Shown here: in pieces, positions 1-34,537 of the stretch
How the letters are laid out: each line of letters begins with the position of its first letter
How positions within the stretch are numbered: the stretch's first letter is position 1
Origin: a virus
DNA: 34,537 nt
Direction: 5' to 3' (one strand)
Virus record (IMG/VR): IMGVR_UViG_3300025732_000142
Coordinates: 1 to 34,537 of that record
Position numbers and translations under genes: made by a program
Notes under the pieces: model-generated
What the model was told of the DNA's origin: nothing
What the model saw: only the letters and a program-made list of their open reading frames with translations
Database searches by the model: none

Positions 1-98
1 CAAGAGCATGTTACATAGTCATGCCTGTGATAACTTATAATAGTCTCACCACAGACCAAACATTTGACTGAATTATATACTATCTGTCTGTCTTTCAT
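1..98 (-). CDS. partial small zinc-binding protein (DUF7695-like), cut by window edge
   Basis: The frame opens with ATG at 98 and runs off the window after 32 codons. It contains C-L-V-C followed by H-R-H-D and then a further Cys, which resembles small Bacteroidota and phage proteins with the pattern CxxC...S-x-H-R-H-D-x-V-x-C-x-C (DUF7695). Those are probably zinc-binding and have no established role. The start lies 1 base after the stop of the upstream gene (100-363), so the two are probably cotranscribed. The C-terminal end is not visible. Confidence 0.7.
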   Translation of the reverse strand, partial: MKDRQIVYNSVKCLVCGETIISYHRHDYVTCS

Positions 99-99
99 C

Positions 100-363
100 T
101 TATTCTGATTTAAAGGTTTCTAATAAGTCTATTGTTCTTTCAGCACCATCATACTTAGACTTTGCGTGTAACATTTCTCCATTGATATTTATATTCTTGT
201 CGGGATATGTTGCTACAAATTCTGCAAAATTAATCATCTGCACCTCCTCCATTGCTTTGGCTTGTTCAATGACATTATTAATTTTTTCCCATTCACTTGG
301 ATATAATTCTACAATATTGTCAAATTGCTCAACTAACCACTCTACTGCTGTTTGTTTTTTCAT
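100..363 (-). CDS. small conserved phage protein, unknown function
   Basis: This is an 87-residue acidic, soluble protein. The N-terminus (Q-T-A-V-E-W-L-V-E-Q near residues 4-13) and a central I-E-Q-A-K-A-M-E-E stretch match a type of small protein common in Bacteroidota phages, but no activity is known to me. There are no membrane segments or cysteine clusters. The gene lies directly upstream of the partial gene at the window edge. It is separated from the preceding gene by an 75-base gap full of inverted repeats (388-451), so it may have its own control. Confidence 0.75.
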   Translation of the reverse strand: MKKQTAVEWLVEQFDNIVELYPSEWEKINNVIEQAKAMEEVQMINFAEFVATYPDKNININGEMLHAKSKYDGAERTIDLLETFKSE

Positions 364-387
364 AATTAATCGGTTTATTTCCTGTTA

Positions 388-451
388 TCTGTCACAAATT
401 TGTGCTATATATGTGACAGATTTGGCAATCTGTGATACCTACTTAGGTATC
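388..451. repeat. cluster of inverted repeats in an intergenic gap
   Basis: TCTGTCACA at 388-396 is repeated inverted as TGTGACAGA at 412-420. Inside it lies the perfect palindrome CACAAATTTGTG at 393-404. A second perfect inverted repeat (GATACCTA, 2 bases, TAGGTATC) spans 434-451 and overlaps the stop codon of the 439-654 gene. The second could end that transcript, although no T-run follows. The first looks like an operator or an RNA hairpin ahead of the 100-363 gene. Confidence 0.5.
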
Positions 452-654
452 TTTATACCTACTATTTCTTTTAAATGATTCCATACAGCTTCAGCTTGTT
501 CTCCCCAGTACATATCACAAGTGAAGTTATTATCTTTCATCTTAAATGGTGCATCTAAGAAATAAGATTGAGTATCTTCTGCTGGATTAGTAAACCTTTT
601 ACAAGTTTCTTTTACTGGACAATCAGTGCCTGGACATTTTACAATATCTTCCAT
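439..654 (-). CDS. small cysteine-rich conserved phage protein
   Basis: The protein has 71 residues with C-P-G-x-x-C-P-V-K-E-T-C-x-R-F near residues 7-21 and a later C-D-M-Y-W-G. This layout suggests a small zinc- or iron-binding fold. Similar proteins with a Q-S-Y-F...P-F-K middle are frequent in Bacteroidota phages, and their function is unknown to me. It follows the RlpA-like gene by 3 bases, so the two probably share a transcript. Confidence 0.7.
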   Translation of the reverse strand: MEDIVKCPGTDCPVKETCKRFTNPAEDTQSYFLDAPFKMKDNNFTCDMYWGEQAEAVWNHLKEIVGIKIPK

Positions 655-657
655 ATG

Positions 658-1023
658 TTAATTTTTATTAATACTCACAGTATCAGTGATTTCTAAAGTT
701 ACTAAAATAACTCCAGATTTTAAAAAATTTAACTTTTTTGCACATCCATAACTTAAATCTGCAATAAATGCTGAAGATTTTGGTAGTCTATCATTAACCT
801 TTACATATATAACAGAATCATTTCTTGAATCTGTTACTTTAAGAATAGTTCCAAACTTATATGTTTTATGTGCACATGTTAAACTATCTGCATAAAATTT
901 CTCCCCGGAAGCTGTTAATCTTCCTGTCCAATGTTGTCCATAATAGCTTACTTTACCTTTAGTAATTAAAGGATTAGGATCTATAAAACTGAATAACACG
1001 GCAAATATTAGTAATACTTTCAT
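658..1023 (-). CDS. RlpA-like double-psi beta-barrel lytic transglycosylase
   Basis: The 121-residue protein has a hydrophobic N-terminus (residues 1-14) consistent with export, then a single RlpA-type domain: G-K-V-S-Y-Y-G, T-A-S-G-E, C-A-H-K-T-Y-K-F-G-T, V-N-D-R and I-A-D-L-S-Y in family order. RlpA enzymes cleave peptidoglycan glycan strands. The acidic residues used by the family (Glu of T-A-x-G-E and Asp of N-D-R) are kept. Bacterial RlpA usually adds a SPOR domain, which is absent here. The start overlaps the stop of the upstream 64-residue membrane protein. Role (wall remodelling, superinfection or lysis) is inference. Confidence 0.8.
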   Translation of the reverse strand: MKVLLIFAVLFSFIDPNPLITKGKVSYYGQHWTGRLTASGEKFYADSLTCAHKTYKFGTILKVTDSRNDSVIYVKVNDRLPKSSAFIADLSYGCAKKLNFLKSGVILVTLEITDTVSINKN

Positions 1024-1214
1024 TTTGCTTTTCTTTCTTCTATATATGCAATAACAAATCCTATTGCAACTATAATATTCATTCCAAATGATGCTATAAT
1101 CTCATGTATATCCTTGTATACATTTGTTGATAGATGAACATGACCTACCATCCAAAATGGTATGGACAAGTTTTGGCTTATCCATACCAATAGATATTTT
1201 AGAAAATGTCTCAC
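1020..1214 (-). CDS. small membrane protein
   Basis: A 64-residue protein with a hydrophobic stretch near residues 6-26 and a second near 42-58, ending in a charged tail (E-E-R-K-A-K). It overlaps both neighbours by 4 bases, so it sits in a translationally coupled trio with a secreted protein upstream and the RlpA-like enzyme downstream. I do not recognise a family. The arrangement suggests a cell-envelope module. Confidence 0.65.
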   Translation of the reverse strand: MRHFLKYLLVWISQNLSIPFWMVGHVHLSTNVYKDIHEIIASFGMNIIVAIGFVIAYIEERKAK

Positions 1215-1666
1215 TGTTTTAATACTGCATTATAAGCAGCTGTACTTCCTGTCATCTTAAAGTTATAAATTTCAGTGTCACAAGTAGTATCATTAATTCT
1301 AATTCTTACAGAACTGGCTGCTTTAAAATCTGCTAAAAATTCTGCATCTGCTGATACATCATCTACCATAAAAACAATTTTATGGTTATCTGATACAGTT
1401 GCTGTTTTATAATATTTTTCATAAACACCATTTACTAAAAATGATATATCTACAATAACTAATTCATCACACGTATATATACCACCTATATAAAATGCAA
1501 TACCATTATAATTTTCTAACTTAAGATATGCAGTTTGTCCATCTTCTGTAAATGCAATTGTATATGGTGCATCAAAACCATTATCTATTTTATCTGTTTT
1601 CCATTGTGAAAATGAGTTTACAGTAAACATTGTAGTGCAAACTAATCCTAATAATAACTTTTTCAT
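1211..1666 (-). CDS. secreted protein with signal peptide, unknown function
   Basis: The 151-residue protein has a clear signal peptide (M-K-K-L-L-L-G-L..., probable cleavage after S-F-S near residue 20). The mature part is rich in beta-forming residues and has two cysteines near the middle and the end (Y-T-C-D and T-T-C-D) that could form a disulfide in the periplasm. No family recognised. It is the first gene of a coupled trio with 1020-1214 and the RlpA-like gene, so it probably acts in the periplasm or envelope. Confidence 0.7.
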   Translation of the reverse strand: MKKLLLGLVCTTMFTVNSFSQWKTDKIDNGFDAPYTIAFTEDGQTAYLKLENYNGIAFYIGGIYTCDELVIVDISFLVNGVYEKYYKTATVSDNHKIVFMVDDVSADAEFLADFKAASSVRIRINDTTCDTEIYNFKMTGSTAAYNAVLKQ

Positions 1667-1678
1667 TTTTTTGGTTTT

Positions 1679-1909
1679 TTAATTATTCTCTTTTCTTCTG
1701 ATGGACTCTCCTTCAGAATCTTTTGCAGTCTCTCCCAGATTTTCTTGTTTATTAGATTGTAATCTGGCTCTTTCTTGCGCTCTTTCATATTCTTGCCAAT
1801 GATAAATATTTAATTCTCTCATTTTTAACACGTCTGCAATAGTCATGTCTTCTGGTATACCTCCATTTTCATTCAGTATCTGAATGTATATTTCTTTCAT
1901 TCTTCCCAT
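1679..1909 (-). CDS. small charged protein, unknown
   Basis: A 76-residue hydrophilic protein, predicted helical in the middle and low-complexity charged at the C-terminus. The start codon overlaps the stop of the DnaA-like gene as TAATG, which supports the ATG at 1909, although a second ATG three codons in is possible. The coupling suggests production in step with the DnaA-like protein. No recognised domain. Confidence 0.6.
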   Translation of the reverse strand: MGRMKEIYIQILNENGGIPEDMTIADVLKMRELNIYHWQEYERAQERARLQSNKQENLGETAKDSEGESIRRKENN

Positions 1910-2364
1910 TACTTTAATATTTTAAATACATTAACTAATTCTTCTTTTGTCATTTGCTTAGGAAGTTTATCTAATAGGTTTAAATTAAAGTTTCCGGTGA
2001 TTGTCATACTTGACTTTTCAACATCAACATAATCTATATTAATATTAAATATACCCACATCGTGTGTTTGTGCATCAATAATATCTGTTAGTGGTTGAAT
2101 ATCTTTTAGATATTGTATATCTTTCTTACCCCACCAATAAGCATGTTCCTTAAGCCCATACATTACAGTAGCATGATCTCTATTAAAAAATCTACCAATC
2201 ATAGATAAACTAAGATGCCTTCTGGTTCTTAGTATATTATATAGGTAATATCTTTTATAGGCTCTATGTCTTGCTTTGCTTATAGAATCAAGATGATATT
2301 TCTCAATGACTTCAACAATGTCATGGTTAATAACTTTGTTTAATTCAAATATATCTTCTACCAT
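1909..2364 (-). CDS. DnaA domain IV-like DNA-binding protein
   Basis: A 151-residue protein. Residues about 30-75 match the C-terminal DNA-binding domain of DnaA: helices around R-A-Y-K-R-Y-Y-L-Y, then L-S-L-S-M-I-G-R-F-F-N-R-D-H-A-T-V-M-Y-G-L, where R-D-H-A-T-V is the DnaA signature that contacts DnaA boxes. There is no AAA+ ATPase domain, and the remaining half is unrelated and beta-rich. It could bind DnaA-box-like sites on host or phage DNA to steer replication or transcription. That role is inferred; the domain match is seen directly. Confidence 0.75.
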   Translation of the reverse strand: MVEDIFELNKVINHDIVEVIEKYHLDSISKARHRAYKRYYLYNILRTRRHLSLSMIGRFFNRDHATVMYGLKEHAYWWGKKDIQYLKDIQPLTDIIDAQTHDVGIFNINIDYVDVEKSSMTITGNFNLNLLDKLPKQMTKEELVNVFKILK

Positions 2365-2367
2365 GAT

Positions 2368-2547
2368 CTACATAAAAAATGGAAATAATAATCCTTTAAA
2401 TTCACCTACAATAGGTCCAATAATTAATGTTGACAAAAACCCGTGACTTTGTGAGTATATATACCAAAAGTATAGGGCAAATAATTGTGCAACTATGGTG
2501 TATAACATAACCATGTTAAACAACATCATTAGATGTTTATCTTTCAT
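2368..2547 (-). CDS. small membrane protein
   Basis: ATG at 2547 opens a 59-residue frame ending in TAG at 2368-2370. Residues about 8-32 are strongly hydrophobic and aromatic (a likely transmembrane helix), followed by a second hydrophobic part near the C-terminus. It lies 5 bases downstream of the 2553-2828 gene and just before the DnaA-like gene, in the same operon. Function unknown. Confidence 0.6.
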   Translation of the reverse strand: MKDKHLMMLFNMVMLYTIVAQLFALYFWYIYSQSHGFLSTLIIGPIVGEFKGLLFPFFM

Positions 2548-2552
2548 AAAGT

Positions 2553-2828
2553 TTAAATTAATTCTAAATCAGCCTCCTTGACTGTTTCTTTAGTTTCTTG
2601 AAGTGCATTTGCAAGTAAGTCAATTGGTAAGAATCTTTCTGCATCATATAATTCATATGGAAAAGATTCTGATGATAATTGAACTTCTTTAAGCAATACT
2701 CCAAATTTGTTATCCTGTAATCCCATTCTAACTATTCTGGTGATAGTATAAACTTCACCTTCTACAACCCACTCATTTTTAGGTATTTTACTTGGTCTAT
2801 TTGAACTATCAATGCATATTGCTCGCAT
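2553..2828 (-). CDS. conserved small phage protein, unknown function
   Basis: A 91-residue protein with a compact beta-rich core (W-V-V-E-G-E-V-Y-T-I near residues 20-29, then G-V-L-L-K-E-V) and a Y-D-A-E-R-F-L-P motif, an arrangement seen in many Bacteroidota and crAss-like phage small proteins of unknown role. The start overlaps the ClpS-like gene's 3' end by 20 bases. The tail is helical and acidic. Confidence 0.7.
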   Translation of the reverse strand: MRAICIDSSNRPSKIPKNEWVVEGEVYTITRIVRMGLQDNKFGVLLKEVQLSSESFPYELYDAERFLPIDLLANALQETKETVKEADLELI

Positions 2829-3063
2829 ATTCTTCTACTGATGTTTTGAGATCTAAGTTAGTAAGACTTGCTGAAATTTCCAACATTTCTAAATAATCTC
2901 CAGATTTTATAGCACATTTCCCCATCTCATGTACAAGCAAAGCACATTGTTCTGCCTGTACCGGTTGGTGTTCACAAAATCTTATAAGACAAGCCATAAC
3001 ATATGTAAATGAATTCTTGTCATCATTATGCAAAATAATCTTATGTGTCTTAACATCCTCCAT
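2809..3063 (-). CDS. ClpS-like N-degron adaptor (phage-encoded)
   Basis: The 84-residue protein matches the ClpS core. H-N-D-D (N13, D14, D15) corresponds to the N34-D35-D36 that bind the substrate N-terminus in E. coli ClpS. V-H-E-M-G-K-C (H45) corresponds to H66, with exactly the same 32-residue spacing. A-E-Q-C-A-L-L-V-H and K-S-G-D-Y are close to Bacteroidota ClpS. ClpS passes N-end-rule substrates to ClpAP or ClpCP. Only about 8 residues precede the core, whereas the E. coli protein has a longer N-terminal arm needed for delivery. It could redirect or block host proteolysis; this is inference. Confidence 0.85.
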   Translation of the reverse strand: MEDVKTHKIILHNDDKNSFTYVMACLIRFCEHQPVQAEQCALLVHEMGKCAIKSGDYLEMLEISASLTNLDLKTSVEEYASNMH

Positions 3064-3078
3064 ATAATAATATATAAA

Positions 3079-4173
3079 TTATATTGATTGCATAGTATAT
3101 TTTCTCCATACTATCTTGCTTTGGTCAAAATCTTCCAATGCTTCTTTGACCCATTTTTCATCAACAGTGTTCATGTAGCATAGTATGTGTACAATAGCTT
3201 TATCATCTGGATTTAAACGCAAAAGTCTTCCTATTCTTTGACTAGCCTTACGCTCATTACCATATGCATGCATTATTATACCTTGCTTTAATCCCGGAAT
3301 ATTTACACCTTCATTTAATTGTAATACACATGAAAGTTTATTTATTTTATCCTGTTTAAAATCAAGTAGATTCTGATAAGAATCATCATTACTACTATGA
3401 AAACTATGTTTGCACATTCTATCAGCTTGTTCCTGAGTATTGGCAAATAAAATACACTTACTTGTTATACTGTTTAACAGTGTTTCAGCATAGTGTTCTT
3501 TGCTTTTATACTCCATCATTGCTTTCATCCTCATTACTCTAAGTATATGAGGTTGTCCTGCTACTGTATCAATCTTTGTACCCCAATAATTATAATTCTG
3601 CAACTCAGAGGTAAGAAAATTACCATTTCTTGTTGCTACTTTATAATCTTTCATTTGGCTCAGCTCAAGTTCATGTACAATTATTTGATAATCATTAATA
3701 ATACCTAATTCTATTGCATCATCGGCTTTAAATGTAAAGACCACTGGACAATATTCAGATACTAATTTACCTTTCTCAGATGTTTTATGTTTAGGCGGGG
3801 TTCCTGTTAAACCCAGGACTTTACCTGTAAACCCATTAAGAAAAGCTCTGTGACTATCTAATAAACTATGAACTTCATCTAAATAAACTGCATCATATTC
3901 TCTTGGATCATGTTTATTTAAACTGAGATAAGTAGTGAAAGTAGCATTTTCTAATACTTTACTTAAATTAAATTTCTCAGCTTCATATCTCCAGGAACTT
4001 ATGATAGATAGTTTAGGTGCAACTATTAGTATACTACCCAATGGAGAATAATGCTTCTCCATGTGTTTTAAGCCAACAAGTGTTTTGCCAACTCCTGTAC
4101 CAAGAACAACTGTGCAAGCTCTTTTTCCTTCAGTAGCTTGTAAAGCTTTATCTTGTATTTCTTCTCTATCCAT
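3079..4173 (-). CDS. superfamily II (SNF2/DEAD-type) DNA helicase or translocase
   Basis: The 364-residue protein has all main SF2 motifs: Walker A G-T-G-V-G-K-T (25-31), motif Ia with V-A-P-K, Walker B D-E-V-H (99-102), motif III T-G-T-P-P (123-127), and a second RecA-like lobe ending with motif VI Q-R-I-G-R-L-L-R near residue 335. Helicases of this kind are part of crAss-like replication and recombination gene sets. It is shorter than cellular SNF2 proteins and has no extra domains. The ClpS-like gene follows 15 bases downstream. Confidence 0.88.
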   Translation of the reverse strand: MDREEIQDKALQATEGKRACTVVLGTGVGKTLVGLKHMEKHYSPLGSILIVAPKLSIISSWRYEAEKFNLSKVLENATFTTYLSLNKHDPREYDAVYLDEVHSLLDSHRAFLNGFTGKVLGLTGTPPKHKTSEKGKLVSEYCPVVFTFKADDAIELGIINDYQIIVHELELSQMKDYKVATRNGNFLTSELQNYNYWGTKIDTVAGQPHILRVMRMKAMMEYKSKEHYAETLLNSITSKCILFANTQEQADRMCKHSFHSSNDDSYQNLLDFKQDKINKLSCVLQLNEGVNIPGLKQGIIMHAYGNERKASQRIGRLLRLNPDDKAIVHILCYMNTVDEKWVKEALEDFDQSKIVWRKYTMQSI

Positions 4174-4196
4174 AATTTTTATATAATAAATAAATA

Positions 4197-4376
4197 CTAT
4201 ATCTTTTCATTCTTGATCAATAGACTATTAGCATAAAGAGTATTTCTAAATGCTGCTATAGCTACTTTTGCAGTTTCAAGTTTTTTACCTTTCTGAAACT
4301 CATCATACAATTCATTACCAACAGTCTCAGACTTATCAGCAATACTTTTAATTTGTTTTGTGTTTGGTTTACTCAT
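4197..4376 (-). CDS. small conserved protein, unknown function
   Basis: A 59-residue hydrophilic, helix-rich frame from ATG at 4376 to TAG at 4197-4199. The start overlaps the stop of the upstream gene as ATGA, typical of coupled phage genes. The middle part A-K-V-A-I-A-A-F-R-N-T-L resembles small helical phage proteins, but I cannot name a family. Confidence 0.65.
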   Translation of the reverse strand: MSKPNTKQIKSIADKSETVGNELYDEFQKGKKLETAKVAIAAFRNTLYANSLLIKNEKI

Positions 4377-4666
4377 GCTACTAGTCTTTGAAGTTCTTTT
4401 TTCTTTCTTGTAATTTCAATTAACTCTGGATACTTTTTAAGTTCTTTATACTTAATACCTAATGTTTGAACTAAGTCATACTTAGGAAGCATATAATCTC
4501 TACTTAAAATCTTATTAAGCTCCTCCATCCTAAGTTTTATTTTTCTTCTAGTTGGAAAGCAACAACATGTTTTTAATTGTTCTTTAAGTATATTAAACTC
4601 ACGTCTTCTTTCTATATTATATTCTAATATTGTCTGTACAATAATCATATTTGATTTTGATCCCAT
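4373..4666 (-). CDS. small basic helical protein, unknown
   Basis: A 97-residue protein, strongly basic and probably all helical. A C-C-C-F stretch near residues 33-36 lies between two predicted helices, a possible metal or disulfide site. It is coupled to the 4197-4376 gene by an ATGA overlap and lies 6 bases after the HNH gene. The charge suggests nucleic-acid contact; no domain is recognised. Confidence 0.6.
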   Translation of the reverse strand: MGSKSNMIIVQTILEYNIERRREFNILKEQLKTCCCFPTRRKIKLRMEELNKILSRDYMLPKYDLVQTLGIKYKELKKYPELIEITRKKKELQRLVA

Positions 4667-4672
4667 AATAAA

Positions 4673-5077
4673 TCATTTTAAATATCCCAGTGCCCTTGAT
4701 TCCTTTGGGTGACTGTGCACCCAATCATGGCAATTCCTACAGACTGCAAGCCAAGTAGATTGTACTAAATAAAAAGCATCTCTATTAGAACCAGCATATG
4801 TATGATGTACATCTGTTGCACCATTGGTACAACCAGCTACAGCAACTTGACATAAGTGATTCTCTGTTAGAAATCTTTCTCTTAATTTTAAGTATTCTTG
4901 GTCTTTTTTCTTTCTCTTGGAAGAGACTTGGGGAATTTTATAATCAGTTGGTTTCTGTGAACTGTCACTATTAATGGCTTTTTGGCAACTCCAACAATAT
5001 TTACAGTATTTAAATTCCCCTTGTCTTTTCCAAATTACTGTCTCTTTTTGACAGCCATCACAAGTTTTAAGTTTCAT
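4673..5077 (-). CDS. HNH endonuclease with N-terminal zinc ribbon
   Basis: A 134-residue protein. The N-terminus has a zinc ribbon (C-D-G-C near residue 6, C-K-Y-C-W-S-C near 26). After a basic linker comes an HNH nuclease core: C-Q-V-A...C-T-N-G-A-T-D-V-H-H-T, then C-R-N-C-H-D-W-V-H. H-H is the catalytic pair, and the cysteines hold the structural zinc. Such phage HNH proteins cut DNA during recombination or packaging, or act as homing nucleases. Within a replication operon and next to a helicase, a recombination or resolution role is likely (inference). Its start overlaps the previous gene by 4 bases. Confidence 0.85.
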   Translation of the reverse strand: MKLKTCDGCQKETVIWKRQGEFKYCKYCWSCQKAINSDSSQKPTDYKIPQVSSKRKKKDQEYLKLRERFLTENHLCQVAVAGCTNGATDVHHTYAGSNRDAFYLVQSTWLAVCRNCHDWVHSHPKESRALGYLK

Positions 5078-5406
5078 AGTAGTTCTTCAGGAAATTCACC
5101 TTTAGTTTTAGTTACTGCAGGAGTTGTTCCACTTCTAAATAAAGCTTTAATACCATCCCAGAAACTTGTAGCTAAATAACAACTATGAATTATCACACCT
5201 TTTGGAATAACAATGTATCCAATAAGAGTTGTATGATATACATCTTCACCCTGTATAAAACTTACAACTGAATTGTAATAATCATCAGGATTTACATAAA
5301 TAAGCCAATGAGTTTTTGTTTTCCAAATAACTCTCCCTTGTACAGTGTCTAAATTAGATTCATATCCAGGTTCAACACCACCTCTTTTGTCATAAAATGT
5401 TTTCAT
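5074..5406 (-). CDS. conserved-looking hypothetical protein
   Basis: A 110-residue protein, beta-rich in the first two thirds with many aromatic residues, and no signal peptide or clear membrane helix. Its ATG overlaps the TGA of the frame ending at 5403 (ATGA), which shows that the frame upstream is, or recently was, translated. It also overlaps the HNH gene start. Function unknown. Confidence 0.6.
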   Translation of the reverse strand: MKTFYDKRGGVEPGYESNLDTVQGRVIWKTKTHWLIYVNPDDYYNSVVSFIQGEDVYHTTLIGYIVIPKGVIIHSCYLATSFWDGIKALFRSGTTPAVTKTKGEFPEELL

Positions 5407-5564
5407 AATTTTTCATTTTTTAATCTTGGTAATACAACTGGAGCTTCTCTTAAACTTAAAAAGTTTTTAGGAAGAATTCCTTCAGTAATAAAGATACCAA
5501 TAATATCTTGTTTAGAGATATTTAAATCTTTAAAAGTTAAAGTATTAGTAAACTTTTCATCTAC
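5403..5564 (-). pseudogene. in-frame 3' half of the 5565-5897 gene, separated by a TAA
   Basis: Directly after the TAA that ends the 5565-5897 gene, the same frame stays open for 53 more codons to a TGA at 5403-5405. There is no ATG, GTG or TTG start. Its composition is coding-like (L-T-F-K-D-L-N-I-S-K, then G-I-L-P-K-N-F). I recall crAss-like and Flavobacterium phage proteins in which a similar F-K-x-L-x-I-S-K...G-I-L-P-x-N-F tail follows the L-F-P-K-S segment, so one uninterrupted gene is the likely ancestor. The TGA overlaps the ATG of the next gene. A nonsense mutation, readthrough or sequence error would all fit. Confidence 0.6.
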
Positions 5565-5897
5565 TTATGTATACTCTAGCATCTCATCAGTCCACGGACT
5601 TTTTGGGAATAGAGTTTGGAAGATATAGTTACTATATTGGTTTGTTACTTGTTGCTTAAATATATTAAGCACTTTTTGTGCACGCTTATAAACATTGATT
5701 ACTCTCTGCTTTTTCTTACTGCACATAGAAGCAAGTTCTTCTTGTGTCAGTGCATTTAAACCATATAATGCTCTTTTATATAAATAGTTTTGGTACTGTG
5801 AATACCCATCTGATTCATATTGCATGTAGTTTTTACCTGCACTTAATTGATAATTTCTAATTTCCTGTTTTAGCTTTTCCATTTTATACATTTTCAT
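5565..5897 (-). CDS. conserved crAss-like protein, N-terminal part (in-frame stop at its end)
   Basis: A 110-residue basic protein, mostly helical: K-K-K-Q-R-V-I-N-V-Y-K-R-A-Q-K-V-L-N near residues 61-78 and L-F-P-K-S-P-W near 96-102. This resembles a family common in crAss-like phages in which a further 50 or so residues follow. Here TAA stops it at 5565-5567 but the frame continues (5403-5564). ATG codons at 1, 3 and 6 make the exact start uncertain. A terminator for the next upstream gene lies at 5914-5946. Confidence 0.7.
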   Translation of the reverse strand: MKMYKMEKLKQEIRNYQLSAGKNYMQYESDGYSQYQNYLYKRALYGLNALTQEELASMCSKKKQRVINVYKRAQKVLNIFKQQVTNQYSNYIFQTLFPKSPWTDEMLEYT

Positions 5898-5913
5898 ATT
5901 AATAAAATTATAA

Positions 5914-5946
5914 TAAAAAAGGGGCTAGTTCCCTAACCCCCTTTTT
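5914..5946 (-). terminator. rho-independent terminator after the 5967-6440 gene
   Basis: On the minus strand GGGGTTAG, a GGAA tetraloop and CTAGCCCC form an 8-bp stem followed at once by TTTTTT. It lies 21 bases after the stop of the 5967-6440 gene, which is therefore its own transcription unit or the end of one. Confidence 0.85.
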
Positions 5947-5966
5947 ACATCCATCAACCTAATATC

Positions 5967-6440
5967 TTAGATATTAAATTCTTGGCCTGCGGCATTTCTA
6001 ATACCAGCAGAGTTTGCTTGAGCATATGCAGAACGCAATTGCTCTACATTGTCATGCTTAACAAGTATATCTTGTGCATTAGATGCACTAGAATAAGTAG
6101 ATTTTCTGTAAATTGGTTGACCACCTACAGTACATACAATACCTGTTTCACCTGCAATTTTAAGATCACGCTCAGGATTTTTCTTGTTAAATGGAGTCAA
6201 AGACTCTTCAATAACAATTGTTCCTGGTAACTCTTGACCTGCATAAAATCCCATTGCTGTCAAATCTGCAGTAGTACCTTGTAATAGAGTAGAAACTGAT
6301 TTTCTTTCTACAAAATTGTTATTTCCAATAACTGTACGTACTTGCTCTAATCTAACAGAGGCAAATTCTGGATTTGTTTCAGATAGTCTAACTACTGAAC
6401 CTGTAGTAGCGTCAGCTACAACTTTAACTGTTGAATTCAT
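5967..6440 (-). CDS. conserved beta-rich protein, possibly nucleic-acid binding
   Basis: A 157-residue protein with many short beta-like stretches: V-R-T-V-I-G-N-N-N-F-V-E-R-K-S near residues 34-48, then G-Q-E-L-P-G-T-I-V-I-E-E, and a C-terminal Ala/Asn-rich tail. I do not recognise a family with certainty. The beta-barrel-like pattern, its own strong terminator and an AT-rich leader suggest an abundant product, such as a single-strand DNA-binding protein; this is inference only. Confidence 0.7.
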   Translation of the reverse strand: MNSTVKVVADATTGSVVRLSETNPEFASVRLEQVRTVIGNNNFVERKSVSTLLQGTTADLTAMGFYAGQELPGTIVIEESLTPFNKKNPERDLKIAGETGIVCTVGGQPIYRKSTYSSASNAQDILVKHDNVEQLRSAYAQANSAGIRNAAGQEFNI

Positions 6441-6561
6441 GATTCTAAGTTTTAAAATAAATAAATAAATAAATTGTTTTTTTTGAGTGTAGATTTTACT
6501 ATATCATTAGTTACTCATACTAAGTGATAAGTGTTAGTATTGCATATTGCAATTAGCAATA
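6441..6561. other. intergenic leader with two inverted repeats and an AAAT run
   Basis: TAGTATTGC at 6535-6543 pairs with GCAATACTA at 6556-6564, a 9-bp stem overlapping the stop codon of the 6562-6837 gene. A second imperfect stem pairs 6503-6511 with 6519-6528. A run of eight T on the plus strand and several AAAT units lie between these and the ATG at 6440. No T-run follows either hairpin on the minus strand, so these are not standard terminators. They may shape the 5' leader of the 5967-6440 gene. Confidence 0.5.
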
Positions 6562-6837
6562 CTAGTTATCCAATGGGCCCTCTAAGTCAATGATATCATC
6601 AAAAGGAGAATCCTCTGATGCTATATCATTAAGGTCATAATCTTCCATAGGAAGAAATTCTATATCAATACATTTTTCTCTGATGTTTTTTTGAACAGCA
6701 GAACCAAGAAAAGGATCTATGATATGTTCACCATAATCAATAGACATCAAGAACTGTATATCTAGGTCTGTAAGCTCTAAATATTCTTCAATGCTTAAGT
6801 GAATTACTTTCCCGTTTGGCAAACTATATAACATCAT
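6562..6837 (-). CDS. small acidic protein, unknown function
   Basis: A 91-residue, strongly acidic protein. The N-terminal half (L-P-N-G-K-V-I-H-L-S-I-E-E-Y-L-E-L-T-D then I-Q-F-L-M-S) resembles a small conserved Bacteroidota phage domain. The C-terminal half is Asp/Glu-rich and probably flexible. Role unknown; acidic tails of this type are common in DNA-mimic or protein-binding phage products, which is only a suggestion. Confidence 0.65.
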   Translation of the reverse strand: MMLYSLPNGKVIHLSIEEYLELTDLDIQFLMSIDYGEHIIDPFLGSAVQKNIREKCIDIEFLPMEDYDLNDIASEDSPFDDIIDLEGPLDN

Positions 6838-6916
6838 TTGTATCTTTAGTAAAAATACGTGATAAAATCAAGTACAATTGCCTTTACAAAATAAAATAAT
6901 GCAATATATAGCTAAC

Positions 6917-6943
6917 AATAAAAGGGGATAGTTATCTACCCCC
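6917..6943 (-). terminator. rho-independent terminator after the 6985-7404 gene
   Basis: On the minus strand a GGGG-TAG stem, short loop and CTA-CCCC (imperfect by one base) is followed by TTTTATT. It lies about 40 bases after the stop of the 6985-7404 gene. Confidence 0.7.
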
Positions 6944-6984
6944 TATTATTTGGTCGGAAAAGCATACTCACAGAATATACTATC

Positions 6985-7404
6985 TTAAAATTCTTTAATT
7001 ACTTCTATATTACAAATGCTTATATAAGAATAATCTTCAGTAATACTACCGTCTTTTTCTTTAAGTTTAAAAGCAACTCCATACACATCTTTATGATAAC
7101 CCCTGAATTCTTTTATAGTTCCAATTAATTCATCATTATCATCAACATTATCTTTATAAAGTTGTTCTTTTGATGGTGGTATATAAAAAGTACTACGTTT
7201 TACACGGCAGAAAGTTCCTTCAGGAATTATATTGGGTAATGTATGCCCAATAAATATTTTTGCAAGCAACTTTACACCATAATGATCTTCACATATAATA
7301 GGAGTTAATAGTTTTACCATTTCATCCTTGCAATCTCCGGTAATAATTTTCTTTAGAATTCTTGCTACATCTGTTTCATCAAATTCTATATGTGTCTTAA
7401 TCAT
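6985..7404 (-). CDS. hypothetical protein
   Basis: A 139-residue protein with a helical, acidic first half and a beta-rich second half (G-T-F-C-R-V-K-R-S, then G-T-I-K-E-F-R-G-Y...G-V-A-F-K-L-K-E-K). The second half looks like a small beta-barrel. The start overlaps the preceding gene by 8 bases, and a terminator follows. No family recognised. Confidence 0.65.
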   Translation of the reverse strand: MIKTHIEFDETDVARILKKIITGDCKDEMVKLLTPIICEDHYGVKLLAKIFIGHTLPNIIPEGTFCRVKRSTFYIPPSKEQLYKDNVDDNDELIGTIKEFRGYHKDVYGVAFKLKEKDGSITEDYSYISICNIEVIKEF

Positions 7405-7618
7405 TGTGTTTTCTGTAATCTAATACTTTGTTGTACAATCCATCATCAAAATGTGTGAACCATTTTTTATCTATGATTCTATTTGTAGATGGTTTTAAAG
7501 CACCGTGTATATGTACAGTAGATTTAATACCTGTTTTAAGAGGTTGGTCATTTTCATCTTTAAGAGTACACTCTAAATCAAAGCCCATGACCGAGCTTAT
7601 TAAATTAAGATCTTTCAT
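7397..7618 (-). CDS. hypothetical protein
   Basis: A 73-residue protein counted from ATG at 7618. The open frame extends upstream to 7678 but would then run into the tRNA gene, so the internal ATG is chosen. It contains T-V-H-I-H-G-A-L-K-P-S-T-N-R, a pattern I cannot assign. It is coupled to the 6985-7404 gene and lies 24 bases after the tRNA. Confidence 0.6.
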   Translation of the reverse strand: MKDLNLISSVMGFDLECTLKDENDQPLKTGIKSTVHIHGALKPSTNRIIDKKWFTHFDDGLYNKVLDYRKHND

Positions 7619-7642
7619 AAATATATGTTTAATTAATACTAG

Positions 7643-7716
7643 TGATCCTGCCAAGATTCTAACTTGGGACCTAATCATTAGAAGTGATTTGCTCTATACA
7701 GCTGAGCTACAGGACC
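7643..7716 (-). tRNA. tRNA-Arg (anticodon UCU)
   Basis: On the minus strand the cloverleaf is complete. The acceptor stem is GGTCCTG with CAGGATC (one G-U) and discriminator A. The D stem is GCTC/GAGC, the anticodon stem AATCA/TGATT with loop CTTCTAA (anticodon TCT at the expected position), and the T stem CCAAG/CTTGG with loop TTAGAAT. CCA is not encoded. It reads AGA, which by eye is the main Arg codon of the phage genes here, so it probably tops up a host tRNA for late gene expression. Confidence 0.95.
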
Positions 7717-7724
7717 AAATAAAA

Positions 7725-7752
7725 CAGACTATTACACCTTTTGTCTGTTTAG
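7725..7752 (-). terminator. hairpin between the 7780-8064 gene and the tRNA
   Basis: On the minus strand AACAGAC pairs with GTCTGTT across a 14-base loop and is followed by TTATTT. It could end transcripts of the upstream gene or serve as a processing leader just before the tRNA, which starts 9 bases later. Confidence 0.6.
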
Positions 7753-7770
7753 TGCGGTTGTAGGTGCACG

Positions 7771-7778
7771 CAAATATA
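7771..7778 (-). promoter_or_regulatory. candidate -7 box for the tRNA transcript
   Basis: TATATTTG on the minus strand matches the Bacteroidota TAnnTTTG box and lies about 55 bases ahead of the tRNA, at the stop codon of the preceding gene. No clear -33 TTTG was found, so the call is tentative. Confidence 0.35.
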
Positions 7779-7779
7779 A

Positions 7780-8064
7780 TTAATATTCTGGTCCTAGCTC
7801 TTCCCAGGTGATATCATCATCCCCAAGAATCCATACATTGGCAACAAAGCCCGTTCTAGTATTTAGTAAATACTTAATACTACCAAATTCTACCATAATT
7901 TCTATGGAAGAGACTCTATATACTTTAGAAAGAGTTTCTGTCTCTATTCTCTCTATGTTTTTGACAAATCTTACTTCATCTTTTGTAAGTCCCGCATATT
8001 TGTTGTCATCTTTAAATGAAAACAAAAATATTGGGAGAATAAATAATAATAATAAATTTTTCAT
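7780..8064 (-). CDS. secreted small protein
   Basis: A 94-residue protein with an N-terminal signal peptide (M-K-N-L-L-L-L-F-I-L-P-I-F-L-F-S, residues 1-16) and no lipobox cysteine. The mature part is short and soluble, with aromatic residues near the acidic C-terminus (W-E-E-L-G-P-E-Y). It lies next to a gene for a membrane-anchored helical protein (8067-8318). Role in the envelope is inferred from the signal only. Confidence 0.65.
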   Translation of the reverse strand: MKNLLLLFILPIFLFSFKDDNKYAGLTKDEVRFVKNIERIETETLSKVYRVSSIEIMVEFGSIKYLLNTRTGFVANVWILGDDDITWEELGPEY

Positions 8065-8066
8065 AA

Positions 8067-8318
8067 TTAATATGTTTTAATAAGTGTAATAATAATGCAT
8101 GCTATACTGCAGGTGACAAGTGCTACTAATCCCCATTTGAATTTTACAAATATTTCTTCAAGTTCTATTTCTCTTTCTACTTGATAGAGGTGATATTGTA
8201 AATCATTTACTCTAATCATAACTACTTCTGGATCAGCATTTGAACTGTAAGCAGCCATAATTAAAGATTGAATGTCTCTTTTTTGTGCTTCTAATTTTCT
8301 AAGTGCTCTGTAAATCAT
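8067..8318 (-). CDS. helical protein with C-terminal membrane anchor
   Basis: An 83-residue protein. Residues about 1-58 are helical and charged, probably coiled coil (L-E-A-Q-K-R-D-I-Q-S-L..., L-Y-Q-V-E-R-E-I-E-L-E-E). Residues about 61-80 form one transmembrane helix with a short basic tail. A cytoplasmic coiled coil fixed in the membrane fits a scaffolding or inhibitor role. No family recognised. Confidence 0.65.
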   Translation of the reverse strand: MIYRALRKLEAQKRDIQSLIMAAYSSNADPEVVMIRVNDLQYHLYQVEREIELEEIFVKFKWGLVALVTCSIACIIITLIKTY

Positions 8319-8337
8319 ACTGTCATAAGTTTATTTA

Positions 8338-8362
8338 ATAAAAATGGGGGCCAGTGACCCCC
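8338..8362 (-). terminator. rho-independent terminator after the 8384-8527 gene
   Basis: On the minus strand GGGGG, a 7-base loop and CCCCC are followed by ATTTTTATT. It separates the 8384-8527 lipoprotein gene from the 8067-8318 gene. Confidence 0.85.
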
Positions 8363-8383
8363 GTTAACATATTTTAACAAGAT

Positions 8384-8527
8384 TTATTTACTTGCTAAGT
8401 CTCCTTCCGGTAATTGTTGTGTTTGCCCATAGGCATCACAACTACTATGTGCACTACCACAGCTTGCCAATATTGACACTGTGATAATGAAACTAAACCA
8501 TAATACTAAAATTGCTATTGCTTTCAT
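8384..8527 (-). CDS. small lipoprotein with C-D-A-Y-G motif
   Basis: A 47-residue protein: hydrophobic signal (residues 1-20), a lipobox-like L-A-S-C (Cys23), then S-S-C-D-A-Y-G-Q-T. Short lipoproteins with C-D-A-Y-G are frequent in Bacteroidota. A second example is encoded on the other arm at 15758-16024. Its start overlaps the stop of the 8524-8763 gene (ATGA). Expected in the outer or inner membrane of the host; function unknown. Confidence 0.75.
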   Translation of the reverse strand: MKAIAILVLWFSFIITVSILASCGSAHSSCDAYGQTQQLPEGDLASK

Positions 8528-8763
8528 AACTCTTTTTTTAATTGTTCATAAATTTTATATTTCTCTCTAAGGAGTACAATATTGGAATGCTCATTTAACA
8601 GAGCATACTTAATACTTTCCATCTCATTTTCAATTGTACCATTAATTTTTTGTTTAACTTCTTCATTGGAATAAGCTATAAAATCAGAAATAATATAACT
8701 GTAAATGGAATTTCTTAAATGAGCAACCACTTCTGTTGATACTTGGGTTTCTTCTGTAATCAT
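8524..8763 (-). CDS. small helical protein, unknown
   Basis: A 79-residue, mainly helical, acidic protein without cysteines or membrane segments. It is coupled to the following lipoprotein gene by ATGA and lies 11 bases after the 8775-9116 gene. No domain recognised. Confidence 0.6.
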   Translation of the reverse strand: MITEETQVSTEVVAHLRNSIYSYIISDFIAYSNEEVKQKINGTIENEMESIKYALLNEHSNIVLLREKYKIYEQLKKEL

Positions 8764-8774
8764 AATAATTGTTT

Positions 8775-9116
8775 TTAAAAAGGTAAATCAGTTAAATCCG
8801 CGTGTAAATTATAAGCATTTAATGACCTATCAAGTAGGTCTGCTTTTGCTCTTGCCAATTTTTCCATCTTGGCATTGATTTTATACTCAGCAAGTTTATC
8901 AAACCATGGTTGACCGTGTAAATCATGGTTATAATTTTGGTAAGAAAATACTCCTTCTATTCTATGTAACATAGAATTGTGTCTAGAGTTTTGCATCACT
9001 GAATAACCATAGGTTTTTCTAATCTCTTCTGCATCAGCTGCAGTAAGGTTCATGTTTAATTTAATGATTGTATGACCACCAATTGAATGATAGCCAAATG
9101 TAAGTGTCTTGTTCAT
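8775..9116 (-). CDS. hypothetical protein
   Basis: A 113-residue protein. Residues 1-25 are beta-like (L-T-F-G-Y-H-S-I-G-G-H-T-I-I-K-L). The rest is helical with a basic stretch (K-M-E-K-L-A-R-A-K-A-D-L-L) and several histidines. It is the first gene after the DUF2828 terminator. No family recognised. Confidence 0.6.
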   Translation of the reverse strand: MNKTLTFGYHSIGGHTIIKLNMNLTAADAEEIRKTYGYSVMQNSRHNSMLHRIEGVFSYQNYNHDLHGQPWFDKLAEYKINAKMEKLARAKADLLDRSLNAYNLHADLTDLPF

Positions 9117-9141
9117 AATCAGATTTTTTTAATTCATAAAT

Positions 9142-9174
9142 AAAAGTGGTGACTTCTGTTGCCAAGGTGTCACC
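9142..9174 (-). terminator. rho-independent terminator after the DUF2828 gene
   Basis: On the minus strand GGTGAC pairs with GTCACC around a 15-base loop that includes CCTTGGCAAC, followed by ACTTTTATTT. It starts 14 bases after the DUF2828 stop codon and marks the end of that transcript. Confidence 0.75.
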
Positions 9175-9187
9175 AAACCTCCGAATC

Positions 9188-10573
9188 TTATTCAGTTTCA
9201 ATACAGGAATACCGTGCAGTATCTACAGTATCAAGCATCAATTGCTCAGGAGAATAAATCTCACCTTGCAATATACTCTTCAAAATAGAAGGGCTGAAAC
9301 CTGATACCAAGCCAATACCTTGATCTTTACAATCTGTAGGTACATTACCAAGTCTACCATTAACATTCCAAAATACTATTTCAGGCATTTTATATCCTGC
9401 ATCAGAATATTTTGCCTTAATAGCATCTAAGTTTGTTTGGTTACTGTCTGCCTCATTAAATTCCATATCACTAATGATAAGTAATTTAGTTGGCATCTCA
9501 GACTCTGGTAATGATTCTCTAACAGCACTGTTAAGAATCAAGTCAAATGTGGCCTGAAGATTTGTAGAATAACCCCACTTTGCATTTCCTAACTGACTCA
9601 TCCTTTGAGACAAATTACCTTTCAAGTAATTCATCTCAGGATTTTCTGAGAAAGTTATAAATGCATCTTTGAATATACCTTGATTTCTTTCAGAGATATA
9701 AATCCCTAAAGAAATAGATACATCCATAGGAAGACCATTCATACTACCACTGACATCACATACAGGAAGTATTCTTTCTGTACTATCTGCCATGTAATCT
9801 GGTAAGGAATTCCATTGAGCTTCTACTGCATCAGCATTTTCTCCATTATTAATTGCTTGATACAATTGATGAGGAAATAATACACTTGCATTAATCTTCT
9901 GTTTGCCTGCCTGAACATCAGCAATATACTCTGCATATCTCTGACCATCACGGTTAAAGAATGCTTTTCTATGCTTATTCATAGCAATTGAAGGTACCTG
10001 AGAGTAATTAATCTCAGACCATTCATTGGCACACATTTGAGTCTCCACTACTTTGGTCATTGACACAAGTTTCTTACGGAACTCTTTTGGAGTTATGTTA
10101 AAATACTTATGCATGGCTACAAACCATTTACCTTTTCTTGGAAACCATTTAGCTAAGAGATTAGCATTAGGAGATTCTTCAAGTTGAGTAGATAACCAAT
10201 TGAGATTGTTCTCATTTGGTTGCTCAATCTTGAATACATCTTTCCAATATCCAAATTCTGGGATATATATAGCTAATTGATCATAATCATAGGAATTAAA
10301 CCTATTCAAATGTTGCATAACTATTTGAAAGAATCTTTTCTCTCCTGCACCTTCTCTTGCATCACGAGCCCAGAATAAAATCTTATAAGCTAAGTTTTTA
10401 TTCTCTGCATGTGCACGGTCAAAAGCAAGTATAATGTCAGACTCTGACATAGTTCTACTTGCACCTGCTATAAAAAACAAATCTAAACAATAGTTTAAAC
10501 TTGTTGAATGAGTAATGGCTCCATTAGCAGTTGTGGAGTTATACTGTCTTGTTGCGTTGACTAAATTGGACAT
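9188..10573 (-). CDS. DUF2828 protein: TROVE-like domain plus von Willebrand A domain
   Basis: A 461-residue protein. Residues about 1-265 carry the DUF2828 pattern, related in layout to the TROVE ring of Ro60: T-A-N-G-A near 15, L-F-W-A-R-D-A-R-E-G-A-G-E-K-R-F-F near 66-82, E-F-G-Y-W-K-D-V near 106, V-E-T-Q-M-C-A-N-E-W near 176 and V-P-S-I-A-M-N-K near 193. The vWA domain has a full MIDAS: D-V-S-G-S (D273, S275, S277), T337 and D369. Ro60 proteins bind misfolded and Y RNAs. Nearby gaps are packed with RNA structure, so an RNA partner is likely (inference). Alternatively it may bind proteins through MIDAS only. The leader shares TTAGTAACCAATTAAA with 11640-11867. Confidence 0.85.
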   Translation of the reverse strand: MSNLVNATRQYNSTTANGAITHSTSLNYCLDLFFIAGASRTMSESDIILAFDRAHAENKNLAYKILFWARDAREGAGEKRFFQIVMQHLNRFNSYDYDQLAIYIPEFGYWKDVFKIEQPNENNLNWLSTQLEESPNANLLAKWFPRKGKWFVAMHKYFNITPKEFRKKLVSMTKVVETQMCANEWSEINYSQVPSIAMNKHRKAFFNRDGQRYAEYIADVQAGKQKINASVLFPHQLYQAINNGENADAVEAQWNSLPDYMADSTERILPVCDVSGSMNGLPMDVSISLGIYISERNQGIFKDAFITFSENPEMNYLKGNLSQRMSQLGNAKWGYSTNLQATFDLILNSAVRESLPESEMPTKLLIISDMEFNEADSNQTNLDAIKAKYSDAGYKMPEIVFWNVNGRLGNVPTDCKDQGIGLVSGFSPSILKSILQGEIYSPEQLMLDTVDTARYSCIETE

Positions 10574-10615
10574 ATTTTTGAGTTTAATTGGTTACTAATT
10601 TTTAAATGTAGGTTT

Positions 10616-10771
10616 GGGAAGGTACCTACCCCCTTTCGGAAGGTAGGTCCTTGGTGCCTACAGAATACAACTAAACCTACCTAATTACTTAGGAAAAGAT
10701 ACCTTCCCGGGTTAATCATTGCATAAGCAATGACTCTTTCATCATAGTTTAGTTTTGTGCTGAAGTATTCT
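10616..10771 (-). ncRNA. structured, possibly pseudoknotted leader of the DUF2828 gene
   Basis: AGAATACAACTAAAC at 10662-10676 pairs with GTTTAGTT (10747-10754) and GTATTCT (10765-10771), 15 bp in all with a 10-base bulge on one side. Inside are hairpins CCTAA-TTAC-TTAGG and TCATTGC-TTAT-GCAATGA. GGGAAGGTA at 10616-10624 is the exact complement of TACCTTCCC at 10700-10708 and would cross the main stem, making a pseudoknot or an alternative fold. ACCTACC/GGTAGGT (10624-10648) is a further hairpin. Orientation is assumed to be that of the gene. It could be an autoregulatory site or a separate RNA. Confidence 0.6.
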
Positions 10772-10772
10772 T
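10758..10772. repeat. 15-bp repeat, copy 1 (TGCTGAAGTATTCTT)
   Basis: Identical to 10939-10953 and matching 11322-11336 at 13 of 15 positions. All three lie in noncoding gaps around the DUF2828 gene. In this copy part of the repeat forms one strand of the main stem of the structured leader. Confidence 0.75.
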
Positions 10773-10785
10773 CCACACCGGCCAC

Positions 10786-10840
10786 TCTGCACTCAATTAT
10801 AAATAATTGTCTGTCCTTGTGAAACAGAAATGGTGCATTA
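10786..10840 (-). ncRNA. three-way-junction RNA element, copy 1
   Basis: TGCAC at 10788-10792 pairs with GTGCA at 10833-10837 to close the junction. Arm one is CAATTAT/ATAATTG (10794-10809). Arm two is CTGT/ACAG (10811-10827) with a loop that reads CACAAGG on the minus strand. It is strongly similar to 11294-11380, and where the two differ within arms the partner base changes too. It lies in the 400-base gap upstream of the DUF2828 gene, so it may act in that mRNA leader or as a separate RNA. Confidence 0.7.
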
Positions 10841-10973
10841 ACCAGGCTACTTTTTATTATAATTATTATTTTATAATTGCTGTAGTAGCCTTTACTTTTC
10901 AGAATACTGTACCAATTAAACTATTATATGTAATAATTTGCTGAAGTATTCTTTATTTTAAATTAGAGTGGTA
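10841..10973 (-). other. AT-rich gap with two inverted repeats
   Basis: AGTAGCC on both sides of an AT-rich hairpin (near 10845-10891 on the plus strand as GGCTACT...AGTAGCC) forms a stem, and AGAATACT/AGTATTCT forms another (about 10900-10952). The second includes a copy of the 15-bp repeat. No coding frame is seen. These lie between the stop of the 10974-11210 gene and the first three-way element. Confidence 0.5.
10939..10953. repeat. 15-bp repeat, copy 2 (TGCTGAAGTATTCTT)
   Basis: Identical to the copy at 10758-10772. It forms one side of an 8-bp stem with AGAATACT about 45 bases to the left, just after the 10974-11210 gene. Confidence 0.75.
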
Positions 10974-11210
10974 CTATAGACCGTACCACTCATCTAAATC
11001 TTGTTGCTCTGCAAGATATGCTTGGTCTAACATATCTTGAGCAATATCTCCATTGAGACAAGACCAATGTCTATACTCTTTGGTAGTAGCTTTAGCTCTC
11101 TTAGCTTTAATAAGCATCTTGAGAGTATTCCGGAGATGGTTTATATCCATGTCATCCACGGATATCTTCTTACCATCTTTCATTGTCCAATAAACTATTT
11201 CTTTATTCAT
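10974..11210 (-). CDS. small conserved phage protein (K-D-G-K-K-I type)
   Basis: A 78-residue protein. The N-terminus Y-W-T-M-K-D-G-K-K-I-S-V-D-D-M-D...H-L-x-N-T-L-K-M-L resembles a small domain found in many phages (a W-x-x-x-D-G-K-x-I...M-x-x-x-H-L-x-N pattern) with no known function. The middle is basic and the end acidic. It sits between two gaps of RNA-like structure, with a three-way element in its own leader, so it might belong with the DUF2828 gene (inference from position). Confidence 0.7.
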   Translation of the reverse strand: MNKEIVYWTMKDGKKISVDDMDINHLRNTLKMLIKAKRAKATTKEYRHWSCLNGDIAQDMLDQAYLAEQQDLDEWYGL

Positions 11211-11293
11211 AATCTATACATTTTTACAACTGCCGTTGTTGTTTTAATTATTCTTACATTTAATGGTAGTAAGATTTACCTATTAAATACCCC

Positions 11294-11380
11294 TCTGCAC
11301 TCAGTTGTAAAGACTTCTATCTGCCGAAGTATGCTTACAATTACAACTGCCTGACCTTGGGAATCAGGAATGGTGCATTA
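11294..11380 (-). ncRNA. three-way-junction RNA element, copy 2
   Basis: TGCAC at 11296-11300 pairs with GTGCA at 11373-11377. Arm one is CAGTTGTAA/TTACAACTG (11302-11310 with 11341-11349), longer than in copy 1 and containing the third 15-bp repeat. Arm two is CCTGA/TCAGG (11350-11368) with the loop CCCAAGG on the minus strand. Flanks CTCTGCACTCA and AATGGTGCATTA are identical in the two copies. Compared with copy 1, two A-T pairs in arm one are G-C here and one T-A pair in arm two is A-T. It lies in the leader of the 10974-11210 gene. Confidence 0.7.
11322..11336. repeat. 15-bp repeat, diverged copy 3 (TGCCGAAGTATGCTT)
   Basis: Matches the two identical copies at 13 of 15 positions and sits in the terminal part of arm one of the second three-way element. 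Confidence 0.6.
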
Positions 11381-11412
11381 GTATGAGCAGTTTTATATCC
11401 TACTCAAGAAAA

Positions 11413-11539
11413 ACTCTCATCCAAATATTGGATACTCAAATTCATGAGTACAAGGTTGCAACCCTTGACATATTCCTACCTCTAAAGTTAGAGCCGTTCA
11501 CCACTTCTACTGAATATGTTATCCTGCTTGGATGAGAGT
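11413..11539 (-). ncRNA. multi-branched structured RNA closed by a 12-bp perfect stem
   Basis: ACTCTCATCCAA at 11413-11424 is the exact complement of TTGGATGAGAGT at 11528-11539. Inside, in order on the plus strand, are hairpins TACTCA/TGAGTA, CAAGG/CCTTG with a 7-base loop, and ACATATTC/GAATATGT enclosing CTCTAA/TTAGAG. On the minus strand the closing stem is followed by TTTTTC, which could end the transcript. No protein frame is present. The small arms recall tRNA arms, but the layout is not a tRNA cloverleaf. Confidence 0.65.
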
Positions 11540-11545
11540 AAATAA

Positions 11546-11639
11546 ATAATTGCAATACCTAGATAAGTATATCCTTCTCAACTTATAGCTCTACCTTCGG
11601 ATGACCATTACTGGCTGTTAGAAACTATATTGCAATTAA
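11546..11639 (-). ncRNA. stem-closed RNA element after the 11640-11867 gene
   Basis: AATTGCAATA at 11548-11557 pairs with TATTGCAATT at 11628-11637, a 10-bp stem that starts immediately after the stop codon of the 11640-11867 gene. Inside, the minus strand has CCA-GTAA-TGG (a GNRA-type loop) and ATAAGT/ACTTAT. It may protect the 3' end of that mRNA or be released as a small RNA. Confidence 0.55.
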
Positions 11640-11867
11640 TTACAAGTTATCAATGGTAATAAGACTGTCTAAGTCTGTATACTTACCACTGTAAATTTTA
11701 CCATATCTAGATTCAACCCAAATACTATCTTGGGAAACTTCTAAATAATATTCTCGGTCTATACCTTTGACCGGAGTCTTTGCCTCTGATCTTCCTATAG
11801 AGCAAAACACTGTATAGACTAAGAGAGAGAATAGTACTCCATATAGGAAGTAAGTAGCTCTTTGCAT
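11640..11867 (-). CDS. small membrane-anchored protein
   Basis: A 75-residue protein with one N-terminal hydrophobic segment (residues about 5-23, L-Y-G-V-L-F-S-L-L-V-Y-T-V-F-C-S). This could be an uncleaved anchor or a signal with a Cys at 22. The remaining 50 residues are soluble and acidic. It has a leader of about 230 bases that begins at a copy of the 15-base promoter-like element (12106-12120). Unknown function. Confidence 0.65.
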   Translation of the reverse strand: MQRATYFLYGVLFSLLVYTVFCSIGRSEAKTPVKGIDREYYLEVSQDSIWVESRYGKIYSGKYTDLDSLITIDNL

Positions 11868-12105
11868 ATGCTATTGTTTAATTGGTTACTAATTTATTTT
11901 TAGCTATATTAATTAATACAGAATACACTATTAATATAGGAATATACAGTTAGTGTAGTGTTAATAAATACAGAGATAGGTTTGTAGTAATATAATTACA
12001 CTCATTAAAACAAGTTTATTTCCGCAAATTATTTAATTCAATAAGAGTTTAACAAGTATAGCGGGTTTAGCAAGTTGTAGACCGTTGATTACTAACAACA
12101 AGAAG
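11868..12105 (-). other. long structured leader, no gene
   Basis: No coding frame is seen in these 238 bases. CTATATTAAT and ATTAATATAG (around 11904-11938) form a perfect 10-bp inverted repeat, ACACTA/TAGTGT brackets part of it, and GTAAT-ATA-ATTAC forms a small hairpin near 11988. The leader ends with TTAGTAACCAATTAAA before the 11640-11867 ATG, the same sequence as ahead of the DUF2828 gene. Confidence 0.5.
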
Positions 12106-12120
12106 AGTAAAACACAGTTA
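12106..12120 (-). promoter_or_regulatory. TAACTGTG element, copy 1
   Basis: Minus strand TAACTGTGTTTTACT. Unlike the other copies it is followed by about 240 noncoding bases before the next ATG (11867). Upstream it shares a GAGCTWCGCG block with copy 2, so the pair looks duplicated. Confidence 0.6.
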
Positions 12121-12150
12121 TAAAGAAAGGCGCGAAGCTCTTGTATTAAC

Positions 12151-12187
12151 AAAAAAACAGAGTATGCCTTTGTAGACATACCCTGTT
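12151..12187 (-). terminator. rho-independent terminator after the 12203-12481 gene
   Basis: On the minus strand ACAGGGTATG pairs with CATACTCTGT (one wobble) around a 10-base loop and runs straight into TTTTTTT. It is one of the strongest terminators in the window. Confidence 0.9.
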
Positions 12188-12202
12188 TAGTGGCACCTGC
12201 TA

Positions 12203-12481
12203 TTATGCAGGTATCTCAATGCCAAATGTGGCAAGAGTAGCGCGTTTAGCACCATTACCCAATACACTCAACAGCACATTATCAGCGTCAATAACAGTAA
12301 CTGCAAAGTTTACAGTACTGCCAATAGCAACGCCTTTATCATATACAGTACTGTACATGATAGCACCAAACTGTTCTCCGTTGAATTCAACAGTACAGTT
12401 ATGGAACATTGTCCCGTTAACATTGGGTTTGCTGTTCTCAGCTACAGAGATTAATACTCCGGTTTTAATTAAATCTTCCAT
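12203..12481 (-). CDS. small beta-rich protein, possible OB-like fold
   Basis: A 92-residue protein with alternating beta stretches (T-G-V-L-I-S-V-A, N-C-T-V-E-F-N-G-E-Q-F-G-A-I-M, S-T-V-N-F-A-V-T-V-I-D-A-D-N-V-L-L-S-V). The pattern would suit a five-strand barrel, as in small nucleic-acid binding proteins. It has its own promoter-like element and strong terminator, consistent with high expression. Function not established. Confidence 0.7.
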   Translation of the reverse strand: MEDLIKTGVLISVAENSKPNVNGTMFHNCTVEFNGEQFGAIMYSTVYDKGVAIGSTVNFAVTVIDADNVLLSVLGNGAKRATLATFGIEIPA

Positions 12482-12523
12482 TGTGAAAAGTTTTAATGGG
12501 TTAATAAAATAAACAACAACAGT

Positions 12524-12538
12524 AGTAAAACACAGTTA
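12524..12538 (-). promoter_or_regulatory. TAACTGTG element, copy 2
   Basis: Minus strand TAACTGTGTTTTACT, 43 bases ahead of the ATG of the 12203-12481 gene. It is preceded by a run of eight T and a GAGCTACGCG block. Confidence 0.7.
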
Positions 12539-12660
12539 AAAAAAAGACGCGTAGCTCAAAAAGTGCAATGGCTTGTGCGGGGGTAATAGTGGGTAAAACA
12601 TAGCATTTTGTAACTACTTGATTATCAGCATCAAAGTCTACTTGCTCCACCGTGTGGATA

Positions 12661-12687
12661 AAAAGAAAGGGGATGTTACTCCCCTTT
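12661..12687 (-). terminator. terminator after the 12676-12822 gene
   Basis: AAAGGGG pairs with CCCCTTT on the minus strand and is followed by CTTTTT. The stem overlaps the stop codon. Confidence 0.8.
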
Positions 12688-12822
12688 CTCTATTTTCTCT
12701 TTAGTGTATATAGCATCAGGAATTACTACATCATCTATAAGAAAGTGTAATACTTTCTTAAGTTCTTCTAGTGTAATTTCATTTGCATAATACTTCTTAA
12801 TGTTTTGTTCCAAATAGTTCAT
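12676..12822 (-). CDS. small helical protein, unknown
   Basis: A 48-residue frame from ATG at 12822 to TAA. It is helical and charged (N-I-K-K-Y-Y-A-N-E-I-T-L-E-E-L-K-K-V-L). A good copy of the TAACTGTG element is not present ahead of it; only a loose TATCTGTAAAG is seen. It lies downstream of the terminator of the 12882-13103 gene, which may leak. Confidence 0.6.
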   Translation of the reverse strand: MNYLEQNIKKYYANEITLEELKKVLHFLIDDVVIPDAIYTKEKIEKGE

Positions 12823-12870
12823 AGCATATAATTTTAATTGTTTATTTCTTATTAAAGTTTCTTTACAGAT

Positions 12871-12893
12871 AAAAGGGGTTATTACACCCCTTT
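12871..12893 (-). terminator. terminator after the 12882-13103 gene
   Basis: AAGGGGT and AACCCCTT form the stem on the minus strand, followed by TT and A. It overlaps the last codons of the gene. Confidence 0.75.
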
Positions 12894-13103
12894 CTTGTAA
12901 TAAGCATCATCTGATAGCTTATATACTTCCCAAAGCTTTTCAACAAGTTTAGCAAGTTCTTCTGTATTAATCCTATTTTGATAGTATGCTTCATATTCCA
13001 TATTACCTAAATAAGTATACTCAGTATCATCACTTATTAAAGCTTGAATATGCTGAATAACATCAAGAAGTTCTTTCTTTGATTTGTTTGTTATAAATTC
13101 CAT
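12882..13103 (-). CDS. small acidic helical protein, unknown
   Basis: A 73-residue helical protein with many tyrosines (Y-T-Y-L-G-N-M-E-Y-E-A-Y-Y). It begins 28 bases after copy 3 of the promoter-like element and ends at its own terminator, so it is a single-gene unit. No domain recognised. Confidence 0.65.
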   Translation of the reverse strand: MEFITNKSKKELLDVIQHIQALISDDTEYTYLGNMEYEAYYQNRINTEELAKLVEKLWEVYKLSDDAYYKKGV

Positions 13104-13130
13104 AGTATATAGTTTTAATTGTTTAACAAT

Positions 13131-13145
13131 AGTAAGACACAGTTA
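13131..13145 (-). promoter_or_regulatory. TAACTGTG element, copy 3
   Basis: Minus strand TAACTGTGTCTTACT, ahead of the 12882-13103 gene. The preceding gene ends in an imperfect GAGGA/TCCTC hairpin that overlaps its stop codon. Confidence 0.7.
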
Positions 13146-13158
13146 AGACTCAGAGGAA

Positions 13159-13341
13159 TTAATCCTCCAAGTCTTCATTGTATTCAAATGTGCCTGTTTC
13201 TATATACTCTACAAGTTCTGCTTCATAAGCATATTCTATTTGAGCACTAGGCATTTCATAAATTTTTCTGCCGTCAACATCATCAACAGCAGTAATGGTA
13301 CCTGTAAAGCAGTACCATATAAAGATAATTTTTGCAATCAT
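13159..13341 (-). CDS. small protein with N-terminal hydrophobic segment
   Basis: A 60-residue protein. Residues 1-17 are hydrophobic (I-A-K-I-I-F-I-W-Y-C-F-T-G-T-I-T-A) and could be a signal or anchor. The rest is very acidic (E-Y-A-Y-E-A-E-L-V-E-Y-I-E...E-D-L-E-D). It is a single-gene cassette behind promoter-like copy 4. Unknown function. Confidence 0.65.
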   Translation of the reverse strand: MIAKIIFIWYCFTGTITAVDDVDGRKIYEMPSAQIEYAYEAELVEYIETGTFEYNEDLED

Positions 13342-13360
13342 AGTTTTAAATTTTAAGATT

Positions 13361-13375
13361 AGTAAGACACAGTTA
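13361..13375 (-). promoter_or_regulatory. TAACTGTG element, copy 4
   Basis: Minus strand TAACTGTGTCTTACT, 20 bases before the ATG of the 13159-13341 gene, the shortest leader of the set. Confidence 0.7.
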
Positions 13376-13381
13376 TTGAAT

Positions 13382-13402
13382 AAAAAGGGGATTACTCCCC
13401 TT
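13382..13402 (-). terminator. terminator after the 13401-13766 gene
   Basis: GGGG-AGTAAT-CCCC on the minus strand, followed by TTTTTA, starting at the stop codon. Confidence 0.85.
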
Positions 13403-13766
13403 ATAAGTTCTTAAACATATTAACTAAATCAGCATGGTCATCATTCCACTCATCTGGAATTTTAGGTAAGTCAGGCATATTCAAGTCTTTACCTGAATAG
13501 ACATGGTAGTCTAGTGATCCATAACCTCGGTACTTGCCAAATGTCTCTTGGACATATTCTTCAAGCATTTTCCACATTGCATTATAGTTGCACATTTCTT
13601 TACCATACTCTTTACTAGTTAAACCGTTAAATCTTGGTACATAACCCATAGTAAACCATGATGAATCACCTGTACATATTCGTACTTTCTCTGGTACAAA
13701 GGTGATAATAGGTACATTAATAGTTGTTTCAACTTCAATTTTTTTCATGTAAGTAAATGTTTTCAT
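13401..13766 (-). CDS. hypothetical protein
   Basis: A 121-residue protein, the longest of the cassette genes. The N-terminal half has beta stretches (V-E-T-T-I-N-V-P-I-I-T-F-V-P). The middle is rich in aromatic residues and the C-terminal part acidic (D-E-W-N-D-D-H-A-D-L). A second ATG at codon 7 is also possible. No family recognised. Confidence 0.65.
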   Translation of the reverse strand: MKTFTYMKKIEVETTINVPIITFVPEKVRICTGDSSWFTMGYVPRFNGLTSKEYGKEMCNYNAMWKMLEEYVQETFGKYRGYGSLDYHVYSGKDLNMPDLPKIPDEWNDDHADLVNMFKNL

Positions 13767-13792
13767 AACAAATAATTTAATTGGTTAATAGT

Positions 13793-13807
13793 AGTAAAAC
13801 ACAGTTA
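13793..13807 (-). promoter_or_regulatory. TAACTGTG element, copy 5
   Basis: Minus strand TAACTGTGTTTTACT followed by ACTATTAACCAATTAAA and the ATG of the 13401-13766 gene. Confidence 0.7.
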
Positions 13808-13815
13808 CACATAAA

Positions 13816-13840
13816 ACAAAAAGGGGAACTGATATCCCCC
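13816..13840 (-). terminator. terminator after the 13847-14176 gene
   Basis: GGGG(G) and CCCC form a stem around a short AT-rich loop on the minus strand, followed by TTTTTG. Confidence 0.75.
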
Positions 13841-13846
13841 TAATTA

Positions 13847-14176
13847 TTACCACTCAAATACTTCTGCAACATTAAGTTCTGCTTGTATCTCATCAGTTAC
13901 AGGTATGCTAAATACTATGTGTCCTGAACATACGTCCATAACATTGTCTTTAACATAGAACCCAATACTTGAAGTACACTTATGTCCATCGGGCTGAACT
14001 AACTGAACAGAACAATGATAGTATTCATGGCTCTTTGGATTTGGGGAACCAAAACATATTGCATTTGGGCTAAGTATTTCACGGGTTAGTGAACTTACTT
14101 CTCCTGTTGGCTTTTCCCCAAAGTTATCTGAACCTTGATTAAAGGCATCAATGGCAATTTTTGATAGATTTTTCAT
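13847..14176 (-). CDS. hypothetical protein
   Basis: A 109-residue soluble protein with scattered cysteine and histidine residues (H-E-Y-Y-H-C-S-V, H-K-C-T-S, V-C-S-G-H). These could bind a metal, but no standard motif spacing is present. The second half is beta-rich. Single-gene cassette behind element copy 6. Confidence 0.65.
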   Translation of the reverse strand: MKNLSKIAIDAFNQGSDNFGEKPTGEVSSLTREILSPNAICFGSPNPKSHEYYHCSVQLVQPDGHKCTSSIGFYVKDNVMDVCSGHIVFSIPVTDEIQAELNVAEVFEW

Positions 14177-14202
14177 GGTTAAATAATTTAAAAGTTATAA
14201 GT

Positions 14203-14217
14203 AGTAAGACACAGTTA
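14203..14217 (-). promoter_or_regulatory. TAACTGTG element, copy 6
   Basis: Minus strand TAACTGTGTCTTACT, 27 bases before the ATG of the 13847-14176 gene. Confidence 0.7.
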
Positions 14218-14228
14218 TGTATTTAAAA

Positions 14229-14250
14229 GAAAAAAAGGGGTTTCCCCCTT
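14229..14250 (-). terminator. terminator after the 14249-14410 gene
   Basis: GGGG-GAAA-CCCC (a GNRA-capped stem) on the minus strand, followed by TTTTTTTC. Confidence 0.85.
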
Positions 14251-14410
14251 AATCAACCATAAGCTTGTTTTCCTGTTTATAGGAATTTAGTAGGTCATAC
14301 AAGTCTTTTCTCTTTAACTTGGTTAATGAGTTTAGATACTTGTTATCAGGTTTTTGTCCTGATTTAATTAGTTCGGCTCTAATAAGAGCAATAATCATTT
14401 GAGTAAACAT
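14249..14410 (-). CDS. small basic helical protein
   Basis: A 53-residue frame from ATG at 14410 to TAA. Helical and basic (K-Y-L-N-S-L-T-K-L-K-R-K-D-L-Y-D-L-L-N-S-Y-K), a helix pair that could contact nucleic acid or protein. It is clearly a cassette gene, with element copy 7 ahead and a terminator behind. Function unknown. Confidence 0.65.
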   Translation of the reverse strand: MFTQMIIALIRAELIKSGQKPDNKYLNSLTKLKRKDLYDLLNSYKQENKLMVD

Positions 14411-14436
14411 AATAAAGAATTTAATGGTTCAATAAT

Positions 14437-14451
14437 AGTAGAGCACAGTTA
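14437..14451 (-). promoter_or_regulatory. TAACTGTG element, copy 7
   Basis: Minus strand TAACTGTGCTCTACT, then an AT-rich leader with AACCATTAAAT and the ATG at 14410. Confidence 0.7.
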
Positions 14452-14462
14452 CTATGTTAAAC

Positions 14463-14482
14463 AAAAAGGAGATTACTCTCCC
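14463..14482 (-). terminator. terminator after the 14473-14649 gene
   Basis: GGAGA pairs with TCTCC on the minus strand, followed by TTTTTG. Weaker than its neighbours. Confidence 0.65.
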
Positions 14483-14649
14483 TCTTGTTTAATCATTAGC
14501 ACTTGGAACAACCAATGTGTTCCTGTACTGTGGGTTTCAAACTTCTTGAGTAAACCTAGAGTAGTCCATTGGTTTATTTTAGTTTGAGCTTTGACGAGTG
14601 CCTCTGCATTTCCACAAGGCACTTCAATGAAAACAGTTTTGTATTTCAT
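14473..14649 (-). CDS. small protein, unknown
   Basis: A 58-residue frame from ATG at 14649 to TAA at 14473-14475. It starts beta-like (Y-K-T-V-F-I-E-V-P), has a helix (N-A-E-A-L-V-K-A-Q-T-K-I-N), and ends beta-like (H-W-L-F-Q-V-L-M-I). The beta-helix-beta order could be a small ferredoxin-like half-fold. Cassette gene behind element copy 8. Confidence 0.65.
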   Translation of the reverse strand: MKYKTVFIEVPCGNAEALVKAQTKINQWTTLGLLKKFETHSTGTHWLFQVLMIKQEGE

Positions 14650-14676
14650 GGTATAAAGAATTAAATGGTTATTAGC

Positions 14677-14691
14677 AGTAAGGCACAGTTA
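14677..14691 (-). promoter_or_regulatory. TAACTGTG element, copy 8
   Basis: Minus strand TAACTGTGCCTTACT, then AATAACCATTTAATTC and the ATG at 14649. Confidence 0.7.
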
Positions 14692-14697
14692 CAAAAC

Positions 14698-14717
14698 AAA
14701 AGGGGAACTTAATCCCC
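14698..14717 (-). terminator. terminator after the 14709-14858 gene
   Basis: GGGG and CCCC around an 8-base loop on the minus strand, followed by TTTTG; the stem overlaps the stop codon. Confidence 0.75.
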
Positions 14718-14858
14718 TAGCATTGGTGTGAGCATACATGCCCAGAACAAGCACATAAATCCCATAGATGCAAGTATGTTAGCACCCATAGACATTAATA
14801 CTCCAGAGAATGATCCTAATAGGATCACTCCAAATAAGTAAGCAGCAATTGTTTTCAT
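14709..14858 (-). CDS. small membrane protein
   Basis: A 49-residue, almost wholly hydrophobic protein (A-A-Y-L-F-G-V-I-L-L-G-S-F-S-G-V-L, then F-M-C-L-F-W-A-C-M-L), forming two short transmembrane helices with many glycine and methionine residues. Cassette gene behind element copy 9. Small phage membrane proteins of this kind often act on host membranes or transporters; no specific role can be given. Confidence 0.65.
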   Translation of the reverse strand: MKTIAAYLFGVILLGSFSGVLMSMGANILASMGFMCLFWACMLTPMLGD

Positions 14859-14883
14859 GGTTAATAGTTTAATAGTTATTAAT

Positions 14884-14898
14884 AGTAAAGCACAGTTA
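14884..14898 (-). promoter_or_regulatory. TAACTGTG element, copy 9
   Basis: Minus strand TAACTGTGCTTTACT, 26 bases before the ATG of the 14709-14858 gene. Confidence 0.7.
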
Positions 14899-14904
14899 AT
14901 ATAT

Positions 14905-14939
14905 CATTGTTAAGCCCCTAGTTTAGGAGCCTAACAATG
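14905..14939 (-). terminator. long hairpin overlapping the 3' end of the 14918-15106 gene
   Basis: CATTGTTA pairs with TAACAATG, and inside it GCCCCTA with TAGGAGC (one wobble). The stem includes the last codons and the stop. No T-run follows on the minus strand, so its action as a terminator is less certain than for its neighbours. Confidence 0.6.
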
Positions 14940-15106
14940 TCAGCAGCATTGAGTACCTTCATACAGATCTTAAAGCCAGCAGCAGGTGGACAATTGTCTA
15001 TGTATTGCTTTGCTAAGAATGCTGAATGTTTAGCACTAGCAGTGTATTGCAATGTAAGTACAGCTTGTCCTGAGTAATCTGTGATTGTTGCAAAGTAAAA
15101 TTTCAT
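14918..15106 (-). CDS. small protein, unknown
   Basis: A 62-residue protein with a beta start (K-F-Y-F-A-T-I-T-D-Y), a second beta (A-V-L-T-L-Q-Y-T-A), then a helix with A-K-H-S-A-F-L-A-K-Q-Y-I-D-N-C and a final helix. This beta-beta-helix order could be a small adaptor fold. Cassette gene behind element copy 10. Confidence 0.65.
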   Translation of the reverse strand: MKFYFATITDYSGQAVLTLQYTASAKHSAFLAKQYIDNCPPAAGFKICMKVLNAADIVRLLN

Positions 15107-15131
15107 GATAAATAATTTAATGGTTATGAAT

Positions 15132-15146
15132 AGTAAGACACAGTTA
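15132..15146 (-). promoter_or_regulatory. TAACTGTG element, copy 10
   Basis: Minus strand TAACTGTGTCTTACT, then ATTCATAACCATTAAAT and the ATG at 15106. Confidence 0.7.
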
Positions 15147-15151
15147 CTAAC

Positions 15152-15169
15152 AAAAGGGGATTATCCCCC
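15152..15169 (-). terminator. terminator after the 15174-15332 gene
   Basis: GGGGG and CCCC around a short AT loop on the minus strand, followed by TTTTG. Confidence 0.8.
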
Positions 15170-15173
15170 TCTT

Positions 15174-15332
15174 TTAATCCTCACTCCAAAACTCTATAAT
15201 CTCATATCCCATTAAACATTTACCTAACCCACCATATACTTCCCAAACTTCCTCTTTATTAACAAAATATTTTTCACATAACCCTTCTACATTATTACCA
15301 TTTTCATCCCAAACAATTTTATTATACCACAT
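15174..15332 (-). CDS. small protein, first gene of the left arm
   Basis: A 52-residue frame from ATG at 15332 to TAA. It is rich in tryptophan and glycine (I-V-W-D-E-N-G, E-V-W-E-V-Y-G-G-L-G-K) with two cysteines. It is the gene nearest the divergent region on the left side and has its own promoter-like element and terminator, so it is probably expressed early (inference). Confidence 0.65.
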   Translation of the reverse strand: MWYNKIVWDENGNNVEGLCEKYFVNKEEVWEVYGGLGKCLMGYEIIEFWSED

Positions 15333-15359
15333 ATCTTTAAATTTAATTGATTCAATAAT

Positions 15360-15374
15360 AGTATGACACAGTTA
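15360..15374 (-). promoter_or_regulatory. TAACTGTG element, copy 11
   Basis: Minus strand TAACTGTGTCATACT, the outermost copy, next to the divergent control region and ahead of the 15174-15332 gene. Confidence 0.7.
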
Positions 15375-15394
15375 CTGTATATAGTATGTACTAG

Positions 15395-15552
15395 ATACTA
15401 GATGATGTAGCACAGCAGCAAGCATATACTACACATAACACATAAGCCCTATAGTACTATAGTATATCTAACACATAGCACATGTGATACACATCCAGAT
15501 AGGGCTAACATCTTTTTCCTGCTAGAATATTTTTTTGTATTGCATCTAGTAT
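15395..15552. repeat. nested inverted repeats
   Basis: ATACTAGATG (15395-15404) is complementary to CATCTAGTAT (15543-15552). Inside, AGCCCTAT (15445-15452) pairs with ATAGGGCT (15499-15506). Inside that is the 14-bp palindrome CTATAGTACTATAG (15449-15462). Further inside CACATGTG is also palindromic. The short motif ACACATA recurs several times. Confidence 0.7.
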
Positions 15553-15577
15553 ATGAGATTGGTCTGTGTGATTCATA

Positions 15578-15611
15578 GGGGGTAGCACCACTTAGCTCAG
15601 CCCCCCGGGGG
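15578..15611. repeat. GC-only palindrome with competing hairpin
   Basis: CCCCCGGGGG at 15602-15611 is a perfect palindrome in very AT-rich DNA. The same C-run can also pair with GGGGG at 15578-15582, giving a second hairpin with an AGC/GCT inner stem. Confidence 0.65.
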
Positions 15612-15704
15612 TCAAACAGGTAAGATCCCTAACACTCTCAAGAACAAAATATTTTTTTATATAGAAATTTTTTTTATATTTACCCAAAGTTTATTTACTC
15701 ATAG

Positions 15705-15741
15705 CAAGGGCCTGGAGTTGAAAGCCCGGGCCTTTGTTAGT
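15705..15741 (+). terminator. hairpin with T-run ahead of the first rightward gene
   Basis: CAAGGGCCTGG pairs with CCGGGCCTTTG (11 bp, with wobbles), followed by TTAGTTTTT. It stands 20 bases before the first rightward ATG, so it could be an attenuator or the end of a short leader RNA. Confidence 0.55.
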
Positions 15742-15757
15742 TTTTAATATTTATGTT

Positions 15758-16024
15758 ATGAACTGTTATAAGACTATATACATGTATTTGATACACATTC
15801 TTATGGGAATTGCTATAGGGTATTTTCTGTTTAGCTGTAAGTCATCTAAAGACTGTGATGCTTATGGAATTGTTACTGTTGATGGTTATGACTATGTTCA
15901 AGTTATTGGATATACAGATACAGTTCCAGTTCTTGGTCAAGAGATATTGTATTTACCAAAAGGTGAATATGAAATAAGAATGTGGTCAAGTAATACTTCT
16001 AAAACTATAAAAGTTAAATTATAA
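15758..16024 (+). CDS. lipoprotein with C-D-A-Y-G motif
   Basis: An 88-residue protein from ATG at 15758; the frame is open from a TTG at 15734, but ATG is preferred. Residues about 8-27 are a hydrophobic signal ending in a lipobox-like F-L-F-S-C. C-D-A-Y-G follows 8 residues later, as in the 8384-8527 lipoprotein. The rest is beta-rich (Y-V-Q-V-I-G-Y-T-D-T-V). It is probably anchored in the host envelope. Function unknown; superinfection exclusion is one possibility. Confidence 0.7.
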   Translation: MNCYKTIYMYLIHILMGIAIGYFLFSCKSSKDCDAYGIVTVDGYDYVQVIGYTDTVPVLGQEILYLPKGEYEIRMWSSNTSKTIKVKL

Positions 16025-16028
16025 TTCT

Positions 16029-16036
16029 TATATTAG
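16029..16036 (+). promoter_or_regulatory. TATATTAG box 3 bases before an ATG
   Basis: TATATTAG-TAT-ATG. The same box and spacing occur at 17298 and 18483. The box resembles TAnnTTTG, and the spacing would put transcription start at or near the A of the ATG. Confidence 0.5.
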
Positions 16037-16039
16037 TAT

Positions 16040-16486
16040 ATGAAGAAGTTTGACATGGGTAAATATATTCTGCTCATTGGTAATGATGCTACCGAGATCT
16101 TTGATTATTACAAGGTTCCAGAGATGCATGGTTTAAGTAGAGCAGATGCACAAGCAGAAGAAGTAGATAAGACCACCGGCAATGGGGTTTATATATATGG
16201 TCTTACTAACTATGATCCCGCTGATAAGAAGTTAACAGCAAAAGCTCCCCACAAACCTTTCTTGTTTTTGAACATGGGTACTTTCAAGAAGTATTCTACT
16301 ACAGAGAAAGCCACAGCTGTTATGCATGAAACTATGCACATGAGTATTCTACTAAATAACTGGAAGATAGTGGACAAGGAAGAAGAGGTTATATCTTTTG
16401 CAGAAGAAGAAGCAAACAAGATCATTGAGAAACTAAATCTTGATAAGAAAGAACAACCAAAGAAAAACTTCTTCTCTAGAAAATAA
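16040..16486 (+). CDS. zincin-like metallopeptidase
   Basis: A 148-residue protein. A-V-M-H-E-T-M-H-M at residues 93-101 contains H-E-x-x-H (H96, E97, H100), and acidic residues at 114-124 could give the third zinc ligand as in gluzincins. The preceding K-P-F-L-F-L-N-M-G is a typical edge strand before the active-site helix. Zinc peptidases of this kind occur in crAss-like phages. No signal peptide, so it acts in the cytoplasm or virion. The substrate is unknown. The C-terminus is basic (K-K-N-F-F-S-R-K). Confidence 0.75.
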   Translation: MKKFDMGKYILLIGNDATEIFDYYKVPEMHGLSRADAQAEEVDKTTGNGVYIYGLTNYDPADKKLTAKAPHKPFLFLNMGTFKKYSTTEKATAVMHETMHMSILLNNWKIVDKEEEVISFAEEEANKIIEKLNLDKKEQPKKNFFSRK

Positions 16487-17118
16487 TGGCATATATAGAA
16501 CACAATTTTTTTCCTCTCAAGGTATTTGTGAGGAATGAATACATGTACCAACATACCAAAGGTCATGGAGAATTTACTCCGGGGGTAGTAATATCTGTAA
16601 GATGTATGCCGGGGCAAGCAGCATTGTTCCAGGTATTGTTAGAGAATGGTGTACTTAGAGATAAACTACCAAGTCATGCCCTACTGACTAAGCCTGAGTT
16701 ACCGGATCCAGATCTTCCATTTCACTTTCTACAGATATGGAATTGCTTCTCTTATAACTTTACTTTGTTACATCTATCATATCTTTATGATGCACCAGTA
16801 GAAGTGTATATGAAAGATCACAAGTTCTACCCAGGTAGTTACTATGCAACAATAAACTGGGGGTCAAATGACTTTAATACAGATTTATCTTTAGCTGAAG
16901 ATGCATTAGAACACAAGAGTCATCATATTATTTTACTTGACAACGGGCAAATAGCTCTTCAACCAAATAATAGAATCAAGTGGTCTGAACCAAGCTTTGT
17001 AACTAAACCATTTCCTGAAAGACCAGATTACTTGGTTAACAAAGATTACTATAACTGTGAGGGATTTGATAAATGGCACACAGAAGATTCAGAAAGAATG
17101 TTTTATGATAACGAATAA
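16486..17118 (+). CDS. conserved hypothetical protein
   Basis: A 210-residue soluble protein with many aromatic residues (D-L-P-F-H-F-L-Q-I-W-N-C-F-S-Y-N-F) and a tyrosine-rich, acidic end. The start overlaps the stop of the metallopeptidase gene (TAATG), so the two are coupled and may act together. I do not recognise a family. Confidence 0.7.
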   Translation: MAYIEHNFFPLKVFVRNEYMYQHTKGHGEFTPGVVISVRCMPGQAALFQVLLENGVLRDKLPSHALLTKPELPDPDLPFHFLQIWNCFSYNFTLLHLSYLYDAPVEVYMKDHKFYPGSYYATINWGSNDFNTDLSLAEDALEHKSHHIILLDNGQIALQPNNRIKWSEPSFVTKPFPERPDYLVNKDYYNCEGFDKWHTEDSERMFYDNE

Positions 17119-17152
17119 TTGAGTATATTATATAGTACTTAATTATTTAATC

Positions 17153-17290
17153 ATGGCAAAAATAAAAGAACTAACAACAAAACTTACTAAAGTAAAAGTA
17201 TCCCGTCCAGGTATACATGCTAAATCAAAAACTAGCCAACTTAAATCTAGCAAGAAATATAAAAAGTTATATAGAGGTCAGGGTAAATAA
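17153..17290 (+). CDS. small basic conserved phage protein
   Basis: A 45-residue very basic protein. Its sequence R-P-G-I-H-A-K-S-K-T-S...S-K-K-Y-K-K-L-Y-R-G-Q-G is typical of a short protein found widely in Bacteroidota phages, with the G-x-H-A/S-K-x-K-T-S and Y-x-K-x-Y-R-G-Q-G pattern. The charge implies nucleic-acid or ribosome binding; this is inferred. Confidence 0.8.
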   Translation: MAKIKELTTKLTKVKVSRPGIHAKSKTSQLKSSKKYKKLYRGQGK

Positions 17291-17297
17291 ATTTTAT

Positions 17298-17305
17298 TAT
17301 ATTTG
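17298..17305 (+). promoter_or_regulatory. TATATTTG box 3 bases before an ATG
   Basis: TATATTTG-CCT-ATG; an exact TAnnTTTG match with the same spacing as at 16029 and 18483, which supports a leaderless transcript of the GroES-like gene. Confidence 0.55.
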
Positions 17306-17308
17306 CCT

Positions 17309-17683
17309 ATGACTCTAGATGAAAAAGTACTTTGGGAAAAAGCTACTTTACTTGCAGAAGATAATCTACAAGCTAGAGAATTGTTTGAAAAATTAAAAAC
17401 CAATAAAATGCAATTAAAAGGAAAAAGGGTTTTATTAAATAAACCAGAAGTAAAAGAATCAGCTATTCAATTGAGTGAGGCTGATAAGGTGGCTTTAGAA
17501 ATGGACATGAGAAAAACATGGACTAAGTTAGAAGTATATGCTATAGGGGATGAAGTAGAATCAGTAAAGGTGGGGGACAAAGTATATATAGGAATCACCG
17601 GGTTACAAGCATCTGAAGCAGTAGAGCTAGAAGGTAACATGAAGTTAATGGTTGCTGAACGTGATATTGCAATAGTATGGTAA
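17309..17683 (+). CDS. GroES-like co-chaperonin
   Basis: A 124-residue protein from ATG at 17309. The first 30 residues are a helical extension. The rest follows the Cpn10 fold: L-K-G-K-R-V-L-L-N-K-P (start of the barrel), V-Y-A-I-G-D-E-V-E-S-V-K-V-G-D-K-V-Y-I-G, and L-M-V-A-E-R-D-I-A-I-V-W at the end, matching V-L-A-V-G...V-K-V-G-D-x-V and S-E-x-D-I-L-A-I-V. The central part that would form the mobile loop differs. As with T4 gp31, it could work with host GroEL to fold the capsid protein (inference). Confidence 0.75.
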   Translation: MTLDEKVLWEKATLLAEDNLQARELFEKLKTNKMQLKGKRVLLNKPEVKESAIQLSEADKVALEMDMRKTWTKLEVYAIGDEVESVKVGDKVYIGITGLQASEAVELEGNMKLMVAERDIAIVW

Positions 17684-17970
17684 ATTTCACAGAAGAATCA
17701 AAAGAGATGTATACACCTTTTGATAAGATAGTATCTAAACAGATACCATTGACAGATAGAATAGTAAATCTTGATAGACCAAAGTATTATGGCGGGGCAG
17801 GAAATACTTATGAAGTATTTAATGTGCTTGAGGCCTGGGGGTTAGATCAGGACTTTTATTTAGGGAATGTTATAAAGTATTTGGCTAGAGCTGGTAAAAA
17901 AACTTCTAATAAAAGAGACGATTTACAAAAAGCTTTAGTATATTTACAGAGAAGAATAGATAAATTATGA
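17677..17970 (+). CDS. DUF3310 protein
   Basis: A 97-residue protein with the DUF3310 pattern: P-K-Y-Y-G-G-A-G-N-T-Y-E-V, L-G-N-V-I-K-Y-L-A-R-A-G-K-K, D-D-L-Q-K-A-L-V-Y-L-Q-R-R-I. These small phage proteins are often placed near nucleotide metabolism genes; the activity is not established. It overlaps the GroES-like gene by 7 bases and the next gene by 4. Confidence 0.85.
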   Translation: MVNFTEESKEMYTPFDKIVSKQIPLTDRIVNLDRPKYYGGAGNTYEVFNVLEAWGLDQDFYLGNVIKYLARAGKKTSNKRDDLQKALVYLQRRIDKL

Positions 17971-18221
17971 GTGAAGAAATGGCATTTAGAGAAACTAAGA
18001 TATATTCTTTCGGGGATATTTTAGTTGGTTTAGATTCAGAAGAAATCACTGAGTCTGCAGAAATTGTTGAAGTTAGAGAAACGTTTTCTAAACTTGCAGA
18101 AACAATTAAAGACAATTATAATCTTAATAGATCACCAGTAAAGAGTTTGCTATTTGATCAAACAATTGGGGATTTAGTAAGGGCTCAACTAATGGTTGAG
18201 AAATTATTAAAAATGAAATGA
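17967..18221 (+). CDS. small helical protein, unknown
   Basis: An 84-residue, mostly helical protein (V-R-E-T-F-S-K-L-A-E-T-I-K-D-N-Y, then R-S-P-V-K-S-L-L-F-D-Q-T-I-G-D-L-V-R-A-Q-L). The size and an Arg-Ser turn between two helices recall the Acb2 anti-CBASS sponges of phages, but the usual S-R-E-x-S and L-E-E-A motif is not kept, so I do not assign it. Coupled on both sides by 4-base overlaps. Confidence 0.65.
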   Translation: MSEEMAFRETKIYSFGDILVGLDSEEITESAEIVEVRETFSKLAETIKDNYNLNRSPVKSLLFDQTIGDLVRAQLMVEKLLKMK

Positions 18222-18412
18222 TGAAATTAGCAGCAATTATTATTATGTTTGTTGCAATAGCTATGTTATGGGCAATTGCACATATATTATATAAACCTGT
18301 GTATGACAAAAGATCACAGCAATATGTAATTAACGAGGATGATTTTAAAATTGCAAATATTTGTATTGCTATTATGCTTGGCCTCTCCTTATCAATTGGT
18401 CTACTGTTATAG
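18218..18412 (+). CDS. small membrane protein with two helices
   Basis: A 64-residue protein: hydrophobic residues about 3-24, a short polar loop (K-P-V-Y-D-K-R-S-Q-Q-Y-V-I-N-E-D-D-F-K), and hydrophobic 46-64. It is the last gene before a strong terminator. The hairpin layout suits a holin-like or envelope protein, but a clearer holin is at 22359. Unknown. Confidence 0.65.
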   Translation: MMKLAAIIIMFVAIAMLWAIAHILYKPVYDKRSQQYVINEDDFKIANICIAIMLGLSLSIGLLL

Positions 18413-18453
18413 CCTGACTATCCCCACTCCAATGGTTACAAAGCAGGCACATG

Positions 18454-18481
18454 CCCCAGTTGCAAAGCTGGGGTTTTTTTT
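18454..18481 (+). terminator. rho-independent terminator ending the 15758-18412 gene group
   Basis: CCCCAG, an 8-base loop and CTGGGG are followed by eight T. It is the clearest rightward terminator in the window and separates the first rightward group from the appendage genes. Confidence 0.92.
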
Positions 18482-18482
18482 G

Positions 18483-18490
18483 TATATTAG
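18483..18490 (+). promoter_or_regulatory. TATATTAG box 3 bases before an ATG
   Basis: TATATTAG-TGT-ATG. A TTG lies 20 bases upstream, within the terminator loop, as a possible -33 element. It restarts transcription right after the terminator. Confidence 0.5.
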
Positions 18491-18493
18491 TGT

Positions 18494-18805
18494 ATGGCAG
18501 AAATAGTTAAACAGGGAGATGTAGATATTTTAGGGACATTACTCTATACAGGTAGTGACTCTCAGGTATTAACCAAAATAATAACACTAAGTTTTAATAA
18601 TCCTGCAAATTATAGATTGATATTAGAAAGATATGATGCTGCATCTGCGGGTACTATAGTTTTATATGATCTAAATCTTTCTGGAGGAGACACAGTAAAT
18701 GATACTCTCACATATGCATTAAATCCAGGAGATAGATTAACTGTATATACAGATATCCCCGGGACAACATATTATCTTTACGGCATAGACTATGGAAGTA
18801 ACTGA
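18494..18805 (+). CDS. probable virion appendage protein
   Basis: A 103-residue beta-rich protein (L-L-Y-T-G-S-D-S-Q-V-L-T-K-I-I-T-L-S-F, L-I-L-E-R-Y, L-T-V-Y-T-D-I-P-G-T-T-Y-Y-L). The composition, with few charges and many Thr, Ser and Tyr, matches tail or fibre accessory proteins. It overlaps the next appendage gene by 14 bases. No family recognised. Confidence 0.6.
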   Translation: MAEIVKQGDVDILGTLLYTGSDSQVLTKIITLSFNNPANYRLILERYDAASAGTIVLYDLNLSGGDTVNDTLTYALNPGDRLTVYTDIPGTTYYLYGIDYGSN

Positions 18806-19757
18806 TAAAAATGGTAATGTATATGGTTCTAAGCTAGAAGTATATGGGCCAGATGGAAAGCCTAAAACAACAGGTGGTGGTGGAGGAGCTCCATCAGGAC
18901 CAGCAGGAGGAGACTTATCTGGCACCTACCCTGATCCTACTGTTGTATGGACTAACGGCTTACCTACATATGATTTATATTATTACTCTCTAGCTAATCC
19001 TAATGGATATATCTCAGGTATAACAGCAGCAGATGTAACTACTGCTCTAGGTTATACACCGTATGATAGCACAAATCCAGCTGGATATATTACAAGTTCT
19101 GCATTATCAGGATATTTAACATCAGCTGTAGCAGCTAGTACTTATCAACCTATATTAGTTAGTGGTACCAATATCAAGACAGTCAACAGTACTTCACTGT
19201 TAGGTAGTGGTAATATAGCAGTGCAGCCTACACTAGTAAGTGGAAGTAATATAAAGACGTTAAATAATATCCCTATATTAGGTGTAGGTAATATCAATTT
19301 ATTTTATCCTATAATTAATACAAGTGGCTCAGTAGTAACAGGCACCACAGCTAATACAGTTAGTACATCTAATACTGTTAGCTCTACTTACCTGACTAAT
19401 GCAACAACTTTACAGCTAAGGTTAAAAATATTTAAATCAGCAGGTACATTAGCTACTAATGTTAGAGTATATATTAATACAACGAACTCACTAACAGGGG
19501 CAACATTGATTGCAACAGGACAAACAATGACAACAGCTGGAACATTCCAACAACTGTGGAGAGACTTTTATATTAATAGTTCAATACTTTACTATTATCC
19601 ATCTGGTACAGCAGCATCAAGTGATACTGCCACATATACAGCATCTACTTTTACATTAGCAGCTTCAACAAGCTACTTCTTTATGGTTGCTATTCAACAT
19701 GGTAATACAACTGATTCAGCTCAAGTATTCAGAACACAATTATATTATGCCCCATAA
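18792..19757 (+). CDS. tail fibre or appendage protein with Gly-rich and repeat segments
   Basis: A 321-residue protein. Near residues 30-55 it has a Gly-rich part followed by G-P-A-G-G-D-L-S-G-T-Y-P-D-P-T-V, a linker common in Bacteroidota phage fibres. Two similar units follow (L-V-S-G-T-N-I-K-T-V-N...L-L-G-S-G-N-I and L-V-S-G-S-N-I-K-T-L-N...I-L-G-V-G-N-I). The C-terminal third is Thr/Ser-rich and beta-like. It probably forms a trimeric fibre whose tip recognises the host; that is inference. Confidence 0.75.
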   Translation: MEVTDKNGNVYGSKLEVYGPDGKPKTTGGGGGAPSGPAGGDLSGTYPDPTVVWTNGLPTYDLYYYSLANPNGYISGITAADVTTALGYTPYDSTNPAGYITSSALSGYLTSAVAASTYQPILVSGTNIKTVNSTSLLGSGNIAVQPTLVSGSNIKTLNNIPILGVGNINLFYPIINTSGSVVTGTTANTVSTSNTVSSTYLTNATTLQLRLKIFKSAGTLATNVRVYINTTNSLTGATLIATGQTMTTAGTFQQLWRDFYINSSILYYYPSGTAASSDTATYTASTFTLAASTSYFFMVAIQHGNTTDSAQVFRTQLYYAP

Positions 19758-19899
19758 TTTTACATATAATGACATTGAGTATATCATCACAGGTCCTATA
19801 GAGGTACTATGTGATACTCAACTTCACGTTGAAACAGATAAAGGTATCATTTTGGTGGATGATACTATGGAAATTTTTAAAGATTTAGTTTCTCAATAG
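19747..19899 (+). CDS. small protein after the fibre gene
   Basis: A 50-residue protein from ATG at 19747, overlapping the fibre gene by 11 bases. The frame opens further upstream inside the fibre gene, but the internal ATG gives a compact beta-rich domain (I-E-Y-I-I-T-G-P-I-E-V-L-C, G-I-I-L-V-D-D-T). Could be a chaperone or minor structural part; not recognised. Confidence 0.55.
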   Translation: MPHNFTYNDIEYIITGPIEVLCDTQLHVETDKGIILVDDTMEIFKDLVSQ

Positions 19900-19930
19900 T
19901 TTGCTATCTGAATAATTTTCATTATATTAT
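19900..19930 (+). promoter_or_regulatory. candidate Bacteroidota-type promoter
   Basis: TTTG at 19900-19903, a 19-base spacer and TATATTAT at 19923-19930 fit the -33 TTTG / -7 TAnnTTTG layout (last two positions differ). It stands 38 bases before the ATG of the 19969-20442 gene. Confidence 0.5.
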
Positions 19931-19968
19931 AGATATAGTATGTAATTATTTATTAAAACAAAAACGTC

Positions 19969-20442
19969 ATGGATATTTTAAATTTTATTTCTTGGATTAA
20001 AGCAGGAAACTACAGGGAAACTCTTCCCACAGATGTATCAAATCTATTACCTATTGGGGCTAAAGACCCAAGTAGAGATGATGCTTGGTTACCATTAGCA
20101 GTAAATGCTGCACCTTTACAATCATTGTATGATACAGGTACTGTAACTCAGTTAACTAACATTAACACGACTGTTACTTTAAATACCCATGCTGGTATTA
20201 TCACAACTGTGTCTGCAGCAACAGCATCAGGAACACCTGATATCTTTGTATTGATGAACTCTAATATTCTTTTAACATCAATTATTTTGTTGAGTGTAGA
20301 GTATCCTACAGCTGGAGCTGGTGTACCAACAGTTTCTTGTGAAATACAATTTGCAGGATCTGCTAGAATTGTACTTAGAAACCCAGATTCAGCAGCAGCA
20401 CTTGATCAACCTGTGAAGATTCACTTCATGATAATTAACTAA
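19969..20442 (+). CDS. virion appendage protein, head-binding type
   Basis: A 157-residue protein. The N-terminus (I-S-W-I-K-A-G-N-Y...L-L-P-I-G-A-K-D-P-S-R-D-D-A-W-L-P-L-A-V) is a pattern seen at the start of many appendage proteins of Bacteroidota phages, probably the part that attaches to the virion. The remainder is Thr-rich beta structure. First of four small appendage genes that lie within 5 bases of each other. Confidence 0.7.
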   Translation: MDILNFISWIKAGNYRETLPTDVSNLLPIGAKDPSRDDAWLPLAVNAAPLQSLYDTGTVTQLTNINTTVTLNTHAGIITTVSAATASGTPDIFVLMNSNILLTSIILLSVEYPTAGAGVPTVSCEIQFAGSARIVLRNPDSAAALDQPVKIHFMIIN

Positions 20443-20444
20443 TC

Positions 20445-20786
20445 ATGTCAATAGGAAATTTAAAAGATTATGGGAATAAAGGAAATAACTTCCCTTTTCA
20501 ATTAAGTGTTTTAAAAGGCCTTCAGTCACTTTTAGATATAATATCTGGGACTAGTACTGGACAAGTTAGAACACCAAATATTTTAAACACCTCAGTTGCA
20601 GGAACAGTTCCTGATGCATTTAGTTTTTCTATTGCAAATGTAGGTGCTGCTAGTGGAACAGTGGGTGGTCAAACTCTTCCTGCTGGAACATCAGTAAATT
20701 TTGATGGAGGTGCTGTTAATAATATATTGACCGGAATAGCATATGATGCTACAGGTACAACATTTATAATAACCTGGATAGTTTAA
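20445..20786 (+). CDS. small virion-associated protein
   Basis: A 113-residue protein with Gly, Ala, Thr and Ser-rich beta segments (F-S-I-A-N-V-G-A-A-S-G-T-V-G-G-Q-T-L-P-A-G-T-S-V-N-F as short strands). It lies 2 bases after the previous gene and 4 before the next, inside the appendage operon. The context suggests a structural or capsid decoration role. Confidence 0.6.
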   Translation: MSIGNLKDYGNKGNNFPFQLSVLKGLQSLLDIISGTSTGQVRTPNILNTSVAGTVPDAFSFSIANVGAASGTVGGQTLPAGTSVNFDGGAVNNILTGIAYDATGTTFIITWIV

Positions 20787-20790
20787 TCTA

Positions 20791-21405
20791 ATGGGAACTT
20801 CTGTTAATCTATCTGGATATACTGTAGTTCAAGAAGAAGGTGCCAGTTTACCACCAAGATACACATTAGATTTTCAAGGTGCAGGAGTAACTGCTGCTGA
20901 GGTATTGGGTAAAACAGTTGTTACAATTCCAGGTAGTGGAACTAGCACACCCATACTAGGATCATTTTATGATACTACAACACAAAGTACAGCATCTGGA
21001 GTAGCAAAAGCAATGGAGTTAAATACTACTGATATTTCAGCAGGAGTAAGTATAACTAATAATGCTTTAGGAAGACCTACTAGAATGACAGTAAATACTA
21101 CTGGTATATACAATCTTCAATTTTCTGCTCAGTTAGTCAGAACTGTTGGTGGGACAGCAAAGGAAATAAACATTTGGATCAATATAAATGATATTGTAAT
21201 TCCTTGGTCAAATGGTATTATAACAATGCAAGCAAACTCAGGTGAAGCTATTGCAGCTTGGAACTATTATATTAGTTTAACTGCAGGGGATTATGTAGAA
21301 TTAATGTGGACACAAAATGATGGAATAGATATACTTGCAACACCAGCAGATGTGAATCATCCAGAAACACCATCATTAATAGCAACAATGAATAAAATAA
21401 ATTAA
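20791..21405 (+). CDS. receptor-binding-like protein with C1q/TNF-like domain
   Basis: A 204-residue protein. Residues about 50-200 have the layout of C1q-like jelly-roll domains in phage fibre tips: M-T-V-N-T-T-G-I-Y-N-L-Q-F-S-A-Q-L, I-N-I-W-I-N-I-N-D, then A-W-N-Y-Y-I-S-L-T-A-G-D-Y-V-E-L-M-W. The G-I-Y-x-L-x-F-S-A and L-x-A-G-D-Y-V-E-L pieces are characteristic. It is therefore a good candidate for host recognition. Confidence 0.7.
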   Translation: MGTSVNLSGYTVVQEEGASLPPRYTLDFQGAGVTAAEVLGKTVVTIPGSGTSTPILGSFYDTTTQSTASGVAKAMELNTTDISAGVSITNNALGRPTRMTVNTTGIYNLQFSAQLVRTVGGTAKEINIWININDIVIPWSNGIITMQANSGEAIAAWNYYISLTAGDYVELMWTQNDGIDILATPADVNHPETPSLIATMNKIN

Positions 21406-21409
21406 TAGA

Positions 21410-21874
21410 ATGAGTACATTAATTCAAATAAGCGGGGGAGAAAGTCTAACAGAATCTGTAGTAACTTTGTCAGCTGCTCAAATTTTAAATACAGGAGCAA
21501 GTCCTGCAGTTATATTACCTGCACTAGGAGCTAATAAATATTATGCTATTTTTTCATTAGCTATGGAGTTTACAGATAATGGAACACCATATACTATTGG
21601 GGGAGCCGGTAATCCATATTTCTTTATTAGTCCATCTGCAACAGGGAATATATTTATGCAAAAGGCATTTATGACAACTGCTGGAAATAAAGCAATGCAT
21701 GCTACTCATTTTGAAGGTGGAATAGATGCAGGTAATTCATTAAACTATCAGTATAATGGTAGCTGGATTAATCAACCTCTTAGATTAAGAACATGGGGAG
21801 ATGTCAATCCAACACTTGGGAATGGTACATTGAGATTTGTTATTAAGTATGAAATAAGAACATTTGGAGCATAA
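21410..21874 (+). CDS. virion appendage or receptor-binding protein
   Basis: A 154-residue beta-rich protein with low charge (G-A-N-K-Y-Y-A-I-F-S-L-A-M-E-F, Y-F-F-I-S-P-S-A-T-G-N, L-R-F-V-I-K-Y-E-I-R). The patterns suggest a compact jelly-roll like the previous gene's domain but I cannot prove homology. Its stop overlaps the ATG of the spanin-like gene. Confidence 0.6.
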   Translation: MSTLIQISGGESLTESVVTLSAAQILNTGASPAVILPALGANKYYAIFSLAMEFTDNGTPYTIGGAGNPYFFISPSATGNIFMQKAFMTTAGNKAMHATHFEGGIDAGNSLNYQYNGSWINQPLRLRTWGDVNPTLGNGTLRFVIKYEIRTFGA

Positions 21875-22362
21875 TGAAAAAAATATTTGCACTTTCTTTA
21901 TTACTAGTATTTATCACTTCTTGTTCACTTGAGAAGAGACTTGCTAAGTATTGTCCTTTATGTACTCAAAAAGATAGTACAGTAACTGTAATAGAATATA
22001 GAGATACTACTATAACAATCCCCGGGGAAACTGTATTTATAGAAGATTCTCTATACTGTGACTCTTTAGGCCGTGTATATGCTGTAAGACTCTCAGAAAA
22101 AGATGGAACTATAATTAGTCTACAAAGTAAACTATCTAAAAACAAATATAAAGTTGTTGCTACTATGGATACTGTCTATAAAGTTATTGAAGGTAACACA
22201 GTATACAAAACTAAAGTAGTAACTAAAACATTAAAACCACAAAAAATAAAATATGTGCCCGGGTTTATAAACTTCTTAGCTTGGCTAGGAGGTATATTCC
22301 TAATTATAATCATATTAAATATTATTTACCGTGTCCTGAAAGCACAAATCAAACCCTTATGA
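21874..22362 (+). CDS. unimolecular spanin-like lipoprotein with C-terminal membrane helix
   Basis: A 162-residue protein with both features of a u-spanin: an N-terminal signal with lipobox (F-I-T-S-C, Cys about residue 17) for the outer membrane, and one transmembrane helix near residues 133-155 (F-L-A-W-L-G-G-I-F-L-I-I-I-I-L) for the inner membrane. The part between is beta-rich and periplasmic. U-spanins fuse the membranes in the last step of lysis. The next genes are a holin-like protein and an amidase, which supports the call. Confidence 0.75.
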   Translation: MKKIFALSLLLVFITSCSLEKRLAKYCPLCTQKDSTVTVIEYRDTTITIPGETVFIEDSLYCDSLGRVYAVRLSEKDGTIISLQSKLSKNKYKVVATMDTVYKVIEGNTVYKTKVVTKTLKPQKIKYVPGFINFLAWLGGIFLIIIILNIIYRVLKAQIKPL

Positions 22363-22856
22363 AATCAAAACTCACAATAATTTCTTTGACAATATCATCA
22401 TTCTTTGCACCAGTAGAACTCATGGCACTCATATTAATGTTTATCATTTTTGTTGATACAGTAGTTAAATTAATATCCCTTAGAACAGTAGCCAAAAACA
22501 CAAACAGAAAATATAGAGAAGTATTTCAATCTAAAATACTTAGACAAGGTTATGTGTACAAAGCCCTTGGGTATTATATAGCAGCTGGTGTACTGTTCCC
22601 ATTAGATTATTATGCGCTTACTCCATTTGCAAATGGTGTGTTAAAGTTTTTAAACTTTGATTTTGTTATTGGTATCCCGGCAATTTTTACAAATATCATG
22701 CTTGGAATATTCTGTATGATAGAAGTATCATCAATAAATGAAAACTGGTTTGATATTACAGGTAATAATATATTCAGTAAGACCTATGGTATGATAAAGA
22801 AAATAAAAGGTGGGTTAAAAAATATATCAGATACCTATAAAGATATTAAAAATTAA
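22359..22856 (+). CDS. holin-like membrane protein
   Basis: A 165-residue protein from ATG at 22359, which overlaps the spanin-like stop (ATGA); longer frames upstream are inside the spanin gene. Hydrophobic segments lie near residues 8-35, 70-90 and 100-130. The basic and polar stretch between the first two (T-V-A-K-N-T-N-R-K-Y-R-E) resembles family 4-type phage holins. The position between the spanin-like gene and the amidase supports a role in permeabilising the inner membrane. Confidence 0.75.
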   Translation: MKSKLTIISLTISSFFAPVELMALILMFIIFVDTVVKLISLRTVAKNTNRKYREVFQSKILRQGYVYKALGYYIAAGVLFPLDYYALTPFANGVLKFLNFDFVIGIPAIFTNIMLGIFCMIEVSSINENWFDITGNNIFSKTYGMIKKIKGGLKNISDTYKDIKN

Positions 22857-22858
22857 AC

Positions 22859-23038
22859 ATGACAAGGGAAGAATTTTTAAAAAATAACGAGAGTAAAAGA
22901 ACTAAGTGCTTAGTTTACACAAGAGTGATGGGATATCACAGACCTATTGAAAGTTTTAACATAGGTAAAAAGGGTGAGCATAAGCAAAGAATTCATTTTA
23001 CAGAAACATGTTGTACCAATGAAACTAGACATAAATAA
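22859..23038 (+). CDS. small NrdD C-terminal-like (glycyl-radical) protein
   Basis: A 59-residue protein. Y-T-R-V-M-G-Y-H-R-P-I-E-S-F-N-I-G-K-K-G-E-H (20-41) matches the end of class III anaerobic ribonucleotide reductase, where R-V-x-G-Y-x-R-P carries the radical glycine (here G25) and is followed by N-x-G-K-x-x-E. There is no catalytic barrel, so it cannot be a reductase alone. It could replace the end of a damaged host enzyme, as GrcA does for pyruvate formate-lyase, or be a relic. Its 3' end overlaps the amidase gene. Confidence 0.7.
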   Translation: MTREEFLKNNESKRTKCLVYTRVMGYHRPIESFNIGKKGEHKQRIHFTETCCTNETRHK

Positions 23039-23666
23039 AATTGTACAAGCAAGATTAGACAGTGATCAATTTTTTGCTGAGGAGTCTAAGAAAACACAAA
23101 TCTATCTGCATCATACAGCAGGTGGAGGCAATGCAGTAGCTGTATCACGGTACTGGAATAGTAATGATACAAGAATAGCAACTGCATTTGTTATTGCTGA
23201 AAATGGAGACATTGTACAATGTTTTTCATCTAAACACTGGGCTTGGCATTTAGGTATAGATGCAGAGGACTTTGTTAAAAATGGTGCAAAGTATCAGAAC
23301 TTAAATAAACTTTCTGTAGGTATAGAAGTATGTAACTGGGGTCCATTAAAACTCCGCAATGGTAAATACTATAACTATGTAAACGGTGTAGTTAAACCTG
23401 AGAATGTAACAACACTTGAAATACCATTCAAAGGTACCAAATATTGGTATAAATATTCAGATGCTCAAATTGAGTCTTTGAGACAACTAGTAGAATACTT
23501 ATGTGAAACATATGGTATTCCTAAAACATATAGATCAGAAATTTGGGCAATAGATAAAGAAGCCTTTAAAGGAACTCCTGGGATTTACACACACAACTCA
23601 GTTAGAAAAGACAAGAGTGATATGTATCCAGATCTCAGAGTAATAGAAATGTTAAAAAACCTATAG
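23019..23666 (+). CDS. N-acetylmuramoyl-L-alanine amidase (endolysin)
   Basis: A 215-residue protein from ATG at 23019; a GTG at 22974 would add 15 residues but increases the overlap with the previous gene. The Amidase_2 pattern is clear: I-Y-L-H-H-T-A-G-G-G-N (first zinc His), V-I-A-E-N-G-D-I-V, W-A-W-H-L-G-I-D-A, V-G-I-E-V-C-N-W-G, and T-H-N-S-V-R-K-D-K-S-D-M-Y-P near the end (second His and catalytic Lys). It cuts the amide bond between muramic acid and L-alanine. No signal peptide, so it depends on the holin. Confidence 0.9.
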   Translation: MKLDINKIVQARLDSDQFFAEESKKTQIYLHHTAGGGNAVAVSRYWNSNDTRIATAFVIAENGDIVQCFSSKHWAWHLGIDAEDFVKNGAKYQNLNKLSVGIEVCNWGPLKLRNGKYYNYVNGVVKPENVTTLEIPFKGTKYWYKYSDAQIESLRQLVEYLCETYGIPKTYRSEIWAIDKEAFKGTPGIYTHNSVRKDKSDMYPDLRVIEMLKNL

Positions 23667-23667
23667 T

Positions 23668-23826
23668 ATGAAATTTAGAAACTCATGGCAGTCATCTGCA
23701 AAGCAATGGGATAAACTAATGATAAGGATAAGAGTATCTTCATTAGATATATTCTCATTTGAGATAGATATCTCAAGAAACTTTTATTTACTTACCATAT
23801 TAAACTTTACTATTAAGAACAGATAA
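23668..23826 (+). CDS. small protein, unknown
   Basis: A 52-residue frame directly after the amidase stop (1 base gap). It is basic with a hydrophobic C-terminus (F-Y-L-L-T-I-L-N-F-T-I). Last gene before a terminator, so part of the lysis group by position. Could be an anti-holin or membrane-associated protein; no evidence beyond context. Confidence 0.5.
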   Translation: MKFRNSWQSSAKQWDKLMIRIRVSSLDIFSFEIDISRNFYLLTILNFTIKNR

Positions 23827-23854
23827 AGATACTTATGCTTCTCTAAGTAAGATG

Positions 23855-23884
23855 ATCCAGGTATGTTGTATGCCTGGATTTTTT
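23855..23884 (+). terminator. rho-independent terminator ending the lysis group
   Basis: ATCCAGG and CCTGGAT form a 7-bp stem (with extra A-T pairs inside), followed by TTTTTTATT. Confidence 0.85.
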
Positions 23885-23892
23885 ATTTAAAC

Positions 23893-23925
23893 TTGTTTTA
23901 TTTAAACTTATTTTATATATATTTG
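23893..23925 (+). promoter_or_regulatory. promoter of the head operon
   Basis: TTG at 23893-23895 and TATATTTG at 23918-23925 are 22 bases apart, close to the Bacteroidota -33/-7 layout. The -7 box is an exact TAnnTTTG. It follows a terminator and precedes the ATG at 23952, the first gene of the head operon. Confidence 0.6.
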
Positions 23926-23951
23926 TATAAACTAATATAAATTAATGTCTT

Positions 23952-24233
23952 ATGGAACCAACAAATCAACAACCAGAAATGGAAATGACCCCAGAACAAT
24001 TAGAAGAGCAAAAGGAAAAGATGCTAGAATTCTATAAAGAATCTATGCCTTATTTACAAGCTCAACTAACTTATGAAGAAATGCTTTTAAAGATTGATGA
24101 AACAAGATTCAAAAGATCTAGCATTCAATATCAATTTGCTATGATGATGAATCCTCAACAAGAAGAGAATGATGATCATGATGAATCTTCTGAACCAGCT
24201 AAATCTGAAAGCAGAAAGCTTAAAAGAGGCTAG
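23952..24233 (+). CDS. conserved crAss-like small protein
   Basis: A 93-residue acidic and Glu/Gln-rich protein. The middle (Y-L-Q-A-Q-L-T-Y-E-E-M-L-L-K-I-D-E-T-R-F-K-R-S-S-I as consecutive helical turns) resembles a short protein encoded upstream of the IHF-like gene in crAss-like phages. The C-terminal third is acidic then basic. Possibly an assembly factor; unknown. Confidence 0.7.
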   Translation: MEPTNQQPEMEMTPEQLEEQKEKMLEFYKESMPYLQAQLTYEEMLLKIDETRFKRSSIQYQFAMMMNPQQEENDDHDESSEPAKSESRKLKRG

Positions 24234-24235
24234 TC

Positions 24236-24613
24236 ATGGCTATAGTAAATCAAGTACAGAAAAGAGTAAGAATGCCAAAATGGGATGTAGTTAAATTCCA
24301 GATTCTTGCACACTGCTACATTAAGAGAATAAATCTTAGTGATTCAGATCTTAATTGCTTGACTTTACTAAGTTTTAATGAACCAATAGAATTAACAGAT
24401 TTTTGTTATGATGCATCATCAGAAGATGATCCTATCTTTAAATCTCCACAAACAGTAAGAAACAGTATAAATAAAGCTGAGAAAAACAGTTTAGTAATTA
24501 AAGATACATCTAATAAAAAGTTAATTAAATTAAATCCAGATTTAAAAATTCAGACAAAAGGAACTATTCTTTTAGATTATAAATTTTTAGGAGATGAATC
24601 CAAAGAAGGTTAG
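24236..24613 (+). CDS. conserved protein, possible winged-helix fold
   Basis: A 125-residue protein: helix (W-D-V-V-K-F-Q-I-L-A-H-C-Y-I), then L-N-C-L-T-L-L-S-F-N-E-P-I-E-L-T-D-F, S-P-Q-T-V-R-N-S-I-N-K-A-E-K-N-S-L-V-I-K, and a beta pair. The sequence of helices and a final beta hairpin fits a winged helix-turn-helix. It lies in the same place as conserved crAss-like genes next to IHF-like genes. Overlaps the next gene by 20 bases. Confidence 0.65.
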   Translation: MAIVNQVQKRVRMPKWDVVKFQILAHCYIKRINLSDSDLNCLTLLSFNEPIELTDFCYDASSEDDPIFKSPQTVRNSINKAEKNSLVIKDTSNKKLIKLNPDLKIQTKGTILLDYKFLGDESKEG

Positions 24614-24968
24614 AAAAATCTATGATATAGTTTCTGAAGATCTGAATATTAAAAAAGATTTAGTTGAAGACTTAGTAGAGTTTTATTATGCAGATGTTAG
24701 AAAGCTGCTAACTAATCTAGAATATCCAAGAATAAATATAGATGGTCTAGGACAGTTTGTAGCAAAACCAAAAGCAGTAATAACATCAATTGATAAAATT
24801 AGAAAATCTTTAGAAGGACATGATACATCTACATTTAAAGCATACCACAATAAAAAGGCAATGGAGAATAAATTAGAATTATTATTAAAATTAAGTTCTA
24901 AATTAGAATTAGTAAATAATAAAAAACAAGAATTCTTAAAAACTAAAAAAGATGAAAAACGTACTTAA
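24594..24968 (+). CDS. IHF/HU-like DNA-binding protein
   Basis: A 124-residue protein. Residues about 1-75 follow the HU/IHF layout: two helices (V-R-K-I-Y-D-I-V-S-E-D-L, V-E-D-L-V-E-F-Y-Y-A-D-V-R-K-L-L) then a beta region (R-I-N-I-D-G-L-G-Q-F-V-A-K). The usual beta arm that bends DNA is partly replaced, and the C-terminal half is a charged helix. IHF-like subunits are a hallmark of crAss-like capsid gene blocks, perhaps acting in packaging. Confidence 0.75.
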   Translation: MNPKKVRKIYDIVSEDLNIKKDLVEDLVEFYYADVRKLLTNLEYPRINIDGLGQFVAKPKAVITSIDKIRKSLEGHDTSTFKAYHNKKAMENKLELLLKLSSKLELVNNKKQEFLKTKKDEKRT

Positions 24969-25245
24969 TCTTATTTGGCAAAATAGATCACAGATATTTG
25001 AGGGTATTAAAAACTCTGTTATCAGAGATGAGACAGTAGAAGAAATATCTAGATTAAGGTATGACATCTGTGATGAATGTCCTAGTAAAGGTAAAAAGTG
25101 TGCAGTTAAGGGCACAGCTCCATGCTGCAATGAATGTGGATGTTCACTTACATTTAAAACTAGATCATTATCATCAGAGTGCCCTCTTGGTAAATGGCAA
25201 GCAATTATTACAGAAGAACAAGAAGAACAATTAGAGAACTTATGA
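24952..25245 (+). CDS. small zinc-binding conserved phage protein
   Basis: A 97-residue protein with eight cysteines in the middle: C-D-E-C-P-S-K-G-K-K-C, then C-C-N-E-C-G-C-S-L and S-S-E-C-P-L-G-K-W. This C-x-x-C...C-C-x-x-C-G-C arrangement is typical of a small protein common in Bacteroidota phages and probably binds two zinc ions. It overlaps genes on both sides, so it is in the head operon. Confidence 0.75.
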   Translation: MKNVLNLIWQNRSQIFEGIKNSVIRDETVEEISRLRYDICDECPSKGKKCAVKGTAPCCNECGCSLTFKTRSLSSECPLGKWQAIITEEQEEQLENL

Positions 25246-26075
25246 GTATAGTATTTAACGCAAAAGATCATAGCTATAAAAGCCATGATGGATCAGAGAT
25301 CAATTGGATAAGTGTAACTACACTGGTATCTCATTTTAAAAAACCTTTTGATGCAGAAAAAGTTGCAAAGAAAGTATGTAAAAATAAGAGATCAAAGTGG
25401 TATGGCTTTTCCCCAAAAGATATAGTTTCTATTTGGAATGCTGAATCAGAAAGAGCAGTAACCCTAGGAACATTCTATCATAATCAAAGAGAAGCTGACC
25501 TATGCTCATTAGCCTCTATGGAAAGAGAGGGTGTAACAGTTCCTGTGTTTAAACCTAATGACTTAACAGAAGGTATTAAGCTAGCACCATCACAAAAATT
25601 AGAACCAGGCGTGTATCCAGAGCATATGGTTTATCTTAAATCAGCAGGCATCTGTGGTCAGTCAGATCTCGTAGAAGTTGTTAATGGTAAAGTAAATATT
25701 ATTGACTACAAAACTAATAAAGAGATTAAGACTGAATCTTACAAAGATTGGGAGGGAGTTTCAGAAAAGCTACTCTCTCCTGTATCTGGCCTAGATGATT
25801 GTAACTTTAATCATTATAGCTTACAACTAAGTATTTATATGTACATGATAATTAAGCATAATCCTAAACTACAACCCGGAAAAATGTTTCTTCATCATAT
25901 AGTATTTGAAACAGAAGGTTTAGATAGATATGGCTATCCACTTACAAGGTATGATGATAATGGAGATCCTATAGTAAAAGATGTAGTACAGATGGAAATA
26001 CCATATTTAAAAGATGAAGTAACAGCTATTATGCATTATTTACATGATAATAAAGATAAAATTAAAAAGAAATGA
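25242..26075 (+). CDS. PD-(D/E)XK nuclease
   Basis: A 277-residue protein from ATG at 25242, which overlaps the upstream stop (ATGA). G-I-C-G-Q-S-D-L-V-E-V-V...V-N-I-I-D-Y-K-T-N-K gives the active site D...D-x-K with the G-x-x-D-L-V lead typical of RecB/Cas4-like nucleases. The conserved Q-L-S-I-Y-M-Y follows. Nucleases of this class sit upstream of TerL in crAss-like phages and may process DNA for packaging or recombination. Confidence 0.85.
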   Translation: MSIVFNAKDHSYKSHDGSEINWISVTTLVSHFKKPFDAEKVAKKVCKNKRSKWYGFSPKDIVSIWNAESERAVTLGTFYHNQREADLCSLASMEREGVTVPVFKPNDLTEGIKLAPSQKLEPGVYPEHMVYLKSAGICGQSDLVEVVNGKVNIIDYKTNKEIKTESYKDWEGVSEKLLSPVSGLDDCNFNHYSLQLSIYMYMIIKHNPKLQPGKMFLHHIVFETEGLDRYGYPLTRYDDNGDPIVKDVVQMEIPYLKDEVTAIMHYLHDNKDKIKKK

Positions 26076-26590
26076 TACTAACTAAACTATTTGATATTCA
26101 AAATGGTGTTGTAATACCTACAGAACATTGCTATACACTAAAAGCACTTAAGATGGTAATGGATAATTATCCTGAAGACTATCTTAAAATATATCAGTAT
26201 CTATTTTATATGTCATGTCCCAATCCAGATCTTAATCCCTTTTTCTTTACACCAGATATGGATAAGGAGATACTTATACTACAACAAATAGAAGCTGAGT
26301 TCTCTACTGAAGATGATGATATCTTTACAGCTCTTAAGTTTTGTCAAAAGATGTATGAAACACCTACATCTAGAGCATATAAAGGTATTGCATCTATGTT
26401 AGATAGATTAGCTAGATATATGGAAAACACACAGATTACTGATGGTAGAGATGGTAACATATCTCAGATACGTGCAGTAGCAAAAGATTTTGAACAAATT
26501 AGAGCATCATTTAAAGGTGCATATAAAGATCTACAAGAAGAACAATCTAGTAAAGTAAGAGGTGGTATTGGTATGGCATATGATCAATAA
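26072..26590 (+). CDS. conserved crAss-like protein upstream of TerL, possible small terminase
   Basis: A 172-residue helical protein (L-K-A-L-K-M-V-M-D-N-Y-P-E-D-Y near 24-38, then A-L-K-F-C-Q-K-M-Y-E-T-P-T-S-R-A-Y-K-G). Position directly before the large terminase, coupled by overlaps on both sides, suggests the small terminase subunit, but no HTH is obvious and the call is by context only. Confidence 0.65.
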   Translation: MILTKLFDIQNGVVIPTEHCYTLKALKMVMDNYPEDYLKIYQYLFYMSCPNPDLNPFFFTPDMDKEILILQQIEAEFSTEDDDIFTALKFCQKMYETPTSRAYKGIASMLDRLARYMENTQITDGRDGNISQIRAVAKDFEQIRASFKGAYKDLQEEQSSKVRGGIGMAYDQ

Positions 26591-28794
26591 TGGAAATATT
26601 TGAGAACATACCAACCTATGATAATGGCACTTGGACTATTACAGACTTTTCTTCAAGAGAAGAGTTTTCTAAGTTTATAAGAGACATATTTAAAGAACCA
26701 GGAAAATATAATTTTGATGAAACTAGCTTATTATTTAATTCTGAATCAAGAAAATTCAGAGGCAGTGGATATTACTGCGACTCTCCATTTAAATCCAAAG
26801 ATTTTATCAATTACTGGGATGACCAGAAACTTAGATGTAGAAGAGGAGTTATCTATAGATCAGGAGGAGATACCTGGTATCTTACAAGAGATTACTACAT
26901 GTGGCTCAACTTCTTACCAATATTTGATAAAGAACAGCAAATTTTTGACTTTGCAAAAATACGTGATGCCCAGTATCACATGGCACTCTATGAACTTTTG
27001 GCAGAACTCAATTATAAGCATGTAGCTATTCTTAAGAAACGCCAGATAGCAAGCTCATATTTTCATATGGCCAAGCTATTAAACCAACTCTGGTTTGAAT
27101 CTGGGGTTACTCTAAAAATAGGTGCAAGTCTAAAAGATTATATAAATGAGAAAGGCTCCTGGAAATTCTTAGATGAATATGCTGCTTTTCTAAATGAGCA
27201 TACTGCATGGTATAGACCAATGACCCCACATAAAGTAATGATGTGGCAACAAAAAATAGAGGTAAGAAAAGGTGATAGAAAGAATGAAGTTGGTCTTAAA
27301 GGTACAATGCAGGGTATGTCATTTGAGAAAGACCCTACAAATGGTGTAGGTGGACCAGTAAAATTCTTCTTTCATGAGGAGGCTGGTATTGCACCAAAGA
27401 TGGATCAAACATATGAGTACATGAGACCAGCAATGAGATCTGGTTTAATGACAACAGGTATGTTTATAGCCGCAGGATCTGTGGGAGATTTATCTCAGTG
27501 TAATCCACTTAAAGATATGATCTTAAATCCCACATCTAAAGATATATATGCTGTAGAGACAAACTTAATAGATAGTAAAGGAACAGAAGGTCTCTCAGGT
27601 TTGTTTATTCCTGAGCAATGGTCTATGCCTCCTCACATTGACCAATATGGTAATTCACTTGTAGAAGAAGCAATAGAAGCATTAGAGAACCAATTTGAAC
27701 AGTGGAAGAAAGATCTTTCCCCGGAAGATTACCAGTTAAGAATTTCTCAGCACCCCAGAAACATTGAAGAAGCCTTTGCACATAGATCAGTATCTATATT
27801 CCCACCACATCTTGTCTCTGCTCAACAGAGAAGAATAGATGAGAAAGAATATGCATATGAGTTTCTAGATATATTTTATGATGAGAATGGTAAGCCTAAA
27901 GTAAAGGAAACACATAAGTTGCCTATTATGCAATTCCCCGTATCTAAAAAGTTAGAGGATAAAACAGGAACTCTTGTTGTATGGGAAAGACCTATTAAAG
28001 AACCAAAGTTTGCTGAAACTTATTATGCATCTATTGACCCTGTTTCAGAAGGAAAAACAACTACCTCAGACTCATTATGTTCCATATATGTAATGAAAGC
28101 ACCTATTCAAGTAACAAAATATTCAGGCACAGAATCAGAAACTTATATAGAACAGGGTAAAATAGTAGCAGCTTGGTGTGGTAGATTTGATGATATTAAT
28201 AAAACTCATCAGAGATTAGAACTAATAATAGAGTGGTATAATGCCTGGGCAGTTATAGAAAGTAACGTGTCTTTGTTTATACAGTATATGATATCTAGAA
28301 AAAAACAAAGATATCTTGTACCAAAAAGTCAGATTATGTTCTTAAAAGATCTGGGTGCAAATACTAATGTTTATCAGGAGTATGGTTGGAGAAATACAGG
28401 AACTCTTTTTAAAGGGCACTTATTAAGTTATGCCATAGAATACTGTAAGGAAGAACTTGATACAACAACTAAAGCAGACGGAACAATAGTAAAAACAACC
28501 TATGGAATAGAAAGAATTCCTGATCCTATGTTAATCAAAGAAATGCAAGAATATACAGAAGGACTTAACGTGGATAGACTAGTAGCATTTACAGCATTAG
28601 TAGCATTCATGAGAATACAGCATGCTAATAGAGGATATGCAAAATCAGTGATAATGGATGATGCTGCTAAAAACTTGCAAAAGTCAGAAAATTTGTTTAA
28701 ATTAAATAGTAGTCCATTTAGGCATATGGGCAGTAACGGTAGATTAACAAATGGTTCAGTATTTAAAAAATCACCATTTAAAAATATTAAATAA
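26590..28794 (+). CDS. terL: terminase large subunit (TerL)
   Basis: A 734-residue protein, the DNA packaging motor. The ATPase part has K-K-R-Q-I-A-S-S-Y (149-157) at the Walker A position, V-K-F-F-F-H-E-E-A-G (257-266) as Walker B with catalytic Glu264, and an A-A-G-S-V-G coupling motif near residues 296-301. The C-terminal nuclease begins with Y-Y-A-S-I-D-P-V-S-E-G near 476-486, with the usual Asp. The Walker A lacks the usual G-K-T/S. Length and order fit crAss-like TerL. It is followed by the portal gene after 2 bases. Confidence 0.9.
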   Translation: MEIFENIPTYDNGTWTITDFSSREEFSKFIRDIFKEPGKYNFDETSLLFNSESRKFRGSGYYCDSPFKSKDFINYWDDQKLRCRRGVIYRSGGDTWYLTRDYYMWLNFLPIFDKEQQIFDFAKIRDAQYHMALYELLAELNYKHVAILKKRQIASSYFHMAKLLNQLWFESGVTLKIGASLKDYINEKGSWKFLDEYAAFLNEHTAWYRPMTPHKVMMWQQKIEVRKGDRKNEVGLKGTMQGMSFEKDPTNGVGGPVKFFFHEEAGIAPKMDQTYEYMRPAMRSGLMTTGMFIAAGSVGDLSQCNPLKDMILNPTSKDIYAVETNLIDSKGTEGLSGLFIPEQWSMPPHIDQYGNSLVEEAIEALENQFEQWKKDLSPEDYQLRISQHPRNIEEAFAHRSVSIFPPHLVSAQQRRIDEKEYAYEFLDIFYDENGKPKVKETHKLPIMQFPVSKKLEDKTGTLVVWERPIKEPKFAETYYASIDPVSEGKTTTSDSLCSIYVMKAPIQVTKYSGTESETYIEQGKIVAAWCGRFDDINKTHQRLELIIEWYNAWAVIESNVSLFIQYMISRKKQRYLVPKSQIMFLKDLGANTNVYQEYGWRNTGTLFKGHLLSYAIEYCKEELDTTTKADGTIVKTTYGIERIPDPMLIKEMQEYTEGLNVDRLVAFTALVAFMRIQHANRGYAKSVIMDDAAKNLQKSENLFKLNSSPFRHMGSNGRLTNGSVFKKSPFKNIK

Positions 28795-28796
28795 CT

Positions 28797-31553
28797 ATGC
28801 AAGTATATAACGCATTACAGTTAAAGAAAGGTGCTAAAGTAGAACAAAACAGAATGGGTAGTATTACCCAACCTTTACAATTTTTACCTAAGAAAGAGAA
28901 AGATGAGGAATGGGCTGCTTGGAACCTAGATTGGATAGAATGGCAGGGGCTAAAACAAATCCGTAGAAATGCCAGAAGACTAATGAAGAACTATAAGCTT
29001 GCAAAAGGTATTATAGATAGAACGGATTATATTGTAGAAGAGAATAATGAATATAGAGACATAGTAGAATTGCTCACCAAAGAAGATGTTTCTGCATTAG
29101 AATTAAAGTTCTATCCCATTGTTCCAAATGTTATTAATGTTCTTGTAGCTGAATTTGCTAAAAGATCTACTAAGCTTACATACCGGGCAGTGGATGAATT
29201 CTCATATAATGAGTTGCTTGAACAAAAAAGAAAAATGGTAGAAGACGTTCTACTGGAAGATGCAAAAATGAAAATTTCATCAGCATTAATGGATCAAGGT
29301 ATGGATCCTGCTTCTGAAGAATTTATACAAGAAACATCAAGTGAAAAATTAAAAACTCTTCCTGAGATAGAAATGTACTTTAAGAAAGACTACAGATCAA
29401 TGATAGAAGAGTGGGCCTCTCATCAGCATAAAGTAGATGTAGAAAGATTCAGAATGGATGAGCTTGAAGAAAGAGGCTTTAGAGATATGCTTATTACAGA
29501 TAGAGAGTTCTGGCACTTTAGAATGATGGAAGATGACTATGAAGTAGAACTTTGGAATCCAGTAGTTACTTTCTATCATAAGTCCCCAGATGCAAGATAT
29601 ATTTCTCAAGCTAATTGGGTGGGTAAAACAGATATGATGACACCATCTGATGTTATAGATAAGTATGGTTATATAATGGATGAAGAACAATTGAGAGCAT
29701 TAGAAGCTGTTTATCCTATAAGATCTGCTGGCTATACAATTGGTGGTTATCAAAATGATGGTAGTTTTTATGATGCAACCAAATCACATGATTGGAATAC
29801 TAACATGCCATCCTTAGCATATAGACAATATACATCTGCTATGGCAGGTTCAATATATGATAATGGTGATATTATAGCTCAAATACTTTCTGAAGGAGAA
29901 GATTACTATGACCAAGGAATTGCTTATTTATTGAGAGTAACAACTGTATATTGGAAGTCACAAAGAAAAGTTGGCCATTTAATATCTATTGATGACAATG
30001 GTGAAGTTAAAATGGATATAGTTGATGAAGACTATGCTATTACAAATAAACCTATTTATGATACAAGATTAAATAAAAATAAAACTAAAGATAATTTAAT
30101 CTATGGGGAACATGTAGATTGGATCTGGATCAATGAGGTTTGGGGTGGTGTTAAAATAGGACCAAATATTCCATCTTTTTGGGGAATGAACAATCCTGGT
30201 GGATTCTCACCTATGTATATAGGAATAAATAAATCTAAAATAGGATCAATTCCATTTCAGTTTAAAGGTGACAGCACTCTCTATGGTTGTAAACTTCCTG
30301 TGGAGGGCTCTGTTTTCTCTGATAGAAATACAAGATCTACTGCACTAATTGATTTAATGAAACCATACCAGATTGGATATAACATAGTAAACAATCAAAT
30401 AGCAGACATCTTAGTAGATGAACTTGGTACTATTATAATGCTTGATCAAAATACTTTACCTAAGCACTCTCTTGGAGAAGACTGGGGTAAAGGTAATTAT
30501 GCTAAGGCTTATGTGGCAATGAAGAATTTCCAGATGTTACCTTTAGATACATCTATCACAAATACTGAGAATGCATTAAACTTCCAACATTTTCAAAAAC
30601 TTGATCTATCTCAGACAGAAAGACTAATGTCTAGAGTACAACTTGCTAATCACTTTAAGCAACAAGCTTATGAGGTAATTGGTGTTAATCCACAAAGAAT
30701 GGGTCAACAGTTATCTCAAATGACTGCTACTGGTGTAGAACAAGCAGCTGCAGCATCTTATGCGCAGACAGAGGTTTATTTTATTCAACATTGTGATTAT
30801 TTAATGCCAAGAGTTCATCAAATGAGAACTGATTTAGCTCAATATTATAATTCTAATAATCCATCTGCTAGGTTGACATATGTTACAACTGCAGATGAGA
30901 AAGTAAATTTTGAAATCAATGGCACAGATCTTCTAATGAGGGATCTTAATATATTTTGTAGTACTACTGCAAATCATAGAGCTATTCTTGAACAGTTAAA
31001 GCAAATGGCAATGCAAAATAATACTACTGGTGCCTCTATCTATGATCTTGGTAAAATAGTCCAGTCAGATTCAATTGCACAACTTAATACTGTTCTTAAA
31101 TCTTCTGAACAAAAACAACAAGAATTAAAACAACAAGAATTACAACAAGCAGAGCAAATGCAGCAGGAGCAAATTAAAGCACAACAAGATATTGAAAAAA
31201 TGAAAATTGATGCTCAGGCAATGGAAAAAGAAAAAGATAGACAAAGAGATATCTTAGTTGCAGAAATTAGAGCTGCGGGCTATGGCTCTATGTCTGATGT
31301 AAATAAAAATGAAATGTCAGATTATGCAGATGCTATGAAAGACATTAGAGCAACAGAACAATATCAACAACAAACTGAACTTCAAAAAACAAAAGAAGAT
31401 AACAGAGTTAATTCAGATAGAGAAAAGATTGCACTTGAAAGAGAAAAGATAAATGCACAAAGAGAGATAGCAGATAAACAGTTGCAAATAGCTCAAGTTA
31501 ACAAAAATAAATATGATAAAGGTGGTTCCACAAAATCAAAAGATAAGGGTTAG
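28797..31553 (+). CDS. portal protein
   Basis: A 918-residue protein, long for a portal but usual for crAss-like phages. The gene order TerL-portal and the helical, aromatic-rich core (residues about 60-740) support it. From about 750 to 900 it is Gln, Glu and Lys-rich coiled coil (Q-Q-E-L-K-Q-Q-E-L-Q-Q-A-E repeats), perhaps a barrel or contact with internal proteins. It forms the ring through which DNA enters the head. No catalytic motif is expected. Confidence 0.85.
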   Translation: MQVYNALQLKKGAKVEQNRMGSITQPLQFLPKKEKDEEWAAWNLDWIEWQGLKQIRRNARRLMKNYKLAKGIIDRTDYIVEENNEYRDIVELLTKEDVSALELKFYPIVPNVINVLVAEFAKRSTKLTYRAVDEFSYNELLEQKRKMVEDVLLEDAKMKISSALMDQGMDPASEEFIQETSSEKLKTLPEIEMYFKKDYRSMIEEWASHQHKVDVERFRMDELEERGFRDMLITDREFWHFRMMEDDYEVELWNPVVTFYHKSPDARYISQANWVGKTDMMTPSDVIDKYGYIMDEEQLRALEAVYPIRSAGYTIGGYQNDGSFYDATKSHDWNTNMPSLAYRQYTSAMAGSIYDNGDIIAQILSEGEDYYDQGIAYLLRVTTVYWKSQRKVGHLISIDDNGEVKMDIVDEDYAITNKPIYDTRLNKNKTKDNLIYGEHVDWIWINEVWGGVKIGPNIPSFWGMNNPGGFSPMYIGINKSKIGSIPFQFKGDSTLYGCKLPVEGSVFSDRNTRSTALIDLMKPYQIGYNIVNNQIADILVDELGTIIMLDQNTLPKHSLGEDWGKGNYAKAYVAMKNFQMLPLDTSITNTENALNFQHFQKLDLSQTERLMSRVQLANHFKQQAYEVIGVNPQRMGQQLSQMTATGVEQAAAASYAQTEVYFIQHCDYLMPRVHQMRTDLAQYYNSNNPSARLTYVTTADEKVNFEINGTDLLMRDLNIFCSTTANHRAILEQLKQMAMQNNTTGASIYDLGKIVQSDSIAQLNTVLKSSEQKQQELKQQELQQAEQMQQEQIKAQQDIEKMKIDAQAMEKEKDRQRDILVAEIRAAGYGSMSDVNKNEMSDYADAMKDIRATEQYQQQTELQKTKEDNRVNSDREKIALEREKINAQREIADKQLQIAQVNKNKYDKGGSTKSKDKG

Positions 31554-31637
31554 CTATATAGTGCAGAAAATAATTTTCAAAATGATAAATTTTTGAAGTT
31601 TATTTCTTATATTAAATTATAAACAAAACCAACAAAT
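31554..31637 (+). other. short gap between portal and scaffold-like genes
   Basis: An 84-base AT-rich gap. TATATTAA at 31608-31615 resembles a weak -7 box 23 bases before the ATG at 31638, so a secondary promoter is possible. No hairpin terminator is seen. Confidence 0.35.
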
Positions 31638-32882
31638 ATGGAAGACTTAGAAAATGGACCTGAAAAAGTTCAGGTACAAGATTCTACAAAAGTAGAACAA
31701 GTAGATGTAAACATTGATGAGATGTTTGGTATGCCGGGAGCAGATAGTATTATGCTTCCAGCAGATGAAGAAAAACCAAAGTCTATGTTTTCAAAAGAAA
31801 CTATAGACACCTCGTTCCTTGACAAAGCTGCTTCTAAAGAAGAAGTGGCAAAGAAAGAAGAAGTAGAAGAAACTATTGCTGAGTTAGATAGTTTAATTAC
31901 TCAAGAAGAAGATGCTGGTAATAAAGGCAGACCAAAGGTTGACAAATCAGGTCTTGCTGAATTAGCAACTAAAATGATTGAAGATGGATCTTTAGTACCT
32001 TTTGATGATGATAAACCATTAGAAGAATATACTACAAAAGATTTTAGAGAACTATTTGAAGCAAACTTTCAAGAAAGAGAAAATGCAGTTAGAGAAAATA
32101 CTCCAAAAGAATTTTTTCAAGCATTACCTGAAGAACTTCAAATTGCAGCTAAGTATGTTGCAGATGGAGGTACTGATCTTAAAGGTTTATTTAGAACTCT
32201 TGCACATGTAGAAGAAATAAGAGATTTGGATCCAGATGATGAGAATGACCAAATAGTTATTGCAAGACAATATTTATATGCTACAAATTTTGGTACATCT
32301 GAAGAAATTGAATCAGAAATTGAAGATTGGGCTGATATGGGAAGGCTAGATAAAAAAGCTCAACAATTCAAACCAAAATTAGATAAAATGCAGGATGCAA
32401 TTATTGAAAGACAATTGGCTGAGCAAGAAATGAAAAGAGAACAACAAGCCCAAGCTGCTAAACAATATCAGGATAATGTATATAATACACTTTCTGTAGG
32501 AGAGCTGGGTGGTATTAAATTAGATAGAAAAGTGCAAGGTTTGTTATTTTCAGGATTAGTTCAACCAAATTACCCTTCTATTTCTGGTAAACCTACAAAC
32601 TTATTAGGCCACTTATTGGAAAAATATCAGTTTGTAGAACCAAGACATGATCTTATTGCTGAAGCACTTTGGTTACTTGCAGATCCAGATGGATATAAAT
32701 CTAAAATGAGAGATCAAGGATCAAGACAAGCTACTGAAAAAGCAGTGAGACAATTAAAAACAGAACAAGGTAGAAGACTAAGTTCCTCTATAGTAGAGCA
32801 GGATGATGCTCCAAGAAGAACAACTTCTTCCACAAAACCACAAAAAACACTCTCAAGAGGTAATTTCTTTAAGAGAGGATAA
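31638..32882 (+). CDS. probable scaffold or head-assembly protein
   Basis: A 414-residue acidic protein with long charged helices (residues about 60-110 and 230-280) and a basic tail (R-G-N-F-F-K-R-G). It stands between portal and major capsid genes, where scaffolding proteins are normally encoded. The acidic and coiled-coil nature and a basic end that could contact the capsid protein are typical. No protease motif. Function is inferred from position and composition. Confidence 0.7.
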   Translation: MEDLENGPEKVQVQDSTKVEQVDVNIDEMFGMPGADSIMLPADEEKPKSMFSKETIDTSFLDKAASKEEVAKKEEVEETIAELDSLITQEEDAGNKGRPKVDKSGLAELATKMIEDGSLVPFDDDKPLEEYTTKDFRELFEANFQERENAVRENTPKEFFQALPEELQIAAKYVADGGTDLKGLFRTLAHVEEIRDLDPDDENDQIVIARQYLYATNFGTSEEIESEIEDWADMGRLDKKAQQFKPKLDKMQDAIIERQLAEQEMKREQQAQAAKQYQDNVYNTLSVGELGGIKLDRKVQGLLFSGLVQPNYPSISGKPTNLLGHLLEKYQFVEPRHDLIAEALWLLADPDGYKSKMRDQGSRQATEKAVRQLKTEQGRRLSSSIVEQDDAPRRTTSSTKPQKTLSRGNFFKRG

Positions 32883-32910
32883 TTAAGTAACAAATAAAAC
32901 AAATATAAAA

Positions 32911-34530
32911 ATGGCAACTCCAGTTTTAAACAATGGGATATTCCTAAGAGACACAGCCTACCAAGCTTCATCGCATGTAGACTCTTATCACTTAGTGAAT
33001 ATGCTAAAAGATGCTGAACCTATGGATTTAGGTCCAGTTGACCTTTGGGCTATGACCCAAAAAGTAGAAATGCCCCTTTACCAGCTTTCTAGCTTTGGTG
33101 GCAAAAATGTAATTATGGTAGATAATGCTCGTGGAGAGTATAAGTGGCAGACTCCTGTCTCTACAGATCTTCCATATGTAATTGAAGACATTGAGTCTAA
33201 CAATACTTTCAAAGGTATTGATGGCACAACCTTCAGAATCAAATTAAGCCGCAGAGAGTTTGGTCATGGTGATATCATCACTTATGACAAATATAATGGG
33301 GTTGAGATGTACATTACAGATGAAGATATCCTTCCATTAGGTGATGGTTATGTTTACACAGTTCAACTTGTAAATAATGACAACACTAAATTTTTGGATA
33401 ATGCATTTTTAGCTAATGGTACAAGAATGTTCAGAAAAGGTTCTGCAAGAGGTGAGTATGGTGAAAGATTCTCTGACATCATGACTAATGCAGGATTTAG
33501 AGAATACTACAACTTTGTTGGTGGTGCTGAAGCTCACGTACATTATTCTATCTCTTCTAGAGCAGACTTAATGATCAAAGGTGGTATGAATGCAGATGGT
33601 ACAGTTCCTGTAACTGAGATCTGGAGAACATTTGACAAAAATAATTTAGATCCATCAATCACATCTTTAGAAGATATGGTTAAAGTTATGGGTAAAGATG
33701 CTGTTAAGAAAGCATTTGATAACGGAGATTTGTCTAGAACTTTCTTGACAAATATGGAAGCTGCTCACCTTTCTAAAATTGCAACTGACATTGAAACTTA
33801 CTTAATGTGGGGTCAAGGTGGTAAAGTTAGACAAGATGGTCCAGATGATATTAGATTGTCTGTTGGACTTTGGCAACAATTAAACAATGCATTCAAAAGA
33901 GTTTACAATAAAAATAACTTTACTCTTGACTTATTCCGTGGAGAGATCTATAATTTCTTCAATGGTAAAGTTGAGTTCCAAGGGCCAGATCCAAAAAGAT
34001 CTCTTATTGTTCAAACTGGTATGGGTGGAATGAGAATGGTAAATGAAGCTATTAAACAAGAAGCTATCTCTTCAGGTTTATTGATCCAAGCTGCTGATAT
34101 TGGTGCTATCACTGGTAAAGGTATGGACTTAAACTTTGGATTTGCTTATACTTCATATGTAATTCCTTTCTTGGCAAATGTTAAGTTTGTTCTTAATCCA
34201 GCATTTGACAATGTTCATACTAATGATATTGAAAACCCAATCATTGATGGTTTCCCATTATCTTCTTACAGCTTTATCATCTTTGATATCACTGATAACA
34301 CTAATGATAATATTTATATGTTGAAACTTTCTTGGGATAACCAATTGAAGTGGTGGTATCAAAATGGTACTATGGACTACATGGGAAGAACTCAAGGATT
34401 CCAGTCTTCTGGACAATTCAACGGGTACCGTGTGATGATGTCTCAAACAATGCCAGCTATCTGGGTAAAAGACCCTACAAAAGTCTTGAAAATTGTTATG
34501 AGAAACCCAATCACTGGTGGCTCTCTATAA
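32911..34530 (+). CDS. major capsid protein
   Basis: A 539-residue protein. Features typical of crAss-like capsid proteins are the gene order, an N-terminus that begins with a short arm, a long beta and helix mixture with R-R-E-F-G-H-G-D-I-I, and a C-terminal end V-L-K-I-V-M-R-N-P-I-T-G-G. The HK97-type fold is expected from the family rather than visible. The codon use is smoother, with more C-ending codons than the neighbours (for example TTC and AAC), as expected for a very abundant product. It is complete and ends 7 bases before the window edge. Confidence 0.85.
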   Translation: MATPVLNNGIFLRDTAYQASSHVDSYHLVNMLKDAEPMDLGPVDLWAMTQKVEMPLYQLSSFGGKNVIMVDNARGEYKWQTPVSTDLPYVIEDIESNNTFKGIDGTTFRIKLSRREFGHGDIITYDKYNGVEMYITDEDILPLGDGYVYTVQLVNNDNTKFLDNAFLANGTRMFRKGSARGEYGERFSDIMTNAGFREYYNFVGGAEAHVHYSISSRADLMIKGGMNADGTVPVTEIWRTFDKNNLDPSITSLEDMVKVMGKDAVKKAFDNGDLSRTFLTNMEAAHLSKIATDIETYLMWGQGGKVRQDGPDDIRLSVGLWQQLNNAFKRVYNKNNFTLDLFRGEIYNFFNGKVEFQGPDPKRSLIVQTGMGGMRMVNEAIKQEAISSGLLIQAADIGAITGKGMDLNFGFAYTSYVIPFLANVKFVLNPAFDNVHTNDIENPIIDGFPLSSYSFIIFDITDNTNDNIYMLKLSWDNQLKWWYQNGTMDYMGRTQGFQSSGQFNGYRVMMSQTMPAIWVKDPTKVLKIVMRNPITGGSL

Positions 34531-34537
34531 TAGATCA

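What the first reader, a model, noticed from the sequence alone, without database searches (positions are those of the whole stretch)
9188..12105. Phage DUF2828 (Ro60-like) protein inside a cluster of structured noncoding RNA elements
The sequence shows a complete DUF2828 protein with an intact MIDAS next to two gaps of about 400 bases, in a window where most gaps are under 100. The gaps contain at least five separate base-paired elements. Ro60 (TROVE plus vWA) proteins bind Y RNAs, and bacterial and phage Ro genes are known to lie next to Y RNA genes. DUF2828 proteins have no known RNA partner. A phage ribonucleoprotein with its own RNAs, for example for RNA quality control, RNA decay or host defence, is my inference.
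Basis: partly seen in the sequence, partly recalled or inferred. Interest (0 to 1): 0.85.

Follow-up and report, generated by a model that had tools for sequence, protein, structure and literature searches.

The report
Phage Ro-like protein with Y-like RNAs
Beside a phage gene for a protein folded like the human autoantigen Ro60 lie three small hairpin RNAs of a type that recurs next to the same gene in unrelated phages of many bacteria, which suggests that phages carry their own version of the Ro60-Y RNA particle, a machine known for handling damaged or structured RNA.

Summary
Confirmed and extended. The gene at 9188-10573 (minus) encodes a DUF2828 (PHROG_850) protein whose AlphaFold model matches Ro60 over 394 of 461 residues (VIA Z 18.5; next unrelated fold 9.4). 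The gap directly upstream holds three copies of one RNA unit (H unit): a 7-8 bp helix, a short spacer, then CAGCA (at 10943, 10882 and 10762, minus). H units recur beside DUF2828 genes in 26 related crAss-like loci and in cultured phages of Campylobacter, Staphylococcus, Listeria, Enterococcus, Mycobacterium, Bacillus, Citrobacter, Cronobacter and Pseudoalteromonas. Within 2 kb of 22 cultured-phage genes there are 38 sense units, against 3 antisense and 3.1 +/- 1.5 in shuffles. In ten whole genomes strict units number 27 near the gene and 3 elsewhere; three related genomes without the gene have no clusters. In four phages a long unit carries a tRNA-like module that weakly matches Rfam YrlA, a bacterial Y RNA. 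Best reading: a phage Ro60-Y-like ribonucleoprotein with a distinct RNA signature. Two other element types in the gaps (T and A) do not depend on DUF2828. Transcription of these units, binding and function are untested.

The parts
9188..10573 (-). DUF2828 / PHROG_850 gene, 461 aa, Ro60-like fold (helical N part plus vWA domain)
9743..9757 (-). MIDAS motif DVSGS (residues 273-277)
   Evidence: invariant in alignment A2; coordinates by codon arithmetic
10901..10952 (-). H unit 1: helix AGAATACT/AGTATTCT, CAGCA at 10943
10844..10891 (-). H unit 2: helix AGGCTACT/AGTAGCCT, CAGCA at 10882
10616..10786 (-). H unit 3 (H4): helix AGAATAC/GTATTCT, CAGCA at 10762, inner hairpins, and long-range pseudoknot
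10616..10624 (-). 3' strand of the H4 pseudoknot, TACCTTCCC
   Evidence: pairs with GGGAAGGTA at 10708-10700; 3 of 9 pairs show changes on both sides
10700..10708 (-). 5' strand of the H4 pseudoknot, GGGAAGGTA
10783..10837 (-). T element copy 1 (neighbouring structured RNA, not specific to DUF2828)
11290..11377 (-). T element copy 2 (neighbouring structured RNA, not specific to DUF2828)
11412..11540 (-). A element, constant frame with variable arm (not specific to DUF2828)
10974..11210 (-). 78-aa ORF between the two gaps, with similar small genes in relatives
12094..12127 (-). copy of the repeated promoter-like block (CACAGTTA on the plus strand); possible start of the transcript that contains the array
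   Evidence: repeat family D4; function inferred

Best explanation
The DUF2828 protein is a phage Ro60-type RNA-binding protein and the H units beside its gene are its cognate Y-like RNAs. Shown: the fold match to Ro60; the conserved unit (helix, 1-3 nt, CAGCA, inner arm, closing strand, usually followed by G); its recurrence, strand and proximity to the gene in unrelated phages; its covariation; and in some phages a tRNA-like arm of YrlA type. Inferred: the protein binds the helix plus CAGCA; the units are released as small stable RNAs from a longer transcript; the arms (tRNA-like, or pseudoknotted in crAss-like phages) tether or gate a partner such as an exoribonuclease or a tRNA enzyme. The RNP would then handle structured or damaged RNA during infection, as Rsr and Y RNA do with PNPase in Deinococcus. 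I give about 0.8 to a functional Ro/Y-like pairing of this RNA with this protein and about 0.35 to RNA decay or quality control as the actual job.
For: Ro60 tops the structural comparison, Z 18.5 over 394 residues, best other fold 9.4. H units in 26 crAss-like DUF2828 loci. Cultured phages: 38 sense, 3 antisense, 3.1 +/- 1.5 shuffled; 27 strict units near the gene and 3 elsewhere in ten genomes; no cluster in three related genomes without the gene. 53 of 56 CAGCA sites in the gap have a helix of 7 or more pairs against 17 of 47 upstream. Pseudoknot kept with different sequence in diverged lineages. YrlA alignments at or beside long units in four phages, E 5e-7 to 2e-5.
Against: No binding, transcript or phenotype data for these units. 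YrlA matches are below the gathering score, and its stem differs. No sequence match to TROVE or to Ro60 in the PDB. Seven of 22 cultured loci have no unit above threshold, and the 47%-identical L016 has none. In the most studied case, Listeria cka15, the strongest transcript is ROOL and not the H units.
Confidence: 0.78

Rival explanations
1. The H units are cis-acting leader elements that control expression of the DUF2828 gene, for example by autogenous binding of the protein, and do not act as free RNAs.
For: In most crAss-like loci H4 ends 26-36 nt before the start codon, and an arm of H1 is complementary to the leader.
Against: Units lie downstream of the gene in Staphylococcus, Mycobacterium, Citrobacter and Cronobacter phages. 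L008 and L009 have a 49-aa ORF between H4 and the gene. Tandem copies and tRNA-like arms fit free RNAs better.
Confidence: 0.15
2. The RNAs act mainly as tRNA-mimic decoys or guides that protect phage and host tRNAs from nuclease defences, with the DUF2828 protein as stabiliser. This differs from the main reading in function, not in the pairing.
For: tRNA-like arms, arrays inside phage tRNA clusters, RtcB annotated downstream of the Listeria gene. A decoy role was raised for Salmonella YrlA (PMC7790460).
Against: Short units and crAss-like units have no tRNA-like arm. No PADLOC match for the protein.
Confidence: 0.3
3. The gap holds one large ornate RNA of the GOLLD or ROOL kind, and its neighbourhood to DUF2828 is incidental.
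For: The T and A elements are large-RNA-like, near tRNAs, and occur in records without DUF2828.
Against: H units are tied to DUF2828 in unrelated phages. No GOLLD or ROOL match in the window.
Confidence: 0.07

Closest known systems
Ro60 / Rsr with Y RNA (Deinococcus Rsr-Y RNA-PNPase; Salmonella rsr-yrlBA-rtcBA)
   Same: Ro60-like two-part fold with MIDAS; structured RNAs encoded next to the gene; tRNA-like arms in some phages; gene often near tRNAs, next to RtcB in Listeria
   Different: Protein belongs to DUF2828/DUF7788 and not to TROVE by sequence; RNAs come as tandem units with a CAGCA signature; no tRNA-like arm in the window
Rfam YrlA (RF02553)
   Same: Full-length alignments at or beside long units of Mycobacterium, Enterococcus and Pseudoalteromonas phages
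   Different: Scores 34-45 against a gathering score of 69; protein-binding stem differs; short units and crAss-like units do not match
Thermus phage phiLo Ro60 (PDB 9l5y)
   Same: A phage Ro60 with solved structure; VIA Z 12.0 to the window model
   Different: No detectable sequence similarity; its RNAs were not examined here
GOLLD / ROOL large phage RNAs
   Same: Structured noncoding RNA near phage tRNA genes
   Different: No Rfam match in the window; H units are small, repeated and tied to DUF2828

Membership tests
Ro60 (TROVE + vWA) | Overall fold of Ro60 | tested here: met
   VIA Z 18.5, 394 residues aligned, rmsd 4.5; predicted model, re-examination of Foldseek candidates only
Ro60 (TROVE + vWA) | MIDAS in the vWA domain | tested here: met
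   DVSGS, T337, D369 invariant in 20 sequences
Ro60 (TROVE + vWA) | Pfam TROVE sequence match | tested here: not met
   Only DUF2828 and DUF7788 at E up to 0.1
Ro60 (TROVE + vWA) | Binds Y RNA and misfolded RNA | not testable with these tools
   Needs biochemistry
YrlA / bacterial Y RNA | RNA gene adjacent to the Ro-like gene, closed by a helix of its two ends | tested here: met
YrlA / bacterial Y RNA | tRNA-like module | tested here: not met
   None in the window; present in long units of several cultured phages
YrlA / bacterial Y RNA | Rfam YrlA match above gathering score | tested here: not met
   None in the window; 28-45 bits against 69 in other phages
GOLLD / ROOL | Rfam covariance match | tested here: not met
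   No match in 10500-12200 up to E 5
Known anti-phage defence system | PADLOC profile match | tested here: not met

The most novel reading that the evidence does not exclude
DUF2828 proteins form a phage-wide Ro-like RNP family with their own class of Y-like RNAs, defined by a helix followed by CAGCA and usually borne in tandem, some units carrying tRNA-like arms and others a pseudoknot; the RNA class is not in Rfam as such and gives DUF2828 its first candidate RNA partner.
Probability: 0.72. Interest if true: 0.85.

Novelty: new variant of a known kind. Interest (0 to 1): 0.8.

Why it matters
Hundreds of sequenced phages (673 records) carry a DUF2828 gene, often labelled only 'RNA-binding protein' or 'hypothetical protein'. 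A shared RNA signature next to it across unrelated phages gives a concrete partner, a predicted binding site and simple experiments. It would make the question of why phages keep a Ro60 relative directly testable, and would extend Ro-Y biology to a large set of viruses.

Tried and rejected
Rfam on the gaps: only chance-level matches. The idea that all gap elements belong to DUF2828 was dropped: T occurs in 16 of 18 long records, and 13 of those 18 have no DUF2828 match (the records were chosen for T and may be incomplete). The idea that T is a multi-copy repeat was dropped: one copy per long record with the pattern used. RNAalifold on A1 gave a pseudoknot-free compromise and missed part of H4. 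Foldseek alone ranks isolated vWA domains first and shows no Ro60 among its 50 listed rows. The Listeria cka15 transcript peak first looked like support, but its coordinates map to the ROOL match. The 158-nt Campylobacter RNA lies beside a truncated DUF2828 paralogue but has no CAGCA unit. The genome-contig scan for T gave 5 scattered hits that were not inspected. Two key papers on bacterial Y RNAs (Chen 2014, Sim 2020) are not held, so statements about them rest on other papers and my own knowledge.

Full report
Observation. The 461-residue ORF at 9188-10573 (minus) is intact, matches DUF2828, DUF7788 and PHROG_850, and has homologues in 673 phage records. Upstream are gaps of 400 and 429 nt with a 78-aa ORF between them. 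The window belongs to an environmental phage of the crAss-like group: terminase about 24% identical to gut crAss-like phages, capsid protein related to csAssE and Cellulophaga phi17:2. The record is a 34.5-kb fragment.

The RNAs of the DUF2828 gap. Eighteen relatives were fetched from IMG/VR. Sixteen close ones have upstream sequence, and all show the same kind of tandem unit. Each unit is a helix of 7-9 bp, a spacer of 1-3 nt, the sequence CAGCA, an inner arm and the closing strand, usually followed by G. The window has three, with CAGCA at 10943, 10882 and 10762. Listing every CAGCA without a stem criterion, 53 of 56 sites in the 620 nt before the gene have a helix of 7 or more pairs (G-U allowed), against 17 of 47 further upstream. 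The unit next to the gene (H4) also has a pseudoknot; alignment A1 gives 21 double-change cells against 8.1 +/- 1.9 in shuffles. The 45%-identical protein of L016 has almost no upstream gap and no unit.

More distant relatives. Loci L030, L098 and L159-L166 have proteins 57-70% identical to the window's. Upstream of the gene they again carry H units, and the H4 pseudoknot is kept with different letters: GGTAGGCCAC/GTGGCCTGCC in L159, GGGGAGACC/GGTCTCCCC in L030, GACGGGCGCCA/TGGTGCCCGTC in L098, against GGGAAGGTA/TACCTTCCC in the window (pairings read by eye from the sequences). With the sixteen close ones this makes 26 loci. A pattern scan of IMG/VR for H4 found 16 stretches; as far as checked they are known DUF2828 contigs, except one that ends before the gene could be seen.

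Cultured phages. Twenty-two DUF2828 loci from phages of many hosts were read. H units lie beside the gene in Campylobacter (2), Bacillus (6), Citrobacter Mordin (4), Staphylococcus (3), Listeria (3), Mycobacterium (3), Enterococcus (2), Pseudoalteromonas (2), Cronobacter and a faecal phage. In the 2-kb flanks there are 38 sense units, 3 antisense, and 3.1 +/- 1.5 in 60 shuffles, at most 7. In ten whole genomes 27 strict units lie within 2.5 kb of the gene and 3 elsewhere, one of these 3.1 kb upstream in the same Bacillus array. Three crAss-like records without a DUF2828 match have single strict hits only, never a cluster. Seven of the 22 loci gave no unit above threshold, among them both Vibrio phages.

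Link to Y RNAs. Many arrays hold one or more long units. In Mycobacterium, Enterococcus, Pseudoalteromonas, Citrobacter and Cronobacter phages the long arm has a T-arm, an acceptor-like stem and a D-arm in that order, a permuted tRNA (order read by eye). Rfam YrlA aligns full-length at or beside such units in four phages with E 5e-7 to 2e-5, below its gathering score. The YrlA consensus stem is different and lacks CAGCA. The window's units have no tRNA-like arm.

The protein. AlphaFold on 20 homologues gives pLDDT 81.5 and pTM 0.84. VIA-align ranks Ro60 first with Z 18.5 over 394 residues, then D. radiodurans Rsr (12.2) and Thermus phage phiLo Ro60 (12.0); the best other fold has Z 9.4 and covers the vWA domain only. 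VIA-align re-examines only chains that Foldseek listed, and Foldseek's own E-values are weak. Sequence searches do not show the link.

Other elements in the same gaps. T (10783-10837, 11290-11377) is a three-way junction whose P2 loop can pair with its tail. In 77 distinct copies the pairing positions change together: TTCCC with GAGGGG 64 times, TTCCA with GATGGG 10 times, TTCAC with GAGTGG once, and two copies differ only at the last tail base. It is found once in most long records, most of which have no DUF2828 match, often upstream of other genes and near tRNAs. A (about 11412-11540) has about 30 variants with a constant frame and variable arms. These are not counted as part of the proposed RNP.

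Published data. PMC12282133 reports the Listeria cka15 homologue CKA15_055 in purified virions with 57% coverage and suggests Y RNAs among three highly transcribed regions; the strongest of these maps to a ROOL match and not to the H units. PMC6024767 reports that the most transcribed feature of Campylobacter phage NCTC12673 is a 158-nt RNA between gp012 and gp013; gp012 is a truncated DUF2828 paralogue. PMC7790460 describes Rsr, Y RNA and RtcB in one operon. No held paper links DUF2828 to an RNA.

Judgement. The pairing of this RNA unit with DUF2828 is well supported by comparison; that it is a physical RNP is inferred. It works like Ro60-Y, but the RNAs of the window fail two YrlA membership tests, so I do not file them as YrlA.

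Noticed in passing
window 10783-10837 and 11290-11377; L020-L137: T element: a pseudoknotted three-way-junction RNA with constant frame and variable arm, 77 distinct copies, usually one per phage record, not in Rfam and not tied to DUF2828.
   Followed up: partly
window 11412-11540; L004, L013, L015, L051 and others: A element: frame TACTCTCATCCAA...CAAGGGTTGCAACCTTG...TGAGAGTA with very different inserted arms; its hairpin next to the closing stem looks like a tRNA T-arm.
   Followed up: partly
L182 971-1522; Listeria phage cka15 26236-26727 (L190): The most transcribed region of Listeria phage cka15, unexplained in PMC12282133, corresponds to a ROOL RNA match (E 2e-16, just below gathering score).
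   Followed up: partly
Campylobacter phage NCTC12673 7097-7311 (L269): The 158-nt RNA reported as this phage's most transcribed feature (PMC6024767) probably lies directly upstream of gp012, a truncated DUF2828 paralogue; it has no CAGCA unit.
   Followed up: partly
L044:5738-6649 and others: A 303-aa gene of unknown function (MRNLSTKGLSMSQAQ...) often sits right behind the T element where DUF2828 is absent; no clear Pfam family.
   Followed up: partly
L168 3896-4138: Two annotated tRNAs of Cronobacter phage S13 have their anticodon arm replaced by an insert with ATTCAGCA, as if a tRNA carried an H-like motif.
   Followed up: no
window 12094-15376: Each small gene here is preceded by a copy of a repeated block (plus strand AGTAAnACACAGTTA), likely a phage promoter for minus-strand genes.
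   Followed up: no
window 10908-10920 and 10580-10595: An arm of H unit 1 (AATTGGT) is complementary to the leader before the DUF2828 start codon (ACCAATT); conserved in relatives.
   Followed up: no
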